A stretch of 64,000 nucleotides of DNA from Pseudodesulfovibrio sediminis (GTDB taxonomy: Bacteria; Desulfobacterota; Desulfovibrionia; Desulfovibrionales; Desulfovibrionaceae). The notes below the pieces were generated by a model. It did not search any database, was not told where the DNA came from, and was given only the letters and a program-made list of their open reading frames with translations. This document shows positions 1 through 64,000 of this stretch, one piece after another (position 1 is the stretch's first letter; every line of letters starts with the position of its first letter). The DNA lies in contig NZ_AP024485.1 of the NCBI RefSeq assembly GCF_020886695.1, positions 2,055,001 to 2,119,000 on the forward strand. Reading direction: 5' to 3'. The position numbers and the translations under genes were made by a program.

Positions 1-284
1 CGATACCGGGGTTTGCACCCGGCTTTTTCCAACTCGTCAAACAAGGCCCACCCCACCCAGTCAGCCACGTTGGTGCCGGTGGTAATGCGTGTCCCGTCCG
101 AATATTTACCGAGTGCCATGGTTGGGCGATTATCCGCAAACTGCAAAATAACAATATCCCCGGAACAGGAAGCACCCACGCCGACATTAGGATAGGTGAG
201 TGTAATACCTGTGTTTTTAGCACAACCAACAGCAAAAAGCAGAATCAGGCACAAGGGCAGAATCCCTTTCATATATTTTTTCAT
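1..284 (-). CDS. Lipoprotein, C-terminus beyond window edge
   Basis: Reads leftward from ATG at 284 and stays open to base 1, so the C-terminus is missing. A GGAG ribosome site lies about 9 bases before the start. The N-terminus has two lysines, a hydrophobic stretch and a lipobox ending LFAVGC at residues 16-21, so export and lipidation are expected. The mature part contains ADNRPTMALGKYSDGT and then VADWVGWALFDELEKAGCKP. That pattern (a small lipoprotein with a conserved 'tdpaewv..al...L...G' style segment) recalls the YajG or LPP20-like lipoprotein group, but I cannot assign it. It runs in the same direction as the next lipoprotein gene, 14 bases away, and may share its transcript. Confidence 0.75.
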   Translation of the reverse strand, partial: MKKYMKGILPLCLILLFAVGCAKNTGITLTYPNVGVGASCSGDIVILQFADNRPTMALGKYSDGTRITTGTNVADWVGWALFDELEKAGCKPRY

Positions 285-298
285 TGTGTTGAACTCCA

Positions 299-730
299 TC
301 AAATTTCATCCCCCTGCTGGGGCGTTGGGGTATTCAGTTTATCCATCTGTTCATCCAGCTCCTTTTCCATCGAATCGAGCATCTGCCGGGTCAAATCCAT
401 GAGCCGGTCGAGGTTCTCGTTCACAAAGGATTTGGCCTTGGCATCCAGCTCTTCATCCGAGGTCGACTCCCCGGACTGCTCACCTTCCTTGATCTCGGTC
501 CTTTTCTTATCTATCTTGAGCAACGATTCGATCCCTTCAAGGTTCTTGCGAATCCGAACAAGCTCGGCCTTGAATTCATCGTTCCGGGCCGCCATCTCGC
601 TCTTGAGCGACGCGACTTCGGCTTCCAGAGCGGCCAGACGTTTGGACTCGTCATCCCCCTTGCAGGCCGACAACCCGAGCAGGATAAGGAGGGCCAATAT
701 GAGAGTAGTGAGGAAGGTTTCGTTCTTCAT
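299..730 (-). CDS. Small coiled-coil lipoprotein
   Basis: The 143-residue product starts MKNETFLTTL, with a hydrophobic signal and a lipobox LLGLSAC. The start at 730 is preferred over the longer frame (to 847) because it gives a proper signal sequence and has AGGAA about 6 bases upstream. After the lipid-anchored cysteine the chain is almost entirely charged and heptad-like (RLAALEAEVASLKSEM and onward), which suggests a long coiled coil similar in shape to Lpp-type or YbgF-type envelope spacers. The rest is acidic, rich in E, D and K. No enzymatic motif is seen. Function unknown; probably a periplasm-facing structural lipoprotein. Confidence 0.75.
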   Translation of the reverse strand: MKNETFLTTLILALLILLGLSACKGDDESKRLAALEAEVASLKSEMAARNDEFKAELVRIRKNLEGIESLLKIDKKRTEIKEGEQSGESTSDEELDAKAKSFVNENLDRLMDLTRQMLDSMEKELDEQMDKLNTPTPQQGDEI

Positions 731-894
731 GCGGATTCCTAGCATACCGGGGAGGTCCATGACAAACAAAAGGCAAAGGGTTGCACATGTGCTATTTTTC
801 CCACTCCACCGTCTTGATTTTAGCGCAAGAGTCCGTACAATATACATCTCTTGAACAGTTTCACTCCCCTGATGCCAACAAGGAAAAAACGATC

Positions 895-1353
895 ATGAAA
901 ACGCTCCACGCCCTGATATTGACGATCATCCTGACAGCACTCATCAGTCCGGCAATGGCTTCCGACTATGTGGAGACACCGCCCCCCACAGGCTTTCGCG
1001 GCTTTACCTGGGGGATGGAACTGAGTGACGCCAAAGGGCTGAGCCCGGTGGCCGAAGCCGGCTTCAAGAACACCTACTTCCGCCAGGACGAAAAACTCAC
1101 CCTTGGCGAAGCAAAGATCAAATCCGTGGCCTACTATTTCAAAAAGGGCAAACTCTACAGAGTGGGCGTGGCCTTCGAAGGTCGCGTAAACCAGTTTTTC
1201 CTCAAGGACATGCTCATGCGGACCTACGGCCCCGGCCGTGGAGTGGGCATACGCTACGGCTGGATGTGGTCCGATTTTTCCATTGACCTGAATTACAATG
1301 AAGAAATGAAGACCGGCGGGCTCTTCTACACCTACGAGGCGCCGCTGGAATAA
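895..1353 (+). CDS. Exported protein of unknown function
   Basis: The 152-residue product starts MKTLHALILTIILTAL and has a typical cleavable signal peptide ending near AMA-S, so it should be periplasmic. The longer frame from a TTG at 781 is rejected because it would bury the signal peptide; AAGGAAAAAACGATC precedes the chosen ATG. The mature domain begins GFRGFTWGMELSDAKGL, a pattern common in small proteins of unknown function in which a 'F.GF.WG....' segment is followed by a mixed beta-sheet domain. I do not recognise a specific family. Only 20 bases separate it from the GGDEF-like gene downstream, so the two are probably co-transcribed. Confidence 0.7.
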   Translation: MKTLHALILTIILTALISPAMASDYVETPPPTGFRGFTWGMELSDAKGLSPVAEAGFKNTYFRQDEKLTLGEAKIKSVAYYFKKGKLYRVGVAFEGRVNQFFLKDMLMRTYGPGRGVGIRYGWMWSDFSIDLNYNEEMKTGGLFYTYEAPLE

Positions 1354-1373
1354 CCTCGCCAGACAGACACAGC

Positions 1374-2165
1374 ATGACACGAGACAACCGATCTTCACGT
1401 GCCGAACAGACACGGTATAAGACCCTATACATCCTGAGCATACTCGGGCTGACAGCGCTGTTGTGCGTCAACTTCGGCGTTGTCTACACCCTGCTCATCA
1501 CCCCGCCTGAAAATCCTGAAAACATGATGCGCCTGGTCTACCTTTCCATGGTGGCGGGCTTCTTTATCCTGGCGGCCCAGGCGCTGCTGATGCTCAAGAA
1601 AGTCCTGGCCAATCTGGGCCGCGACGCAGAGGAGCTGGAACAACTCAACACCCGGCTTGAACGGCTGACCATTTTCGACGAGCTGACCAAGGCGTATAAC
1701 CGCAGCAAGTTCGAGACAGTGGCGGATCGGGAGTTGGGCAATGTCCGCCGATACGGCCACCAGCTCTCCGGCATCATTTTCGACGTGGACGACTTCAAGC
1801 AGATCAACGAGACACACGGATACAGCGCCGGGGACAAACTGCTGGCCAACCTTGCCTATTTTGTTGACACGAAGTTGCGCAACAACGACTTCCTGTTTCG
1901 TTGGCGTGGCGGCAAATTCGTCATTCTCGCGCCGCACACGGAAGAAGACAAAGCCGCCATGGTAGCCGAGAAACTCCGCCAATTGGTCGGACACAAGATT
2001 TTCGGAGGCAAAATCCGTTTCTCCATCTCATTGGGGGTTGCCCAGGCCGCCCCAGACGATACGGCCGACACATTCATGCAGCGGCTCCAAACCGCCCTTG
2101 CCGGAGCAAAAAACGGGGGCAAGAACATGGTCGTGATCGACCGCTCTGACGCCCCGGTGACATGA
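1374..2165 (+). CDS. Membrane GGDEF-domain protein with degenerate active site
   Basis: The 263-residue product has two membrane helices (about 17-41 and 55-77), a short linker helix and a GGDEF domain (about 95-258). The fold landmarks are present: DELTKAYNR, then DVDDFKQINETHGYSAGD. The signature loop, however, reads RWRGGKF (176-182) where active diguanylate cyclases have RW-GG(D/E)EF. Two acidic catalytic or metal positions are lost and a lysine takes one place, so cyclase activity is unlikely. The inhibitory I-site RxxD is kept as RNND at 169-172, exactly five residues before the signature. It may therefore be a c-di-GMP receptor or a scaffold, not an enzyme. It probably forms an operon with the exported protein upstream. 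Confidence 0.85.
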   Translation: MTRDNRSSRAEQTRYKTLYILSILGLTALLCVNFGVVYTLLITPPENPENMMRLVYLSMVAGFFILAAQALLMLKKVLANLGRDAEELEQLNTRLERLTIFDELTKAYNRSKFETVADRELGNVRRYGHQLSGIIFDVDDFKQINETHGYSAGDKLLANLAYFVDTKLRNNDFLFRWRGGKFVILAPHTEEDKAAMVAEKLRQLVGHKIFGGKIRFSISLGVAQAAPDDTADTFMQRLQTALAGAKNGGKNMVVIDRSDAPVT

Positions 2166-2288
2166 TCCGCCCCAGTCAATGGCCCCACCCCCGAAAACAA
2201 AAAACCCTTTTTTTCTGATCCCCTTTTCTTTTCCCCGGCTTCTGCGTTATCATCAGAGCATTGGTTCTCTCAAAGCCGAGTGGAAAAA

Positions 2289-4775
2289 ATGCACCTGAAA
2301 CGATTTTCCAGTATAGTTAAACATACGCCCTTTCGAGTCCTCCTTCCTTCTGTACTGATGCTTTTGCTCTTTGCAGGTTCACTCTTCCTGTACCTGCTGC
2401 CCAGCATGGAAAACGCCATCCTGGACTCGCGCAAACGAAACATCATGGAGATGACCAATGCGGTCATGGGCACACTGCAACTGCTCCAGACCAAAGTGGA
2501 AAGCGGGGAAACCACTGAAGAGGCCGCGCGCCTGTCGGCCAAGGAATTCATACGCGCCATGCGATATGGATATATGGGCAGGCACTATTTCTGGATCTCC
2601 GACCACAACTCCCGCATGGTCATGCACCCCTATCGCCCGGAGCTGGAAGGGCAGAACCTCGCAGAATTCGCGGACACCGAAGGGAAACGCATTTTTTCGG
2701 AATTCACCAAAATCGCTCACTCAACAGGGAGCGGCTATCTGCGCTACTACTGGCAGTGGAACGACCAGTCGGATTCCAACAGTGAAAAGATCGGCTATGT
2801 CAGTGAGTTCAAACCCTGGGGATGGATCGTCGGCACAGGACTCTATGTGGACGATATCAAAGATGAAATCGCCATGTACCGCAACCGGGTGGCTGGTATC
2901 TGCCTCGGCATCCTGCTGTTCATCTCCCTGCTCTCTTTCTATGTGCTCAGACAGGCGGCCATTACCGAAAAAAAGAATATCCACATACAGTCTCAACGGG
3001 AAAAACTGGTTCGTGTGCTGCGAGAGAGCGAAGAACGCTACCGGACCATCGCGGATTTCGCCTATGACTGGGAGGCCTGGGTCAGCCCGGAAAAAACCGT
3101 CCTGTACAGCTCGCCTGCCTGTCTGCGTATCACGGGGCACCCGCCGGAGCGGTTCTTTGAAAACCCCGACCTGCTTCGAGAAATCATCATCCCCGAAGAT
3201 CAGAACTCCTGGGATACCTACATAATCAAGGCCAACTCCGACAGGGGGGAAACCCTTGATTTTCGCATCAACTCCGCTGACGGCAAAACCCGATGGATCA
3301 ATGTGGTGGGCCGCTCCGTATCCGGTATCGGCGACAAGCCGCTGGGCATCCGCTTCTCCTTCCGCGACATCACCGACCGCAAAATCATGGAAGAGCAACT
3401 CAGGCACCAGGCGTTGCACGATCCGCTGACCAGCGTCGCCAATCGCACCCTCTGCCTTGACCGTGTCAGTCAGGCCATGCGCCGGGCCAGACGCCGTGAG
3501 AATTATTTCTTTGCCGTGGTCTTTCTCGATCTCGACAGGTTCAAGATCGTCAACGATTCACTGGGGCATCACTATGGAGATATGGTCCTCACCGAGACCG
3601 CCATCCGGCTGTCAAAGGAAATGCGCGGACTGGACACCGTGTCCCGATTCGGTGGAGACGAGTTCGTGTTGCTGCTGGATGAACTCTCCAGCCCAGGCGA
3701 AGCCCTGCGCATAGTCAAACGCATCCGTCTGAAACTCTCCGAGCCTTTTCGACTCCTTGGCAAGGAGGTCAAGACGACCGCCAGCTTCGGCATTGTCCTG
3801 AGTCCCGTACCAAACACCAAAGCCGCGGATATCCTGCAACACGCCAATATCGCCATGCACCGCGCCAAGGAGGCGGGGCGCAACCGGTTCAAGGTCTTTA
3901 CCAACCGCATGCTCGAAACCGCAGTGGATCAGCTGACCATGGAAAACGACATGCGCCATGGGTTGGAGGAAGGCGACTTCCATGTGGCATACCAGCCCAT
4001 CATGCAGCTCGGCGGATCGGATATTATCGGGTTCGAAGCCCTCGCCAGATGGAAGCACCCGGACCGGGGCAACATCCCGCCTGCGGAATTCATCCCCATG
4101 GCCGAAGAATCCGGCCTCATCAGCCAGATTGGTAAGTGGATACTGTTCGAATCGCTCCGCACGCTGGCTCAGTGGCAAAAACAGACCCCTGACGCAAAGG
4201 GCCTGTTCATGTCCGTAAATCTCTCCAGCAAACAATTTGCCCGCATTGATCTGGACTCGATGATACTCAACGCCCTGACAGAACAGGGGCTTTCCCCCGA
4301 CAGCCTCAAGCTGGAAATCACCGAATCCGCCATCATGGAAAACCCGGAATCCGCCATCCGCATCCTGAACCGGCTGCGCGCCAAAGGCATCCGTTTCTCC
4401 ATCGACGACTTCGGCACAGGGTATTCATCCCTGTCCCAGCTCCAGCAGCTGCCCGTGGACACCCTCAAGGTCGACCGCTCTTTCATCTCCCGCATGAAAA
4501 CAGACCCGGAAAACATGGAGATCGTGAAGGCTGTCATTGCCCTGGCCCACTCACTGGACCTCAGCGTCATTGCAGAAGGCGTGGAAAAACCGGACCAACT
4601 CCACTCGCTCATGCAACTGAAATGCGAATGCGTGCAAGGATTCTATTTCCATGAACCCATGTCATCGGAGAATGCGTTGGAGCTGGTCCTGCGGCGCACC
4701 ACTTCAACCAGGGATCAAACAGAACAGAAGATGACCCGGGCGCAAGCAGAACGCAGGGTCGACGAAGACGAATAA
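2289..4775 (+). CDS. Cache-PAS-GGDEF-EAL membrane protein (c-di-GMP turnover)
   Basis: A large dual-domain c-di-GMP enzyme of about 828 residues. In order: membrane helix (about 15-37), extracytoplasmic single-Cache sensor region (motifs YMGRHYFWISD, MHPYRPELEGQNL, WGWIVGTGLYVDDI), second membrane helix (about 200-220), PAS domain (about 240-370), GGDEF domain with canonical RFGGDEFVLL at about 453-462, and EAL domain. The I-site RxxD (RGLD) is present. The EAL domain looks intact: GFEALARW (EAL at about 583), DDFGTGYSSL, KVDRSF and AEGVE. It may make and degrade c-di-GMP depending on a ligand bound outside. The ATG at 2289 is preferred because GAGTGGA precedes it; a GTG at 2280 is possible. 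Confidence 0.93.
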   Translation: MHLKRFSSIVKHTPFRVLLPSVLMLLLFAGSLFLYLLPSMENAILDSRKRNIMEMTNAVMGTLQLLQTKVESGETTEEAARLSAKEFIRAMRYGYMGRHYFWISDHNSRMVMHPYRPELEGQNLAEFADTEGKRIFSEFTKIAHSTGSGYLRYYWQWNDQSDSNSEKIGYVSEFKPWGWIVGTGLYVDDIKDEIAMYRNRVAGICLGILLFISLLSFYVLRQAAITEKKNIHIQSQREKLVRVLRESEERYRTIADFAYDWEAWVSPEKTVLYSSPACLRITGHPPERFFENPDLLREIIIPEDQNSWDTYIIKANSDRGETLDFRINSADGKTRWINVVGRSVSGIGDKPLGIRFSFRDITDRKIMEEQLRHQALHDPLTSVANRTLCLDRVSQAMRRARRRENYFFAVVFLDLDRFKIVNDSLGHHYGDMVLTETAIRLSKEMRGLDTVSRFGGDEFVLLLDELSSPGEALRIVKRIRLKLSEPFRLLGKEVKTTASFGIVLSPVPNTKAADILQHANIAMHRAKEAGRNRFKVFTNRMLETAVDQLTMENDMRHGLEEGDFHVAYQPIMQLGGSDIIGFEALARWKHPDRGNIPPAEFIPMAEESGLISQIGKWILFESLRTLAQWQKQTPDAKGLFMSVNLSSKQFARIDLDSMILNALTEQGLSPDSLKLEITESAIMENPESAIRILNRLRAKGIRFSIDDFGTGYSSLSQLQQLPVDTLKVDRSFISRMKTDPENMEIVKAVIALAHSLDLSVIAEGVEKPDQLHSLMQLKCECVQGFYFHEPMSSENALELVLRRTTSTRDQTEQKMTRAQAERRVDEDE

Positions 4776-4807
4776 ACCAACCGGGGCAGGGACACCCGCC
4801 CTTCCCA

Positions 4808-5566
4808 TTATTTATCCGCGTTTTTCTTGTCAGGACCGTAGGCATTGACGAACCACTTCACCTGCCGGCACACGCCCATGAGCAGGTTGAATTCGTTGCG
4901 TCTGAGATTGATCTTGGAAAAAAAACGTCTGACGGGCAGCATCCAGTAGTCAGGATTGTCATCCTTGAGAAAATCAATAGCCAGCAGGGTTTCCTGGAGA
5001 TTGTCAAACAAGGTCGCCTGTTCCTGTACAGTGGTCGGCCGCTCCTCAGGAGGACCGTCAGGAACAAACGGCGCATCCAGAGACCGCTTGAAACATTCAT
5101 ACAACACCACGACCACGGCCTGAGCCAGGTTGAGCGAGGTGCCTTCCCGACTAGTGGGGATGGTCATCAGGCCGGAACAGATGCTCGTCTCCTCATTGGT
5201 CAGCCCCTTGTCTTCGGGGCCGAAAACCACGGCGACCCGACCGCCGCCTCGCAGCCGCTCGTCCACCACCCCGGCAAGCGCGTCCGGGTTCATGATCCCC
5301 TTGCGCCACCCCCCGGTGCGCGCCGTGGTGCCATACACCGCAGTACATCCGTCCACGGCCTGTTCCAGCGTATCCACGATGGGAGCGGTCTCCAACACAT
5401 GCCGAGCATGCGCCGTTGCCAGGGGCAACGCCTTGTCCATATTGAAATTGTATGGGTCCACGATGACCAGATCCGACACGCCCATGTTCAGACATGCGCG
5501 CGCCACGGACCCGATGTTTTCCGGATATTTGGGGCGAAAGAGAACCACTCTGAGTTGGTCGAGCAT
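4808..5566 (-). CDS. trmJ: TrmJ-like tRNA/rRNA 2'-O-methyltransferase
   Basis: A 252-residue SPOUT-class methyltransferase of the TrmH/SpoU superfamily, most like TrmJ, which methylates the 2'-OH of nucleotide 32 in tRNAs using S-adenosylmethionine. The N-terminal motif RPKYPENIGSVARACLNMG, the middle motif VVFGPEDKGLTNEE and the knot motif IPTSREGTSLNLAQAVVV are all present. The C-terminal part (about 170-250) is the helical extension of TrmJ. The start at 5566 is chosen because AGGAG lies six bases upstream; the longer frame to 5608 adds 14 residues of poor character. Convergent with the Cache-GGDEF-EAL gene, only 32 bases apart. TrmJ versus another TrmH paralogue is not certain. Confidence 0.85.
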   Translation of the reverse strand: MLDQLRVVLFRPKYPENIGSVARACLNMGVSDLVIVDPYNFNMDKALPLATAHARHVLETAPIVDTLEQAVDGCTAVYGTTARTGGWRKGIMNPDALAGVVDERLRGGGRVAVVFGPEDKGLTNEETSICSGLMTIPTSREGTSLNLAQAVVVVLYECFKRSLDAPFVPDGPPEERPTTVQEQATLFDNLQETLLAIDFLKDDNPDYWMLPVRRFFSKINLRRNEFNLLMGVCRQVKWFVNAYGPDKKNADK

Positions 5567-5937
5567 TGCTAACTCCTGTGCTGCAAGGACCGGAGGCATG
5601 TAGCACATCGCCGGATGAAGTCAAAGACCACAGCGACCGGGCGCTTGGGCAGGGAAGAGGCCGGGCCTGACAAGCGCGACACGTGGAAGAGCGGCATTCC
5701 TTCCCCGCTTCACTGACTGGTCAGTCAAAAAGGTCAATGATATTAATTCTGTAATAAATTCAACATGTGAGAGACCGCGCAAGAGATAAAATATCGTTGA
5801 ATAAATTGTCATCCTATGCCACAACAAGCTATCGGTCGAAATATTTTGACCGAGGTGTCTTTTTACCTCGTTACCCATTCGACGGTAAAAATAGTTGCGG
5901 TCCACACTAACTGTTGCGGTTCCTTAGGAGGGAAAAA
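5567..5937. other. Intergenic region upstream of the TRAP transporter
   Basis: No convincing gene in these 371 bases. They lie between divergent genes and become AT-rich after about 5720, as expected for a promoter region. At 5709-5722 the sequence ACTGACTGGTCAGT holds five-base inverted arms around a CTGG core, a shape seen in many TetR-type operators. At 5851-5870 arms CGAGGT and ACCTCG enclose eight bases and could form a hairpin in the leader of the transporter transcript. Neither site can be tied to a regulator from this sequence alone. Confidence 0.4.
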
Positions 5938-6906
5938 ATGAAACGAATTCTCATTCTGGCCTTGGCGCTTGCCGTTGTTCTCGGCATGTCCTTTTCTGCC
6001 CAGGCCAAAAAACGGTACGTATTTGGTGGCGGCCCCGCTGGCGGCACCTTTCAGGTCGTGGCCAATGGTGTGCAGGTCTTCGGCCCTATCAAAAACAGCC
6101 CCAACTTCGCCATCAAAGCCCAGTCTTCCGGCGGCTCTGTTGAAAACCTCCGCACCACCAACGCCGGTCGCGTGGCTTTCTCCACCGTGTACGCCGGCCA
6201 TGTCTTCCTCGGCCGCACCGGTCAGATGAAGAATGACCCCAACAAATACAAGAATGTCATGGCCGTTGGCTACCTCTACGGTGCCCCAGCCCAGTTGGTC
6301 GTTCGCAAAGGCTCCGGCATCAAGTCCACCAAGGACCTGGCCGGCAAAAAAGTCGGTGTCGGCAATGCCGGTTCCGGCGCATTCGCCAACTGCGAACTCT
6401 TCTTCACGCACATGGGCGTCTGGGACAAGATCGAACGCAACGCCATGGGCTACAACGACGCGGCCCAGGCTTTCGGTAACGAACAGCTCGACGCGTTCTG
6501 GCTGTTCACCGCCTTCCCGTCCGGCGCTGTCATCATGGCCGCCCAGACCAACGACATCGAACTCGTCGACCTGGCCGCCGATGCCCAGGCATCCGGCTAT
6601 TTCGAAAAATATCCCTACTTCGGCAAACTGTCCGTGCCCGCCGGTACCTACCGCGGCGTGGAAGCCGACGTGCCTTCCTTCTTCGACTCCGCCCTGCTGG
6701 TGGCCAACGCCAAGGTGTCCGCAGACCACGTCTACGAACTCATGAGCGCCATCTGGTCAGATGCAGGTCTCAAGCACATGCTTGAGCAGAAGAAGACCTT
6801 CAAGGACATGTCCGTTGCCAACGGCATCAAGGGCATCGACCCCAACGTCATCCCCCTGCACCCCGGTGCAATCAAGTTCTGGAAGGAAAAGGGCGTCCTC
6901 AAGTAG
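5938..6906 (+). CDS. TAXI-family TRAP transporter solute-binding protein
   Basis: The 322-residue periplasmic binding protein starts MKRILILALALAVVLG, with a signal peptide ending at AQA-K. A strong AGGAGGG site lies just ahead of the ATG. The motifs YVFGGGPAGGTFQVVANG and AQSSGGSVENLR near the N-terminus, and VGVGNAGSGAFANCELFF in the middle, are characteristic of the TAXI (TRAP-associated extracytoplasmic immunogenic) family, which deliver small organic acids or amino acids to a TRAP permease. The substrate cannot be read from sequence. The fused permease follows after a gap containing a hairpin, and a second TAXI paralogue follows the permease. Confidence 0.92.
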   Translation: MKRILILALALAVVLGMSFSAQAKKRYVFGGGPAGGTFQVVANGVQVFGPIKNSPNFAIKAQSSGGSVENLRTTNAGRVAFSTVYAGHVFLGRTGQMKNDPNKYKNVMAVGYLYGAPAQLVVRKGSGIKSTKDLAGKKVGVGNAGSGAFANCELFFTHMGVWDKIERNAMGYNDAAQAFGNEQLDAFWLFTAFPSGAVIMAAQTNDIELVDLAADAQASGYFEKYPYFGKLSVPAGTYRGVEADVPSFFDSALLVANAKVSADHVYELMSAIWSDAGLKHMLEQKKTFKDMSVANGIKGIDPNVIPLHPGAIKFWKEKGVLK

Positions 6907-6930
6907 GCCGCACTCGCATATAACTCTGAC

Positions 6931-6958
6931 AACCGGGCGGGTCTCGATCCGCCCGGTT
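6931..6958 (+). terminator. Hairpin between binding protein and permease
   Basis: A perfect ten-base stem, AACCGGGCGG at 6931-6940 and CCGCCCGGTT at 6949-6958, encloses eight bases. Only TTTC follows, so termination is probably partial. Such a hairpin after a binding-protein gene usually keeps the binding-protein mRNA abundant while allowing some readthrough into the permease gene at 7123. Confidence 0.65.
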
Positions 6959-7122
6959 TCAATGACCTTCGGGTTTGTTTGACCAACCAGTTACAATGGA
7001 AAACTTTACGCTTTCCCGCGTGAGCGCCATGCTATTACAGATTCGGCAGGGCTTCCGATCTTGGACACGGTGGGAGACGGAGTGTTTCAAACTGCTGCCA
7101 TCAGGGCAGTCGCGAGTGCATA

Positions 7123-9327
7123 ATGTACGACAAGCTGAATAAGATTGAACAATTCCTTTTTGACTTTCTGGCAGTAGGCATGGTGCTGTTCTATTCCTGG
7201 TCCGCCATTTTCGAACCTGCCGCCACCCAGTTTCACCGGGGAATTTACGTTATCATAACCTACGTTCTGGTCTTCCTCATCTACAAGGCCCGGCCGAGAA
7301 CAACACAATTTTACGATTATCTCATCATCCCGCTGGCGATCATCCCGCTGGCCATCATGCTCGCCGAATTCGATTTCATCTACACCACCTTCGGCATTGA
7401 AAAGATGTACACAGAAATCACCAGCTCGGGCTGGAGTTCACACTTTGTCGCCCTGCTCGGCAACAGTGAAGAACTGGACGAAGGCGTCTGGCTGGTCCCC
7501 ATCAACACCGTCGCCATATACCTGTGGGGCGGGCTCACTGTCGCAACCCTGGTCATCCAGCGGCTGCTGAAAAACGGCGCCGGTCGCATCTACGACATGC
7601 TGTTTATCCTCTTTTCACTGCTGACGGTGGGCTACTGGATCCTGAACTTCGAAGCCATTAACTACCGTACCGGCATTGAAACATTCCTCGACCGATGGAT
7701 GGCCATGGTCGGCGTGCTCATCGGCGTGGAGCTGGCCCGCCGCGTGGTCGGCAATGTCTTTGTCATCATCGGCCTCGCCATGATCCTGTTTGGAGTCTAC
7801 GGCGATCAGGCACCGGAGCTCATCGCCCATGCCGGAGCAACGTTCCCGGAGCTGTGCACCTCCATCTTCTACCGCTCGGACGGCGTGTTCGGCATCATGG
7901 CCAACGTGCTGGCAACCTATATCATCCTGTTTGTCCTGTTCGGCTCCTTTCTGGAGAAATGCGGCGCACAGAAGTTCTTCATCGACTTCCCGCTGGCGGC
8001 TGTCGGACACAAGATCGGCGGACCGGCCAAGGTGTCGGTCATCGCATCCGGCCTGTTCGGGTCCATCTCAGGCTCGGCCATCGCCAACACCGTGTCCACC
8101 GGCGCATTCACCATCCCCATGATGAAAAAGGCGGGGTTCAAGCCCCATATCGCGGGCGGCATCGAGCCTGCGGCCTCCATCGGCGGCATGTTCATGCCCC
8201 CCATCATGGGAGCGGGCGGTTTCATCATGGCCGAAATGACCGGCCTGCCCTATTCGCACATCATGCTGGTGGCGATCTTCCCGGCCTTCATGTACTTCTT
8301 CTCGGTCTTTGTCATGGTCCATTACGAAGCCAAGAAGAACCAGATCGTTGGCGAACGGTACAAACATAGCGCCATGGAGATCTTCAAGAAGGAGTGGCTC
8401 TACACTCTGCCCCTGATCCTCATCACCTTCTTCATGCTCACAGGGTATTCACCGGGCTACTCGGCCATCGTCGGCCTGGCTGCCTGCATCGGTCTCTCGT
8501 TCAAGGACAAGGGCCACCATATCGACCCCACACTCCTGTGCATAATGGGCCTCATGGTCATCTTCCCCTGGATTATCAAAGGCATCGGCCTGGTAGGTGG
8601 ACAAGAGGCTGCCGCGGCTATCAAACCTTACATGTCTGGCCGTATCCTGCTGCTCTATGGTCTGATCGTTGCCGCCGCTCTCTTTGCCTATCGCAGGCAG
8701 ACTGTCTCCGGTCTCAAAGACGAGCTGGGGGGATTTGTTGACGCGGCCCGCATGGGAACCATCAACTCACTCAAGATCGGCGCCACTGTCGGCGTCATCG
8801 GCATCATCATCGGCGTACTGACCTACTCCGGCCTGGTGCTGACCTTTGCCGACATCGTCATTGAGCTGGCTCACGGCAACCTGGTCATGACCATTCTGCT
8901 CATCGCGTTCGCCTCGCTGATTCTCGGCATGGGTGTCCCGGTGACCGCAGCCTACCTGATCACCGCGGTCGTGGCCGTGCCCGCCCTGACCCACCTCGGC
9001 GTCAACGAAGTGGCCGCCCACATGATCGTATACTGGCTCTCCCAGGACTCCAATATCACACCGCCCGTGTGTATTGCGGCCTTTGCCGGAGCCACCATTG
9101 CCAAGGCCAACATGTGGCGAACAGCGTTCTCCGCGTTCAAATTCGCCAAGTTCCTCTACCTGGCTCCTTTCCTGTTCGCGTACGTTCCGGCCTTTTCCCT
9201 GGATGCCGCGCCCCTGGAAATCGTGGTCTGGTTCTCCATCATCATGGCCTGCGTCTTTGTCTACTCCTGGTTCATGTCCGGCATCTGGTTCGGTCCGCTC
9301 AAGCGCAGACTTTTCAGTGCCGCCTGA
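7123..9327 (+). CDS. TAXI-type TRAP transporter fused permease (DctQ-DctM)
   Basis: A 734-residue polytopic inner-membrane protein in which the small (DctQ-like, about 1-250) and large (DctM-like, about 270-700) TRAP subunits are fused, as is usual for TAXI systems. Hydrophobic segments occur along its entire length. Landmark stretches include GLFGSISGSAIANTVSTGAF, GIEPAASIGGMFMPPIMGAG and ILGMGVPVTAAYLI, all typical of DctM/TRAP fused permeases. It should drive sodium- or proton-coupled uptake of a ligand handed over by a TAXI binding protein. The start ATG at 7123 has no strong ribosome site (GCGAG about nine bases upstream). A strong terminator follows. Confidence 0.92.
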   Translation: MYDKLNKIEQFLFDFLAVGMVLFYSWSAIFEPAATQFHRGIYVIITYVLVFLIYKARPRTTQFYDYLIIPLAIIPLAIMLAEFDFIYTTFGIEKMYTEITSSGWSSHFVALLGNSEELDEGVWLVPINTVAIYLWGGLTVATLVIQRLLKNGAGRIYDMLFILFSLLTVGYWILNFEAINYRTGIETFLDRWMAMVGVLIGVELARRVVGNVFVIIGLAMILFGVYGDQAPELIAHAGATFPELCTSIFYRSDGVFGIMANVLATYIILFVLFGSFLEKCGAQKFFIDFPLAAVGHKIGGPAKVSVIASGLFGSISGSAIANTVSTGAFTIPMMKKAGFKPHIAGGIEPAASIGGMFMPPIMGAGGFIMAEMTGLPYSHIMLVAIFPAFMYFFSVFVMVHYEAKKNQIVGERYKHSAMEIFKKEWLYTLPLILITFFMLTGYSPGYSAIVGLAACIGLSFKDKGHHIDPTLLCIMGLMVIFPWIIKGIGLVGGQEAAAAIKPYMSGRILLLYGLIVAAALFAYRRQTVSGLKDELGGFVDAARMGTINSLKIGATVGVIGIIIGVLTYSGLVLTFADIVIELAHGNLVMTILLIAFASLILGMGVPVTAAYLITAVVAVPALTHLGVNEVAAHMIVYWLSQDSNITPPVCIAAFAGATIAKANMWRTAFSAFKFAKFLYLAPFLFAYVPAFSLDAAPLEIVVWFSIIMACVFVYSWFMSGIWFGPLKRRLFSAA

Positions 9328-9352
9328 TCCATTACTAGACACCACTGACAAG

Positions 9353-9385
9353 GGGGGGCCGGAGCTATCCGGCCCCCCTTTTTTT
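9353..9385 (+). terminator. Rho-independent terminator after TRAP permease
   Basis: An 11-base perfect stem (9353-9363 with 9368-9378, GGGGGGCCGGA paired to its complement) with a GCTA loop is followed by seven T. It ends the binding protein-permease transcript. Confidence 0.9.
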
Positions 9386-9525
9386 ATGAACTTTGAAGGA
9401 AACGGCTCCACATGAACACGCCTCATCTGATGAAAAGCAGGCCGGGTGACGTGAGTCTGGTTATAACTTGCACAACTTTGTCTCTGACTCGTTGAAAAAA
9501 CGTATCCCGTATGGCATACTGAGGC

Positions 9526-10590
9526 ATGAAAATCTCTTCTCTGAAATCGCCTTGTTCTCGCGTCGGCCGAGGCTCACAGATCATCCTTGCACTCTTGCTT
9601 GGAGGCGTGTTGCTGCTCGCAAACGGATGCTCTTCAGAACCCGATATTACTCCCGCCAAACACCACGCTGATTCACCCCAGAAACACCTTGCCTTGACGT
9701 TCAACGGCGGCCCCAGAGGCGGTACTTTCAACTATTTTGCCAACAAGATGTCGGCCGTCATGAGTAAACATGTTCACTGGCTCGAAATGTTCCCCAGGGA
9801 ATCAGGGGGATCGCTGGACAACATCTGCGCCCTAAACACCCAAACAGCCGACATGGCCATCCTGTATGCGGGCGATGCATTCCTCGCCCGCCACAACAAA
9901 CTCACCTGCAAATACACCGATTTGAACAGAGTCCGCGCAATCGCGTTCCTGTACAGCGCACCGGCCCAATTGGTCGTTCGCAAGAATGGCACCATCAGAA
10001 ATGTCCAGGATCTCAAAGGCAGGATCGTCGCCATCGGCAATGTCGGCTCAGGCGCGGCCTTGTCAGCCGAACGGTTTTTCAAGCACCTCAACCTCTGGGA
10101 TTCCATCGACCATCGGAACCTGGGCTATTCCCAGGCCGCGACCAGTTTCCTTGAAGGCAAAATCGACGCATTCTGGACGCTGGTGGGGTATCCGAACACC
10201 TCCATCATCGAAGCGGCTTCGCAGGAGGACATAGCCTTCATCAACCTGCATCAGCCGGCGCAGGACTCCGGTTTCTACGACGTCTATCCGTTCTACACCA
10301 GTGCCATTATCCCCAACGGCGTTTACGAGGACCAGACAGCGCCGATCTCCACCTTTCAGGATTCGGCCTTGTGGTGCACACGCAAGGGAATTGATGATGA
10401 CGCGATCTACTCGAGTCTGCGATTGATCTTCGGCGGAAAGGGGCTCGACATAATGCTCAAGGCGCACAAGGCCGCACAAGAGATGTCACTGGAAAACGGA
10501 CTCAAGTCCATCTCCATCCCCCTGCACCCGGGAGCTGTCCGCTTCTGGACGGAAAACAACATCGAAATTCCGCCCATTCTGCTTCAATAA
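9526..10590 (+). CDS. TAXI-family solute-binding lipoprotein
   Basis: A 354-residue paralogue of the binding protein at 5938, sharing LTFNGGPRGGTFNYFANK, the ESGGSLDNI stretch, IAIGNVGSGAALSAERFF, and a C-terminus ISIPLHPGAVRFW. Instead of a cleaved signal peptide it has a lipobox (VLLLANGC, cysteine about residue 35) after a basic N-terminus, so it should be membrane-anchored. It lies directly after the permease but behind a strong terminator, with its own 140-base leader, so it is probably expressed separately. It could be an alternative receptor for the same permease, a sensor, or part of another system. No further permease is present nearby. Confidence 0.88.
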   Translation: MKISSLKSPCSRVGRGSQIILALLLGGVLLLANGCSSEPDITPAKHHADSPQKHLALTFNGGPRGGTFNYFANKMSAVMSKHVHWLEMFPRESGGSLDNICALNTQTADMAILYAGDAFLARHNKLTCKYTDLNRVRAIAFLYSAPAQLVVRKNGTIRNVQDLKGRIVAIGNVGSGAALSAERFFKHLNLWDSIDHRNLGYSQAATSFLEGKIDAFWTLVGYPNTSIIEAASQEDIAFINLHQPAQDSGFYDVYPFYTSAIIPNGVYEDQTAPISTFQDSALWCTRKGIDDDAIYSSLRLIFGGKGLDIMLKAHKAAQEMSLENGLKSISIPLHPGAVRFWTENNIEIPPILLQ

Positions 10591-10625
10591 AAAAAGGACA
10601 CACCCGGTCGGGCGTGTCCTTTTTA
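10591..10625. terminator. Bidirectional terminator
   Basis: Arms AAAAAGGACACACCC (10591-10605) and GGGCGTGTCCTTTTT (10610-10624) surround GGTC's remaining four bases, with a single non-Watson-Crick position that becomes a G-U pair in leftward RNA. Runs of A and T flank both sides, so it can serve the convergent genes ending at 10590 and 10644. Confidence 0.88.
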
Positions 10626-10643
10626 TTAAGACAGCATACGGGG

Positions 10644-11567
10644 TCAGGCCAACTCTGCCCCGATACAGATATTATTGATAAAAATACAGTTGCGACCAGC
10701 CTTCTTGCTCAAATACGTCTGTTTATCCGCTCGCTCCAGCACCGCGCCCGCAGGCTCGCCACTCTCTGCCAGCGCACCTCCAATGGAGACCGTCACAAAA
10801 ATCTTCTGCCCCTCATGGTTCAGCCAGGCGTTCTCAACAAGCATACGGAGCCGTTCCGCCATCCTGGCCAGTCCGTCTTTTGTCGTATTGGACACCAGAA
10901 CCACAAACTCCTCGCCACCCCAGCGACACGCCACATCCAGAGGACGCAGCACCGCCTTCAGGGTCTTGGCGACAATGCCAAGGACCTTGTCCCCCACAGC
11001 GTGCCCATAGGTGTCATTCACCTTTTTGAAATGATCAATGTCGAGGAAAAGCACACCAAACGGGACATCGCTTTGACTCATGACACGGTCCAAGCGTTCC
11101 ATACTGATATCAGCGTATCTGCGATTGCCTATGCCTGTCAGCGTATCAGTCAGCGCTTCCTTGCGCAGTGCTTCCATTTCCTTAAGCAGGTCAACACCCT
11201 CGCCGTTCGGCGAAAACACCTCTACGGCACCAATGATCTTGCCGGATTGGTCCCGTATGGGTGACGCGCGAACAAAGACTGGCACCCGGTGCCCGAATTT
11301 ATGATGCATGAAGACATTGGCTTCGCGAACAACTCCATCAAGCATGGTGGCCGCCATAGGGCAACCGGTCAGACACAGGTTGTTACCGTCGCCGTCAACA
11401 TGCCGCAACACATTGTCCGCACAGCTTTTGCCTATGACTTCATCTGCAGAATACCCGCTTAACCGTTCCGCAGCCTTGTTCCAGAATGTAACATTGTGGT
11501 CCGCATCAAGAAAATAAACTCCATCCGTCATGGAGTCGAGCAACCCTCTATAAAAAGCATTGTCCAT
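10644..11567 (-). CDS. PAS-GGDEF diguanylate cyclase
   Basis: A 307-residue cytoplasmic protein with a PAS domain (about 5-120, including GVYFLDADHNVTFWN) and a GGDEF domain (about 135-300). The signature CRWGGEEFVVL is intact (GGEEF at 217-221) and the I-site RPLD lies five residues before it, so it should make c-di-GMP from GTP and be product-inhibited. The PAS part carries two cysteines in NNLCLTGCP (about 65 and 69), which could be redox- or metal-sensitive but are not a known cofactor motif. The start at 11567 has GAGAGG upstream and directly precedes the PAS domain; the longer frame to 11636 is not supported. Confidence 0.92.
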   Translation of the reverse strand: MDNAFYRGLLDSMTDGVYFLDADHNVTFWNKAAERLSGYSADEVIGKSCADNVLRHVDGDGNNLCLTGCPMAATMLDGVVREANVFMHHKFGHRVPVFVRASPIRDQSGKIIGAVEVFSPNGEGVDLLKEMEALRKEALTDTLTGIGNRRYADISMERLDRVMSQSDVPFGVLFLDIDHFKKVNDTYGHAVGDKVLGIVAKTLKAVLRPLDVACRWGGEEFVVLVSNTTKDGLARMAERLRMLVENAWLNHEGQKIFVTVSIGGALAESGEPAGAVLERADKQTYLSKKAGRNCIFINNICIGAELA

Positions 11568-11923
11568 ATGAGCCTCTCTATAGTCCCTATACTTTGCATC
11601 ACCCTCCAAATCAACTGCAACCTTAATTATGCACACTCCCCCTCAACCATGACTAAAGAGAACGCTCAAACCCCGGAAGAGCATAACATGTTGAATTGAC
11701 TGAACGATCAACCACCTTCCTGTATGATTTGCAAAAAACACACCCAACATATTGTCGCATAAGGAAAAATTCTACTTGACGGAAACTGAAAAACCCACTT
11801 AGGACTGGAACATCTGAAAATGAGGAATGCCCTTTATCTGCACAATAATGGCAATTCCAAAGCGACCAACGCACATTTCCACGTAATCGACGTTCATCTC
11901 TCAACAGCCGGGGAGGCCGGATC
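11568..11923. other. Divergent intergenic region
   Basis: This 356-base region separates the PAS-GGDEF gene from the malic enzyme gene. No credible coding sequence. It is AT-rich around 11600-11800, as expected for promoters on both strands. A TTGACG followed 17 bases later by TTAGGA near 11776 is a possible but weak rightward promoter. GGGGAGG lies about ten bases before the malic enzyme start. No inverted repeat stands out. Confidence 0.4.
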
Positions 11924-13243
11924 ATGGCACTGTTCACCAAGCAAGAGGCACTGGATTATCACTCCGACAAACGCAAAGGTAAGCTGGAAGTTCTTTCCAT
12001 CAAGCCGTGCGACAACCAGAAGCACCTGTCCATGGCTTACAGCCCCGGCGTAGCCGAGGCCTGCCGCGAAGTCGCAGCGGATACCGAAAAGGTGTACCAG
12101 TACACCAACAAGGGCAACCTTGTCGCTGTCGTCTCCAACGGTACAGCAGTCCTCGGCCTTGGTAACATCGGCCCTGAAGCAGGCAAGCCGGTCATGGAAG
12201 GCAAGGGCGTTCTGTTCAAGATTTTTTCCGACATCGATGTCTACGATCTCAACATCAATGCCAAAACCCCGGATGAGGTGGTCGCCTTCTGCAAGATGCT
12301 CGAACCCACTTTCGGCGGCATCAACCTGGAAGACATCAAGGCTCCCGAATGCTTTGAAATCGAAACCCGCCTCAAAGAGGAAATGGGCATCCCCGTCTTC
12401 CATGACGACCAGCACGGCACGGCCATCATCTCCGCCGCAGGCATCATCAACGCCCTTGAAATCTCCGGCAAGAAGATCGAAGAAATCAAGATCGTGGTCT
12501 CCGGTGCCGGCGCTGCCGCCATCGCCTGCTCCAACCTCTATGTCCACATGGGCGTCAAACGCGAGAACATCTTCATGTTCGACTCACGCGGTCTGATCCA
12601 TGCCGGACGTGACGGGCTGAACGAATTCAAACAGGCCTATGCGCAGGCCGAAGACAAAGGCTCCCTGGCCGACTGCATGGTCGGTGCGGACATGTTCCTC
12701 GGACTGTCCGTCAAGGACGCCATCAATCAGGACATGGTCAAGACCATGGCTGACAATGCCATCATCTTTGCCTGTGCCAACCCGGACCCGGAGATCCCCT
12801 ACCCGGACGTCAAGGAAGTACGCCCTGACATCATCATGGGCACGGGTCGCTCCGACTTCCCCAATCAGGTCAACAACGTACTCGGCTTTCCCTTCATCTT
12901 CCGCGGTGCGCTCGACTCCCGGGCCACCACCATCAATGAGGAGATGAAGATCGCCGCAGCCGAAGCCCTGGCCAAGCTGGCCAAGGAACCGGTTGGAAAG
13001 GAAATCTGCGATGCTTTCGGTGTGGACAAGCTGGAATTCGGCATCGACTATATCATCCCCAAGCCGCTTGATCCCCGCGTGCTCACCTGGCTGGCTCCGG
13101 CCGTGGCCAAGGCAGCCATGGACACCGGCGTGGCCAAAATCCAGCTCGATCTGGACCAGTACGCCAAGGACCTGGAAGCCCGGATGACCGCTTCCAAGGC
13201 CCGCACCAAGGCTGTGGTGGACACCTTCGGATACGACATGTAA
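11924..13243 (+). CDS. NAD(P)-dependent malic enzyme (short bacterial form)
   Basis: A 439-residue malic enzyme that oxidatively decarboxylates malate to pyruvate, linking the C4 and C3 pools. It has [15 protein letters not shown], the [24 protein letters not shown] block, FHDDQHGTA (metal and substrate region) and an NAD(P)-binding GAGAAAIA at about residues 190-197. It lacks the C-terminal phosphotransacetylase-like domain of the long MaeB type, so its length matches the short YtsJ/MalS-like form. A GGGGAGG ribosome site precedes ATG at 11924. Cofactor preference cannot be settled by eye. It stands alone, followed by a good terminator. Confidence 0.93.
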
Positions 13244-13265
13244 TCCCCCCTGCCGACTCGAATAC

Positions 13266-13302
13266 AAACGCCCTGCCCCGTCATACGGAGCAGGGCGTTT
13301 TC
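13266..13302 (+). terminator. Terminator after malic enzyme gene
   Basis: An 11-base stem, AAACGCCCTGC (13266-13276) with GCAGGGCGTTT (13290-13300), encloses 13 bases and runs into a short T stretch. Confidence 0.85.
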
Positions 13303-13344
13303 ATTGCCATTGCCTGGAGCGGCAATGTCTTTTATGGTTGGTCC

Positions 13345-13524
13345 ATGGACGACACTACCGCTGACCTCATACGCGCACTGGCCGAAAAGAACGGACTGGA
13401 CCCCGATACCATCCTGGCTATCGAGACAGCCGACGGCCTACCCGAAGAATTACGGGATGCCATGGCCGCCGTGTTGGGCGACCTGACGATGTTTGGTCAG
13501 GCCCTGGACGCGCTGGACGAATAG
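13345..13524 (+). CDS. Small acidic protein upstream of thpR
   Basis: A 59-residue reading frame starting MDDTTADLIRALAEKNGLD and ending QALDALDE. It is short and acidic and looks helical, with regular leucine and alanine spacing. It sits between the malic enzyme terminator and thpR, and its TAG lies only two bases before the thpR ATG, so translation would be coupled. It keeps good codon use in this frame, whereas the overlapping frames read as low-complexity. The ribosome site (GGTTGG) is weak. I do not recognise a family; it may be a small regulatory or partner protein. Confidence 0.6.
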   Translation: MDDTTADLIRALAEKNGLDPDTILAIETADGLPEELRDAMAAVLGDLTMFGQALDALDE

Positions 13525-13526
13525 GC

Positions 13527-14084
13527 ATGCCCCGTCTCTTCATCGGCATAGAACTGCCTGCACGCTATCAACTCCAAGTGACACCGTTCACGCAGACACT
13601 CGGCACCGACCTGCACAGCTCGGTGCGCTGGTCCAAACCCGGCAACTGGCACCTGACGCTCAAATTTCTGGGCGAGATCGATGAATCCCGCCTTCCACGC
13701 ATCATTGAAGCCCTCACTGCCATACGTTTTGATCCCTTTGTTCTACAGGCCGGTGGAGCAGGCGTGTTCCCTCGCACACAGCACCCCAGAGTTGTCTGGC
13801 TCGGTCTGAAAGAAGGGGCCAAGGCATGCACCGCCCTGGCGCTCCAAATCGAAGACGCTTTGGCCCCCCTCGACATCCCGCAGGAAAAGAAACAGTTCCG
13901 CCCCCATCTGACTCTTGGTCGAATACGGCGGCTTGGCCGGGACAACTGGGCGGACGTCATCAAGCGGGCGGCGGCACACTCCTGGCCGCAATTCACCGTC
14001 GACAGATTCATTCTCTGGCACAGTGCATTACAGCCGGAAGGAGCGGTCCATACGCGGCTGCAGGAATGTGTCTGTTCTGGCTGA
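13527..14084 (+). CDS. thpR: RNA 2',3'-cyclic phosphodiesterase (2H family, ThpR/LigT)
   Basis: A 185-residue member of the 2H phosphoesterase family. The two catalytic histidine motifs are clear: HLTLKFLG at about 43-50 and HLTLGRI at about 130-136. These enzymes open 2',3'-cyclic phosphate RNA ends, or ligate tRNA halves in vitro, and act in the cytoplasm. The start MPRLFIGIELP is the classic N-terminus. The gene is two bases downstream of the small acidic frame, so the two probably form one unit. Convergent with rimO, with a shared terminator between them. Confidence 0.92.
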   Translation: MPRLFIGIELPARYQLQVTPFTQTLGTDLHSSVRWSKPGNWHLTLKFLGEIDESRLPRIIEALTAIRFDPFVLQAGGAGVFPRTQHPRVVWLGLKEGAKACTALALQIEDALAPLDIPQEKKQFRPHLTLGRIRRLGRDNWADVIKRAAAHSWPQFTVDRFILWHSALQPEGAVHTRLQECVCSG

Positions 14085-14122
14085 AAAGCCATAGGCACGA
14101 ACATTCCGCACAAGGCAAAACA

Positions 14123-14148
14123 AAAGGCCACCCAGAAGGGCGGCCTTT
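14123..14148. terminator. Bidirectional terminator between thpR and rimO
   Basis: AAAGGCC (14123-14129) pairs with GGCCTTT (14142-14148), and the inner CCC and GGG extend the stem. It lies between convergent genes. Confidence 0.75.
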
Positions 14149-14179
14149 ACGTGTCTGCGAAAGTCTGTTGTCCGAGCCG

Positions 14180-15475
14180 CTACACGAGCCCGGACAGGTC
14201 GTAGGTGTCGGCCTTTTCAATCTCCACTTCGACAATGGAACCAAGGGCCAGCTCGACATCGGGCGGCGCGCTCACATAGGTCACCCCATCCACTTCAGGG
14301 GCCTGAAACCAGGTCCGGCCGATATACAGACCGGGCCACTCATCAGATGCCTTCTCAATGAGGACGGGCAGTGTTTCCCCGACATAGCCTTCCATTATTT
14401 CGGCGCTGATGGCAGCCTGCAGTTCCATCAGGGTATCCCGACGGGCCGTCTTGATCTCGTCAGGCACCTGATTGTCCATGGCCGCGGCCGGGGTGCCGTC
14501 TTCCGGCCAGTACGGAAACACGCCGAGATGGTGGAAGCGGGCCTCTTTCACGAAATCCAGAAGCGCTTCGAAATGTTCATCCGTCTCGCCCGGATAGCCC
14601 ACGATAAAGGTCGTGCGCAGGGCCGCCTCAGGGAAAAAGGAGCGAACGCGATCAACCACCTTTTTCGGATTCCTGGCAAAAGGACGCCCCATGCTCGCCA
14701 GCACGTCCGGATGCGCGTGCTGGAGCGGAATATCGAAGTACGGCAGAAACGGCTCGCCGGTCTCCCTGAGAAGCGTGAGCAGAGATTCGGTCAGTCCGGC
14801 CGGATAGAGATACATGATCCGCAGCCACTTGAGCGCCGGGATTCCGGCCAGCCCCTTGAAAAGCGTGGGCAGATCGTGGCCGTCGCCAAGGTCGGAACCA
14901 TAGGCCGTGGAATCCTGACCGACCACGATGATCTCCGGGACCTTTTCGGCGAGCTGCCGGGCCTCGTCGACCAGATAGTCCACGGTCCAGCTTTTGTGTG
15001 GCCCGCGAATGGACGGGATGGTACAGAACCGACAGTCATGGGAACACCCCTCGGACACCTTGAGGTAGGCATAGGACGGCGCCGTGGAGAGATTGCGCGG
15101 CGCGTCATCCTCCACCTGTGTGGACAGGGCGAGAGCGGCCATGCCGGGCCACAGCTCTATCTCTTCCGTGTTGAGCCAGAGGTCCACCTCGGGCAGGCCG
15201 TCCTTGAGATCCTGGCCGTAACGGGAAACCAGACATCCGGCCACGCCTATGAGCGGTTTTGTCCCCGGGGCCTCGGCTGCGTCCTTGATGGCTTCCAGTA
15301 TGGTGGTAATGGATTCCTCCACCGCAGGCTGGATGAAACCACAGGTATTGATAAGCACCAGATCGGCCTCCTGCACTGACTCCACAGGCTGCATTGCCGG
15401 TCCAAAAGTACCCAGCAATCGCTCGGTATCAACCCGGTTTTTGGGGCATCCCAAACTGACTGTATATATTTTCAT
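14180..15475 (-). CDS. rimO: Ribosomal protein S12 methylthiotransferase RimO
   Basis: A 431-residue radical SAM methylthiotransferase that modifies an aspartate of ribosomal protein S12. It has the N-terminal UPF0004 domain with three cluster cysteines (C10, C45, C81; the first in VSLGCPKNRVD), the radical SAM motif CSHDCRFC (C144, C148, C151), and a C-terminal TRAM domain (about 365-431). The start at 15475 is chosen because MKIYTVSLGCPKN is the canonical beginning; the frame continues upstream to 15577 but only through the divergent promoter region. It is divergent from the histidine kinase gene at 15598. Confidence 0.95.
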   Translation of the reverse strand: MKIYTVSLGCPKNRVDTERLLGTFGPAMQPVESVQEADLVLINTCGFIQPAVEESITTILEAIKDAAEAPGTKPLIGVAGCLVSRYGQDLKDGLPEVDLWLNTEEIELWPGMAALALSTQVEDDAPRNLSTAPSYAYLKVSEGCSHDCRFCTIPSIRGPHKSWTVDYLVDEARQLAEKVPEIIVVGQDSTAYGSDLGDGHDLPTLFKGLAGIPALKWLRIMYLYPAGLTESLLTLLRETGEPFLPYFDIPLQHAHPDVLASMGRPFARNPKKVVDRVRSFFPEAALRTTFIVGYPGETDEHFEALLDFVKEARFHHLGVFPYWPEDGTPAAAMDNQVPDEIKTARRDTLMELQAAISAEIMEGYVGETLPVLIEKASDEWPGLYIGRTWFQAPEVDGVTYVSAPPDVELALGSIVEVEIEKADTYDLSGLV

Positions 15476-15597
15476 TGAAGTTCCAAGTGGTTGGGGCACG
15501 TCATTTCCTTTGATATGGATTCCCACATGGGATACCATATGAGTCCCACAGGTTGGATGACCGGCCTGAGTTTGCACGGGTAAAGGGTGGAGGTCAA

Positions 15598-17079
15598 ATG
15601 CAGTACAAAAAACATATTGAGAACAAACGCTATGTCATCGGCGTGATCGGAGATATTCCGGCCCTGCTTTCCTTTTGGCAGGTATTCAAGGACCAGTCCA
15701 ACGAGCAGGTCCTGAAAGAGATTGGTGTTGTGGCCGCGGCCCTGCCCGGTGAGTCCGTGCTGCCGCAAGCCTATGACGAAGAGCGTGCCATCCCCACCTA
15801 TTCCGGATTTCGCACCATGCTGGAAGAGCACCCGGAAATAAACATGGTGATCGAATCCACAGGGCGCATCGGCCTGATTCATGAACTGCGGAACTATCTG
15901 CCTCCGTCCGTTACCCTTGTGGAACGCCACGCTGCCAACTTTTTCATCAACCTGCTGACGTCCGACAAAATCTGGGTGGCTGCCAAGCTGGACCTCCTGC
16001 ACACCCAGAACATGCTGAAGACCATCATTGACCAGATGAACAACGAGATGCTGTTCCTTGACTACGAAGGAAAGATCGTCGACATGAACAAGGCCGTGCT
16101 CGACCGGACTGGACTGCCCAAAAAAGCGATAATGGGCAACCATTATTGCGAAGTTTTCTCCACTTCGGGGGACTACGAATGTGAAGGCGGAACAGACGCA
16201 TTCGAAAAAACCATCGAGACGAGCCAACCCGCCGATATGCTGATCAGCCATGTCGACGGTGAAGGGCGAGTGAAATATTTCCGGGTGGACACCACCCCCA
16301 TCACCGATGAAGACGGCACGGTCAGCCATGTGGTGGCCGTGCGCCGTGACATCACCCGCCGCCGGGCCATGGAACATCGGCTCCAACAGGCGGAGAAGCT
16401 CGCCTCCATCGGCGAACTCTCGACGTATATGGCCCATGAAATCCGCAATCCGCTCTTTTCCATCAGCGGATTCGCCAATGCATTGATGCGCAGCGACGGC
16501 GTGGATTACAAGGCAAGGGAAAAGCTGGCCATCATCCTGGATGAATCCCGGCGACTGGATGAAATCCTCAAAAGCCTCATGAACTTCACCCGCCCGACCG
16601 GTGCGCAGGTGACCGAAGTAGACCTGAACGAATTGGTCAGCGTGACCATGAGCATCATGCGGTTGCCGTGTACCAACCAATCCGTCGACCAGGTGCTGAA
16701 CCTCGACAAGGATCTGGCCAAGGTGAACGCCAACCCCGATCTCATCAAGCAATGCCTGATCAATGTCATCAAGAATTCCCTGGAGGCCATGGAAAACGGC
16801 GGCACGCTGATCGTCTCGACCATCATGGACAAGGAACATGTCATCCTCACTGTAGAAGACACGGGTGAGGGTATACCGCTCGACCTGCGGGACAAGATTT
16901 TCAGCCCGTTCTTCTCGTCCAAGGGAAAAGGGTCCGGCCTTGGACTGGCACAGACCCGAAAGATCGTTGACGAGATCGGAGGCACCGTTGATCTGACTTC
17001 CGTGGAAGGTTCCGGCACCAAGGTGACCTTCTTTTTGCCGCCCATTTTGGCAGTTGCAGAAGAGAAAAAGACCGAGTAG
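15598..17079 (+). CDS. Sensor histidine kinase with Rossmann-like N-terminal domain and PAS
   Basis: A 493-residue soluble kinase without membrane segments. Residues about 11-120 (starting RYVIGVIGDIPALLSF, then INMVIESTGRIGLIHEL and VTLVERHAANFF) look like a dinucleotide-fold domain resembling the N-terminal half of Gfo/Idh or homoserine dehydrogenases, but without a clean GxGxxG. A PAS domain follows (about 140-255), then HisKA with the phosphorylated histidine in MAHEIRNPL (H280), and the HATPase domain (VEDTGEGIP, GSGLGLAQTRKIV). GGTGGAGG precedes ATG at 15598. No response regulator is adjacent, so its partner is unknown. It would sense something inside the cell. Confidence 0.9.
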   Translation: MQYKKHIENKRYVIGVIGDIPALLSFWQVFKDQSNEQVLKEIGVVAAALPGESVLPQAYDEERAIPTYSGFRTMLEEHPEINMVIESTGRIGLIHELRNYLPPSVTLVERHAANFFINLLTSDKIWVAAKLDLLHTQNMLKTIIDQMNNEMLFLDYEGKIVDMNKAVLDRTGLPKKAIMGNHYCEVFSTSGDYECEGGTDAFEKTIETSQPADMLISHVDGEGRVKYFRVDTTPITDEDGTVSHVVAVRRDITRRRAMEHRLQQAEKLASIGELSTYMAHEIRNPLFSISGFANALMRSDGVDYKAREKLAIILDESRRLDEILKSLMNFTRPTGAQVTEVDLNELVSVTMSIMRLPCTNQSVDQVLNLDKDLAKVNANPDLIKQCLINVIKNSLEAMENGGTLIVSTIMDKEHVILTVEDTGEGIPLDLRDKIFSPFFSSKGKGSGLGLAQTRKIVDEIGGTVDLTSVEGSGTKVTFFLPPILAVAEEKKTE

Positions 17080-17123
17080 CTTGCTCCCCTTGAAGAACAG
17101 CCACCTCAAGGGGAATACACCAT

Positions 17124-17732
17124 ATGGATACAATAGTTCTCGCCACCAACAACAAGGGTAAAATCAAGGAACTCTCCACCATGCTGGAACCATTCGGCGT
17201 GCAGGTGAAGTCCCTGTCCGAGTTTCCGGAGATCGGGGAAATTCCCGAGACCGGCGATACATTTCTGGAAAACGCCTTTATCAAGGCGCGCACCGTGGCC
17301 AAGATCACTGGACTGGTGGCTGTGGCCGATGATTCCGGCATTGAGATCGACGCGCTTGATGGCCGCCCCGGCGTCTACTCCGCCCGCTATGCAGGCGAAG
17401 CATGCGACGACCACGCCAACAACGAAAAAATGCTCGAAGAGATGCAGGGGCTGCCGGACGAACAGCGCTCCGGCCGCTACCGTTGCGTGATGGCGGCCAG
17501 CGCCCCCAACGGCGAAGAGATCGACACGGACGGCGCCTACGAGATTCAGGTAGGCCACGGATATAAGGGCGAAGGCGGCTTTGGCTATGACGTCATCGTC
17601 ATCGACCCGGAATTCGACTGCCACGTGGCCGAACTCGACGCTGCCGTGAAAAACCAACGCTCCCACCGGGGCAAGGCCATGCAGAAGCTCCTCAAACTCT
17701 GGCCCGACTTCTGGGAAAAGGCCACCGCCTAA
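17124..17732 (+). CDS. rdgB: XTP/dITP diphosphatase (RdgB/HAM1)
   Basis: A 202-residue house-cleaning nucleotide pyrophosphatase that removes ITP, dITP and XTP to prevent their incorporation. The start DTIVLATNNKGKIKELS contains the substrate-binding T-x-N-x-x-K motif. VADDSGIEIDALDGRPGVYS and GEGGFGYDVIVID also match the HAM1 family, as does the SHRGKAMQKL ending. AAGGGGAA precedes the start. It follows the histidine kinase gene by 44 bases and probably shares its transcript. A strong terminator follows. Confidence 0.95.
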   Translation: MDTIVLATNNKGKIKELSTMLEPFGVQVKSLSEFPEIGEIPETGDTFLENAFIKARTVAKITGLVAVADDSGIEIDALDGRPGVYSARYAGEACDDHANNEKMLEEMQGLPDEQRSGRYRCVMAASAPNGEEIDTDGAYEIQVGHGYKGEGGFGYDVIVIDPEFDCHVAELDAAVKNQRSHRGKAMQKLLKLWPDFWEKATA

Positions 17733-17753
17733 ACAGCACCACACAGACCAATA

Positions 17754-17789
17754 AAAAGGGGAGAGACGCCTGCGTCTCTCCCCTTTTCA
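17754..17789 (+). terminator. Terminator after rdgB
   Basis: A long perfect stem, AAAAGGGGAGAGACGC (17754-17769) paired with its complement at 17772-17787, runs into TTTTCAT. Confidence 0.92.
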
Positions 17790-17799
17790 TATCGTAATA

Positions 17800-17916
17800 A
17801 GTGAGTCAGCAAAGCGCTACGAACGCCCCCTCAATTCAACGCATCTCACCACCCCGCTCTCGACACGTATACCTATCTTCAAAAAGTGAGTCAGCGAAGC
17901 GACACGAACTCCCCCC
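17800..17916. repeat. Two-copy direct repeat with AGTGAGTCAGC
   Basis: AGTGAGTCAGCAAAGCG at 17800 recurs as AGTGAGTCAGCGAAGCG at 17885, and the match continues through ACGAAC and a C run, about 30 bases with a few changes and a period of 85. No gene overlaps it. It may be the remains of a duplicated intergenic repeat. Confidence 0.6.
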
Positions 17917-17927
17917 AAGCCCCGTGA

Positions 17928-18048
17928 GGCTTTGGAGAGTAGTGTAGCTGTGCGTTTTTCGGGTGCGGTGTAACCGGAGGCGTAGCCTAGCTACGGTGAG
18001 GATTACACCGTGCCCGGAAAACGTGCAGATGCGCCGCTATCCAAAGCC
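17928..18048. repeat. Long imperfect inverted repeat (cruciform or folded RNA)
   Basis: Nested pairing covers nearly the whole segment. The outer arms are GGCTTTGGA (17928-17936) with TCCAAAGCC (18040-18048), then a TGCGTTTTTC region with GGAAAACGTGC, then GGTGTAA (17967-17973) with TTACACC (18003-18009), and an inner CGTAGC-CTA-GCTACG (17981-17995). It lies just after the stop of the leftward flavoprotein gene at 18052, so it would form part of that gene's 3' end. It resembles a small palindromic repeat element (REP/MITE type) more than a plain terminator; there is no U run. Confidence 0.6.
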
Positions 18049-18051
18049 GGA

Positions 18052-19221
18052 CTAGAGAGCGTCACCACAGGCTGCACCGGAGGCAAACGCCCAGTGGAGG
18101 TTGTAGCCACCGAGATGGCCGGTGACGTCCAGCGCCTCACCAATGATATGCAGGCCTGGCACGGAGAGACATTCCATGGTCTTGGACGAGATTTGATCCG
18201 TGTCCACACCGCCGACCGTGACTTCCGCCTTCTTATACCCTTCGGTGGAGGCCGGGGTGACCCTGAAACGGTGTATCCGGTTTTCCGCGGCCTCGATCTG
18301 CTTGTTCGAGAGCTGACTGACCGGGGTTTCGGTCAGGTTGTCGGCCAGAATCAGGCCGGGCAGGCGTTTGGGCAGGACTCGGGAGAGCAGGTTGCCGAAC
18401 TGAATATTCGAGCGACGGTGTTCCTCGATATATCCGGCCAGCGGGGTCTCCGGCAAAAAATCGATCATGACGGACTGACCGTCCTGCCAGTAGTTGGAGG
18501 CCTGGAGTGTGGCCGGACCGGAAATACCCTTGTGGGTGAAAAGCAGCGGGTCGGTAAACGCGGCATCGCCCGTGGACACCGTGGCAGGCAGGGCATTGCC
18601 CGCCATTTCCTCGCACATGTGACGCAGATGTCGGGGAAAGACCAACCCCACCAGCCCTGGATGGGGTCTGACTATATCCAGCTCGAATTGTTTGGCCATG
18701 CGGAATCCGAGATCAGTGGCCCCGATCTGCGGCCAGGACGGACCGCCCAGCGCCACCACCAGCTTGTCAGCCGTAAACTGCTCGTCACCGGTCTCTACGG
18801 AGAACGGCCCTGTGCCGGAAACGAACTTGATCTCCCGGTTCATACAGATTTCCACGCCCGCCTTCTTGGAACGATCCATGAGCGCGCCAGCCACCTTGCC
18901 TGCCCCCTGATCGGTGAAGAGCTGGCCATGCTCCCGCTCCTCGTAGGTGATGCCGTCTTCGGCCAGAAAGGCGATGACATCCCAGGGCGAGAGCCGCGCC
19001 AAGGCGGATTTCACGAAATGGGGGTTGGAGCAGAGATAGTTGTCCGCAGTGACGTTCAGGTTGGTAAAGTTGCACTTGCCGCCGCCGGACACGCGCACCT
19101 TGCGGGCGGTCTTTGCACCGTGATCAAGTACAACCACGGAGCGGCCGCGCCGGGCTGCCGTCATTGCACAGAAAAGGCCGGAAGCACCGGCACCGAGTAT
19201 GATGATGTCGTAATTTGCCAT
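18052..19221 (-). CDS. BaiN/HI0933-like flavoprotein (NAD(P)/FAD-dependent oxidoreductase)
   Basis: A 389-residue flavoprotein of the HI0933/BaiN family. It begins with an FAD-binding GAGASG motif at about residues 10-15, followed by the family signatures KVRVSGGGKCNFTN and THKGISGPA, and the C-terminal GLHIIGEALDVTGHLGGYN, which closes the FAD site. Members are putative oxidoreductases of uncertain substrate; in some gut bacteria BaiN acts on bile acid intermediates, which need not apply here. The whole family length is present. It is alone on this strand, and its 3' end runs directly into the inverted repeat. Confidence 0.9.
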   Translation of the reverse strand: MANYDIIILGAGASGLFCAMTAARRGRSVVVLDHGAKTARKVRVSGGGKCNFTNLNVTADNYLCSNPHFVKSALARLSPWDVIAFLAEDGITYEEREHGQLFTDQGAGKVAGALMDRSKKAGVEICMNREIKFVSGTGPFSVETGDEQFTADKLVVALGGPSWPQIGATDLGFRMAKQFELDIVRPHPGLVGLVFPRHLRHMCEEMAGNALPATVSTGDAAFTDPLLFTHKGISGPATLQASNYWQDGQSVMIDFLPETPLAGYIEEHRRSNIQFGNLLSRVLPKRLPGLILADNLTETPVSQLSNKQIEAAENRIHRFRVTPASTEGYKKAEVTVGGVDTDQISSKTMECLSVPGLHIIGEALDVTGHLGGYNLHWAFASGAACGDAL

Positions 19222-19332
19222 GGGCCGGTTGTATAGGGATATGACTTGGAGGGAAAGTATTAATAGAGTCTCGCGGTAAGGGGGCGCATGATGTATACAG
19301 GGCTCTAAACCAAAAAAAATTTGAGGGTTTTC

Positions 19333-19515
19333 ATGAAAAAAGCAATGCAGGACAAACTGAATACATTGAAACGACTCAGCGCTGAAATCAGCCTCCTGTT
19401 CGACGAAGACAAAAGGGAACAGGGACTTGCCAACATTTGTCCTGAAAAAACCTTAACCGCCCCACATTGCTTCATGCGCACGGTCAGAAGACGCACGGGA
19501 CAACGTGCAGCGTAA
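19333..19515 (+). CDS. Small protein of unknown function, possibly frameshifted
   Basis: A 60-residue frame starting MKKAMQDKLNTLKRLSAEIS, with GAGGG six bases ahead, so initiation looks real. The first 40 residues read as a charged amphipathic helix; the tail TVRRRTGQRAA is less convincing. The +1 frame just after residue 48 reads ARSEDARDNVQRKIEDQYF and ends at 19579, and this looks more protein-like. One missing base around 19450-19475 would join them into an approximately 82-residue protein. Not recognised. It may be a recently broken small gene or a genuine short one. Confidence 0.4.
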   Translation: MKKAMQDKLNTLKRLSAEISLLFDEDKREQGLANICPEKTLTAPHCFMRTVRRRTGQRAA

Positions 19516-19637
19516 GATCGAAGACCAGTATTTTCACTGTGAACCACAGGCAACGCTCTTTGTCACACAACCGTGTTGACAAAAACACGCCTCAGGCTCA
19601 CCTTTGACAATCAAACAATCATGCCTAGGAGGATATA

Positions 19638-20225
19638 ATGGCAGCAAAGAAAATCATGCTTCTGGTTGGTGACTTCGTGGAAGACTACGAGGCCATGGTG
19701 CCGTTTCAGATGTTGTTGATGGTGGGCCACGAGGTCCATTCGGTCTGCCCCGGCAAGAAGGCAGGCGAGACCGTGGCCACGGCAGTGCACGACTTTGAAG
19801 GCCACCAGACCTATTCCGAAAAACCGGGCCACAATTTCATGATCACCACGACCTTTGAAGAGGTAAAGGCCGAGGACTACGACGGCCTGGTCATCCCCGG
19901 CGGCCGCTCGCCCGAGTATCTGCGCCTGAACCCGGCAGTGATCGAGTGCGTGCAGCATTTTGCCAAGGCGAACAAGCCCATTGCCGCGGTCTGCCACGGC
20001 CAGCAGGTGCTGACCGCCGCCGATGTGATCAAGGGCAAGACCTGCACGGCCTACCCCGCGGTGCAGCCGGACATCGAAGCCGCCGGAGCCACCTGGTGCG
20101 CGGTGAACGAGACCGCATCCAATGCCTGCGTGTCGGACAACATCGTCACCGGCCCTGCCTGGCCCGCCCACCCCGAGTGGATGCGCGCGTTCATGAAGCT
20201 CCTTGGCTCGACCATTGAACCCTAG
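19638..20225 (+). CDS. DJ-1/PfpI family protein
   Basis: A 195-residue class I glutamine amidotransferase-like protein of the DJ-1/PfpI group. The nucleophile elbow AVCHGQQVL places the reactive cysteine at C119 with H120 beside it, and E15 in DFVEDYE is in the position of the conserved glutamate. VIPGGRSPEYLR is the usual loop between them. Family members include deglycase, chaperone and protease-like proteins; which activity applies is unclear. TAGGAGG precedes the ATG. Followed by a tiny membrane-protein gene and an exonuclease gene, all on the same strand. Confidence 0.92.
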   Translation: MAAKKIMLLVGDFVEDYEAMVPFQMLLMVGHEVHSVCPGKKAGETVATAVHDFEGHQTYSEKPGHNFMITTTFEEVKAEDYDGLVIPGGRSPEYLRLNPAVIECVQHFAKANKPIAAVCHGQQVLTAADVIKGKTCTAYPAVQPDIEAAGATWCAVNETASNACVSDNIVTGPAWPAHPEWMRAFMKLLGSTIEP

Positions 20226-20326
20226 CACAGAGTGAGCGAACGGCCACTGGCTGTTCGCCACTTCCCATTCGCGAATCTTTCTGCTAAAAAAATGCTCACT
20301 TAACGAGTTTTTAGGAGGACGTAGCT

Positions 20327-20416
20327 ATGATGGGTTATTTCTGGTTTTTTCTCGGATTGTGCATGACCATCACCGCTCTGGTGATGCTCAAGATCAGCTC
20401 GCCGAACGAGGCGTAG
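20327..20416 (+). CDS. 29-residue single-span membrane protein
   Basis: The short frame reads MMGYFWFFLGLCMTITALV, then MLKISSPNEA and TAG. It has an excellent ribosome site (TTAGGAGG five to seven bases ahead), a hydrophobic helix of about 20 residues, and a short charged tail. A hairpin follows at 20441-20472. These features are typical of genuine small membrane proteins, although the length makes homology impossible to judge by eye. A second in-frame ATG directly follows the first. Confidence 0.65.
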   Translation: MMGYFWFFLGLCMTITALVMLKISSPNEA

Positions 20417-20440
20417 TTTTCGCCGCACATGCGGCACCAT

Positions 20441-20476
20441 AAGGGGAATCGGTGTGTGAGCCGGTTCCCCTTCATC
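20441..20476 (+). terminator. Hairpin after the small membrane protein gene
   Basis: AAGGGGAATCGG (20441-20452) pairs with CCGGTTCCCCTT (20461-20472) with one G-U pair. Only CATCTTTT follows, so termination is likely partial and some readthrough into the exonuclease gene is possible. Confidence 0.6.
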
Positions 20477-20491
20477 TTTTGAGGAGACGCG

Positions 20492-21259
20492 ATGCTCATT
20501 TACTCTTGGAATGTGAACGGCTATCGGGCCGTGCTCAAAAAGGATTTCCGCGACTGGCTCGATGGATGCGGCGGCGATGTGGTCATGCTGCAGGAGACCA
20601 AGGCGCACCCGGACCAGATCGACGAAGAGGACCGCGAACCGGACTCCTATTCCAATCACTACTGGAACTGGTCCAAAAAAAAGAAAGGCTACTCCGGCGT
20701 GGCCTGCTTCACCAACCCCGAACCCATCAGCGTGACCATGGGCCTGCCCGATCCCGCGTACCGGGATGAAGGCCGCGTGATCCACCTCGAATACCCGGAC
20801 TTCCATCTGTTCAACATATACTTCCCCAACGGAGGGATGTCGGATGAACGCCTTGATTTCAAGATGGGCTTCTACGACTGCTTCCTGAACCACGCCGAGA
20901 CCCTGCGCAAGGACAAACCCATCGTGGTGGGCGGCGACTTCAACACGGCCCACACCGAGATCGATCTCAAGAATCCCAAGCCCAATTCAGACAAATCCGG
21001 GTTCCTGCCCATCGAACGGGCCTGGATCGACACGTTCATCGACGCCGGATACGTGGACACCTTCCGTCTCTTCGAGGACGGCCCGCACCATTACTCGTGG
21101 TGGTCCTATCGGTTCAACGCCCGCAAGAACAACGCAGGGTGGCGTATCGATTATTTCTTTGTTTCAGAGGAATTGAAAGACAAGGTCGTTGGCGCGTGGA
21201 TCGAACCCGACGTCATGGGATCGGACCACTGCCCTGTGGCACTGGAACTTGATATCTGA
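20492..21259 (+). CDS. xth: Exodeoxyribonuclease III
   Basis: A 255-residue AP endonuclease/3'-exonuclease of the ExoIII family, acting in base-excision repair. Conserved blocks are SWNVNGYRA (N-terminal metal region), MLQETKAHPDQ (glutamate ligand), NIYFPNGGMSDERLDFKM, the catalytic VVGGDFNTAH, WWSYRFNARKNNAGWRIDY, and the final GSDHCPVALEL with the catalytic D-H pair. TTGAGGAGA precedes the ATG. The length is typical for the family. Confidence 0.95.
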   Translation: MLIYSWNVNGYRAVLKKDFRDWLDGCGGDVVMLQETKAHPDQIDEEDREPDSYSNHYWNWSKKKKGYSGVACFTNPEPISVTMGLPDPAYRDEGRVIHLEYPDFHLFNIYFPNGGMSDERLDFKMGFYDCFLNHAETLRKDKPIVVGGDFNTAHTEIDLKNPKPNSDKSGFLPIERAWIDTFIDAGYVDTFRLFEDGPHHYSWWSYRFNARKNNAGWRIDYFFVSEELKDKVVGAWIEPDVMGSDHCPVALELDI

Positions 21260-21295
21260 TTTTCAGATTGCTGCTGGTTCGGACCGGAAAATACG

Positions 21296-21332
21296 AAAAA
21301 AGGGCGGTCCGGGCCGCTGATGCGGCCCGGAC
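21296..21332 (-). terminator. Terminator for the leftward gene at 21356
   Basis: GTCCGGGCCGC (21307-21317) pairs perfectly with GCGGCCCGGAC (21322-21332). On the minus strand, six T (21296-21301) follow after a few bases, so it terminates leftward transcription. Confidence 0.8.
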
Positions 21333-21355
21333 TCGAAATGCTGGCGGTTCAATGA

Positions 21356-21829
21356 TTACACATAATCGCCACGGTTGAACTTGAACTGCTCGGTTGCAGT
21401 CAATGTCTCCAACTCATCGACAATGGACTTCAAATCCGGGTGAGACGTCCCCAGGTTCGGCTGCTCTTCCTTGAGAGCGGCCACCTGTCCCGCGATCTCG
21501 TCCAGGGTGCCGTAAGCGGACTTCAATCCGCTCTCGGACCCCGCAAGGCTCGCTGCATAACTATCCCACTTGTCGAGGATGGATTCCACCTGTCCAGCGA
21601 CCTGAGCTCCTTCGGCATCAACGCTTTGTACGCTGGAGACCGCTTCGGTTGCGATCAGGGGGTTCACTATCGGAGGTGGCATGACACCGCTGGCAGTAGC
21701 GGATGTGTCTCCCCGCGCCACTTCCTGATTCAGGATATCCCCAAAACCGTTTCCAGGCTGCTGGGCCTTGTCCTGCCGTCGCTTCTGCTCCGTCTGGACG
21801 CCCTCGATCTGATCAGGACGGATCTTCAT
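21356..21829 (-). CDS. Hypothetical protein starting MKIRPDQIEG
   Basis: A 157-residue soluble, acidic protein with no signal peptide or membrane span. The N-terminus is polar (MKIRPDQIEGVQTEQKRRQ), then VMPPPIVNPLIA, followed by a long helical half with few hydrophobic breaks (LDKWDSYAASLAG, LKSAYGTLDEIAGQVAAL). The N-terminal style (a short basic segment, DILNQEV) resembles some flagellar accessory proteins of Desulfovibrio, but the resemblance is too weak to name it. AGGAG lies seven bases before the ATG, and a clear terminator follows, so it is a well-formed single-gene unit. Confidence 0.7.
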   Translation of the reverse strand: MKIRPDQIEGVQTEQKRRQDKAQQPGNGFGDILNQEVARGDTSATASGVMPPPIVNPLIATEAVSSVQSVDAEGAQVAGQVESILDKWDSYAASLAGSESGLKSAYGTLDEIAGQVAALKEEQPNLGTSHPDLKSIVDELETLTATEQFKFNRGDYV

Positions 21830-21974
21830 GGTACTACTCCTATCCTGTGGTTTGCAGTAATTTGTGCAAAGACCTTGCCAAGGGCTTCAACTTGACAACT
21901 GTCCGAAAAATCTTACTATTTTTTATATATGCAGTGGGCAAAATATGCCGCCTGCCAAAGTCTGACCGGTATTT

Positions 21975-22073
21975 TTTACACTTTTACTGTAAAGCAGAAG
22001 AAAATGGTTGTCTATCAGATGCGAGAAAGGCATAAAGAAAGAGAGGATATACCCTTTTCCACTGGAGAAAAGG
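21975..22073 (+). promoter_or_regulatory. Inverted repeats in the leader of the universal stress gene
   Basis: TTTACA (21975-21980) and TGTAAA (21988-21993) form a dyad with a seven-base spacer, suited to a dimeric regulator. At 22053-22073 CCTTTTC and GAAAAGG could form a hairpin within the 5' leader. Function is guessed from position only. Confidence 0.3.
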
Positions 22074-22101
22074 ATGTGAATATACGCCAGGAGGTATCGT
22101 T

Positions 22102-22542
22102 ATGGCAGAAGTCAAGAAGGTTCTGTGTGCTGTAGATTTTTCGGACTATAGTCCGATTGTAGCCGAGTATGCCAGCATGATTGCCAAGTGCGCTGGAGCG
22201 CAGGTGATTGTGTTGTATGTTGCCCCATCCTTGAGCCAGTATGTCGGTTTCCATGTACCGCCCAGCTCCATCGAAAGCTTCGTGGGCGAAATCGTGACCG
22301 GCGCCGAAGACACCATGAACGCTTTTGTAAAGGAAAACTTCGAGGAGCTGGATACGGTCGGCAAGGTCGTCACCGGATATCCCGCCGAGGAGATCCTGAC
22401 CATCGCGGAAGACGAGAAGTGCGACATGATCGTCATGGGCACTCATGGCCGCAAGGGAATTGACCGCATCCTGTTCGGCTCAGTGGCCGAAAAGGTCGTC
22501 AAGAGCTCCGCTGCCCCCGTACTGACCGTTCGTCCCAAGTAA
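22102..22542 (+). CDS. Universal stress protein (UspA family)
   Basis: A 146-residue UspA-fold protein. It starts KKVLCAVDFSDYSPIVAEYA, has the usual central variable segment, and ends with MIVMGTHGRKGIDRILFGS, the G-x2-G-x9-G(S/T) nucleotide-binding signature, so it probably binds ATP. AGGAGG precedes the ATG. It stands alone with an AT-rich 270-base leader that contains two dyads, and a terminator follows. The role is general stress survival; the specific trigger is not visible. Confidence 0.92.
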   Translation: MAEVKKVLCAVDFSDYSPIVAEYASMIAKCAGAQVIVLYVAPSLSQYVGFHVPPSSIESFVGEIVTGAEDTMNAFVKENFEELDTVGKVVTGYPAEEILTIAEDEKCDMIVMGTHGRKGIDRILFGSVAEKVVKSSAAPVLTVRPK

Positions 22543-22570
22543 ACTTTACCTTCAACCATAAAAAATATAA

Positions 22571-22602
22571 GGAACGGCTTACTCAAGCCGTTTCTTTTTT
22601 TT
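22571..22602 (+). terminator. Terminator after the universal stress gene
   Basis: AACGGCTT (22573-22580) pairs with AAGCCGTT (22585-22592), flanked by one G-U pair, then a T-rich tract of ten bases. Confidence 0.88.
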
Positions 22603-22614
22603 ATGAGGGATACA

Positions 22615-23715
22615 ATGAAAGATTTCACCGTCCGCCCGGAAATCGAGGACTTCGCGCCCTATGTTCCGGGAATGACCATCGAACAGATACAGGAACTCTA
22701 TGGCCTCAACTCGGTCATCAAACTCGCCAGCAATGAAAATCCGCTGGGCACGTCACCTATTGTCCAGAAAGTGATCTGCCAGAATGCGGCCCGCGCTTTC
22801 CGGTACCCGGAGAACCATACGCCCCGTCTGGCCGCCACAATAGCCAGGTCCGAAGGCGTGCCCGAAGAGTGCGTGCTGGTGGGCAACGGGTCGGACGAAA
22901 TCATCGACATGCTCTTTCGCATGAAGGGCATTCCCGGCAAGTCCAACGTGATCTTCTACGAGAACGCCTTTGCCATGTACCGCATGTGCGCCAAGCTGGC
23001 CGGGCTTGAATACCGCGAAGTGAAACGGGATGCCGAATACGCCCTCCCTCTGGCCGCAATGGCCGAGGCCGCGGACGAAAACACCTGCATGGTCATCGTC
23101 ACCAGCCCGGACAACCCAACCGGGTTGGCCGCCACCGTGGATGACCTGGCCACCCTGTCCGGCGTGCTTCCCGCAGACTGCCTGCTGGTGGTGGACGAGG
23201 CCTATATCGACTTTGCCTGGCCGCCGGAGTCCTACACCCCGGTGCAGGCCTTTGACCAGTTCGAAAACATCGTCGCCCTGCGCACCTTTTCCAAGGCCTA
23301 CGGCCTGGCCGGACTGCGTGTCGGCTATGGCATTTTGCCGCACAAGCTGGCCGCTCTTGTCAAGAACGCCCGCATTCCGTTCACCGTGAACCTGCTGGCC
23401 GAAGAGGCCGCCATTGCCGCGCTGGAGGACGAGGTCTTCTACAACGAGACCCTGTCACTGGTCATGCGTGGCCGTGAATATTTCACTGACGAGCTGACCA
23501 AACTCGGCTGCAAGGTCTGGCCGAGCCAGTCCAATTTCGTCATGTTCCAGCCGCCCAAGGACCCGGCGGAAATATTCGAGGAGCTGCTGAAAAAAGGCAT
23601 CATCATCCGTCCGCTCAAGTCCTTTGGCCTACCGCAATGCATGCGCGTCAACGTGGGTACGGACACTGAAAATGCGACCTTCATCAAGACCCTCGGCGAG
23701 GTTCTCAATGGCTGA
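22615..23715 (+). CDS. hisC: Histidinol-phosphate aminotransferase
   Basis: A 366-residue PLP aminotransferase of the HisC type, converting imidazole-acetol phosphate to histidinol phosphate in histidine synthesis. Typical blocks: IKLASNENPLGTSP, GNGSDEIIDML, VTSPDNPTG, VVDEAYIDF, and the PLP lysine in RTFSKAYGLAGLRVGYG. ATG 22615 is chosen over 22603 because GAGGG lies between the two. The last eight bases overlap cmk. The other histidine genes in the window (hisG, hisI) are 30 kb away, so histidine genes are scattered here. Confidence 0.94.
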   Translation: MKDFTVRPEIEDFAPYVPGMTIEQIQELYGLNSVIKLASNENPLGTSPIVQKVICQNAARAFRYPENHTPRLAATIARSEGVPEECVLVGNGSDEIIDMLFRMKGIPGKSNVIFYENAFAMYRMCAKLAGLEYREVKRDAEYALPLAAMAEAADENTCMVIVTSPDNPTGLAATVDDLATLSGVLPADCLLVVDEAYIDFAWPPESYTPVQAFDQFENIVALRTFSKAYGLAGLRVGYGILPHKLAALVKNARIPFTVNLLAEEAAIAALEDEVFYNETLSLVMRGREYFTDELTKLGCKVWPSQSNFVMFQPPKDPAEIFEELLKKGIIIRPLKSFGLPQCMRVNVGTDTENATFIKTLGEVLNG

Positions 23716-24403
23716 CCTGCTCATCGTGACCATTGACGGTCCGGCGGGCGTGGGAAAATCCACCATGGCCAAGCAGCTCGCACGCCATCTCTCCATCCCC
23801 TACCTCGACACCGGCGCCATGTTCCGATCCGTGGCCTGGAAGCTGGGCGAGGGGTCATGGGAGTGGGACGAAGGCCGGATTCAGGCCGAACTGGACACGT
23901 TCGAATACGCGCTTTCCGGCATTGGCGAAGACTCGGTCCTGTCCCTCAACGGCACGCCCATCGGCAACGAGATCCGCACCGAAGAGGTGGGCATGTGGGC
24001 CTCCAATGTCGCCACCCTGCCCGTGGTCCGCTCCTTCCTCAAGAAGGCGCAGCAGGATCTGGGCGCTCGCTTTTCGCTGGTAGCGGAAGGACGCGACATG
24101 GGCACGGTCATCTTCCCGGATGCGCCCCACAAGTTTTTTCTGGACGCCACCGTGGACGAACGCGCCCACCGTCGGTTCAAGCAGCTTCAGGCCATGAACA
24201 AGCCTGCGGACCTCAATGAACTGAAGGAACAGATCGCCAAACGGGATCATCAGGACAGGAACCGCGCCGTGGCTCCGCTCAAGGCAGCCGACGACGCCAC
24301 CACCATCGACACGACAGACATGAACAAGGAGCAGGTCTTCGTCGCCTTGAAAGAAGGCGTGGCCTGCGATACTACGGGGAACGAAGGAGTTACCCATGCT
24401 TGA
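23708..24403 (+). CDS. cmk: Cytidylate kinase
   Basis: A 231-residue CMP/dCMP kinase. The P-loop GPAGVGKST is at about residues 11-19, followed by the CMP-binding [13 protein letters not shown], and [23 protein letters not shown] in the core. The start at 23708 overlaps the hisC stop by eight bases, and the gene itself overlaps serS by eight bases, so the three genes are translationally coupled. The frame extends upstream within hisC, but that part is not real coding. Confidence 0.93.
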
Positions 24404-25673
24404 TTTGAAAATGATGCAGAAGAACCCGGACGTGGTTCGCGAAGCCCTGAAAAAACGGAACGCGAAAATAGACGTTCAGGAATTTATCGACCTCGACACC
24501 CGGCGCAAGGCGCTGATCGGCGAAGTCGAAGCCCTCAAGGCCGAAAAGAACGCTGTCGGCCCTGAAATAGCCAAGCGCAAAAAGGCTGGCGAAGACGCCT
24601 CTGATCTGCTCAAGAAGATGGGTGAGGTCTCCAACCGGACCAAAGAGCTGGACCGGGAACTGACCGACATTCAGGCCGCCCAGAAGGAATGGATGATGTC
24701 CGTGCCCAACATCCCGCACGAATCCGTTCCATACGGCGAATCCGAAGACGACAATCCGGTCCTGCGCACCTGGGGCGAAGTGCCCACGTTCGATTTCACC
24801 CCCAAGGAGCATTGGGAACTCGGCACCGCGCTCGGCGGTCTTGATTTCGAGTGCGCGGCCAAACTGACCGGCTCCCGCTTTTCAGTCAGCTTCGACTGGT
24901 GCGCCCGCATGGAGCGCGCCCTGGCCCAGCTGATGCTCAACACGCACACCGAGCAGCATGGCTACACCGAGGTCAACCCGCCGACCATCGTGAACAGGGC
25001 GACCATGACCGGAACCGGCCAGCTGCCCAAGTTCGAGGAAGACCTCTTCAAGCTGACCGATGACCGCGAGTTTTACCTCATCCCCACGGCCGAAGTCCCG
25101 CTGACCAACATCTACGCAGGTGAAGTCATTGACGAGGACGCGCTGCCCATCAAGTTCTGCGCCCATACCCCCTGCTATCGTTCCGAGGCAGGCTCGTACG
25201 GCAAGGACACCAAAGGGCTGATCCGCCAGCACCAGTTCTACAAGGTGGAGATGGTCAACTTTGCCCATCCCGATCATTCGTATGAGGCGCTGGAAGCGAT
25301 GACCCGTTCGGCAGAGCGGATTCTGGAGCTGCTTGAGCTGCCCTACCGCACCATCACCCTGTGTACCGGGGATATGGGCTTTGGCGCGACCAAGACCTAC
25401 GATATCGAGGTCTGGCTGCCCGGACAGAACACCTACCGCGAAATCTCCTCCTGCTCCAACTGCGAAGATTTCCAGGGACGCAGGGCCAACATCAAGTTCC
25501 AGCCCAAGGACTCCAAGAAAAAGGCCTTTGCCCATACGCTCAATGGGTCGGGACTGGCCGTAGGCCGCTGCCTAGTGGCCGTCATGGAGAACTACCAACA
25601 GGCAGACGGTTCCATCGTGGTGCCCGAAGCGCTCAAGCCCTACATGGGCGGGCTGGAAGAGATCAAGCCGTAA
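24396..25673 (+). CDS. serS: Seryl-tRNA synthetase
   Basis: A 425-residue class II aminoacyl-tRNA synthetase that charges tRNA-Ser. The N-terminal coiled-coil arm (about 27-105, rich in K, E and A) binds the long variable arm of tRNA-Ser. The class II core has motif 2 ([20 protein letters not shown]) and motif 3 ([19 protein letters not shown]) intact. The serine-binding TAEVPLT is also present. The start overlaps the end of cmk by eight bases. A strong terminator ends the hisC-cmk-serS unit. Confidence 0.96.
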
Positions 25674-25697
25674 CAGGCTGGGATACGACAACAGAAC

Positions 25698-25734
25698 AGG
25701 CCGGAAGGATGCGCTCCTTCCGGCCTATTTTCGT
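25698..25734. terminator. Terminator between serS and the leftward lipoprotein gene
   Basis: A 12-base perfect stem, AGGCCGGAAGGA (25698-25709) with TCCTTCCGGCCT (25715-25726), then ATTTTCG. It lies between convergent genes and may serve both. Confidence 0.88.
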
Positions 25735-25760
25735 TGAAATGGTTGTATCGCGAACGACCG

Positions 25761-26312
25761 CTAATCCAGGGAGACTTCGTCCACCGCTCCCTGATACAAA
25801 TCCAACTCGGTGTTGGAGGATACGCGCAGGCTCAGCCTGTCATTCTGCTTGGCGTCGAGAAAGGCCATGCGTCTGAATTCGAGACGTTCGAACTGCTGAT
25901 CGCGGTTGCCGAGAATGGCAGCGATGCGCTTCTGCCGCACCTCATCAGAAAAAGACAGCGTCTCGGAATCCACATCCTTTTCAGCCACCATGGTGGAAGA
26001 AGTGGGGGTTTCCACACCGTCAGGCGTTGACAGCATGTAGTCAGGCAGCTCAAAGGCCTCACCCGACAACACAGCGTCGATCTTGTGCTCGATCACCTCG
26101 TCCGGCGTTGCGTCGTTGGCGGCATATTCGTAGGAAAATTCACCAACGGTATAGGCAGTGGAGATATACGACAGCGGTCCGATTCCGGCCAAACCGCCAA
26201 TGCTCAGGACCGGACCGACAATGGCACATCCCGAGAGCTGGCCGACAAAAAGCGTGACGGCCAAAACAAAAAGAACAGCTTTTCCAACAGAGGTCTGTGC
26301 AACCTTTCTCAT
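25761..26312 (-). CDS. Lipoprotein of unknown function
   Basis: The 183-residue product starts MRKVAQTSVGKAVLFVLAV with a lipobox QLSGC at about residues 25-29, so it is an exported lipid-anchored protein. After the lipobox comes a glycine-rich hydrophobic stretch (GPVLSIGGLAGIGPLSYIS), then a hydrophilic C-terminal half (ending LYQGAVDEVSLD). GGAG precedes the chosen start; the longer frame to 26345 is not supported. No recognised domain. Probably an envelope protein. Confidence 0.72.
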   Translation of the reverse strand: MRKVAQTSVGKAVLFVLAVTLFVGQLSGCAIVGPVLSIGGLAGIGPLSYISTAYTVGEFSYEYAANDATPDEVIEHKIDAVLSGEAFELPDYMLSTPDGVETPTSSTMVAEKDVDSETLSFSDEVRQKRIAAILGNRDQQFERLEFRRMAFLDAKQNDRLSLRVSSNTELDLYQGAVDEVSLD

Positions 26313-26620
26313 GGACGCTCCGTGCGAGTAACGTAGTCCACTCATGCCCCCCCAGGCTCAGTAACACGATGTTACTGTATACTATTTTTATTTATCGGAC
26401 AATAATTTCAAATTATTTAGGGCAGTTGCAAAAAAGACCTCGCAAACGACACGCCTATCCTTTTAATTTCAGCTGTTTATGCTCTGAATTACCTCCTGAC
26501 GAAAACGCCAATTTATTCAAATTATTAAAAATCCTCATGTTGAAATCATTGCACATATCATTTTACGACCCCGGAAAGAACCTTTACCTGCGCCAGTCAA
26601 AGAGGTAATTGGAAAGCGGT
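26313..26620. other. AT-rich intergenic region
   Basis: No believable gene in these 308 bases between divergent genes. The centre (about 26350-26560) is strongly AT-rich compared with its surroundings, as expected for promoters, with several TATAAT-like words (for example TATACTATTT near 26377). No clear inverted repeat was found. Confidence 0.4.
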
Positions 26621-27886
26621 ATGCAGCAGGAACACTCCCCAATCAAGGCCGCGTCAAAAATGACAGCTGTTCCCCTTGGCGTAGCCTATGTGGCCGTGCC
26701 ATTGGGTGCGCTACTGGTACGGTATGCGAACCTGACTCCCGACATGTCCCCGTTTCCGCCATGGGCCCTGCTGGCAGCTCTCGGCACCGCCTTTGCCATG
26801 CTTTTTCGCCGCTCGGGCGTGCGGGTCAAGAAACGGTTCATATTCGAATTGACCATGTTCCTCGGGCTGGTGACCATCCTGACCCTCTATCATCACAACA
26901 TTTTCCAGCAACTGACCGACGTTTCTGCGGCCCTGCCCGAATTCACCCCACTCATCATGCTCGGTTTCGGCTGGCTCTGGACCATTACGTTCGGCACGCC
27001 GAACAGGCGGGACTTCCAGCGATACGGCGCCCTGCTCGGCGTCATCTGCATGCTGGATCTGGCTGCGGAAGCGTATGTATACCATGCCGCCCCGGCGCTC
27101 CGGTGGGTCGGCAACAGCGATGTCCTGGCCGGGCTGCTGCTGGTGTCGCTGTGTGCCAGCCTGAAACCCGACGGCACAGGCGAGCCGGATCAGGGGTCAC
27201 CGATATGGCGCTGGCTCATACTGGCCGGGCTGGCCTCCACACTGTCGCACACAGGTCTGTTCTGCGCAGCCTGGGTCTTCCTCTGCTTCGGACGCGGATC
27301 ATTGCTCCCCCGAACACTTGTCACCCTCTGTTTTTTCGCTCTCATCGGCGCCACATTCCTGCTGCCGATCACGGCCTCCGAGTCCATCCGATACATGGAC
27401 TACTGGCTGTGGGCCAAATCCATAGCCCTGTTCGCCAACGCCCCCGACATACTCGTAACCGGCCTGCCGCTGACATCAGCCCTGCCCATGTCCATTCCGC
27501 CGGAGCTGACCAGAGTCTGGGAGACCGCCACAGGTTCATCCGCGGTCATGGGGATATACCTGCCCCATGTCCAGTCGTTCTGGCTCAGGCTCGTTCTGGG
27601 CTGGGGCGCTTTCATCTCCGGTGCGCTTCTGGTCGCCTTCTTCGTGCTGCTCTTCAAACGGATTACCCACATGGGCGCGGGATTGGCCATGGTCCTGTTC
27701 ACTCAGGGCATGTCCACGCCACTGCTCTACGACCCGACCCTGGGTGCGATTCTCGCCCTGGCGTTCATGCTCGCCCTGGCACCGCCCGTATCCAGTCTCA
27801 ATGTTCGCACGGCCCGTCCCTCAACCGCCCCCGCGCACACCCCGGAAGTCGATCCGACCAAAGAATGGAACATGCGCCCACTCTAA
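26621..27886 (+). CDS. Polytopic inner-membrane protein, O-antigen ligase-like in shape
   Basis: A 421-residue membrane protein with roughly ten hydrophobic segments (starting PLGVAYVAVPLGALLV) and a longer loop of about 60 residues before the last pairs (IRYMDYWLWAKSIALF to IPPELTRVWE). The organisation (many spans, one large periplasmic loop, an RxxH-poor tail) resembles Wzy/WaaL polymerase-ligase proteins, but no diagnostic residue pattern could be confirmed. The start at 26621 has GGAAAG upstream; a TTG 12 bases earlier is possible. It is followed after 12 bases by the methyltransferase gene, so the two are co-transcribed. Function open. Confidence 0.65.
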   Translation: MQQEHSPIKAASKMTAVPLGVAYVAVPLGALLVRYANLTPDMSPFPPWALLAALGTAFAMLFRRSGVRVKKRFIFELTMFLGLVTILTLYHHNIFQQLTDVSAALPEFTPLIMLGFGWLWTITFGTPNRRDFQRYGALLGVICMLDLAAEAYVYHAAPALRWVGNSDVLAGLLLVSLCASLKPDGTGEPDQGSPIWRWLILAGLASTLSHTGLFCAAWVFLCFGRGSLLPRTLVTLCFFALIGATFLLPITASESIRYMDYWLWAKSIALFANAPDILVTGLPLTSALPMSIPPELTRVWETATGSSAVMGIYLPHVQSFWLRLVLGWGAFISGALLVAFFVLLFKRITHMGAGLAMVLFTQGMSTPLLYDPTLGAILALAFMLALAPPVSSLNVRTARPSTAPAHTPEVDPTKEWNMRPL

Positions 27887-27898
27887 CCAAAGATATCC

Positions 27899-29089
27899 AT
27901 GACTATATTTACCCAAAAAGCTCCCATCCTCGTCACCTGTCCCAAGGACATCCCTCCCTATCTGGAAGAGGAACTCCACGGACTCGGTTTCGACAGAACC
28001 CACGCCCTTGATGCAGGAGTCGAAACATACGGCACCCTCAAGGACTGCATGCACCTCAACCTGTGGGTGCGCACAGGCCATCGAGTTTTCCACGAGCTGA
28101 AACGATTCCGTGCCTTTGACGCTGACGAACTCTACCGGGAAGTCCTCGGACTGCCCTGGGAAGACTACATAGCCAAAGACGGCTATTTCCGCGTGGACGC
28201 CGCCATCCGCGACACCACGGTGACCGATTCCCGGTTCGCCGGGCTGCGGGTCAAGGATGCGGTGGCCGATCGATTCATGGAACAATTCGGGGAGCGCCCC
28301 GACTCGGGACCGGACACGTCCGGCGTCTGCCTGTTTCTGCACTGGAACCGCAACCAGGCCACCCTCTATCTCGACACCACCGGCGATCCGCTGCCCCGGC
28401 GCGGCTACCGCAAACGGCCTCACAAGGCGCCCATGCAGGAGACCCTGGCGGCGGCCTGCATCCTCTCGTCCGGCTGGCCCGAACTGGCCAAAAAAGGCGG
28501 CCATTTCATCGCCCCCATGTGCGGCGCGGGCACCCTGGCCATCGAGGCCGCTCTCATGGCCCTGAACGGCGCGCCCGGCCTGTTGCGCGACAACTTCTCT
28601 TTCATGCACCTGCCCGGATTCGATGCAGATGCCTGGGACGACATGCTTGGCGCGGCCGAGGATGCCGAGAACCCGGAGATCACCGGACGCATCATCGCCA
28701 CGGACCACGACCCCGAGGCAGTGGAAGCGGCCCGGGACAATGCACGGCTGGCCGGGGTGGGCGACTTCATCGAGTTCGCGGTCTGCGACTACTCCGAGAC
28801 CGAAATCCCCGAAGGGCCGGGCATTGTCATGCTCAACCCGGAATACGGCGAACGGCTGGGCGAAATGGACAAACTCGAAAGTGTGTACAAAGGGATCGGC
28901 GACTTTTTCAAAAAGGAATGCGGCGGTAAAACGGGCTTCATCTTCACCGGCAACTCCCGACTCGCCAAGCGCGTGGGACTGCGTACCAAGAGCCGCAAGA
29001 TCTTCTGGAACGCCAAGATCGAATGCCGACTGCTGGAATACGAACTGTACGCAGGGTCCAAAAAGGCCATAAGCGCCCCTGAATCCTGA
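27899..29089 (+). CDS. RlmL/YpsC-like 23S rRNA guanine-N2 methyltransferase
   Basis: A 396-residue protein with an N-terminal THUMP RNA-binding domain (about 1-160) and a Rossmann-fold methyltransferase domain (about 170-390). PMCGAGTLAIEAALMA is the SAM-binding loop, and IIATDHDPEAVEAARDNA follows. It looks like the N-terminal half of RlmL or YpsC, which makes m2G2445 in 23S rRNA. The catalytic (N/D)PP(Y/F) signature normally reads NPPYGER, but here it is NPEYGER (residues 313-319), which is unusual. Whether this still supports catalysis is not known. Co-transcribed with the membrane protein upstream. Confidence 0.88.
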   Translation: MTIFTQKAPILVTCPKDIPPYLEEELHGLGFDRTHALDAGVETYGTLKDCMHLNLWVRTGHRVFHELKRFRAFDADELYREVLGLPWEDYIAKDGYFRVDAAIRDTTVTDSRFAGLRVKDAVADRFMEQFGERPDSGPDTSGVCLFLHWNRNQATLYLDTTGDPLPRRGYRKRPHKAPMQETLAAACILSSGWPELAKKGGHFIAPMCGAGTLAIEAALMALNGAPGLLRDNFSFMHLPGFDADAWDDMLGAAEDAENPEITGRIIATDHDPEAVEAARDNARLAGVGDFIEFAVCDYSETEIPEGPGIVMLNPEYGERLGEMDKLESVYKGIGDFFKKECGGKTGFIFTGNSRLAKRVGLRTKSRKIFWNAKIECRLLEYELYAGSKKAISAPES

Positions 29090-29203
29090 TCGCTTCTCCG
29101 GTTTTCTTCACAGGACCGGACCCGGCAAGTATGGCCTTGGCACCAAACTTGATATGTTGCTTCAATTGGAAAGAACTTCCCCCGAAGGACATAAGGACCG
29201 AAC

Positions 29204-30565
29204 GTGAAGACGAAATACCTGATTATCGGCGCAGGCCCCACCGGGCTGGGTGCGGCTCACCGTCTCAATGAGATGGGCATGGATGATTTCCTGGTGCTCG
29301 AACGCTTTGACCATGCGGGCGGGCTGGCCTCCAGTTTCACCGACGACGCAGGGTTCACCTGGGACATCGGCGGACACGTGGTCTTTTCCCACTACGACTA
29401 TTTCGACGATCTCATGGACTCCCTGCTGGGCGATGACCGGTTGGAGCACGAGCGCGAATCCTGGGTGCGCTCAAACAACACATGGGTTCCCTATCCGTTT
29501 CAGAACAATATCCGCCACCTGCCAAAAGAGGCGCGCTGGGAATGCGTCAAGGGACTCCTGCCCGGTAACCGCACCACGGTCTCGCCCAAAAATTTCGGTC
29601 AGTGGATTGAGTATATCTTTGGCGCGGGTATCGCCCGGCACTTCATGAATCCGTACAACTTCAAGGTCTGGGCCACGCCGCCCGAGATGATGCAGTTCGA
29701 CTGGATTGGCGAGCGCGTGTCCGTGGTGGACCTCAAGAAAGTCCTCAAGAACATCATTCTGGAGCAGGACGATGTGGCCTGGGGCCCCAACAACACCTTC
29801 AAATTTCCCCTGCACGGCGGCACCGGAGAAATCTTCCGTCGCATGGCAGGACGGCTCAAAAGCAAGGTGCAGTATGGTCAATCCGTGGTCTCCATCGACG
29901 CCACGGCCAAGACCGTGACCACGAACACGGGGCTGACCGTGGAATACGACACCCTGCTCAACACCGCCCCCATTGACCGGCTTTCACGGGACTGGCTGAC
30001 GGATAAAAACGACGCCATGATCGACGCGGCCAACCAGCTCACCCACAACTCGGTGTTCGTGGCCGGTGTCGGTCTGGATATCAAGGACCCTGCCGAGGTC
30101 GATTCGCGTTGCTGGATGTACTACCCGGAGTCGGATTCGCCGTTTTACCGCGTCACCAATTTTCACAATTATTCTCCCAATAACGTGGCCCGCCCCGGCA
30201 CGCAGCTTGCCTACATGTGCGAGTCTTCCTTCTCCGAACACAAGCCCGAAAAAGTGGATGAACTCATGGACCGGACCATAGAGGGTCTGGTAAACACGTC
30301 CATGGTGGACGCGACCAGAGTGGACGACGTCATCACCAAGTGGAGCATCGACGTCGACTACGGGTATCCCGTACCCTGCCTGAAACGCGACGGCGCGCTG
30401 TCTGTTCTGCACCCCCGGCTGGAAGCCATGGATATCTACTCCCGCGGCCGTTTCGGCGGCTGGAAGTATGAAGTCTCCAACATGGACCATTCGGTCATGC
30501 AGGGAGTGGAATGGGCCGAGCGCATGATGCTCGACACCCCTGAACGTACTTACACAATGGATTAA
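29204..30565 (+). CDS. Flavoprotein resembling eukaryotic-type UDP-galactopyranose mutase
   Basis: A 453-residue FAD enzyme. The N-terminal GAGPTGLGAAHRL binds FAD. Segments match my recollection of fungal UDP-galactopyranose mutase closely: GGHVVFSHYDYFDD (H58), WVPYPFQNNI, PYNFKVWATPP, IGERVSVVDLKKV (R171), WGPNNTF, CWMYYPESDSPFYRVT (R316), NYSPNN, DYGYPVP (Y388) and SRGRFGGWKYEVSNMDHS (Y422, N426). These cover the histidine loop, two arginines and tyrosine residues that contact UDP-Galp in that family. It would interconvert UDP-galactopyranose and UDP-galactofuranose for surface glycans. The gene follows the methyltransferase by 114 bases and leads into pepP-like. An amine-oxidase-like relative with another substrate remains possible. 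Confidence 0.82.
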   Translation: MKTKYLIIGAGPTGLGAAHRLNEMGMDDFLVLERFDHAGGLASSFTDDAGFTWDIGGHVVFSHYDYFDDLMDSLLGDDRLEHERESWVRSNNTWVPYPFQNNIRHLPKEARWECVKGLLPGNRTTVSPKNFGQWIEYIFGAGIARHFMNPYNFKVWATPPEMMQFDWIGERVSVVDLKKVLKNIILEQDDVAWGPNNTFKFPLHGGTGEIFRRMAGRLKSKVQYGQSVVSIDATAKTVTTNTGLTVEYDTLLNTAPIDRLSRDWLTDKNDAMIDAANQLTHNSVFVAGVGLDIKDPAEVDSRCWMYYPESDSPFYRVTNFHNYSPNNVARPGTQLAYMCESSFSEHKPEKVDELMDRTIEGLVNTSMVDATRVDDVITKWSIDVDYGYPVPCLKRDGALSVLHPRLEAMDIYSRGRFGGWKYEVSNMDHSVMQGVEWAERMMLDTPERTYTMD

Positions 30566-30572
30566 GCTCGAT

Positions 30573-31640
30573 ATGAATACCGCTGTTTTCGAAAAACGAC
30601 GCCAGGATCTCAAGGAAGAGATGGAGGCCCGCAACCTGCCCGCCATGCTCGTCTCTCTTGCTGCCAACCGCTATTACCTGTCCGGCTTTGAACTGCACGA
30701 CGCCCAGTGCAACGAGTCCTCTGGCTGGATCGTGGTCACTCCGGACGAGGACTACCTCTTCACCGACCCCCGCTATACCGATGCGGCAAAAAAAGTCTGG
30801 AAAGAGGAGAACATCTGCGTATACAGCGCCAGCAAGCACAAACAAGTCTCGGATTTTCTCAAGGGCAAAGGGGTCAAGGCCATGGGCTTTGAACCCAAGG
30901 CACTCCATCTTTTCGACTACGACAAGCTGGCCGACCACATGGACCTGAAGGTCACCGAGAATATCGTGGAGGCCTTGCGTATCTACAAGGATGCCGATGA
31001 AATCCATAGAATGGAAGAGTCCATCCGCATCAACCATGAGCTGTTCGAATACATTGAGGGCGAGCTCATCCCCGGACGAACCGAGGCTGACATCTCCTGG
31101 CTCATCGAAAAATACTTCCGCGAACACGGAGCCGAAGGCATGGCCTTCCCCTCCATCGTGGGCGTGGGTCCCAATGCGGCCCTGCCGCACGCCATTCCCG
31201 GCGAGACCAAACTCCGCGAGAACGAGCTGGTGCTCATCGACACCGGCTGCCGGTACCTCGACTACAACTCGGACCAGACCCGCACCTTCTGGGTGGGCGA
31301 CAAGCCATCCGACCGGTTCCGCAAGACCATGGATCAGGTCCGCGCAGCCCAGCAGGCGGCCATCGACATCATCAAGCCGGGCCTGACCTACGTGGAAGCC
31401 TATGAAGCCGCCTATGCGGTTTTTGCCAAAGAGGGCGTGGAAGCCATGTTCACCCACGGCCTGGGCCATGGCGTCGGCCTGGAAACCCATGAACCGCCGA
31501 GCCTGAGCAAGGCCGCGCAAGGCACGCTCAAGCCCGACATGGTCGTGACCGTGGAACCCGGACTGTACGACCCCGCATGGGGCGGTATCCGTTGGGAATA
31601 CGAAGTGCTCGTCACCGAAGACGGCTGCCGGGTGTTGTAG
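30573..31640 (+). CDS. M24-family Xaa-Pro aminopeptidase
   Basis: A 355-residue pita-bread-fold metallopeptidase. The N-terminal creatinase-like domain (about 1-130) is followed by the catalytic domain with five metal ligands: two aspartates in LIDTGCRYLDYNSDQTRTF, a histidine in THGLGHGVGLETHEPP, and two glutamates in VTVEPGLYDP and IRWEYEVLVTEDG. It should remove the first residue from peptides with proline second and acts in the cytoplasm. Seven bases separate it from the mutase-like gene, so the two are co-transcribed even though the functions seem unrelated. A terminator follows. Confidence 0.92.
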   Translation: MNTAVFEKRRQDLKEEMEARNLPAMLVSLAANRYYLSGFELHDAQCNESSGWIVVTPDEDYLFTDPRYTDAAKKVWKEENICVYSASKHKQVSDFLKGKGVKAMGFEPKALHLFDYDKLADHMDLKVTENIVEALRIYKDADEIHRMEESIRINHELFEYIEGELIPGRTEADISWLIEKYFREHGAEGMAFPSIVGVGPNAALPHAIPGETKLRENELVLIDTGCRYLDYNSDQTRTFWVGDKPSDRFRKTMDQVRAAQQAAIDIIKPGLTYVEAYEAAYAVFAKEGVEAMFTHGLGHGVGLETHEPPSLSKAAQGTLKPDMVVTVEPGLYDPAWGGIRWEYEVLVTEDGCRVL

Positions 31641-31671
31641 AGCCACTCCGTCAGACCGCACTGAAAACATG

Positions 31672-31698
31672 AAGGCCGTCCTGTGGGCGGCCTTTTTT
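31672..31698. terminator. Terminator between the peptidase and the EamA gene
   Basis: AAGGCCG (31672-31678) pairs with CGGCCTT (31688-31694), followed by a T run to 31698. Convergent genes lie on both sides. Confidence 0.85.
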
Positions 31699-31790
31699 AG
31701 TGGAAAAACAGGACAAAATAAATCAGGGAAAAAGCCACCTTGCGGCTGGACCGGGCGGGAGAGTTCGTCTCCGGCGACAAGGAACAGGCG

Positions 31791-32702
31791 TTATGGACGG
31801 AGCTGGCTCAGGAGCATGCCGACCAGCATGAGACCGCAGCCGATCATGGCCCGCACGGTCAATATTTCACCCAGCATGAGGCAGCCGCCGATAGCGGCAA
31901 AAACCGCTTCCAGACTGAGAATGATGGCTGCGTGGGCCGGTTCTGCATCCCGCTGCGCGATCACCTGAAGGGTGTAGGCGACTCCCACGGACATCAGCCC
32001 GCCATAGGCGATGGCCGGGGCCGCGCCCATGAGGCCGGTCATGGTGAACTCTTCCGTCACAGCAGCCCCTATAAGCGAAAGCACGGCACACGCGGCAAAC
32101 TGCACAGTGGACAGCTTGATGGCGTCCACCGCGTCGAGTCCGGGCGACAACTTGCCGATAAGCAGGACGTGACCGGCCCAGAAGAGCGCGCCGACGAGAA
32201 TGAGCAGGTCGCCAAAGGAAATGGTCAGATCAGCGGTCACGGACAGGAGATACATGCCCACCACGGCCAGTGTCGCGCCGATCCAGGTGCCCCATCCGGG
32301 ACGCTGCGCCAGGGCCAGTCCGAAAATGGGAACAAGGACGACGTACAGTCCGGTGATGAATCCCGCCTTGCCGGCCGTGGAGGCCTCAAAGCCCAGCGCG
32401 GCCAACTGCGGACCGGCCAGCCCGATCTGTTGCAGCGAGGCACCGGCAAACAGCGCCAGCCCGAGCAACAGCCCTCCGAGAGCCATCTTTTTCTTGTCTG
32501 TGCCGTGATTGTCCGGCGTGCGCCGTTTCTCCAGAGTCAGGATGAGCGGAGTCAGGGCAAGCGCCCCAAGAGCGAACCGGATGCCGTTGAAGGTCAACGG
32601 TCCCACGTGCTCCATGCCCACACGCTGGGCCACAAAGGCAAGCCCCCAGATGGCGGCAGTGATGAAAAGCAGTATATCGGCTCTGAGCGTACGTGAATTC
32701 AC
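31791..32702 (-). CDS. EamA-family (DMT) transporter
   Basis: A 303-residue ten-span membrane protein of the drug/metabolite transporter superfamily, built as two EamA repeats (about 10-140 and 160-295). It starts with GTG at 32702, since AGGAG lies six bases upstream; the frame extends to an ATG at 32726, but that would place the ribosome site inside the gene. Typical motifs: FITAAIWGLAFVAQRVG near the N-terminus and PAHAAIILSLEAVFAAIGG at the second repeat. Substrate unknown. First of the leftward genes sharing a strand with the cupin, GNAT and deacetylase genes. Confidence 0.88.
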   Translation of the reverse strand: MNSRTLRADILLFITAAIWGLAFVAQRVGMEHVGPLTFNGIRFALGALALTPLILTLEKRRTPDNHGTDKKKMALGGLLLGLALFAGASLQQIGLAGPQLAALGFEASTAGKAGFITGLYVVLVPIFGLALAQRPGWGTWIGATLAVVGMYLLSVTADLTISFGDLLILVGALFWAGHVLLIGKLSPGLDAVDAIKLSTVQFAACAVLSLIGAAVTEEFTMTGLMGAAPAIAYGGLMSVGVAYTLQVIAQRDAEPAHAAIILSLEAVFAAIGGCLMLGEILTVRAMIGCGLMLVGMLLSQLRP

Positions 32703-32771
32703 AATGATCTCCTGATGAAAGATCATCTCATGTACGTGATTCGCCCGATATCGGCAAGCAGACCGAACCGG

Positions 32772-33359
32772 CTACTGCTTGGTCTCTTTGCCCTTGTCCT
32801 CGTCTGCCTTGGCCTGCTCTGCGGCGACGCTGGCCTGTTCGGCCAGGACCTTGATCAGGTTCAGCAGATACGGCTCAGCCTCGGGGCTGCCTTCTCTCGG
32901 TGCCCAATCCGGGACATTCTTGTCCGTTTCAGCGACATACGGCCCGGTCTTGCACTCGAAAATCAGCGTATCCGGCTTGAGGGGGATATAGGTATGATAG
33001 ACATGGGGAGCCACGTCGACACCGAATATTTCAGTGCCTGGCTGAAGCAGGATGTTCCGGGCTATCTCGCCTTCATCGGTAAATTCGATGAACATCATGG
33101 CCCCGGCCATGACAAGAATGGTCTCATCCTTGATCGGGTCAAGATGCCGGTGCGGCATGAAATAGGTGCCGGGCTGCAGCGCATTGAACATGCGGTGGAC
33201 CGAAGCCTCGTCGCTCTTATGCAGCTTTTGCAGCATCCGGCGGCGCCCACTCTCGCGGGAAAGGCTCAGAAGCTGGCCGAGCAGGCTCAACGTGAGCGGG
33301 GTGACGTCAGTGTCTGGCGCATCCAGGGCCGTGGGAATATGTATTTTTTCTTCAGTCAT
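32772..33359 (-). CDS. WbuC-like cupin protein
   Basis: A 195-residue protein with a WbuC-type cupin domain (about 35-165). The motif FNALQPGTYFMPHRHLDPIKDETILV carries the histidines of the metal site, and VAPHVYHTYIPLKPDTLIFECKTGPY is the second cupin half. WbuC proteins occur in O-antigen and capsule clusters and are thought to be cupin-fold metalloproteins of unknown activity. The C-terminal tail is charged and helical (EQASVAAEQAKADEDK). The start at 33359 is chosen for the MTEEKIHIP beginning; the ribosome site is weak. Surrounded by glycan-type genes, which fits the family. Confidence 0.85.
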   Translation of the reverse strand: MTEEKIHIPTALDAPDTDVTPLTLSLLGQLLSLSRESGRRRMLQKLHKSDEASVHRMFNALQPGTYFMPHRHLDPIKDETILVMAGAMMFIEFTDEGEIARNILLQPGTEIFGVDVAPHVYHTYIPLKPDTLIFECKTGPYVAETDKNVPDWAPREGSPEAEPYLLNLIKVLAEQASVAAEQAKADEDKGKETKQ

Positions 33360-33402
33360 GAGGTCATAATACCCTGCCACAGACTTTTCGGCAAGGCTGG
33401 AC

Positions 33403-34275
33403 CTAATCCAACTTGAGGCCAAGCAGTGGAATTTCGGAGTACGCGAGGTCTATGTCGCCAGGCTGCACCCGGGCCGACTTGTAAAAACGGGGCGACCTGA
33501 TCACTTCCACCTCGCCACCGGCGTTATCGCCGTCCACGAATCGACGGTCAGCGGCCAGCACGAAATTCTCGTCAGGCAGAAGCAGTTCGGCTATGTGCCG
33601 CGCACGGGTGGAGAACAGGCCAGGATTACTGCGGAAAAGTACGTCGTAGTAAGTCACGCCATCCGCCTTCACTGCCTTGGAGAGCAGCAGCAGACATTGC
33701 GCACACAGGGTGGTGGCGATGACCGGGATGACCGGCATGTTCTTGTGATCTTCCAGAATCTGCACGTCCTGCAAATCCACGCTGTAGCGGATTTTCTCCG
33801 GGTCGGTGACCAGCTCCAGATTGTCGACAGGCGCGCCCTGTTTACGCCACAGAAGCCGCTCCTCTTCCAGCACGGACAATCCCAGTGTCTTGAAAAAGTC
33901 GATGCGTTTGGGCGAAAGGGAAAAGACCGTGCAGGTGGTTTCGGGATCGGCAGTGGCCATCTCGAGCATTCTGGAACCCAGACCGATCTTCCGGTATTCC
34001 TTGAGGATATACCAGGACGTGAAGTTCAGAAAACGCTCGGTCCTGCCGTTGATGGTCCGCTCTGCACAGACATGTCCATGAAAGCCGACAATCCGCCCTG
34101 CATCTTCGGCCACGATGCCCAGATCGGGCTGGGAACAGGGGGCCGTCTTCCACCAACCATGAGAAAAAAGCGCACGCCAGCGATCAACGGAAATATCAGG
34201 ATTCATATTGTCGTGCAAAAACTGACAAAGTGCCGGAATATCTCCGGCAATTACTGGACGTAAAGTAGCGGTCAT
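33403..34275 (-). CDS. GNAT-family acyltransferase
   Basis: A 290-residue protein with an N-terminal GNAT domain (about 1-150: LRPVIAGDIPALCQFL, VGFHGHVCAERTING, SWYILKEYRKIGLGSRML, the acetyl-CoA-binding R-x-x-G-x-G segment) followed by a C-terminal half of unknown type. The extra domain (RYSVDLQDVQILEDH onward) suggests a two-domain protein such as those adding acyl groups to sugars. GAGGAG precedes the ATG. The gene lies between deacetylase and cupin genes on the same strand, and an acyl-sugar modification role is plausible but inferred. Confidence 0.82.
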   Translation of the reverse strand: MTATLRPVIAGDIPALCQFLHDNMNPDISVDRWRALFSHGWWKTAPCSQPDLGIVAEDAGRIVGFHGHVCAERTINGRTERFLNFTSWYILKEYRKIGLGSRMLEMATADPETTCTVFSLSPKRIDFFKTLGLSVLEEERLLWRKQGAPVDNLELVTDPEKIRYSVDLQDVQILEDHKNMPVIPVIATTLCAQCLLLLSKAVKADGVTYYDVLFRSNPGLFSTRARHIAELLLPDENFVLAADRRFVDGDNAGGEVEVIRSPRFYKSARVQPGDIDLAYSEIPLLGLKLD

Positions 34276-34372
34276 ATGCTCCTCGCATTCATATTCTGAC
34301 GGGTTGCGGAGGAGGATACGGCGATACTTCATGCGATGCAAGGGTGAAAAACATCCCAATAATCCGACCCGG

Positions 34373-35149
34373 TTACTCTTTGGAAGGCCAGATATCCGCC
34401 GGGCTGAGCCAGGTTGCTGCGGGATGATCGCCGGTCAGGGAAAAAAGCTCTTCCATGAAAGTCCAGGCGTCCTCATCCATGACAAGGTGGTGGGTCAACA
34501 CACAGGTCGGCTCAGAGGCATCGGCCAGGCTGAGACGTTTGTTCCTGAGGTGCTCCACAATGAACTGCACGCTTTTTTCCGTGCCCGTAAAACGGACCTT
34601 GGGCTTGTCCTTCCAGTACAACACGTCGCAATGGCAGTCTGCCACGCGCAGGTCGTCGGGCGGCACCGGACGATCTTTCTTGTAGCTTGCGGACAGGCCG
34701 CGGAAGCCCAGGACAGGCAGATAGGGCAGCAGCTCGGGGTCGATGCGGTTCCACGGCGGTACAAGGCAGGGGATGAACCGGCCCTTGTACAGCTGCGTGA
34801 ATTTGCGCATGCCCTCGCGCAATTCCTCCAACACGATGGACTGGGATCGGTGCAGCCCGAGTTCCCAGGCGCCAGTGCCGGATCCGGGGGTCGCATGGTT
34901 GGTGTGCGCGTAGCCGTGCTGGAGAATCCAGATACCAGCGGCATCGGAGATGGTCTTCCTGAGCGGCTCGCCCGCCTTGGCCGGGATGGCAGCCAGACCA
35001 CAGGGAACACCGAATCGATCACTGATCCGAATAAGTCGATCCAGCTCCACCGTGGGCTCCACGGCATCATCGTCACGCCACCACAGCTCAGCGGTCAAAC
35101 CGACCGACTGCCATGCGTCAAGTTCTGTAAGTAATGCATTCATAGTCAT
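34373..35149 (-). CDS. Polysaccharide deacetylase-like protein (NodB fold)
   Basis: A 258-residue protein of the carbohydrate esterase 4/NodB-like fold. It shows the aspartate-rich motif WWRDDDAVEPT, HGYAHTNHATP with the two metal-binding histidines, and PPWNRIDPELLP, matching the three metal-site and catalytic motifs. CVLTHHLVMDEDAW near the C-terminus completes the site. It may remove acetyl groups from a surface polysaccharide. No signal peptide is visible, so it may act on a lipid-linked intermediate in the cytoplasm. The start may be 35149 or 35143. Divergent from the radical SAM gene. Confidence 0.8.
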   Translation of the reverse strand: MTMNALLTELDAWQSVGLTAELWWRDDDAVEPTVELDRLIRISDRFGVPCGLAAIPAKAGEPLRKTISDAAGIWILQHGYAHTNHATPGSGTGAWELGLHRSQSIVLEELREGMRKFTQLYKGRFIPCLVPPWNRIDPELLPYLPVLGFRGLSASYKKDRPVPPDDLRVADCHCDVLYWKDKPKVRFTGTEKSVQFIVEHLRNKRLSLADASEPTCVLTHHLVMDEDAWTFMEELFSLTGDHPAATWLSPADIWPSKE

Positions 35150-35247
35150 AGGACCGGTATACTAGCAGAGGTCACTGACAATTGCCAATATCGCTGCTGG
35201 ATATTTTGCGCGATACATGGCAGACCATCCACGGAGGCTCAATACCA

Positions 35248-36354
35248 ATGAATCCACCTGTGAACACCATCATCTGGAACATGACCAGAAAGTGCAATTT
35301 CCGTTGTGACTATTGTTACTTTCCGCATGACAATACCCCCGTGACGGAAACCCTTGATGCCAACCGCATCAAAGAGGTCCTGGACAGTACGGGACAAACC
35401 TGGAAAATCGGATTGACCGGCGGGGAACCTTTCATCTACCCGGATTTTGTGGATGTCTGCGAGACCCTGACCTCCTCCCATGTCATCGGCATAGATACCA
35501 ACCTGTCCATCCCGTCCAAAGTCAAAGAGTTTGCCCGGCGCATCGACCCGAAACGGGTCCACAATCTCTATGTCGCCCTGCACATCGAGGAGCGCGAACG
35601 GCTCAAGGGCGTGGAAGCCTTCATCAGGAACGCGCGGCTTCTCATCGACTCCGGGTTCACGATCATCGTCAATTACGTGGTCCACCCCAACCTTGAAAAA
35701 CGATTCCACATCGACCGAAAGTTCTATGCCAGTCACGGCATCGTCATCACGCCACGTCCCTTCCGCGGCGAGTTCAATGGCCGCCGCTACCCCGAGGCCT
35801 ACGGCGAACGGGCCAGGGACATCTTCCTGGATCACCCGGAACAGGGCAAGAAGGTGGCCTTCAATTTCTACGACGTACCCTGCACCGCAGGCAAAACACT
35901 GTTGCGCATGGAGGCCGACGGCACCATCTTCCGCTGCCCCGGCGACAAGACCGTGCTCGGCAACATCCTGGACACGGTCAACTTTCTGCAAAAAGCCGAA
36001 CCCTGCATCAAGAAGCGGTGTCCCTGCCAGGGGCTGGCCCATGTCCAGCTCTCACCGGCCCAGAAACATCTGGTGGACGGCGTACAATATGCGGTGGTCG
36101 CGGAAAACATCACCTCACGAACCTCCTTTGAGGCTGCCATGGAGGCCGACCCCGGACACCCCTGCGCCGAGAACAACCTTGGCGTGCTCGACTGGCGCAA
36201 AGGCGACTTCGCCAACGCCATCGCCCATTTCAAGACAGCCCTCGAATGCATGCCCGAAAACGAACGGTACGCTCGCAACCTTGCCGGGGCGCAAGCCGGC
36301 GATCAGAACTTTGACCCGGAGATATGCCTGGACGTGAATCCCGACCTCTCGTAG
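35248..36354 (+). CDS. Radical SAM protein with C-terminal TPR repeats
   Basis: A 368-residue radical SAM enzyme. The cluster motif CNFRCDYC has cysteines at residues 16, 20 and 23, and GGEPFIYPDF follows as the SAM-contacting segment. Further cysteines (DVPCTAGK, FRCPGDKT, EPCIKKRCPCQG) suggest an auxiliary SPASM/Twitch-like cluster region. The last 80 residues (ENNLGVLDWRKGDFANAIAHFK) form tetratricopeptide-type helices, so partner binding is likely. The start at 35248 is preferred because GGAGG lies ten bases upstream; a TTG at 35182 is less likely. Its neighbours are sugar-modifying genes, but the substrate is unknown. Confidence 0.85.
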   Translation: MNPPVNTIIWNMTRKCNFRCDYCYFPHDNTPVTETLDANRIKEVLDSTGQTWKIGLTGGEPFIYPDFVDVCETLTSSHVIGIDTNLSIPSKVKEFARRIDPKRVHNLYVALHIEERERLKGVEAFIRNARLLIDSGFTIIVNYVVHPNLEKRFHIDRKFYASHGIVITPRPFRGEFNGRRYPEAYGERARDIFLDHPEQGKKVAFNFYDVPCTAGKTLLRMEADGTIFRCPGDKTVLGNILDTVNFLQKAEPCIKKRCPCQGLAHVQLSPAQKHLVDGVQYAVVAENITSRTSFEAAMEADPGHPCAENNLGVLDWRKGDFANAIAHFKTALECMPENERYARNLAGAQAGDQNFDPEICLDVNPDLS

Positions 36355-36460
36355 TCGGGGCTGCGCGACCTTTTCTGGACAGAACAGACACAAGCCGTTA
36401 CCTTTCTCTGGTTGCCGGGGAAGGGATTCAAACCGGCGTTTTTATTTTACACGGACCTAC

Positions 36461-37630
36461 ATGGAAAAAAAAGCATACAACATATTGATGTACTCCCACG
36501 ACACCTATGGTCTGGGACACATTCGCCGCACCATGGCCATTGCTCGCAACCTGGTAGGCCCGGAGGTTAACATCCTCATTGTTACGGGGTCGCCCATTGT
36601 GGGGCGGTACACCATGCCCAGAGGTATCGACTTCGTGCGCATGCCTGGCATGATCAAGAAAACCAACGTCATCTACGTGCCCCACTCCATCAAGGTGGAC
36701 CCGAAGATCGCCATCTCCATCCGCACGAACATCATTTCGGCCACAGCCAAGACCTTCAAGCCCGACCTCTTTATCGTGGACAAGGTGCCCACCGGACTCA
36801 AGGGCGAAGTGCTGCCCACCCTCAAGTGGATCAAGAAGAACCTGCCGTGCACCCGCGTCGTCCTCGGCCTGCGCGACATCCTCGATGACGCCGCGTCCAC
36901 CCAGGCAGACTGGAACCGCAAGAAATTTCCCGAGGTCCTGCGCAACCTCTATTCCGAAATCTGGGTCTACGGCTACAAGGCCATGTATGACCCCATCACG
37001 GAGTATGCCTTTCCCGAAGACATCGCGGAAAAAACCGTGTTCACCGGCTACATCCCGCGCAAGATCCCCCGCACCCGCAAGACCAAACGCAAGCACAAGC
37101 AGGTGGTGGTCACCATCGGCGGCGGCGGTGACGGCTATTCCGTGCTCGACACCTATCTCAAGATGCTCGAGACCAACGGCTCCGTGGATTTCAAGACGCT
37201 CATGATCACCGGTCCCTTCCTTTCCCCGGACCGTCTGGACGAGCTGGCCGACCGCGCCCGCGCACTCAAGGTGCAGATCAAGCCCTTTGTGCGCAACATG
37301 GAAAAACGCATGGCCAAGGCCGACCTCGTGGTCTCCATGGGCGGCTACAACTCCATGTGCGAAATCCTGTCGCTCAAGAAGCCGGCGCTCATCATCCCGC
37401 GAGACAACCCGCGTCAGGAACAGCTCATCCGTGCCCAGGTCTTCAAGGAGCGCTGTTTGTGCGACTTCATCAAATGGGATGAGGTCTCCCCCGAAACCAT
37501 GCGTGAAAAAGTCAACGCCCTGCTGGACGACCCCAGCGTCTACGAGGCTGAACTGGAAACCTTTGCCATGACCGGCCTGGAAGTCATGCGCAACCGTCTC
37601 GAATATTTCAGAGAGAATTGCAACTCATGA
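36461..37630 (+). CDS. MurG-like (GT28-type) glycosyltransferase
   Basis: A 389-residue predicted glycosyltransferase with the GT-B fold. NILMYSHDTYGLGHIRRTM at the N-terminus contains the DTYGLGH pattern of the COG4671-type transferases, and the C-terminal half has VVVTIGGGGDGY, GYNSMCEIL and PRDNPRQEQLIRA, which match the UDP-sugar-binding region of MurG-like enzymes. No signal peptide; peripheral membrane or cytoplasmic. The TGA overlaps the next gene's ATG by four bases (ATGA). Substrate unknown. Part of a glycan-assembly region. Confidence 0.85.
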   Translation: MEKKAYNILMYSHDTYGLGHIRRTMAIARNLVGPEVNILIVTGSPIVGRYTMPRGIDFVRMPGMIKKTNVIYVPHSIKVDPKIAISIRTNIISATAKTFKPDLFIVDKVPTGLKGEVLPTLKWIKKNLPCTRVVLGLRDILDDAASTQADWNRKKFPEVLRNLYSEIWVYGYKAMYDPITEYAFPEDIAEKTVFTGYIPRKIPRTRKTKRKHKQVVVTIGGGGDGYSVLDTYLKMLETNGSVDFKTLMITGPFLSPDRLDELADRARALKVQIKPFVRNMEKRMAKADLVVSMGGYNSMCEILSLKKPALIIPRDNPRQEQLIRAQVFKERCLCDFIKWDEVSPETMREKVNALLDDPSVYEAELETFAMTGLEVMRNRLEYFRENCNS

Positions 37631-38898
37631 GTACCGCCCCAAAAAAAACAACCCTTGGCATGGTGCTCAAGGGGTATCCGCGCATTTCCGAGACCTTCAT
37701 TTCCAACGAAATCAGATTGCTCGAAGAGATGGGATTCATCATCCACATCTACTCCATGCGCGCCCCGCGTGAAAATTTCTCCCACGACTCCATCAAACAG
37801 ATCAAGGCCAAGGTCACCTATCTGCCGTCTTCCATGTTCTTCGGCTTGCCCGCTTTCCTGTGGCACAATATCCGCCTCTTCCTGCGCATGCCCGCACGGT
37901 ACCGCGAGTGCCTCAAGCTCATGAAAAAACGGTATGCGCTCGCTCCCAAGAAATACACCTGGATCAAGCACATGCTGCAGGCCGGCTACATCATGCAGAA
38001 ATCCGTCATCGACGATGGCGTGGACCTCGGCCATTTGCACGGTCACTTCGCGCACACGCCGACAACGGTCACCATGTACGCCGCCAAGCTCGCCGATGTC
38101 CCCTTCTCCTTCACGGCCCATGCCAAGGATATCTACACACAGGACCCGCGCCGTATTGAAGACAAGGTCGACCTCGCCAAATTCGTGGTCACCTGCACCA
38201 AATACAATGAACAGTATCTCAAAAAAACCGTTGCCAACGGCAACCCCATTCACTGCGTGTACCACGGCATCAACCTCGATCTTTTCTCGCCAAACGGCCG
38301 AACCACCACCGCAAAGCCACCCTACAAAATCCTGACCGTGGCCCGGTTCGTCGAAAAGAAAGGGCTTGATACCGTCCTGCGCGCGCTCGCCAAACTCCGG
38401 GCCGAGGGGCTTGAGTTCCACTACACCCTGGTGGGCGAAGGCAAAGCCAAGTTCAACAGGAAGATCGAGAATCTCATCAAGGAACTCTGCCTCGACGACG
38501 TGACCACCCTCACCGGGACCATCACCCACGACGAGGTCATCGACCTGCTCGGCTCAGCCGATTGTTTCACCCTCGGCTGCCGCGAAGCCCAGGACGGCGA
38601 CCGCGACGGCATCCCCAACGTCGTGGCCGAATCCATGGCCACCGGCGTCCCCGTCGCCGCCACAGACGTGTCCGGCGTGCCCGAACTTGTCACCCACGAA
38701 GAAACCGGCATGCTCTGCCCGTCCAACGACGTCAACGCACTGGCCGATATCCTGCGTCGCATCCTGACCGACAACGAGCTGCGAGCAAAAATCATCCCCG
38801 CAGCACGCGAGCAGGTGCTCAAGCTCTTCGACAACAAGAAACTCATCCACGATCTGGGCGAAATCTATAAGTCGCACGGTGTCCCCTGCGGCAAGTAG
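37627..38898 (+). CDS. GT4-family glycosyltransferase
   Basis: A 423-residue glycosyltransferase of the GT4 group. The N-terminal half contains VLKGYPRISETFISNEI, and the C-terminal half has LTVARFVEKKGLDTVLRAL, DGIPNVVAESMATGVPV (the catalytic E-x7-E region) and PEVTHEETG-like elements. It transfers a sugar from a nucleotide donor to a lipid-linked or polysaccharide acceptor. The ATG overlaps the preceding TGA (ATGA), so the two transferases are coupled. The 3' end is followed within ten bases by a repeat element. Confidence 0.88.
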   Translation: MSTAPKKTTLGMVLKGYPRISETFISNEIRLLEEMGFIIHIYSMRAPRENFSHDSIKQIKAKVTYLPSSMFFGLPAFLWHNIRLFLRMPARYRECLKLMKKRYALAPKKYTWIKHMLQAGYIMQKSVIDDGVDLGHLHGHFAHTPTTVTMYAAKLADVPFSFTAHAKDIYTQDPRRIEDKVDLAKFVVTCTKYNEQYLKKTVANGNPIHCVYHGINLDLFSPNGRTTTAKPPYKILTVARFVEKKGLDTVLRALAKLRAEGLEFHYTLVGEGKAKFNRKIENLIKELCLDDVTTLTGTITHDEVIDLLGSADCFTLGCREAQDGDRDGIPNVVAESMATGVPVAATDVSGVPELVTHEETGMLCPSNDVNALADILRRILTDNELRAKIIPAAREQVLKLFDNKKLIHDLGEIYKSHGVPCGK

Positions 38899-38906
38899 AC
38901 GCGAGG

Positions 38907-39099
38907 GATGCCTCCGGCGGCTCCTTCGGAGAGACCAGGGCGCAGCCCTGGACCCGCTCAAGGCCTAGGGCCTTAAGAATCCCCTAGCTCGCTTCGCTCG
39001 GGGGCGTACGTTAGCCTGCTGTGCCGGTTGGCGAATTGGGAAAAAGAAAACGAATAAACAACGCGTCATGTATCAACATGATGCGTCGTTTTCTTTTTT
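38907..39099 (+). repeat. Intergenic hairpin repeat, family B copy 1
   Basis: Starts GATGCCTCCGGCGGC, then CCAGGG (38935) with CCCTGG (38946), AAGGCC-TAG-GGCCTT (38960-38974) and CCCC...GGGG arms around CGCTTCG. The conserved stretch ACCCGCTCAAGGCC is followed by GCCGGTTGGCGAATTGGG (39023). The same order of pieces recurs on the minus strand at 50290-50141. It lies directly after the glycosyltransferase stop, and ends in a terminator. No gene within it. Confidence 0.75.
39057..39099 (+). terminator. Terminator at the end of the family B repeat
   Basis: ACGCGTCATG (39061-39070) pairs with CATGATGCGT (39077-39086), with one G-U and outer AAC/GTT pairs, then TTTTCTTTTTTC. It would end the glycosyltransferase transcript. 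Confidence 0.88.
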
Positions 39100-39218
39100 C
39101 AGGTAATTATATAAAAACATTTGATATATAGCAGAGAGTTGTATTGACTCCCTGTTTCCAGGGAACTATCAAATAGGCACGCTTGAACGGGAAAAATATT
39201 TGGAAACATATTAGCCAG

Positions 39219-39542
39219 TTAGCCAAAAAGTTCAATCCGACAGAGCAAGACGAACCCGCAAAACAGGGGGTTGTCGATCTGACGCTTTTCGAAACCAACC
39301 TTGGTGGAATGCAGCCAGTTGTCACTGGTCACTGAATAGGTATGTCCACAATCCTTGCATCGCCACTGCTTCCTTGCCTTGATGAAATAGTGATCCACGC
39401 TACCGCATGTCGGACAATACGGCTCACCCTCTGTTTTCGGCCACCGCAGTTGCTGGAACTTGGCGCGAACCGTTTCGTCATCCCATTCCGCGACTTCCGG
39501 AAGGGATATTTTGCGTGCCTGCGCTTCAAGCAGGAAGTGGAA
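39219..39542 (-). pseudogene. Remnant of an IS1595-type transposase
   Basis: Read leftward from about 39542, the sequence encodes FLLEAQARKISLPEVAEW, a zinc ribbon (CPTCGS then WRCKDCGHTYSVTSDNWL), and stops at TAA 39219-39221. This is the typical N-terminus of IS1595-family transposases. There is no start codon (TGA is just upstream in frame) and the catalytic DDE part is absent. It is therefore a truncated fragment of a mobile element. It is a different subgroup from the transposase at 52479. Confidence 0.8.
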
Positions 39543-39651
39543 TACTAATCAATTGAGTGAAATTTTATAAAAATGATGATAAATATCAAGCAAAGCAAAT
39601 TGCCCTGTTGCAATATGGCAGCGGTAAACCTTTTAATAGCCCGAGAAACCA

Positions 39652-40266
39652 ATGTCAGATAAAGTCGACTACCAGAAACAGTTTCCAGATATTTATAGGC
39701 CATCTGCAAAAAAATGCAGTGTCGTCAAGGTACCAGCCATGAACTACCTTATGGTCGATGGCCACGGAAATCCCAATGAATGTGCGAAATTTCAAAGTGC
39801 GTGCGAAATGTTATTCTCAGTTTCATATGCGTTGAAATTTGCTATTAAGAAAAGCCAACTCCAAATCGATTACCGTGTTTACCCACTGGAAGGCCTGTGG
39901 TGGACAGACAATATGGATGACTTCAATGTCAAGAATAAGGATATTTGGAAGTGAACACTGATGATAGCTCAACCCGAGTGGATAGATGAGGAGCTAGTCG
40001 GAACACATATATCTATTGTTGAGAAAAAGAAGAAAATTCGTCTGGAACAACTTCGATTTGAAGAATTCCATGAAGGGGATACAGCTCAAATTATGCATAT
40101 AGGACCATTTTCTGAAGAAGGCCCTACAATTCAAAAGCTACATGATTTCATCCGCAGCATGGATGGAGTTCGTACCGGCTTGCATCACGAAGTATATTTA
40201 AGTGATATTCGACGCGCTAAACCTGAAAACTGGAAAACAATCATTAGACAACCATTTCAGAAATAA
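39652..40266 (+). pseudogene. GyrI-like small-molecule-binding domain gene interrupted by TGA
   Basis: Two same-frame segments flank one stop. 39652-39954 encodes MSDKVDYQKQFPDIYRPSA, YPLEGLWWTDNMDDF and KDIWK; then TGA at 39952-39954; then TLMIAQPEWIDEELVG to AKPENWKTIIRQPFQK, ending 40266. Joined, they give about 204 residues, the usual length of this GyrI-like family, and as I recall homologues have tryptophan (KWTxMI) where the TGA stands, so a TGG-to-TGA change explains the break. The gene is AT-rich and sits beside mobile-element remains. A family member would bind small cationic or drug-like molecules. Readthrough cannot be excluded. Confidence 0.8.
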
Positions 40267-40298
40267 GCATTTCAATGTGCGATTTTTCCTCAATATCG

Positions 40299-40350
40299 AA
40301 TATTGTAAAAGAGCCCCGGTAACAATCCGGGGCTCTTTTACAATATTTAT
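40299..40350 (+). terminator. Long perfect terminator hairpin
   Basis: A 21-base perfect stem (40299-40319 with 40327-40347) encloses a seven-base loop. The inner part GAGCCCCGG is GC-rich and the outer part AATATTGTAAAA is AT-rich, so TTTTACAATATT forms the U-rich tail. Suited to stopping transcription from either side. Confidence 0.88.
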
Positions 40351-40595
40351 GGAAAATGCCTTGCGCGTTAAGTGTCCTTTCTTCTTTCTCGCTCGACTCT
40401 ATCTGTTAGTCGACTTATGTTCGGTTCCATGTGTATAAATAACAAAAAATTGCAGCAACTTGCTGTCATCATTGATTTGTGCAAACCCTACAGAATACCG
40501 ATAAAAAAATACTAAATGCTCTTCACTTCAGCCAACGTCACAGTACGCTGACAACGATTCCCAGCATCCTCAATCATGCTCTGGCTCTGCGTGCA
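40351..40595. other. Gene-free spacer before the family A repeat
   Basis: No credible gene. The sequence is AT-rich at first (TTATGTTCGGTTCC, AACAAAAAATTGCAGC), then becomes mixed. A 73-residue frame at 40479-40700 runs into the repeat and has no recognisable protein character, so it is not annotated. Confidence 0.4.
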
Positions 40596-40718
40596 TTCGA
40601 CAGCAAACTTTCTCGCCCTCACACACCCTCGCCGAAGGCGCGATACAAAGTTTTGGAGAGTCCAGAGACCCTTTTTCAAAAGGTTCTCTGGTCCCGCTGA
40701 AAGCGACCGCCGGTAGGC
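40596..40718 (-). repeat. Intergenic hairpin repeat, family A copy 1
   Basis: Read on the minus strand: GCGGTCGC, then a hairpin CCAGAGAACCTTTTGAAAA and GGGTCTCTGG, then CTCCAAAACTTTGT, GCGCCTTCGGCGAGG, TGTGTGAGGGCG and GTTTGCTGTCGAA. The same order occurs on the plus strand at 49993-50103. It lies directly after the stop of metW (minus), so it forms the 3' end of the metXW transcript. The hairpin arms are CCAGAGA/TCTCTGG here but GTAAGA/TCTTAC in the other copy, so pairing is kept while bases change. Confidence 0.8.
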
Positions 40719-40724
40719 CCCTCC

Positions 40725-41327
40725 TTATTCAGGCTGCCCCAGCATGAAGATGCCGAAGGTGGCGAACAGGTTGGGCAGGAAGGTGATGACCCGCCCTTTT
40801 TCGTCGTGGTGGTGTGTGGAGATGGCCACTTCCTTGACGATCGGCACGTTCATGGCGCGGCAGAAGCGGCGGAAATCGATGATGGGGATGACGCGGATGT
40901 TCGGGGAATTGTGCCACTCGTAGGGCAGCTCCTTGGACATGGGCGCACGTCCGGTGAAGAACATCTGAAACCGATTTTTATAGTGGGTGAAATTCGGGAA
41001 GGAGACAATGCCGAGCTTGCCGACCCGGAGCATTTCACGAATGAGCGTCTCGGGATCAAGCACCTGCATGAGCGCCTGTGAAAGGATGACGTAATCAAAG
41101 GCGTTGTCCGGGTAATCTTCGATCTCTTCGTAAATATCACCGTGAATGACGGAGAGACCTTTGGAGATGGCTTCTCCGGCTGCGTTTTCGTCAATTTCGA
41201 TGCCAGTGCCGTAAATCTGCTTTTCCCTGGTCAGATAGGCGAGCAGGGAACCGGTCCGACAGCCGAGGTCGAGCACTTTGGACTCAGGTTCAATCCAGGA
41301 CGCAATGACTTGCAGATCAAATCTCAT
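40725..41327 (-). CDS. metW: Methionine biosynthesis protein MetW
   Basis: A 200-residue SAM-dependent methyltransferase-like protein of the MetW type. VLDLGCRTGSLLAYLTREK is the SAM-binding loop, and FDYVILSQALMQVLDPE and IVSFPNFTHYKNRFQMFFTGRAP are MetW signatures. It works with MetX in homoserine acylation, apparently needed for MetX activity in some bacteria, though its exact reaction is debated. ATG 41327 overlaps the metX stop (ATGA), so the two are coupled. A family A repeat follows directly after its stop. Confidence 0.92.
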   Translation of the reverse strand: MRFDLQVIASWIEPESKVLDLGCRTGSLLAYLTREKQIYGTGIEIDENAAGEAISKGLSVIHGDIYEEIEDYPDNAFDYVILSQALMQVLDPETLIREMLRVGKLGIVSFPNFTHYKNRFQMFFTGRAPMSKELPYEWHNSPNIRVIPIIDFRRFCRAMNVPIVKEVAISTHHHDEKGRVITFLPNLFATFGIFMLGQPE

Positions 41328-42508
41328 TGGGCGCCTCCGATGCCGCAATCGGCAGTCACGCGATCAAGGAACCCGGTCAGCAGACCGTTGAGACGGTCAT
41401 TGGGCAGGAGAAAGGCGTCGTGCCCCCACGGGGCTTCGATCTCGCAGAAACTGACATTCAACCCATTCTTCTTCATGGCCTTGACCATGGTCTTGGACTG
41501 ATAGGTCGGGTACAGCCAGTCCGAGGTAAAGGAGATGACCAGATACCGACAGCTGGCGCGGGAGAACGCAGCCACCAGCGAGCCGTCGCCATAGGTGTTT
41601 TCGAGGTTGAAATAGTCGGCGGCCTTGGTCAGATAGAGAAAGGAGTTGGCGTCAAATCGGTCCACGAACTTGTTGCCCTGATAGCGCAGATAGCTTTCGA
41701 CCTGAAAATCGGCCTCGAAATCAAAGGAAAGCTCCACGCGATCCTGCAGCCGGCGGTCGAACTTGTGCCGCATGGACTCGTCGGAAAGATAGGTGATGTG
41801 ACCGACCATACGGGCCACGGCCAATCCGTGCTCCGGACGGCCTGATTCGTAGTAATCGCCCTTGTTCCACTTGGGGTCGGCCATGATGGCCTGACGGGCG
41901 ACCTCGTTGAAGGCGATGGCCTGGGCCGAATGCTTGGTGGTGGTGGCCAGGGGCAGGGCCGCGCGGACACGCTCAGGATAGCGCACGGACCATTCGAGAA
42001 CCTGCATGCCGCCCACAGACCCGCCGACCACGGCCAGCAGCTTGTCGATGCCCAAATGATCAATGAGATGCCGCTGGCACTGCACCATGTCGCCGATGGT
42101 GACCACGGGAAAGGCCGTGCCGTAGGGCTTGTCGGTCTCGGGGTTGGTGGAGACCGGACCGGTCGACCCCATGCACCCGCCGATTACATTGGAGCAGATG
42201 AAAAAATATTTGTCAGTATCGAGCGGCTTGCCCGGCCCGACCATGATGTCCCACCAGCCGGGCTTGGGGTCATCTTCCGAGTAATAACCGGCCATGTGGG
42301 AATCGCCGGTCAGGGCGTGGCAGATCAGAATGGCGTTGGACTTGTCGCTGTTAAGGGTGCCACAGGTCTCATAGGCCAATTTCACCGGCCCGAGGGACCG
42401 CCCGGAATCAAGGGAAATGCCCTGCCCGGACTCGCCAAAGGTGAAGGTATGCTTCGTGACCAGCCCGATGGACTGGCCGGTGCTGTCGTGATCGATGTAT
42501 TCACTCAT
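41324..42508 (-). CDS. metX: Homoserine O-acyltransferase
   Basis: A 394-residue alpha/beta-hydrolase of the MetX type, the first dedicated step in methionine synthesis. The nucleophile elbow GGSVGGMQVLEW puts the serine at S164 (most relatives have GGSMGG). The oxyanion region NVIGGCMGSTGP, and the acid and base of the triad in SFTSDWLYPT and APWGHDAF, are present. Whether acetyl- or succinyl-CoA is used cannot be told reliably from sequence by eye. Start has no clear ribosome site. Coupled with metW. No riboswitch fits in the short gap upstream. Confidence 0.92.
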   Translation of the reverse strand: MSEYIDHDSTGQSIGLVTKHTFTFGESGQGISLDSGRSLGPVKLAYETCGTLNSDKSNAILICHALTGDSHMAGYYSEDDPKPGWWDIMVGPGKPLDTDKYFFICSNVIGGCMGSTGPVSTNPETDKPYGTAFPVVTIGDMVQCQRHLIDHLGIDKLLAVVGGSVGGMQVLEWSVRYPERVRAALPLATTTKHSAQAIAFNEVARQAIMADPKWNKGDYYESGRPEHGLAVARMVGHITYLSDESMRHKFDRRLQDRVELSFDFEADFQVESYLRYQGNKFVDRFDANSFLYLTKAADYFNLENTYGDGSLVAAFSRASCRYLVISFTSDWLYPTYQSKTMVKAMKKNGLNVSFCEIEAPWGHDAFLLPNDRLNGLLTGFLDRVTADCGIGGAQ

Positions 42509-42588
42509 ACAGGCAAAGGTACGGCAGGTAAGGGGCCGTGGTCAATGGCCGGATGCTCCCGAGCCATTGCGATTTTTGATCGTGGGAA

Positions 42589-42999
42589 TCAGAATTCCTC
42601 ATTCATGACGGACAGACAGCGGAGCAATGCGGCACGATCATCCTTGGGACAGGCCGCGACCAGATCCTCGGTAAGCCGCAGATGCAGCCGGTCATGTTCT
42701 TCAAAAAGCTCGCGGCCGGATTCAGTCAGGTCCACGTTGATGGACCGACGATCGGTTTCGTGGGGGATGCGGCGCAGGTAGCCCTTGGCCTCCAGCCTGT
42801 CCACCTGCACGGTCAGAGTTCCGGTGGTGATGCCCATGGCCGCGGCCAGTTCCTTCATCCGCATGGCGCCATGGATGCCTAGCACCTCCAGAGTGTGCAT
42901 CTGCGGCAGGGTCATGCCTTTTTCACGCACGACGTCCTGTTCCCAGGACGAGAGCTTTTCGAAGAACTCAATAAGGGCATGATTGATTTTTTTGATCAT
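42589..42999 (-). CDS. MarR-family transcriptional regulator
   Basis: A 136-residue winged-helix regulator. The recognition region MRMKELAAAMGITTGTLTVQVDRLEAKGYLRR is the MarR winged helix, followed by the wing (PHETDRRSINVDLTESG). It is 12 bases downstream of the His-rich permease gene on the same strand, so it is co-transcribed with the transporter and probably autoregulates the unit through the dyads at 43830-43865. The ligand may be a metal or a small molecule; no metal-binding cysteine/histidine cluster is obvious. Confidence 0.9.
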   Translation of the reverse strand: MIKKINHALIEFFEKLSSWEQDVVREKGMTLPQMHTLEVLGIHGAMRMKELAAAMGITTGTLTVQVDRLEAKGYLRRIPHETDRRSINVDLTESGRELFEEHDRLHLRLTEDLVAACPKDDRAALLRCLSVMNEEF

Positions 43000-43011
43000 G
43001 AAAAGTCCTTG

Positions 43012-43797
43012 TTATACAGACAGGTACAGACTGTACGCCCCAAAGGCGATGGTCAACGCGCCTGCCGTCCGCATGACCATGGGCTCGATCCACTCCTGTT
43101 TCAGCGCGCGCACAAAGCTGGTCGCCTTGTAGATGGCATAGATGACACCGGCCAAGGCAATGGCCGTACCAAGGGCATAGGACGCAAAGACCATGGTCCC
43201 CTTGAACACGCTGCCGGAATCCAACGCATAGGTATACATGATCGCCACTGTGGGGCAGGGCACGATCATGTTGATGAACCCGATGGAAAAGAGCCCCCAG
43301 AGCGTGATGGTTTTGGTCTTGGACGGAGTACCGTGGCAGTGGGCGCACGCCGCATGGTCGTGCTCGTGGTCGTCATGGTGATGCTCGTGGTCATGATGGT
43401 CGTGACTGTCATGGTGCTGATGGTCATGTGTATGATCATGCCCGTGCGCATGATCGTGGTCGTGGTCATGGTCGTGGTTATGCAACAAGGACGGTTTAAC
43501 GATGAGAATGGACCCCAGCGCCATGAGAATCACAAAGGTCGCCAGGTCCACATAAAAGGTTAACGAAGCCGGGATGGCCAACGAAATGGACCCCAGGGTC
43601 AAGCCGATGATCAGACATCCCAAGGTAGTGCCCATGATGAAAGCCGAGGTCAGGGAAAAGACCCGCCGCCCCTGTTTTTCTCCATACACAAACGGCGCAA
43701 GCACCAGCCACGAATGCCCGCAGGGGTTGATACCATGGACCAGCCCAAGGACAAGACTGCTCTGCAATGCCACCCAGAATATTGAATCGAGTTCCAT
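43012..43797 (-). CDS. Histidine-rich metal transporter (NicO/RcnA or UreH-like)
   Basis: A 261-residue inner-membrane protein with about six spans. GLVHGINPCGHSWLVLAPF near the N-terminus is the H-x-x-x-P-C-G-H-S motif of the NicO/UreH/SafE-type permeases. Between spans 3 and 4 lies a loop with dozens of histidines and aspartates (HDHDHDHDHAHGHDHTHDH, then more), like the metal-binding loops of nickel/cobalt exporters and zinc transporters. INMIVPCPTVAIMYTYAL in span 4 repeats the P-C motif. It likely moves a divalent metal; direction and metal are not certain. It is the first gene of the MarR-controlled unit. Confidence 0.85.
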   Translation of the reverse strand: MELDSIFWVALQSSLVLGLVHGINPCGHSWLVLAPFVYGEKQGRRVFSLTSAFIMGTTLGCLIIGLTLGSISLAIPASLTFYVDLATFVILMALGSILIVKPSLLHNHDHDHDHDHAHGHDHTHDHQHHDSHDHHDHEHHHDDHEHDHAACAHCHGTPSKTKTITLWGLFSIGFINMIVPCPTVAIMYTYALDSGSVFKGTMVFASYALGTAIALAGVIYAIYKATSFVRALKQEWIEPMVMRTAGALTIAFGAYSLYLSV

Positions 43798-43829
43798 ACT
43801 GTTCTCTTCTTTGTTTGAAAAACATATTG

Positions 43830-43873
43830 TTTGAACTTCAAAGCATCTATCCGCAAACTAGTTTGATTGTCAA
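43830..43873 (-). promoter_or_regulatory. Leftward promoter with two embedded dyads (likely MarR operator)
   Basis: On the minus strand, TTGACA (43868-43873) and ATAGAT (43845-43850) form -35 and -10 boxes with 17 bases between them. A perfect 12-base palindrome CAAACTAGTTTG (43854-43865) fills that spacer, and a second dyad TTTGAACTTCAAA (43830-43842) lies just downstream of the -10, near the expected start of transcription. Binding at either would block RNA polymerase. The downstream genes encode the metal permease and the MarR regulator, the usual autoregulated layout. Confidence 0.72.
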
Positions 43874-43903
43874 GCGACTTTGCATGGCGTCACTTACACA
43901 GAA

Positions 43904-44314
43904 TTATTTGACGGCAGCCGCATACGCAGCCAATCGATCATCAAGCGTCCCGGTATGCAGTTCAAAGAGATGATTGTCGTGGTCATGAAAATAGAGAGAA
44001 CGCCCTTCTCCACCTATTCGAGAACGGCTGGCACGAACCTCGACGCCATATTCGTGGACACGCTTTTCATAGGCGTCAAATTCCGCATCAGGGATTTTGA
44101 AGGCAAGATGATTGTAGGTCTTGTCGCGCAGCGCGTCTCCTTTCATGATCGCCAGCCAGACATCACAGATACGGAAGAATCGTTCAGGAGAAAGAGAATG
44201 GTGGGCATCGCCGCTGTCGTAGACCTGCTCGGCGTCAAAAATCGTTGTCAAAAAATCAGTCATACGGTCAAGATCATGGACGATCAGGGTTATATGACTC
44301 AGCCCTTGGATCAT
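43904..44314 (-). CDS. fosX: FosX-type fosfomycin hydrolase
   Basis: A 136-residue vicinal-oxygen-chelate metalloenzyme that opens the epoxide of fosfomycin with water. The whole chain aligns with my recollection of Listeria FosX, including SHITLIVHDL, SLSPERFF, TYNHLAFKI and GRSLYFHDHDNHLFELHTG. The metal ligands H7, H69 and E118 and the FosX-specific general base E44 are all at the same residue numbers. The start at 44314 overlaps the preceding rhodanese stop (ATGA); an extension to 44350 is not needed. It is the last gene of the GNAT-rhodanese-fosX unit. Confidence 0.9.
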   Translation of the reverse strand: MIQGLSHITLIVHDLDRMTDFLTTIFDAEQVYDSGDAHHSLSPERFFRICDVWLAIMKGDALRDKTYNHLAFKIPDAEFDAYEKRVHEYGVEVRASRSRIGGEGRSLYFHDHDNHLFELHTGTLDDRLAAYAAAVK

Positions 44315-44712
44315 TGCCCTGACACGCTTTCGCCGCCAAAGAGTTTCCACGCCAGCATGCCCCAGGTCAGATTATGAACGTCCGTGTAGCCGCCCTGCAT
44401 GAGTTGGCGGGCCACCGGCGGTGAACGGTGACCGGTCATGCAGACCACGACCACGGGCTTGAGGGGATCAGGCGAAACCATGGCCAGCTCCGCCAGGGTA
44501 GCGGGATACGGCACATTGACTGCGCCGGGAATATGAAAATACGCGTATTCAGCAGGACTGCGCACATCAATGATGACCGGCCCGGCCCCCTGTTCCCGGA
44601 CGGCCTTGAGCGACCACGGGGCCATGGGAGGGACACCGGCCACATACCACCAGCCGAGATCCCACGCCACCAGTATGAACAGAAGGAAAAGAACGAAGCG
44701 AAGTCCCCTCAT
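44311..44712 (-). CDS. Membrane-anchored rhodanese-like protein
   Basis: A 133-residue protein with one N-terminal membrane helix (about 5-25) and a single rhodanese domain. The catalytic cysteine sits in VVVCMTGHRS (C91), and IIDVRSPAEYAYFHIPGAVNVP is the usual domain start. It would transfer sulfane sulfur from thiosulfate or persulfides. The helix suggests it faces the periplasm or is tethered to the membrane. It starts three bases after the GNAT stop and overlaps fosX by four bases, so all three are coupled. Confidence 0.88.
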   Translation of the reverse strand: MRGLRFVLFLLFILVAWDLGWWYVAGVPPMAPWSLKAVREQGAGPVIIDVRSPAEYAYFHIPGAVNVPYPATLAELAMVSPDPLKPVVVVCMTGHRSPPVARQLMQGGYTDVHNLTWGMLAWKLFGGESVSGQ

Positions 44713-44715
44713 GTC

Positions 44716-45555
44716 TCACCCCAACTCAAAAGAGGTGATGCCGTACACCTTTTTCAGGGCCACGTCTGGCGCGCCACCGGTATACATGCGTACGGTAGCA
44801 AAGATTTCGTGCAGGCCATGTCGTTTGACCAGTTCAAGCGCGGCCTTGTTGGGCGAGATGACATCAAGATACACGGGTTCATCGGGCACCGATGCTTTGA
44901 GCGCCCTGTAGAGCATCTCTGCGACTCCGGCACTGTCAGCAAACAGCGGTCCGATTTTGTACCCCGACTTGCAGGGACGAATAACGCCGAATCCAGTCAG
45001 CCTGTCCCTGTCCACAACGCCAAACGCCGTGACGACCGACGGCGACAGCCACGCTTGCAAAAAGGCATCCCGTGCAGCCGGAAAGCACTGGCGGTCATAT
45101 TCGGCGACCATAGCCATATCGAGCTGTTGCAACGGGGTCACGCCATCCGGTTTGGTGCCGCCGCCCACGCCCTCATATCGAGCTGATCTGTAAAAAGTAG
45201 TGAATCCGGCTTTCTTGTACGTCTGCTCCTGCTCGATAACGGCATCCAGCCCGACATTGCGCCCTTCAAGGTAGGTCATGGCGTGGTTCCACAGATCCAG
45301 CCCATACCCTTTGCCCCGCATGGCAGGGACCACGATATACAACCCGATAAATCCGAAACCGCTGCCGTATCGCACAGCGGAGATGGTGCCGACAGGCTCA
45401 CCGTTCAGCTCGGAGATGAAAAAGCCATCGGGATCAGCGGCATAAAAACTCGCACCGTCAGTCAGGCCCGGATTCCACCCTTCCGCGGCTGCCAATGTAA
45501 TGGCAACATCCATATCCTCACGGGTCATTGTCCGGATTATCGGTCTGTCTGCCAT
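44716..45555 (-). CDS. GNAT acetyltransferase with duplicated-type C-terminal domain
   Basis: A 279-residue protein with an N-terminal GNAT domain (about 1-140: IRTMTREDMDVAITLAA, IVVPAMRGKGYGLDLWN with the acetyl-CoA loop R-x-x-G-x-G) and a second GNAT-like half (about 150-279: VTAFGVVDRDRLTGFGVI, VYLDVISPNKAALELVKRHG). This YitH/HolE-like arrangement is common. AGGAGGC precedes the ATG. It heads the unit with the rhodanese and fosX genes. Substrate unknown. Confidence 0.85.
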   Translation of the reverse strand: MADRPIIRTMTREDMDVAITLAAAEGWNPGLTDGASFYAADPDGFFISELNGEPVGTISAVRYGSGFGFIGLYIVVPAMRGKGYGLDLWNHAMTYLEGRNVGLDAVIEQEQTYKKAGFTTFYRSARYEGVGGGTKPDGVTPLQQLDMAMVAEYDRQCFPAARDAFLQAWLSPSVVTAFGVVDRDRLTGFGVIRPCKSGYKIGPLFADSAGVAEMLYRALKASVPDEPVYLDVISPNKAALELVKRHGLHEIFATVRMYTGGAPDVALKKVYGITSFELG

Positions 45556-45587
45556 GATCGCCTCCTGTGCGAACTCGCTGTATCTGC

Positions 45588-46454
45588 TTAGTGCCCCAAT
45601 AAAGACAAATCGAGTAACGTCCCGAAAAAGAGCACCACGGAAATCACGCCGTTCATGGTAAAGAATGCCACGTTGACGCGACTCATGTCATCCTCTTTGA
45701 CCAGCAGATGCTCTGCCGTGAGGATCACGCCCACAATGGCTGCCACGGTAACATAGATTGCCCCCAGCCCGGCGGCCCAGCCTGCCAGCAGGAACAGGAC
45801 GGCGGTGAGCACGTGGCTCAGGGTGGAGATGCCAAGTGCGGCGGCCACGCCCAGCTGTGAGGGGATGGAGTGCAGGCCGCGCTCCCGATCAAAGTCAGCA
45901 TCCTGACAGGCATAGAGCAGGTCGAACCCGGCAACCCACATGGTCACGCCGCAGAAAAGCAGCGCCGCGGGCAGCGTGACCTGCGGGTCCACGCACAGCC
46001 AGCCGGCCACAGGGGCCAGCCCCAGCACCATGCCCAGCACGAAGTGACACCAATAGGTGAACCGCTTGCAAAAGGAATAAAAGGCGGACAGTCCGAGCGC
46101 GACAGGTGACAGCATGAAGCAGAGCGGGTTCATCATGGCACAGGCCACGATAAAGACCACAGCCATGGCCACGATAAAGACCAGCGTAAACCCGGTGGAC
46201 AGCTCGCCGGTAACCAGTTCGCGTTTCTGGGTACGCGGATTCTCCCGGTCAATATCCAGATCCGCATACCGGTTGAAGGCCATGGCAAAGGAACGGACCG
46301 ACACCATGGCGATGGTCAACACGACAAGGTTGTAAAGCCCCGGCCAGCCGTCGGCGGCCAGAAATGCGCCCATATAGGCAAAAGGCAAGGCAAAAATCGA
46401 GTGCTCGATCTTTATCATACGGCAGATGGTATTGAGGTTTTTGAGTATACTCAC
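45588..46454 (-). CDS. ubiA: UbiA-family prenyltransferase
   Basis: A 288-residue membrane prenyltransferase with about eight spans. The first aspartate motif is NRYADLDIDRENPRT and the second is YACQDADFDRERGLHSIPS, matching UbiA and the futalosine-pathway MqnP. In this type of organism it most likely prenylates a menaquinone precursor. It starts with GTG at 46454. The GGAGG ribosome site six bases upstream is supplied by a repeat fragment (TGCCTCCGGCGGC on the plus strand), which is a curious overlap. Convergent organisation is absent; the gene upstream is also leftward. Confidence 0.9.
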   Translation of the reverse strand: MSILKNLNTICRMIKIEHSIFALPFAYMGAFLAADGWPGLYNLVVLTIAMVSVRSFAMAFNRYADLDIDRENPRTQKRELVTGELSTGFTLVFIVAMAVVFIVACAMMNPLCFMLSPVALGLSAFYSFCKRFTYWCHFVLGMVLGLAPVAGWLCVDPQVTLPAALLFCGVTMWVAGFDLLYACQDADFDRERGLHSIPSQLGVAAALGISTLSHVLTAVLFLLAGWAAGLGAIYVTVAAIVGVILTAEHLLVKEDDMSRVNVAFFTMNGVISVVLFFGTLLDLSLLGH

Positions 46455-46500
46455 GTAATGCCTCCGGCGGCTGAGAAAGTAGAGAGCGCGCTGCGCCCGA
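46455..46500. repeat. Fragment of the TGCCTCCGGCGGC repeat
   Basis: AATGCCTCCGGCGGCTGAG, followed by GAGCGCGCTGCGCCCG, shares the TGCCTCCGGCGGC core with copies at 38909 and 49995. Read leftward, the core gives GCCGCCGGAGGCA and provides the ribosome site of the ubiA gene. Confidence 0.6.
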
Positions 46501-46944
46501 TTAATATTTATTGACCATCAAGGCTCCTGCCACAAGCAGGATCACGCCCAGAATACGTTGCCATGAGATCATGCGTACATCAAATGTGATCAATCCGAAA
46601 TGATCCAGAATCAATGCTGCCAGGAACTGTCCGGCCAGCAGCCATGCCATCATGGTGGCCGCGCCCAGTTGCCCGGCAAGGACAATGGTCGAGAACACGA
46701 AAAACGCGCCGAAACAACCACCTATCCACGCCCACGCCGGAGCGGTCCCGACCATGGTCAGGGTCGGCAGCGGCGATCGGGTGATCAACCCATATGCCAG
46801 CAGAGCGAGCGTGCCGACGCCAAAGGAAACCGTGGCAGCCCATATGGGATCCCCCAGCGACCCACGCAACCGCAGATTGACTCCGGCCTGAATGGGCAAC
46901 AACGCCCCGGCCAACAGGGCGTAACAGACATAGATCCATTTCAT
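46501..46944 (-). CDS. YdcZ-type DMT-family membrane protein
   Basis: A 147-residue protein with five hydrophobic segments (starting MKWIYVCYALLAGALLPIQ and ending VILLVAGALMV). It is a short DUF606/YdcZ-like member of the drug/metabolite transporter superfamily. The motif LPIQAGVNLRLRGSLGDPIWAATVSFGVGT is a YdcZ hallmark. The start at 46944 is taken because GGAG lies seven bases upstream and the protein begins with a membrane span; the 47076 extension adds non-membrane sequence. Related proteins often function as pairs, but no second half is present. Confidence 0.85.
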   Translation of the reverse strand: MKWIYVCYALLAGALLPIQAGVNLRLRGSLGDPIWAATVSFGVGTLALLAYGLITRSPLPTLTMVGTAPAWAWIGGCFGAFFVFSTIVLAGQLGAATMMAWLLAGQFLAALILDHFGLITFDVRMISWQRILGVILLVAGALMVNKY

Positions 46945-47171
46945 GCAAATCTCCGCCAAACAAGTCTTGATATTCTCTAGAGTTAACAGGCCCATTTTTT
47001 TCAGAGCGTTTTCCAAAGTATCGAGAGTACCCGTGTTTGCTGCCTTCGTCCATGAATTAAGAAGGCGACCCCCCACACAAAATTGTCGAATGCTTGTAAC
47101 TCAAGTGCCATTCACTCTGTACGAGGAAGCCGTAGGAAAGGACAACACACAATCCACATCAGGAGGCATCC

Positions 47172-47519
47172 ATGACCCAGCATCAACTGAAAGAAATCAA
47201 GACGCATCTGATTCAAGGACTTCACGCCGTGACGGAACAGGCAAAGTCGACCGTGCTGACGGTCGAGAACTGCCCGGACGAAACCGACTTCGCCACCCAA
47301 CTGACCCAGCAGGGGGTGAACGTGGCCATACAGCATCGCAGGTCGGTCCGTATCCTCGAACTGGAAACCGCCCTCAAACGTCTGTCCGAGACCGAGTACG
47401 GCGTGTGCGAAGAATGTGGTGACGATATCGGCGTAGCCCGGCTCAAGGCCAATCCGTCGACCAGACTGTGCGTCTGCTGCCAGTCCGCCATCGAAGACGG
47501 CCTGACACGCTGCGCTTAA
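47172..47519 (+). CDS. DksA/TraR-type zinc-finger protein
   Basis: A 115-residue protein with an N-terminal coiled-coil arm (about 1-75) and a C4 zinc finger at about 77-108 (CEECGDDIGVARLKA, then CVCCQSA). The layout fits DksA/TraR proteins, which bind the secondary channel of RNA polymerase and modulate transcription, often with ppGpp. It is shorter than E. coli DksA, closer to TraR/YbiI-type members. AGGAGGC precedes the ATG. It lies directly upstream of the PHP-glycosyltransferase fusion. Confidence 0.88.
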   Translation: MTQHQLKEIKTHLIQGLHAVTEQAKSTVLTVENCPDETDFATQLTQQGVNVAIQHRRSVRILELETALKRLSETEYGVCEECGDDIGVARLKANPSTRLCVCCQSAIEDGLTRCA

Positions 47520-47546
47520 CCTCAGCGCCTCACGCGGAGAACATCA

Positions 47547-49976
47547 ATGGCTGATTTCACATTCAAAGTGGACATGCACGTCCATTCCAGGTTTTCCACC
47601 CGTCCTTCACAGTGGCTGCTGCAAAAGATCGGATGCCCGGAAAGCTTCACGGAGCCTATCGCCCTCTACAACAGGGCGTGCGCACGCGGCATGGACATGG
47701 TCACCATCACCGACCACAACACCATTGCCGGTTCGCTTGAAATTGCGCATCTGCCGAACTCCTTCATCTCCGAAGAGATCACCACCTACTTCCCGGAAGA
47801 CAAATGCAAGCTCCATGTGCTCGCCTACAACATAACCGAGGCGCAGCATGAGGATATCCAGCACTACCGCGACAACGTGTTCGAGCTGGTCCCCTACCTG
47901 CGTGAAACCCGCATCACACATGTCCTGGCCCATCCGCTCTTCGGAGTGAATGACCGACTGACGCCCGCTCACTTCGAGCAGGCGCTTCTCCTCTTTGACG
48001 TGTTCGAGGAGAACGGCACCCGTGATGCACGCCAGAACCAGACCCTGCGCAGCATCCTCACCCGCCTGACCCCGGTGGACATGGAGCGGCTCGCCAACAC
48101 CTACGACATCGCGCCTCATGGCGAGACCCCGTGGGAAAAAGGGCTTACCGGCGGTTCGGACGACCACAGCTCCCTCAACATCGCGCGCATGTATACCCGA
48201 TTCACAGGCAAAACAAACGTGACCTCCGTCATCAACGGCATCCGCACGCACACCTGCGCCCCCGGCGGCACGGCAGCCACGCCCAGAACCATGGCGCACA
48301 ACCTCTACGGCATCGGCTACCAGTTCTACCGTTCGCGCATGGGCACACTGCGCCCGGAAGCCACCGAACACCTCTGCTTCCGGTTCATCAAATCCGTACT
48401 CTCTCCGGGGAAGGAGGAAAAACCCTCCATCACCTCGCTCTTCCAGCGCATCATCGGGCGCGGCAAGGCCACCCTGCACCGCGAACTCGGCCCCAACGAC
48501 TCCGTCCAGGAGATGCTGCTCAAGGAGGCCGGGGACATTATCGCCCACGACCCCACGCTCATGAAAATCGCGCGTGGCAAGATCGACGATGTCATCGTCC
48601 TCGAAAAGGAATGGGCGCGGTTCGTTTCCATGGCCGCCAACCGGGTGCTCGCCCAGTTCGCGGACCGTATTCTCAACTCCGTACTCGGTGCCAATCTCTT
48701 TGACGTCTTCCATTCCATAGGCTCTGCCGGGTCGCTCTACACGCTCCTGGCCCCCTACTTCGTGGGCTATGATCTCTTCTCCACGGAACGAAAATTCTCC
48801 CGCGACTGCCTTGCCCGGTTTCGCAAAAAGGACGACCGCTCATCGCAGGACCTCAAGATCGCCCACTTCACCGACACCTTTGACGAGATCAATGGCGTGG
48901 CCCGGACCATACGCCAGCAGCTCGCCATGGTCGCGCGCCACGGAAAGGACATGACCGTCATTACCTGCGGAGCCTCGGCAGACGTGCCAGGCGCCGTCTC
49001 TTTTGAACCGGTAGGCCGATTCACCATCCCGGATTACCCCGAAATCGTCCTCTCCTATCCGCCCTTTCTCGACATGCTCACACATTGCTTCGAGCAGGAA
49101 TACGATTGCATCCTGGCCGCCACCCCCGGCCCGGTCGGACTGGCCGCCCTGGCGATTGCCCAAATCCTGAAGCTGCCCTTCCACGGCACCTATCACACTG
49201 CCTTCCCGGAATACGTGGGCGCGATAACCGAAGACGCCACCCTCGAAGACGGTTGCTGGCGCTACATGAGCTGGTTCTACAACCAGATGCAGGTCATCTA
49301 CGCCCCCTCGGAAGCCACCAAGTTCGAGCTGGCTGATCGCGGTATCGACCCGGAAAAGATCGTCACCTATCCCCGCGGCGTGGACACCGAACGGTTCCAT
49401 CCGAACAAACGGAACGGCTTTTACAACACCTTCAATGTCGGCTCCCGCATCAAGCTCCTCTACGTGGGCCGCGTGTCACAGGAAAAAGGGCTTGATGTGC
49501 TCACCGAAGCCTTCAAAAAAGTCTCCAAAATGCGCAACTCGCTCCAGCTCATCGTGGTCGGAGACGGTCCCTATCTCAAGACCATGCAGCGGCAACTCAG
49601 GAACGCGCCCGTGACCTTCACCGGCGTGCTCAAAGGTGAAGCGCTCACCCAGGCATACGCCTCCGCAGACCTGTTCGTGTTCCCGTCCGCAACCGACACC
49701 TTCGGCAACGTGGTCCTCGAAGCACAGGCCTCGGGACTGCCTGTCATCGTCACAGACAAGGGCGGCCCCGCCGAGAACGTCCTGCCCAATGAGACCGGAC
49801 TCATCATCCCCGCAAACAACCCCGACTCGCTGCTCCGCGCCATCATCCACATGGTCGATACGCCGGAACGCATCGAATACATGCGGCTCAAGGCGCGGGC
49901 ACATGTCGAGAACCGCACCTTTGACGCCACCTTTCTGAAAACCTGGGAAATATTCGGCGATCACGTCGCGGCGTAA
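47547..49976 (+). CDS. PHP-domain and GT4 glycosyltransferase fusion protein
   Basis: An 809-residue two-part protein. The N-terminal part (about 1-260) is a PHP metal-dependent phosphoesterase: VDMHVHSRFS (H11, H13), TITDHNT, THVLAHPLFG and GGSDDHSS supply the metal ligands. A middle part (about 270-420) is of unknown type. The C-terminal part (about 430-800) is a GT4 glycosyltransferase: HFTDTFDEINGVARTI at its start, TPGPVGLAAL, YVGRVSQEKGLDVL, and the catalytic FGNVVLEAQASGLPVIVT. PHP enzymes joined to a GT4 transferase are uncommon. It may make or trim a phosphorylated glycolipid. It follows the DksA-like gene by 27 bases. Confidence 0.88.
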   Translation: MADFTFKVDMHVHSRFSTRPSQWLLQKIGCPESFTEPIALYNRACARGMDMVTITDHNTIAGSLEIAHLPNSFISEEITTYFPEDKCKLHVLAYNITEAQHEDIQHYRDNVFELVPYLRETRITHVLAHPLFGVNDRLTPAHFEQALLLFDVFEENGTRDARQNQTLRSILTRLTPVDMERLANTYDIAPHGETPWEKGLTGGSDDHSSLNIARMYTRFTGKTNVTSVINGIRTHTCAPGGTAATPRTMAHNLYGIGYQFYRSRMGTLRPEATEHLCFRFIKSVLSPGKEEKPSITSLFQRIIGRGKATLHRELGPNDSVQEMLLKEAGDIIAHDPTLMKIARGKIDDVIVLEKEWARFVSMAANRVLAQFADRILNSVLGANLFDVFHSIGSAGSLYTLLAPYFVGYDLFSTERKFSRDCLARFRKKDDRSSQDLKIAHFTDTFDEINGVARTIRQQLAMVARHGKDMTVITCGASADVPGAVSFEPVGRFTIPDYPEIVLSYPPFLDMLTHCFEQEYDCILAATPGPVGLAALAIAQILKLPFHGTYHTAFPEYVGAITEDATLEDGCWRYMSWFYNQMQVIYAPSEATKFELADRGIDPEKIVTYPRGVDTERFHPNKRNGFYNTFNVGSRIKLLYVGRVSQEKGLDVLTEAFKKVSKMRNSLQLIVVGDGPYLKTMQRQLRNAPVTFTGVLKGEALTQAYASADLFVFPSATDTFGNVVLEAQASGLPVIVTDKGGPAENVLPNETGLIIPANNPDSLLRAIIHMVDTPERIEYMRLKARAHVENRTFDATFLKTWEIFGDHVAA

Positions 49977-49992
49977 GCGTGCAAAAGGAGAA

Positions 49993-50103
49993 GATGCCTC
50001 CGGCGGCGTAAGAACCTTTTGAAAAGGGTCTTACGAATCTCCAAAACTGTTTGGTGCGCCGTAGGCGAGGATGTGGGAGAGCGGGAAGGTTTGTTGTCGA
50101 AGG
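49993..50103 (+). repeat. Intergenic hairpin repeat, family A copy 2
   Basis: Begins GATGCCTCCGGCGGC, then a hairpin GTAAGAACCTTTTGAAAA with GGGTCTTAC, ATCTCCAAAACTGTTT, GCGCCGTAGGCGAGG, ATGTGGGAGAGCGG and GTTTGTTGTCGAAGG. It matches the copy at 40718-40596 in order and partly in sequence. It lies after the stop of the PHP-glycosyltransferase gene. The stem arms differ from the other copy but remain paired, so the fold seems to matter. Confidence 0.8.
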
Positions 50104-50140
50104 TCCGGCGGAAGTAAAAAACTTTCGTATTCACGGAGAT

Positions 50141-50175
50141 AAAAAAAGGCGCATCATGACTTAGCATGATGCGCC
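50141..50175 (-). terminator. Terminator after rfaE2 (end of family B repeat)
   Basis: GGCGCATCATG (50148-50158) pairs perfectly with CATGATGCGCC (50165-50175) over an ACTTAG loop, and seven T (minus strand, 50147-50141) follow. The ATCATG/CATGAT core is shared with the terminator at 39057. Confidence 0.9.
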
Positions 50176-50290
50176 GAATAGTTGTATTCCGTTTCCCGAT
50201 TTGCCAACCGGCTTGTGGCTGACGGGCTGCCTTGTCAAAGGCGTACCGGGAGGCTCAGGCCCTCGGCCTTGAGCGGGTTCAGGGCTGGTC
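50141..50290 (-). repeat. Intergenic hairpin repeat, family B copy 2
   Basis: Read leftward from 50290: GACCAGCCCTG, ACCCGCTCAAGGCC, GAGGGCCT, GTCAGCCACAA, GCCGGTTGGCAAATCGGG (50212-50195) and then a terminator hairpin with T run ending at 50141. The order matches the copy at 38907-39099. It lies directly after the rfaE2 stop at 50295. Confidence 0.75.
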
Positions 50291-50294
50291 GCTC

Positions 50295-50777
50295 CTAGCC
50301 CCGGATTTTCTCCAGAAAGCCTGTTGTGGAGTAGCCTTCAAGCAGCGGCAGGCTGTGCACCTGGCCACCGGCTTTTTCAACGACATCCGCGCCAACGATG
50401 GCATCGACCGCCCAGTCTCCGCCTTTGACGAGGACTTGCGGGCGGCACGCCTTGATCAGCTCAAGGGGCGTGGATTCGTGAAAGATGACGATATAATCCA
50501 CGCAGGTCAGACCAGCGAGGACAAAAGCGCGTTCTTCCTGGCTGTTGAGAGGGCGGTCATCGCCTTTGCCGAGCATCTTGACGGACTCGTCGGAGTTGAG
50601 GCCGAGAATGAGGCTGTCGCCAAGGGCGCGGGCGCGCGTGAGCAGGTCCACGTGACCGGCATGCAGGATATCAAAGCAGCCATTGGTGAACACGAGCTTG
50701 TGGCCGGGCATGAAATCCGCCTTCCTTTTGAGGAAGGTACGGATGGACATGAGTTTGGAGTTTTCCGGTAAGGACAT
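50295..50777 (-). CDS. rfaE2: D-glycero-beta-D-manno-heptose 1-phosphate adenylyltransferase
   Basis: A 160-residue nucleotidyltransferase of the RfaE C-terminal (HldE C-domain) type, making ADP-heptose for the LPS core. The motif [17 protein letters not shown] carries the HxGH signature, and [14 protein letters not shown] and [13 protein letters not shown] are characteristic. The sugar kinase half of HldE is absent here, so it is the single-domain form. CAGGA precedes the ATG. Twelve bases after the upstream YkgJ-like gene, so the two are co-transcribed. A family B repeat with terminator follows. Confidence 0.92.
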
Positions 50778-50789
50778 GATAGTTTCCTG

Positions 50790-51584
50790 TTATTTGCCGC
50801 AGGCCGTGCGAGTGGGCACGTTCTTGGGTTTGAGCTTACTGGTGTCGTGGAAGAGCATCAGCTCGAACCAGTCCATGGCGAACGAGAGACAGACGAACTC
50901 GTCTTCAAGTATGGCTTTCTGACGTTTTTCATCCACTTCGACACGGGCGAAGAGCTGCATTTTTTCGATGAACCGCTGAAACTCGTCGATTTTATACATG
51001 GCAAGAGTCGCCATGTGGCTCATCTTGTCGGACACGGGATGGCCACCCTGTTTGACGCGGGAGAGGATGTTCATATAGCGGTCATTGCTGGCCGTATACT
51101 CTCTGAATCCCTGATCTTCTTTCCATGAAGCACCGGTCCATTCGTCCTTTTCGAGAAAACCGCGACAGTGGTCTTCCTTGACGATGAAGAATTGTTCGCT
51201 AACGCCGCCTTTGCCATCGGGCTTGGTGGCGCGACCCAGCGGGTACATGCGACAGGCACCGGGACGATCTTCGTAGATACGACAGCCCTGTTCAGTGACA
51301 AATGCGCAGGTGCGGGCGGCGCTATCGGTCATACGGAACTTGAACACCGGAAAGTTGGTGTCAGGTGCGCGATGGCCGGTGGTGTGGACGCGCAGAAAAT
51401 CGATGCTGGACATCTTGAGTGCCGAGCGCATACGCAGGATATCGTAGGGCGTCAGAATCATGTCGAGATCGGAGCAGCAGGCATTGAAGCACTCGATTCC
51501 GGGGTAGCATTTGAAGCAATATGTCTTGCCTTCCTCAAGCTCCGGCAGGGAGTCGAGGAATTCCTTGGTTTCATCACTGTGCAT
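50790..51584 (-). CDS. YkgJ-family cysteine-cluster protein
   Basis: A 264-residue protein with the YkgJ-type cysteine cluster: CFKCYPGIECFNACCSDLD at about 23-41, then CAFVTEQGCRIYEDRPGACRMYPLG at about 93-117, and a further cysteine in DHCRGFL. The spacing fits a zinc- or iron-binding CxxxxxxxC-type domain (UPF0153). The C-terminal half (about 150-264) is helical and of unknown type. Members have no agreed function. The start at 51584 is the first ATG with the family N-terminus. Upstream lies the long hairpin-rich region. Confidence 0.85.
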   Translation of the reverse strand: MHSDETKEFLDSLPELEEGKTYCFKCYPGIECFNACCSDLDMILTPYDILRMRSALKMSSIDFLRVHTTGHRAPDTNFPVFKFRMTDSAARTCAFVTEQGCRIYEDRPGACRMYPLGRATKPDGKGGVSEQFFIVKEDHCRGFLEKDEWTGASWKEDQGFREYTASNDRYMNILSRVKQGGHPVSDKMSHMATLAMYKIDEFQRFIEKMQLFARVEVDEKRQKAILEDEFVCLSFAMDWFELMLFHDTSKLKPKNVPTRTACGK

Positions 51585-52478
51585 GGTGTATTCTCCGGGG
51601 CGCTCGCCCCAATTCTTTTCCGGTGAGGATATCCGCCATCAGCCGGTGGCTTTTCCTAGCACCAGAGCGGACAGAACGCAAAGGGAGCGTTCTGCCTGGG
51701 TTGCTTCGGACAGCGGGCCTTTTTGATATATGGAAGCTGACCTTGGCAGCGATGAAGAATGAAGAAGCGCACCTGCGGTGCGAGAGCCATTGTTGGGTGG
51801 CAGACGCCACCCAAATCATTCCATGCCCTTCGCGGGCGGCGGTCTCTTTGTGAGGAGCAAAAAGAGACGCAAAAAGCTCCATGCTGGAGTAATAATAGGT
51901 TGTCCTTCCCGTAACTCGCCGGGGTGAGTTGATGCATTCGAATAGCCTAACCGGAGCCGCTGCCCTTTCGTTGTCAACTTCTAAGCCTTACAAACAGGGC
52001 TATGTTAGAACGAATTGAGCAAAAAACATTCGGTTTCCAAGGCTGCCCACTAGGCTACCGACAGCTTAAAAATCTACGCCACACACACCAAAAAAGAACC
52101 TTCTTCAGTGACGAGCAATCGGAAGCGAACCTTAGAGCCTGTCTCGGGCGACGCAGCGCAGCCCGACTGCGTTTGCGGCGGCAGACATCCTGTCGGGCAG
52201 TGGAGTCGCCTACAGGCTCTTGGGTCACTTCCTCGATCACAGACAAAAAAAGCGCTTTTTGCCTCCTTTTTGCCGCTTAGCAAAAAGCAGGTCGCCGTAA
52301 AGGCGAAACCTTTTAAATAAATTTAGTTTGAACTATCACCGCGTAGCGCGCATACCATAATAAAAACGAAATCCTCCTTCCCCATAAAGAAAGGCGGTTT
52401 TAAAATATACTGTTGCTTTTTACGTAAACGGTCTTAAGTCTTAAGCATCCGGCTCATTGTAACTGTAGGGGGTATACG
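51585..52478. other. Hairpin-rich gene-free region
   Basis: These 894 bases have no credible gene, although several short frames run through them. They hold at least nine inverted repeats: 51672-51694 (CAGAACGC/GCGTTCTG), 51768-51782 (CGCACC/GGTGCG), 51794-51813 (TGGGTGGC/GCCACCCA), 51826-51838 (GCCC/GGGC), 51842-51868 (GTCTCTTT/AAAGAGAC), 52134-52220 (nested stems, listed separately), an AAAAAGCGCTTTTT palindrome near 52246-52260, CTTTTTGC/GCAAAAAG near 52264-52287, and a TCGCC/GGCGA loop near 52290. The last part resembles intergenic motifs that recur widely in proteobacterial genomes. Confidence 0.55.
52134..52220. ncRNA. Candidate structured RNA with nested stems
   Basis: Three perfectly paired stems lie one inside another: AGAGCCTGT (52134-52142) with ACAGGCTCT (52212-52220), GGCGAC (52147-52152) with GTCGCC (52205-52210), and GCCCGAC (52161-52167) with GTCGGGC (52192-52198). 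The 24-base interior is GC-rich and can fold further. It has no U run, so it is not a simple terminator. It could be a mobile repeat, a structured RNA or part of a palindromic element. Strand unknown. Confidence 0.4.
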
Positions 52479-53463
52479 ATGCAGCAAAAGGAAATATCAG
52501 GACTTATTCAGATTTTTGAAAGGCTGAATACTGAGGGGCAGCGGGATTTCTTTAACTACATCAGACGAATGCTTGGTGAATTGCTTCCCATTTCTGACCA
52601 TTTGAAAGCCATACGCGAAACAAGATTCGCGGAAGGCTTCACCTGCCCTCACTGCGGTGGCGAGAAGGTTAAGCGCAACGGGACTTACAATAACCGGCAA
52701 CGTTACCTTTGTTATAGCTGTAGGAAAACCTTCAATGATTGGACCGGCACACCCATGGCTGGCACTCACTACCCAGAGCGCTGGATGGAATATATCCAGT
52801 TGATGCTCGAAGGGAAGACCCTGAAGCAGTGCGCCAAAGCACTTGAAATCAGCATCCCGACAGCCTTTTACTGGCGGCACAAGGTGCTGAACGCCTTGCT
52901 GCGATTGGGGGATGGCAATTTGCTTTCAGGTATCGTTGAGGCCGACGAGACCTACTTTCTTGAATCCTTCAAGGGCAAACGCAATCTGACCATCAGAAAA
53001 CCACGTAAGCGTGGTGGCAAGGCCTCAAAGCGAGGAATCTCCAATGAGCAGGTAGCCGTAATGGTAGCCATCTCAAGGGATGGCGGAATAGTATGCAGGA
53101 CGTCGGGCCAAGGCGGGACAACGCCTCCCAAAATTCATGCCTCTGTGGGGCACAGCCCTGGATAGCAATGCGATCCTTGTCACTGAGAGCATGTTGCAAT
53201 CAATCCGAACAAGGGAATTCGCAAAATTGGGAATCTATCATATCCATAGGGCCAACGGCTATCACTCTCGGCTCAAGAAATGGATGCGTCGTTTCAACGG
53301 GGTGGCAACCAAGTACCTGAATCATTATTTGTTTTGGTTCAAGCTGTTGGAGCAAAGCAAAGACTTGGGAGACAGGAGTAGGCGAGAGAAACTATTATTG
53401 ACAGCTTGTCGCAAGCCACAGAAATTACACACAAGTGACTTTCCAATGTCAGCTGCGGCTTAG
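52479..53463 (+). pseudogene. Frameshifted IS1595-family transposase
   Basis: The first segment (52479-53165) has a zinc ribbon (CPHCGG then YLCYSCRKTF), a helix-turn-helix (MLEGKTLKQCAKALEIS), and the first catalytic motif IVEADETYFLESFKGKR. It runs out of frame near 53150; the second segment (53137-53463) carries the rest, [10 protein letters not shown] and [18 protein letters not shown]. Skipping one base in GGGGCACA near 53150 would restore one reading frame of about 327 codons. So one indel inactivates it, unless programmed frameshifting occurs. Terminal inverted repeats were not located. It belongs to the IS1595 superfamily. Confidence 0.85.
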
Positions 53464-53473
53464 TTAATCACTG

Positions 53474-53845
53474 TTAAAGATAAATCGGCTCTCTTACTCC
53501 ACCAGAATTATACCTAAAGTTAGCCTTGTTTGTCTCTTCATAGCTTATTTCAGATTTGATCACTATAATCCCTGTTGTTAAGACTGTTCCAACTAATCTC
53601 CCATTGAAAAAACAGTCCCATGTATGCCCATGACTAGGAATCAAAACCCCATTTTCGTGATAACTAACTGAGGGTAAATAGCCTGAAGCTAAAGAATAAA
53701 TGAAAGGAATGGGCTCTGTATATGACGGCTGTGTAATCCTTTTGGTGTGAGGAGCATCACAATCATCTCCAGCGCAGACAGAGTCTCGAGTAAGCTCAAT
53801 ACGAACTGTTGGCCTATCTTTTAATGTTGAAAATTGTTTCTCCAT
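53474..53845 (-). CDS. Orphan AT-rich protein with SVCAGDDCDAPH motif
   Basis: A 123-residue protein starting MEKQFSTLKDRPTVRIELTR, then DSVCAGDDCDAPHTKRI with two cysteines in an acidic loop. The remainder (PFIYSLASGYLPSVSYHENG, VGTVLTTGIIVIKSEISYEE) looks like an all-beta fold. I do not recognise a named family. AGGA precedes the chosen start; the frame extends upstream to 53962, but that part has poor character. Codon use is AT-rich compared with housekeeping neighbours, and it sits next to the broken transposase, so transfer is likely. Confidence 0.6.
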   Translation of the reverse strand: MEKQFSTLKDRPTVRIELTRDSVCAGDDCDAPHTKRITQPSYTEPIPFIYSLASGYLPSVSYHENGVLIPSHGHTWDCFFNGRLVGTVLTTGIIVIKSEISYEETNKANFRYNSGGVREPIYL

Positions 53846-54023
53846 ATACAATCCTTTGGTTTTCCGAGTCGAATGAGGCACTAATCTAAGGCTTTGTATG
53901 AAAGCATGGCACCACCACATGATTTTCGACTTCATATCCACCGCATGAGTTCTTGATTTCATCTTACTAAAAGCACATTATTCATAGCGATTAATAAAGC
54001 AACATTTTTCTTAAAAACCGCCT

Positions 54024-54066
54024 AAAGAAAAGACCGGAAGGACACTATCCTCCCGGTCTTTTCTTT
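54024..54066. terminator. Terminator for the hisI-hisG unit
   Basis: AAAGAAAAGACCGG (54024-54037) pairs perfectly with CCGGTCTTTTCTTT (54053-54066) with an inner GGA/TCC pair. A-rich and T-rich ends on both sides allow termination in either direction. Confidence 0.88.
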
Positions 54067-54100
54067 TATTCTTTCTATTCAGAAAACAGGGTCAATCCAC

Positions 54101-54979
54101 TTAGATGACTTTGTTCAAAGGATACTCGATGATACCCTCAGCACCAAACTCGACCAGTCTGGGGATCAGATCGCGAACGATCATCTCCTCAACCATGATC
54201 TCGACGGACAACCAGTTGGGGTCCTGCAACTCGGCCACGGTGGGGGAGTTGAGAGACGGCAGGGAACCGTTGAGGTCAGCCAGCTTGTCCTTGGGCAGGT
54301 TCATCTTGAGGCCGACCATCTTGCCAGCACGCAGGGCGCCCTGAAGCAACATGTTGATCTCTTCGATGAGCTTGCGCTTCTTGGGATCGGCCCAGGCTTC
54401 CTTGTTGGCGATGATCTGGGTGTTGGTCTGCATCAGCTCTGCGATGATACGCAGGCCATTTGCCTTGATGGTGGTGCCGGTCTCTGTGATCTCGACGATA
54501 CCGTCGCACAATCCCTCAATGACCTTGGCCTCGGTGGTGCCCCAGGAGAAGGACACATCAACGTCGATGTCCTGGGAGGCAAAGTATTCCTTGGTAAAGC
54601 CCATGAGCTCAGTGGAGATCTTCTTTCCGTTCAGGTCCTCGGGACGCTGGTACGGGGAGTCTCCATTGACGCAGAGCACCCAGCGGGCTTTGCGATTACT
54701 GACCTTGGAATAGATCAGATCATCCACAACCACGACATCGGACTTGTTTTCCCGGATCCAGTCCAGGCCGGTCAGACCGACATCAAAGGTGCCGTTCTCG
54801 ACATACATGGACATTTCCTGGGCGCGTGCCAGGGAGCATTTGATACGGTCGTCGTCGATGTCCGGGAAGTAGTTGCGATTGTGCAGCTTGATTTTCCAGC
54901 CCGCTTTTTCGAAAAGCTTGATGGTTGCATCCTGGAGAGAACCTTTGGGGACACCGAGTCGAAGAAATTGTTCAGACAT
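54101..54979 (-). CDS. hisG: ATP phosphoribosyltransferase, long form
   Basis: A 292-residue long-form HisG, the first enzyme of histidine synthesis, joining ATP and PRPP. GVPKGSLQDATIKLFEKAG at the start, the DVGLTGLDWI segment, and CDGIVEITETGTTIKANGLRII (PRPP-binding region) are typical. The C-terminal ACT-like regulatory domain (about 215-292, PTVAELQDPNWLSVEIMVEE) indicates feedback control by histidine. Its ATG shares one base with the hisI stop (TAATG), so translation is coupled. Confidence 0.95.
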   Translation of the reverse strand: MSEQFLRLGVPKGSLQDATIKLFEKAGWKIKLHNRNYFPDIDDDRIKCSLARAQEMSMYVENGTFDVGLTGLDWIRENKSDVVVVDDLIYSKVSNRKARWVLCVNGDSPYQRPEDLNGKKISTELMGFTKEYFASQDIDVDVSFSWGTTEAKVIEGLCDGIVEITETGTTIKANGLRIIAELMQTNTQIIANKEAWADPKKRKLIEEINMLLQGALRAGKMVGLKMNLPKDKLADLNGSLPSLNSPTVAELQDPNWLSVEIMVEEMIVRDLIPRLVEFGAEGIIEYPLNKVI

Positions 54980-55353
54980 TATTTATATACCTCTTTGGGG
55001 TCGAAGACGTAGGGCGAACATTCTTTCACTTCGCCGTCTTTGAGTTCGCGATAGAAACAGGAGCGGTAGCCCTTGTGACAGGCTGCGCCGCCGATCTGGT
55101 CAATGAGAATCACCAAGGTGTCGTCATCGCAATCAATGCGGATGGACTTCACCTTCTGCGTATGGCCAGAGGTACCGCCCTTATGCCATAGCGTCTTGCG
55201 GCTGCGGCTCCAGTAATGGACCTCGCCGGTTTCAAGGGTCTTATCCCAGGATTCTTCATTCATGTAGGCCATCATCAGGACTTCGCCGGTTTCGGCGTCC
55301 TGTGCAATGGCGGGAACCAATCCGTCCATTTTGTCAAAATCTGGTCTGATCAC
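54979..55353 (-). CDS. hisI: Phosphoribosyl-AMP cyclohydrolase
   Basis: A 124-residue zinc-dependent cyclohydrolase, the third step in histidine synthesis. [22 protein letters not shown] and [20 protein letters not shown] are the family core, and the metal-site residues are in [27 protein letters not shown]. The start is GTG at 55353, because GAGGT lies six bases ahead; the longer frame to 55518 is not real coding. hisI and hisG form a two-gene unit. The pyrophosphohydrolase domain of E. coli HisI is absent, as in many bacteria. Confidence 0.94.
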
Positions 55354-55498
55354 AGCGGTACCTCGTATCAGATGTATAATGCTCGGCCCGAGATTGGGCC
55401 GGGGTGGGTATATAGCTAATGAAATGCCAAAGCGCAACTGTGGCCCGGCAATGTCACCGGATTGACGCAGCCTGAAAGGGTTCTGCAATAAAAAAGGA

Positions 55499-56131
55499 CT
55501 AATCCAACTCCGCTTCATTTTTAAGAGAGGCAGCGATCAGCTTGATATTTTTCCATGCGTACCAGCCAAAAAAACCCATCAGCACGAATGTCCAAAACTG
55601 CAACTCCTTCACACGGTCACCGAACAATATGCTGAGAATAAAACAAACGATGGCAAGTATTGTCGATCCAACTGCCGCGACAAGCGGCTTGAGAGAGAGT
55701 TTTTTTTCATCACCCTTCTGATTCTTCGCCTTGTCCTTTTTGCGTTTCAGGATACGGGTAAGACTCATATCTTCGAATACAAACTCTGTCGAAACGGGTT
55801 CCTGTTCAGGAGGAGCTACCGCATCGGTCCCAATTGTCGACTCAGAAGCGAGCGGCTCCTGTTCATACGACCGAGACATGGCGACTTCGATACGCTCCCG
55901 GGGTTTCCGCGTTGCGTTTGGTGTTATCCGAGGCTTGCTGTGCATCACCTTGTAGCTGCGGACGCGTAATTTCGCGGCATCGTTCTTGGCCTGATAGCCA
56001 GTCGCCCGCCCCACCCCTTTGCCGGAGTAATCCGAAGCCCGCCGCCCATCTCGGGCTATGATAAAAGCAAGAATCAGGACCGCGAGAACGATCATTCCGA
56101 AAATGACGGCACCAGACAGCATCGAATCCAT
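55499..56131 (-). CDS. Membrane protein of unknown function with three spans
   Basis: A 210-residue protein with one N-terminal membrane helix (about 5-26), a hydrophilic basic stretch of about 100 residues ([18 protein letters not shown] and onward), a charged segment ([18 protein letters not shown]), and two close membrane helices near the C-terminus (about 150-170 and 180-198). AAGGGAA precedes the ATG. No domain recognised. Expression appears independent of the histidine genes, because the hisI start lies 145 bases away. Confidence 0.75.
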
Positions 56132-56348
56132 TGTATTCCCTTGGTATTAAAGTGATAGCAGCTTTTCACATGTTGGATGTCGGCCCCAGACCGCCGACCC
56201 TATGAGAAGAGTACCGAATGAATTTGGATACGCAATCAGAAATATGCAACTTTCGTATCTGACTTTTCACTCCACGGTCAACATTTACCCCCTCCACATT
56301 ATCTGATAAATCTCGCTTCACATAACCTCTTACAGGAGCACTGCGAAC

Positions 56349-57512
56349 ATGCCCGTTCGTTCAAAAGATACTTTTCTGGTTTTCGGATCGCCCCTTATCG
56401 AGCAGGCGGAGATAGATGAAGTCGTGGCGTCCATGGAGTCAGGCTGGCTTGGCACCGGCCCAAAGGTGGCACAGTTCGAAAAAGATTTTTCCGCCTATCT
56501 GGGCGATGGACATTCCGCTGCCTGCAACTCGTGCACGGCCGCGCTGCACCTCTCTCTGGTGGCCCTCGGGCTGCAACCCGGCGATGAAGTCATCACCACC
56601 CCGCTGACCTTCTGCGCGTCCGTAAACGCAATCATCCATGCCGGATGCACCCCGGTGCTTGCGGATGTGAACCCGGTCACCCAGAACATTGACCCGGCCT
56701 CCATCCGCGAGAAGATCACGGATCGCACCCGCGCCATCCTGCCCGTCCACTTTGCCGGCCGTTCCTGCGACATGGACGACATCATGGCCATTGCCCGCGA
56801 ATTCAATCTGAAGGTCGTGGAGGATTGCGCGCACGCCATTGAAACCACCTACAAGGGGCAGCATGCCGGGACATTCGGTGATTTCGGTTGCTTCTCCTTC
56901 TACGTAACCAAAAACGTCTGCACCGGTGAGGGCGGCATGGTCGTGGCCAAGGCCGAGGAGGACATCAAAAACGTCAAGATTCTCGGCCTGCACGGCATGT
57001 CCGCCGACGCCTGGAAACGGTTCTCGGACGAAGGCTACAAGCATTATCAGGTTGTTCATGCCGGATTCAAATACAACATGATGGACATCCAGGCCGCCAT
57101 CGGCATCCATCAGCTTGCACGGGTGGAGGAAAACTTCAAACGCCGCTGCGAGATATGGGACATGTATCAGGAAGCCTTTGCCCCTATGCCAGTCGGTACT
57201 CCTGCTCCCGAAGAACCGGACACCCGCCACGCACGGCACCTGTATACGCTCATGGTTGACCCGGTATACGCCGGTATTGATCGCGATCAGCTTCTGGTTC
57301 GCCTGAACAAGGAAAACATCGGCGCTGGTGTGCACTACCTGGCTATCCCCGAGCATCCATACTATCAAGAGCGTTTCGGCTGGAAGCTTGAGGACACTCC
57401 GCAGGCAGTCGCCCTGGGGCGTCAAACCATCAGCCTGCCCCTGTCCCCCAAACTCACCGATGACGATGTAAATGACGTCATCACAGCCGTAAAGGAATGT
57501 CTTGATGCGTAA
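56349..57512 (+). CDS. DegT/DnrJ/EryC1/StrS-family aminotransferase
   Basis: A 387-residue PLP enzyme of the DegT/ArnB type, which transfers amino groups to keto-sugars or related cyclitols. SGWLGTGPKVAQFEKDF near the start, ACNSCTAALHLSLVALG (PLP phosphate region), VEDCAHAIETTYKGQHAGTFGDFGCFSF, and the PLP lysine in FYVTKNVCTGEGGM are present. The substrate specificity cannot be read from sequence; surface-sugar biosynthesis is typical. The gene overlaps the DUF3089 hydrolase gene by eight bases, so they are coupled. Confidence 0.92.
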   Translation: MPVRSKDTFLVFGSPLIEQAEIDEVVASMESGWLGTGPKVAQFEKDFSAYLGDGHSAACNSCTAALHLSLVALGLQPGDEVITTPLTFCASVNAIIHAGCTPVLADVNPVTQNIDPASIREKITDRTRAILPVHFAGRSCDMDDIMAIAREFNLKVVEDCAHAIETTYKGQHAGTFGDFGCFSFYVTKNVCTGEGGMVVAKAEEDIKNVKILGLHGMSADAWKRFSDEGYKHYQVVHAGFKYNMMDIQAAIGIHQLARVEENFKRRCEIWDMYQEAFAPMPVGTPAPEEPDTRHARHLYTLMVDPVYAGIDRDQLLVRLNKENIGAGVHYLAIPEHPYYQERFGWKLEDTPQAVALGRQTISLPLSPKLTDDDVNDVITAVKECLDA

Positions 57513-58515
57513 CCTCCAGTCTCGTCTGCTCCCGACTCTGGCCATCGTTCTCGCACTTCTGCTGACTGGCACACTCTGCTTTGCTGATTCCGAACTGCCA
57601 CCCTTTGGCCCTGACTCTGTTCCCGCTCAACCAGACTATGCACAGGATGCAAGCTGGCTCGCCAAGGCTTCTTCAATACAGCATCCAGTGGATGTCTTCT
57701 GGGTGTACCCCACTGTTCTGCACGACTCCGAGCACTGGCTCATGGATTTCACCCTCCCGGAAATGCAGCAGGCCTCACACAACACCATTACCAAACAGGC
57801 CAGTGTTTTCCTGGATCAGGCCAATCTCTTTGCTCCCTACTATCGCCAGATGAATATGGCAGCGCTCACCCTGCCTGAAGCAGACCAGGATGCTCTGAAG
57901 AAATACGGCGTCAATGACATATGGCAGGCTTTCACCTATTATATGCAGAACCTGAATCAGGGGCGACCGTTCATCCTTGCCGGACACAGCCAGGGATCCA
58001 AAGTCCTGCTGGAGCTGATGCTCAAGCACTGGGGTGCACTCGGTTATGAAAACAAAATGATTGCCGGATACTTCCTCGGCTGGTCCATCACCCATGGTGA
58101 CCTCAAGGCCAATCCTGCCCTGAAAATGTGCGAGAACGCGAGTCAGATCAATTGCTTTATCTCATACAATACCGTTGCTGAAGGACGGCAAAAGGTCGCG
58201 CCCAGCATTCGCCAGGACGCCATCGTGACCAATCCGCTCACGTGGACCACTGACGACGCGTTTGCGCCAGCCTCGCTCAATCTGGGGGCAAAGTTCTTCA
58301 ACGCGGATGGGACCACCACTGAGGTCGCCCACTTTTCCTCGGCACAGGGCAAGGACTCCGGTCTGGTGGTACAACCCATACAGCCCGAATTCGTCAACAG
58401 CTCACCGCCGCCCTTCCCGGCCGGGGTGTACCATGTGTACGACTTCTCCATCTTCTATGAAAACCTGAAACAGAACGCCGCCCGACGCATCAAGGCCATG
58501 GGTAACGGGAAGTAG
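57505..58515 (+). CDS. DUF3089 alpha/beta hydrolase, exported
   Basis: A 336-residue protein with a signal peptide (about 1-27, LLPTLAIVLALLLTG). The mature part is a DUF3089-type alpha/beta hydrolase: VDVFWVYPTVLHD is the family N-terminal motif and the nucleophile elbow is LAGHSQGSKVL (S162). The acid and histidine are probably in the C-terminal third (VYHVYDFSIFYENL region). It would hydrolyse an ester in the periplasm; substrate unknown. The start at 57505 lies within the aminotransferase gene's end, with AAGGA eight bases ahead. The pair probably forms an operon. Confidence 0.88.
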   Translation: MRNLQSRLLPTLAIVLALLLTGTLCFADSELPPFGPDSVPAQPDYAQDASWLAKASSIQHPVDVFWVYPTVLHDSEHWLMDFTLPEMQQASHNTITKQASVFLDQANLFAPYYRQMNMAALTLPEADQDALKKYGVNDIWQAFTYYMQNLNQGRPFILAGHSQGSKVLLELMLKHWGALGYENKMIAGYFLGWSITHGDLKANPALKMCENASQINCFISYNTVAEGRQKVAPSIRQDAIVTNPLTWTTDDAFAPASLNLGAKFFNADGTTTEVAHFSSAQGKDSGLVVQPIQPEFVNSSPPPFPAGVYHVYDFSIFYENLKQNAARRIKAMGNGK

Positions 58516-58522
58516 GCTGGGG

Positions 58523-59752
58523 CTAGCCCTTCACAAGCCGATTTCTGCCCTCTGATTTGGCTTGATACAGCAACTTGTCAGCCTGTGAAATCATGGAACT
58601 GACAGATCCGAGAATCGTGGCATCGCATAACCCCATGGAAAGTGTCACCTTGAGATCGGGATGATATTCCTCCCACGGATATGCTTCAATGGCCTGCCGA
58701 ATATTCTCGCAGGACACTGCGGCATGTTCCTTGTTGGTATGAGCAAAGAGCACCACGAACTCTTCGCCGCCATACCGGGCCACGACATCACTCTTGCGGG
58801 TATTCTTTTCAAACAGTTCGGCCACTTTTTCCAGAACCAGATCGCCGATCTCGTGCGAAAATGTATCATTGATCTGCTTGAAATGATCCAGATCACCGAC
58901 CATGACTGACAGGGGTTGTTCATACCGGGTTGCGCTTTCGTAGTAGTGCATGGCCTGTTCATCAAAATGACGACGATTGTACAGGCCGGTGAGCGGGTCC
59001 TTGATCGCCAGCTCCCGCAACTCCGTATGCGCCCGGGCCAACTCCACATTCATTTCGTTAAATGACTCCGCCAGCTCGCCCAACTCGTCATTGGAAGTGA
59101 CCTCCACCTGCCAGACCTCTTCACGATGTTCATGCATGAGCTTGACCGCGGTCGTCAGGTCGGTGACGGCCTTGCTCAAACGTCGGCCAAACACCACTCC
59201 AAGGACCAACGACAGCCCTATCGCTATAAGGGCGCCCCGAATCAGTGATTGCTTCACCGCGCCGAGATAGCGCATGTCCTGAGGGGTAAAGACCTCATCT
59301 CCGATAGTTGAACCAAGCGCGACAACCTCTCCCTTCAACTCGATGGGAACGGCTTCCTCCATGACGGCAGCCGACACCTTTTCTCCCACCTTCAGCCCTC
59401 CGGCGGGCATGACGACCACACCGTCCGCATCCAGAAGCAGGAGTTTGAATGGAGGCTGCTCCCACCTGTCCACCAAAGGCGGTGTCCCCTTCGCAGGGGG
59501 CCGTTTGTCCTGTTGCAGTCGATGATTTCGACGCACATAGGTGTCAAATTCTTCGGATGCCAACGCTTCTTTCAAGCCGCCGTACAGTCCGATGTACCCG
59601 AGTACATCCTCCTGAAACGATGCGAAAACACGAGTTCTGGAGACCTCCTGAAAATCGCTTTTCACCATATAATAGTCGATGTACCCGACAATACCGCAAC
59701 TGAATAAGCCTATAAAAACAAACGCCAAAATGAGTTTCGTCTGCATCCGCAT
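58523..59752 (-). CDS. Sensor-HAMP-GGDEF diguanylate cyclase
   Basis: A 409-residue membrane protein. Helix 1 is at about 6-27, a periplasmic sensory part follows (about 28-168), then helix 2 (about 170-190), HAMP (about 190-243) and GGDEF (about 245-409). The signature is intact, YGGEEFVVLF (GGEEF at 328-332), with I-site RKSD five residues before it. It should make c-di-GMP in response to a periplasmic signal. Divergent from the two-partner secretion locus, whose leader holds a c-di-GMP riboswitch. Convergent with the hydrolase gene. Confidence 0.93.
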   Translation of the reverse strand: MRMQTKLILAFVFIGLFSCGIVGYIDYYMVKSDFQEVSRTRVFASFQEDVLGYIGLYGGLKEALASEEFDTYVRRNHRLQQDKRPPAKGTPPLVDRWEQPPFKLLLLDADGVVVMPAGGLKVGEKVSAAVMEEAVPIELKGEVVALGSTIGDEVFTPQDMRYLGAVKQSLIRGALIAIGLSLVLGVVFGRRLSKAVTDLTTAVKLMHEHREEVWQVEVTSNDELGELAESFNEMNVELARAHTELRELAIKDPLTGLYNRRHFDEQAMHYYESATRYEQPLSVMVGDLDHFKQINDTFSHEIGDLVLEKVAELFEKNTRKSDVVARYGGEEFVVLFAHTNKEHAAVSCENIRQAIEAYPWEEYHPDLKVTLSMGLCDATILGSVSSMISQADKLLYQAKSEGRNRLVKG

Positions 59753-60351
59753 GGAATGTTCCCTTTTTCAGAGGTGAAGAGTGAACATGGGTATCTTTTT
59801 CACATCATACAAGGAGAAATTTATCTGTCAATGAGTATGCTTGGTTATCCATGACAGAGGCCCGAAGGACACCCCCCCCCCGGGCCTCTTGTGGGCGAGT
59901 AATAAAGTTTTTAACTTGAGCAACCAGTATCTCTTTTATTTCGGGAGTTGTGGAAGGGATAAATTAATAAAGTCTTTAAATCATGAGGCTGTGAACATGG
60001 ATTGCCCACAGTTTTCAAAGTAATAAAGTTTTTAATTGGAAGTAGGCTTGGTGTTACCAATAGGAGCTATGCAAAAAAAATAGTCTCGTTGTATTGGAGC
60101 GGCACTATATCAGACAGAACCGCATATTCAAGAATTAATGATAGGGGATTGTAACTCTGATCGTGATCAGCGTATACTTCTGAGTTTTTTTTCACAAAGA
60201 AATATTCAACATATCAAAGCATTATATTGATTCGCTGACAATTCCACAGAAAAGTTACTAAAAACAGGTTGACTATTGGCTTTATCCAAACATAGTAATC
60301 ACTCCTTGAAAGATGGTTGTTCCGGGGTGGAGTTGCCCATCTGATACCAGT
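59753..60351. other. Promoter and leader region of the two-partner secretion locus
   Basis: This 600-base stretch has no gene. A hairpin at 59856-59889 (AGAGGCCCG with CGGGCCTCT) has a loop containing ten consecutive C (59872-59881). Three copies of TAATAAAGTTTTTAA occur at 59900-59914, 59965-59979 (one base changed, C for T) and 60021-60035. A 14-base dyad CTGATCGTGATCAG lies at 60157-60170. The rest is AT-rich. This is an unusual concentration of possible binding sites. Confidence 0.55.
59900..60035 (+). repeat. Three 15-base repeats TAATAAAGTTTTTAA
   Basis: Copies at 59900, 59965 and 60021 (spacing 65 and 56) are identical apart from one T-to-C in the middle copy. They lie between the divergent GGDEF gene and the riboswitch-led tpsB. 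They could be binding sites for one protein. Confidence 0.65.
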
Positions 60352-60424
60352 AAAAAAGCCAAATTCGTCGTGAGGCGGAGACGGAAAGCCACGGGTCTTC
60401 TGATTGAAGACAGCCGGGTTGCCG
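60352..60424 (+). promoter_or_regulatory. c-di-GMP-I (GEMM-I) riboswitch aptamer
   Basis: The first hairpin is TTCGTC (60364) and GGCGGA (60374) closed by a GTGA (GNRA) tetraloop at 60370-60373. The downstream part reads GACGGAAAGCCACGGG (60380), then GTCTTC (60395) paired with GAAGAC (60406), and AGCCGGGTTGCCG (60412), nearly identical to the GEMM-I consensus. Two internal pairs are kept by a swap: consensus G21-C46 is C59-G84 here (60359 with 60384), and C22-G45 is conserved (60360 with 60383). The ligand-contacting G (position 20, at 60358), A47 (60385) and the C in GTTGCC (60422) remain, favouring c-di-GMP over cGAMP, which needs A at position 20. Confidence 0.85.
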
Positions 60425-60484
60425 CAGAGAAGTTGCGTCATAGCTTCTATTCTCCTTTCATACTCTAAATTTTGGCCTAACCGA

Positions 60485-60510
60485 GCTTGCCATGCGGCAA
60501 GCGGCGAGGA
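60485..60510 (+). promoter_or_regulatory. Hairpin touching the tpsB ribosome site
   Basis: GCTTGCC (60485-60491) pairs with GGCAAGC (60496-60502) over ATGC, directly followed by GGCGAGGA (60503-60510), the ribosome site for the GTG at 60518. This is the only clear structure between the aptamer and the start, so it may belong to the expression platform. Confidence 0.4.
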
Positions 60511-60517
60511 TATTGCT

Positions 60518-62296
60518 GTGGTCAAAGAGCGGGGATTTGTTTTTTCTCACAAGAGAAAGCACGGTGGAGGCACTCGCTGCAGCCGACAACTTGCATTCTA
60601 TCTTCTTTTGTGTATCGCGCTGTTTGCCCCCAGCCTTTGCTGCGGTGCCCCCATTGACGACGCCATCCGGCAGCAACAGCAGATTCAGCAGCGGGAAGAA
60701 CAACGACGACGCCTGCAGCAGGAACAACTCGAACAACAAACCAAGCAACCTCCTTCAGGTCTTGATCTCAAGCAAGAGCCACCTGTGCCCCCCTTGGACA
60801 GTACGACTTGTTTCGATATCCGTTCAATCAATGTGACCGGCGTAACGTTGATCCCATCCAGTACCATTGATGATTTGACCAGTGAATACAAAGGGCGCTG
60901 TCTGGGCTTGGCGGATATTAATGAATTGCTCAGAGCCATTACCAATGAATATGTTGGACGTGGATATGTAACCTCCCGGGCCTATCTGCCGGAACAGGAC
61001 ATTTCTAGCGGCGAACTTGAGCTCAAGGTTATTGAGGGACGAATTGAAGATATCCGTTTAAACGACGGTAAGGCCAGGCAATATCAACTTCTAGGCCCAT
61101 TCATGGGGCTTAAAGGAGATCCACTCAATCTTCGCGACCTTGAGCAGGGATTGGATCAGTTCAATCGTTTGTCTTCAAACAACGCAACAATGAAACTCGT
61201 GCCTGGTAGCAATCCAGGGCTAAGTATAGTTGCCATTACCAATGAGCCCGCCAAGAGCTGGCGGATATCATTTGGCTGGGATGATTCCGGCATGGATTCC
61301 ACGGGTAGGAACCAATATTCCCTACAATTTGACAAGGATAACTTCATCGGAATTAGCGATATGCTTTCCCTGAACTATTCGGCCACGCCTATGCCTTGGG
61401 AAGACTCCAAACAAGCAAAGAACAGCAATAGTATTTTTGCTTCTTGGTCTGTGCCCCTCGGCTATTGGACAATTAATACATTCGTCAGCAAATTCAATTA
61501 TGCCACCAGTCTTATGGGCACGACACAGGAATTTTCAAATGATGGTGAGACCAACTTTCAATCCGTGGGAATTGACCGCGTCATTCATCGCGACGCTGAC
61601 AGCAAGACGTCTTTGGGAATCGGCGTGGAGCATCGTGAGGTGGAGAGCAGGATTGAAGGCGTCCGTCTGGTGGCCAGCAGCTACGAAACCACCGATGTCG
61701 GCCTCAAAGCCAGTCACGCCCGCCGTCTGCTGGGCGGATCGCTAAGCGTTGGCCTCGAATATCACTGGGGCGCAGACTTCTTGGGTTCCTCTGAGCCGCT
61801 TGCTGGTGACGATGTTCCCACCCCAAAATACGAGAAATGGGAAGGGACTCTGAGCTATTACCATCCCATTTATTTCGCCGGTCAATCCTTGATGTGGAGT
61901 TCGACCCTTCGTACCCAATACAGTGGCGACACTTTGTACAGCGCAGAAAGAATGTCTATCGGTAGCCGCTATACGGTTCGAGGATTTTCGACCGACAGCC
62001 TGAGTGGGGATAGCGGGGGTTACATACGCAACGATCTCTCTTGGCGATTGCCCTTGCAGAGCTACGGCACCGACAAGATATCGGCTTGTGATTTATTTGC
62101 TGGATACGACTACGGGATGATCCTCCACGACAAGAACGATCCATACGAGCGCGGCCACTTGCAAGGGGTTGCCTTGGGCTTGAGGACTTTGGGGGAATTG
62201 AGCGCCCATGTGACTTTCGCCAAGGCGATAGCCGCACCCAATTTTCTAGAAAAAGAAGACCTTGAAATTTATAGTGCCTTGACCGTGATGTTTTAG
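60518..62296 (+). CDS. TpsB-type outer-membrane transporter (FhaC/ShlB/HecB family)
   Basis: A 592-residue two-partner secretion translocator. The start is GTG at 60518, with GCGAGGA about seven bases ahead; the frame is open upstream to 60404, but that part is riboswitch sequence. A signal peptide (about 25-45, LAFYLLLCIALFAPSL) precedes a Q/R-rich coiled coil (QQQQIQQREEQ), POTRA domains (CFDIRSINVTGVTLIP, YVGRGYVTSRAYLPEQDI) and a beta barrel. The RYTVRGF motif (conserved VRGY/F), and terminal YSALTVMF, fit the family. It should carry the TpsA exoprotein through the outer membrane. AT-rich, likely acquired. Confidence 0.92.
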   Translation: MVKERGFVFSHKRKHGGGTRCSRQLAFYLLLCIALFAPSLCCGAPIDDAIRQQQQIQQREEQRRRLQQEQLEQQTKQPPSGLDLKQEPPVPPLDSTTCFDIRSINVTGVTLIPSSTIDDLTSEYKGRCLGLADINELLRAITNEYVGRGYVTSRAYLPEQDISSGELELKVIEGRIEDIRLNDGKARQYQLLGPFMGLKGDPLNLRDLEQGLDQFNRLSSNNATMKLVPGSNPGLSIVAITNEPAKSWRISFGWDDSGMDSTGRNQYSLQFDKDNFIGISDMLSLNYSATPMPWEDSKQAKNSNSIFASWSVPLGYWTINTFVSKFNYATSLMGTTQEFSNDGETNFQSVGIDRVIHRDADSKTSLGIGVEHREVESRIEGVRLVASSYETTDVGLKASHARRLLGGSLSVGLEYHWGADFLGSSEPLAGDDVPTPKYEKWEGTLSYYHPIYFAGQSLMWSSTLRTQYSGDTLYSAERMSIGSRYTVRGFSTDSLSGDSGGYIRNDLSWRLPLQSYGTDKISACDLFAGYDYGMILHDKNDPYERGHLQGVALGLRTLGELSAHVTFAKAIAAPNFLEKEDLEIYSALTVMF

Positions 62297-62305
62297 GAGA
62301 AACAG

Positions 62306-64000
62306 ATGAAAGCCAATATAGTTGTTCGCCAGCTGCTTAGTATTGTCCTGTCATGTCTGATCGTTTTTCAGCCAGGTTTTATCGCTATGGCTGGCGATCT
62401 CCCGATTGTGGTTGATCCGGCCGCTCCAGATGGAAAGAAACCGACCATGGATCAATCCGGAAACGGGGTTCCTATCGAGCAGATTGCGACGCCGGGAAAA
62501 GGTGGGATTTCGCATAACCTGTTTACCGATTTCAATGTTAATAAAATTGGTTTAATTATTAACAATAGCAAGTCCATGGCAAAGTCTCAATTAGGCGGCT
62601 TTATCGCAGGCAATCCCAACCTTAAGGGAGGAGAAGCTCGATTAATTTTGAACGAGGTTACAGGTGCCAATCGTTCATATCTTGAGGGATACACAGAGCT
62701 GCATGGAGCCAAAGCGGATTATATTTTGGCGAACCCCAATGGCATCACCATCAATGGTGGCGGATTTGTCAATTTCCCTCGAGTTACTCTGACCACGGGC
62801 ACTTCCCGCTTCGGTGCAGGAGGACTCGAAGGCATCGACGTTCGTTCTGGAGATATTTTGGTTGAGGGCGAAGGTGTAAACGCCACCGAGATTGACGCCT
62901 TTACATTGCTCGCCCAAGCGACTCGAATCAATGCAAACATCTACGCCAAGACCCTGACCATCGCAGCTGGACAGAACTCTTACAATCCCACCAACGGTTC
63001 CATTGCCTCTTTGGCTCACGATGGCACGCCCACTCCCTCTGTTGCCATCGATTCGAGCGCCTTGGGCGGCATGTATGCGGGACGCATCGTGCTCCAGGGC
63101 ACCGAGGCCGGAGTCGGGGTTAACCTTGAAGGCGTCATCCAGTCTGCGGATTCATTGGAGCTGACGGCAGATGGACAGATTCGCCTGAGAAACAAGACGA
63201 CCGCCGGAACCGACATCAAGATTCACTCCCACAACGGTGATGTAGCCATCGAAGATACGGTTTACGCCGGAACCACTGCGAGTGTGAGCGCCGCAGACGA
63301 TCTCACTATAAATCCGGGTGCTTCCGGTAAAGGCATTGTGGTAGGAGCCGCTGAACAGCTCAAGTTGGCCGCCGCCATCGTTAATACGACAGATGCAAAG
63401 ATTACCGCAGGACTTCAGGCTGACGGGACAGTTTCCGGCGGTTCCTTGTCCGTAACTGCAATGAACCAATTGACCACAAAGGACACTGAACTCGTTTCTG
63501 GCGACAGTTTGTCCATCGTGTCACCTAAAATTGCCATCAACGGTGGCAAAATTACAGCCGTTAGCAAGCTCGGTGTCCAGGGCTCTAATTCCGGCGATGT
63601 CACCATGACTGGTGCGGCAGAGTTGTCTTCTTTGAATGCCTTGGAAATAGAAGCGCGGTCCTTGACTGCGGCCGATGGTTTGCTGAAAGCCGATGATCTG
63701 ACCTTGTCGTTGGCTGGTGATTTCGATTTGGGTAATGCCACTCTGAGTTCCACTGGTGCATTGGCCTTGAATGCCAATTCGCTGAAAAGCGATGCAGGGA
63801 CTTCTATCACCAGTTTCACTGATATGTTTCTGACCTTGGATACCCTGCAAAACGATGGAGGTTTGATCTACGCAGGCAATATATTGGACTTGAATGTTCG
63901 AGAGTTGAGCAACACCTCTGAGGGCTATATCGTTGGTGTCAAAGGTGTGGCCATTGAAGGTCTCACGACAGGTTCTCGAGCGGATTTGATCAACAACAAC
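62306..64000 (+). CDS. TpsA-type secreted adhesin (filamentous haemagglutinin-like), C-terminus missing
   Basis: The frame opens at ATG 62306, nine bases after the tpsB stop, with TAGGAGA overlapping that stop, and is still open at the window end (565 codons seen). A signal peptide (about 1-29, ending MAGD) is followed by the TPS secretion domain: ISHNLFTDFNVNKIGLIIN, then ILNEVTGANRSYLEGYTEL and the ANPNGITINGGGF motif (NPNGI). After about residue 250, weakly repeated beta-helix sequence begins (ASSVSAADDLTINPG-like units). Such proteins act as adhesins, haemolysins or contact-dependent inhibition toxins, decided by the missing C-terminus. Confidence 0.9.
   Translation, partial: MKANIVVRQLLSIVLSCLIVFQPGFIAMAGDLPIVVDPAAPDGKKPTMDQSGNGVPIEQIATPGKGGISHNLFTDFNVNKIGLIINNSKSMAKSQLGGFIAGNPNLKGGEARLILNEVTGANRSYLEGYTELHGAKADYILANPNGITINGGGFVNFPRVTLTTGTSRFGAGGLEGIDVRSGDILVEGEGVNATEIDAFTLLAQATRINANIYAKTLTIAAGQNSYNPTNGSIASLAHDGTPTPSVAIDSSALGGMYAGRIVLQGTEAGVGVNLEGVIQSADSLELTADGQIRLRNKTTAGTDIKIHSHNGDVAIEDTVYAGTTASVSAADDLTINPGASGKGIVVGAAEQLKLAAAIVNTTDAKITAGLQADGTVSGGSLSVTAMNQLTTKDTELVSGDSLSIVSPKIAINGGKITAVSKLGVQGSNSGDVTMTGAAELSSLNALEIEARSLTAADGLLKADDLTLSLAGDFDLGNATLSSTGALALNANSLKSDAGTSITSFTDMFLTLDTLQNDGGLIYAGNILDLNVRELSNTSEGYIVGVKGVAIEGLTTGSRADLINNN

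Follow-up and report, generated by a model that had tools for sequence, protein, structure and literature searches.

A c-di-GMP-I riboswitch of the C21-G46 form, situated in the leader of an operon of the contact-dependent inhibition (CDI) type, is the best explanation as a whole of the segment described here, and one that we hold with considerable confidence. The segment lies in a 64-kb stretch of bacterial DNA that was analyzed in full and is called the window below. When RF01051 alone was searched against the 3.76-Mb genome, positions 60349..60427 (+) were identified as a c-di-GMP-I (GEMM-I) aptamer with 68.1 bits (E 4.4e-13, gathering score 35), a significant covariance-model score that bears out the GEMM-I identity proposed in the initial annotation. 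A cmscan of the whole window, from which one same-clan overlap with a lower score was omitted and in which clan competition was ranked by E-value, gave this segment as the sole Rfam match above the gathering score; RF03167 (c-di-GMP-I-GGC) matched the same aptamer with 65.7 bits (E 2.7e-13). The genome contains two RF01051 matches, each above the cut-off, and the second is located upstream of an HD-domain protein. Among 14 control genomes, eight had weak RF01051 matches at E ≤10 and none had a match above the cut-off. The two matches in this genome and the lack of any above the cut-off in the controls indicate that the aptamer match is more than chance. A search of 60 relatives returned 107 matches, in 50 genomes, and the score of the window aptamer is among the upper ones. 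The segment is a genuine c-di-GMP-I riboswitch aptamer and an ordinary one, a new member of a known riboswitch class.

The features that had been named from the letters are all present where they were placed. On the + strand, a GTGA (GUGA) tetraloop of the GNRA type caps P2 at 60370-60373, GACGGAAAGCCACGGG runs from 60380, the strands GTCTTC (60395-60400) and GAAGAC (60406-60411) form a perfect P3-type stem, and AGCCGGGTTGCCG runs from 60412. Vc2 numbers were assigned to the window bases from the covariance-model alignments, which place G20 at 60358, C21 at 60359, C44 at 60382, G46 at 60384, A47 at 60385, G83 at 60413, and C92 at 60422, all on the same strand. The ligand-contact positions G20, A47, and C92 are canonical, and C44 and G83 are kept. 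The window copy has in common with RF01051 aptamers such as Vc2 the P2 with a GNRA loop, P3, G20, C22-G45, C44, A47-A49, G83, and C92. It differs by C21-G46 where the model consensus has G21-C46, by the GUGA loop, by a weak P1, in which the cmscan alignment flags mismatches, and by two extra flanking hairpins.

Positions 21 and 46 of the window copy form a Watson-Crick pair as C-G. The initial annotation had read this as a compensating swap that keeps the fold; the C-G pair is there and the pairing is kept, but neither is special to this copy. Every one of the 68 matches from the window's genus (probably Pseudodesulfovibrio) carries C21-G46, and an individual compensating swap was rejected on this count. 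Across the 107 matches from the 60 genomes, C21-G46 occurs in 88 (86 with G20 and two with A20) and G21-C46 in 15, of which 14 come from one other family; four were not assigned by the pattern. At least 116 stretches of public genome contigs matched a pattern for the C-G form, and the 80 listed include Deltaproteobacteria, Sulfurovum, Methylomicrobium, Photobacterium, Alteromonas, and some contigs of the window's genus. A published conservation list for c-di-GMP-I (PMC3764141) includes positions 20, 22, 44, 45, 47-49, 83, and 92, and 21 and 46 are absent from it. The C21-G46 pair is a real, pairing-preserving, but ordinary lineage-wide form of GEMM-I.

The aptamer is located in the leader of a two-partner secretion operon, as had been proposed. 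The first gene, tpsB (60518..62296, +; 592 aa, probable GTG start), encodes a CdiB-like outer-membrane transporter of the ShlB/FhaC type with two POTRA domains (PF03865 ShlB, 4.1e-86; PF08479, 2.9e-28; PF17287, 7.1e-19). It is followed by a cdiA-like tpsA gene, of which the window holds the first 565 codons (62306..64000, +; PF05860 TPS, 1.8e-50; PF13332 hemagglutinin repeats, 7.3e-75); the gene runs on past the window end, and its product in the genome has 2339 aa. Three bases after tpsA there is a 107-aa ORF, for which Pfam gave MshEN alone, below the cut-off, and next to it an orphan DUF637/PT-VENN/DUF6883 protein. Farther downstream are a repeat fragment, another DUF637/PT-VENN protein, two Col-Pyo_DNase tips, an Imm42 protein, and two transposase-type genes. 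The region downstream of the operon (L277, genome positions 2124000-2143000) holds orphan genes for toxin tips and immunity-like proteins in a row, together with an integrase-type and an IS200-type transposase.

The N-terminal 400 residues of TpsA are 41-78% identical to those of the window in all 10 relatives that share the leader, the G009 protein being compared through the larger of two frames with 154 residues aligned. The TpsA-like gene of that genome (L287, G009:C45) consists of two overlapping frames (258 and 1675 aa) and is either interrupted or the result of an assembly error. When the last 130 residues of the 11 proteins were compared, only two pairs of tips matched at E 1e-3, namely window/G020 (56%) and G034/G033a, and the window/G020 pair also has the following small ORF in common (55%). 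In six of the 11 loci, the tpsA stop is followed within 20 nucleotides by the start of an ORF of 85 aa or more. Within the last 350 residues, Colicin_D, Ribonuclease, Col-Pyo_DNase, DUF637, or PT-VENN domains score above curated cut-offs in six of the 10 relatives. The tips of the other four have none above the cut-off, G004 falling just below that for DUF637 and G034, G033a, and G020 having sub-threshold matches only. The tip of the window's own TpsA matches PBECR1, a nuclease family of the Barnase/EndoU/ColicinE5-like kind, at E 0.09, and that of the G020 homologue does so at E 0.0076, both below the cut-off. PADLOC gave no match for the three proteins submitted.

The conserved N termini, the mostly unmatched tips, the toxin-type domains, and the orphan cassettes together suggest that the operon is probably a polymorphic toxin locus of the CDI type, with the gene order cdiB-cdiA-immunity, and not one for plain adhesion. 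CdiB/CdiA/CdiI loci are those of contact-dependent growth inhibition. The operon resembles them in having a ShlB-type transporter gene directly upstream of that for a TPS-domain protein with hemagglutinin repeats, and the locus and its relatives do so in the variable tips, the DUF637/PT-VENN domains of relatives and orphan cassettes, and the small ORF after tpsA. The operon differs from them by the c-di-GMP riboswitch in its leader. Judged by their sequences, the tips would be toxic and the small ORFs protective; for the window's own tip, toxicity is suggested by comparison with the relatives. In the initial annotation the downstream products were described as an outer-membrane transporter and a large secreted adhesin. 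The transporter and the large secreted protein are confirmed, but the variable tips of the relatives make the latter CdiA-like. The function in surface attachment that was drawn from this label is not upheld, since the evidence from the variable tips, the matched G020 pair of tip and small ORF, and the orphan cassettes favors a polymorphic toxin of the CdiA type.

The combination of aptamer and operon recurs in the genus. At E 1e-20, 15 genes for TpsB relatives were found in 12 of its 36 genomes, and the aptamer is present in the leader of 11 of them. Of the four that lack it, three are the most distantly related (35-37%) and the fourth, in G024, stands at 44%; neither the aptamer nor the 5' motif described below was found in the stretches around these four genes. 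For 101 of the 107 aptamer matches in the 60 genomes, the following ORF could be assigned. One HD-domain family, confined to the genus, accounts for 33 ORFs, 15 belong to a cluster (11 of them from one other family) whose shown members have pilin-like N termini as read from the letters, 11 are TpsB, four belong to a response-regulator family, and the rest form smaller groups. The HD-family member of the window's own genome matches HD_5 at 3e-23, and the c-di-GMP phosphodiesterase model stays far below its cut-off. The company of HD-domain, pilin-like, TpsB, and response-regulator genes supports c-di-GMP as the ligand.

The genome has 22 GGDEF domains above the cut-off. One of them belongs to a diguanylate cyclase with GGEEF and an upstream RxxD motif (58523..59752, -; PF00990, 8.9e-43), which is encoded divergently from the operon and could possibly be a local source of c-di-GMP for the riboswitch. 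Four GGDEF domains of the genome are inside the window, at about 1671-2126, 3411-3887, 10689-11156, and 58538-59005. Between this diguanylate cyclase and the operon, at 59898-60040, there are three direct copies of a 22-nucleotide repeat around TAATAAAGTTTTTAA, 65 and 56 nucleotides apart, which may be a regulator site.

Two other views of the aptamer itself have to be weighed, and the first of them would change its ligand. That the aptamer is a c-di-GMP-I-GGC variant (RF03167) or a cGAMP sensor is very improbable. The GGC model shares its overall layout with the window copy, which passes the RF03167 gathering score, and it ranks ahead of RF01051 by E-value both in the cmscan and in the genome search (3.7e-15 versus 4.4e-13); by bit score RF01051 is higher (68.1 versus 65.7). 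The cmscan alignment has A47 in the window copy against G47 in the RF03167 consensus, a difference that places the copy outside the GGC variant, and this identity was rejected. The family name GGC presumably denotes positions 20/47/92, which fits the model consensus. Ranking Rfam families by E-value can mislabel a C21-G46 GEMM-I aptamer as a GGC variant. With regard to cGAMP, the homologous GEMM-Ib aptamer of Geobacter that senses it has A20, whereas the window copy has G20. According to PMC6456294, cGAMP forms carry A20, and an A20G change turns a cGAMP-selective aptamer into a c-di-GMP-selective one. This precedent lends support to the earlier argument from G20, and by analogy the window aptamer is expected to prefer c-di-GMP over cGAMP; we infer from its sequence that it binds the ligand. 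The second view, that the aptamer is decayed or non-functional, is the least likely of all. Its poor P1 pairing would fit such decay, but the core is kept in 11 of 11 TpsB leaders despite diverged flanks (one of these, in G030, has A20), and its score is high among those of the relatives.

Two aptamers of the genus have A20 with C21-G46 kept, L051 (G030:C1:2372149-2372226, -) and L063 (G026:C1:2296041-2296115, +). The one in G030 is in the leader of a TpsB operon, and a close relative, G019, with a leader about 95% identical, has G20. In both A20 aptamers the preference may have changed toward cGAMP. A third and weak match in the window's own genome (G000:C1:2674644-2674748) reaches 29.3 bits with RF03167. 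Weak relatives of GEMM-I (29-36 bits) were seen in this genome and seven relatives (L113:1501-1605 (-), L102, L104, L105, and L107-L110). They have a shortened P2 without a GNRA loop and in four or more cases are followed by a small conserved protein; in the own-genome case a RecQ-like helicase gene, read from the letters, lies farther on. These relatives with a short P2 are possibly a degenerate or altered aptamer. Four tandem C21-G46 GEMM-I aptamers precede a single gene for a small secreted protein in L037:1524-1875 (-) of G042:C105.

The aptamer of the window is flanked by two predicted hairpins. Upstream, a weak promoter-like site, TTGACT-16-CATAGT (60269..60296, +), was obtained by a consensus scan that gave five sites across all strands in 1001 bases where 1.5 were expected; a transcript from it would start at about 60303. 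The 5' hairpin, P0 (60311..60342, +), is predicted to have an outer stem AGATGG/CCATCT, an inner stem TTCC/GGAG, and a loop GGGGT at 60324-60328. The motif GGGGT[AG]GA, which corresponds to the loop and the 3' side of P0, is found 5' of the aptamer in 11 of 11 TpsB-linked cases versus two of 57 other aptamers of the genus (Fisher p 5e-11, a value inflated by relatedness). The two exceptions are both in G029, near contig ends, and the G005 leader has a GAGGT form of the motif. Native P0 arms pair better than arms swapped between leaders, with p=0.0025 for 13 leaders and p=0.012 for eight representatives; among the 13 are the G005 leader and one of the two G029 leaders, neither of them TpsB-linked, and the second G029 leader was omitted because it is nearly identical to the first. 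When sequences are folded singly, the z-scores are weak (+0.4 to -1.9 in 14 leaders), with a mean of -0.1 over 54 other upstream stretches from the genus. The support for P0 therefore comes from the motif association and arm swapping, both of them statistics on related leaders that are not independent.

Downstream, the 3' hairpin P4 (60428..60448, +) is predicted as AGAAGTTG-CGTCA-TAGCTTCT. A C/TGTCA (C/UGUCA) loop follows the aptamer in eight of the 11 TpsB-linked leaders and is absent in G033a, G034, and G009; it is also present in both G029 leaders and in G005, and two lipoprotein leaders have a similar form. The arm swap gave p=0.008 for 12 leaders and p=0.050 for eight representatives, in a set from which the TpsB-linked G033a, G034, and G009 leaders and the second G029 leader were omitted and to which the two lipoprotein leaders were added. 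The arm-swap tests thus support pairing of the P0 and of the P4 arms. A pairing of the CGUCA loop with GACG of the core comprises four bases, too few for a claim. With E up to 10, Rfam gave no family at P0 or P4 in the window, only scattered and unrelated low scores. Outside the genus, the motif-aptamer pattern accounted for 16 of the 29 matches listed from 348 genomes of the order, and a reversed-pattern control gave seven. Two of the 16 (G126 and G072) fall on GEMM-I-like sequence, and tblastn found no TpsB in the stretches searched. A strict C21-G46 pattern gave 88 matches in 84 loci (80 of the at least 116 public stretches and four others), and the 5' motif is present in a single one, a contig that matches G020.

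The leader and the body of tpsB differ in their relatedness. Window and G022 are 81-96% identical from the last 60 bases of the aptamer through the next 240, after which identity falls to 70% and then to 36-65%. In the comparison with G034, identity is 30-50% over the 240 bases that follow the aptamer and 70-85% in the tpsB body. This contrast indicates that the leader behaves as a module. When L112 is compared with L020 and L036, the relatedness of the riboswitch leader and signal-sequence codons is unlike that of the tpsB body, as recombination of a block would produce. We tentatively propose, as a reading close to evenly balanced but a little short of it, that the CDI-type operons of the genus share a three-part leader, composed of the GGGGU 5' hairpin, the GEMM-I aptamer, and the CGUCA-type 3' hairpin, which, together with the signal-sequence codons, would be transferred as a unit between otherwise different TpsB genes; the hairpins would constitute a novel RNA element acting jointly with the aptamer. 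If this is true, the timing of the production of contact-dependent weapons would be set by the biofilm messenger, perhaps with a second input through the 5' hairpin.

A possible expression platform lies between the aptamer and tpsB. The aptamer 3' end TTGCCGCA (60419..60426, +), which includes C92, can form eight perfect pairs with the complementary TGCGGCAA (60493..60500, +). A local hairpin, GCTTGCC-ATGC-GGCAAGC (60485..60502, +), which appears in the minimum-energy folds, competes for the same GGCAA, and a probable Shine-Dalgarno sequence, GAGGA (60506..60510, +), is situated 7 nucleotides before the GTG. The TTGCCGCA/TGCGGCAA pairing and the local GGCAAGC hairpin would make a reasonable two-state platform. 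In such a scheme, c-di-GMP from the GGDEF enzymes of the cell would bind at G20, A47, and C92 and hold the 3' strand GGGUUGCC(GCA), and the GGCAA segment could then fall back into the local hairpin. In the ligand-free state, UGCGGCAA, which closely precedes the ribosome-binding site, would be available to the 3' strand for pairing. High c-di-GMP, as in cells crowded on surfaces, would most likely raise the expression of the CdiB/CdiA-like proteins, with control exerted on translation or by factor-dependent termination.

Across leaders, conserved pairing of the anti-P1 type is marginal, with p values of 0.035 and 0.054 for 33 HD leaders and of 0.079 and 0.059 for the 11 TPS leaders, where the UUGCCGCA/UGCGGCAA pairing shows no clear conservation. 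A scan for intrinsic terminators from 59700 to 60700 found none. A pyrimidine tail of the Rho type was judged unconvincing, since 12% of the 40-mers in the window match or exceed the C-minus-G value of the tail. The stretch from +12 to +52 after the aptamer is G-poor, with a mean G of 0.15 in the 11 TPS leaders, and 0.6% of the window 40-mers are as low in G as the window's tail. Imposing the aptamer, with a constraint comprising P2 and the 21-46/22-45 pairs and neither P3 nor ligand energy, made the ribosome site less accessible in the prediction for the window (mean access 0.39 before, 0.30 after) and for G033a (0.36 before, 0.18 after), and shifted this value by at most 0.04, in either direction, in nine of 11 leaders. 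Access is barely changed, so the folding does not predict the direction of the switch.

We lean toward an ON switch, in which c-di-GMP raises expression. The opposite, an OFF switch by which c-di-GMP lowers operon expression and the system serves dispersing or planktonic cells, is a distinctly weaker but still serious candidate. The GEMM-I class acts both ways, Cd1 being an OFF switch and pilM an ON switch according to PMC9262584, and the reduced access in the window and G033a would agree with OFF; the near-constant access in the other nine leaders does not, and contact-dependent systems should serve dense surface growth. The identity of what is switched could also be read otherwise, with the same riboswitch controlling a TpsA that is mainly an adhesin, its variable tips incidental, so that c-di-GMP would switch attachment. 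TpsA does carry the N-terminal domain and repeats of filamentous hemagglutinin, and a precedent is found in CdrAB of Pseudomonas aeruginosa, a two-partner secretion system under c-di-GMP control as here; in the available portion of PMC6584795 that control acts on release of the adhesin CdrA and not through a riboswitch, which the present operon has. This reading is unlikely, because the mostly unmatched tips, the bacteriocin-type nuclease domains in several relatives, the one matched pair of tip and small ORF, and the orphan cassettes are the signature of polymorphic toxins. The plain adhesin was rejected as the leading reading on the variable tips, the bacteriocin-type domains, and the orphan cassettes, and adhesion may be an additional role of TpsA.

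A riboswitch-controlled two-partner secretion system was not found in the portion seen of the literature on c-di-GMP riboswitches with two-partner secretion, hemagglutinin, adhesins, Desulfovibrio, or Pseudodesulfovibrio. Most discussions of contact-dependent inhibition treat it as kin discrimination among densely growing cells. To our knowledge, little has been established on what tells a cell to build it, and we know of no CDI locus that has a c-di-GMP riboswitch leader. The interest of the present aptamer lies more in what it controls than in the aptamer itself. The setting is that of sulfate reducers, whose biofilms matter for corrosion. For a CDI-type operon under a c-di-GMP-I riboswitch, the sequences suggest that the biofilm signal c-di-GMP probably controls competition with neighbors. 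If this is true, the presence of a c-di-GMP riboswitch in 11 leaders of this kind within a single genus would link competition between bacteria directly to the biofilm messenger.
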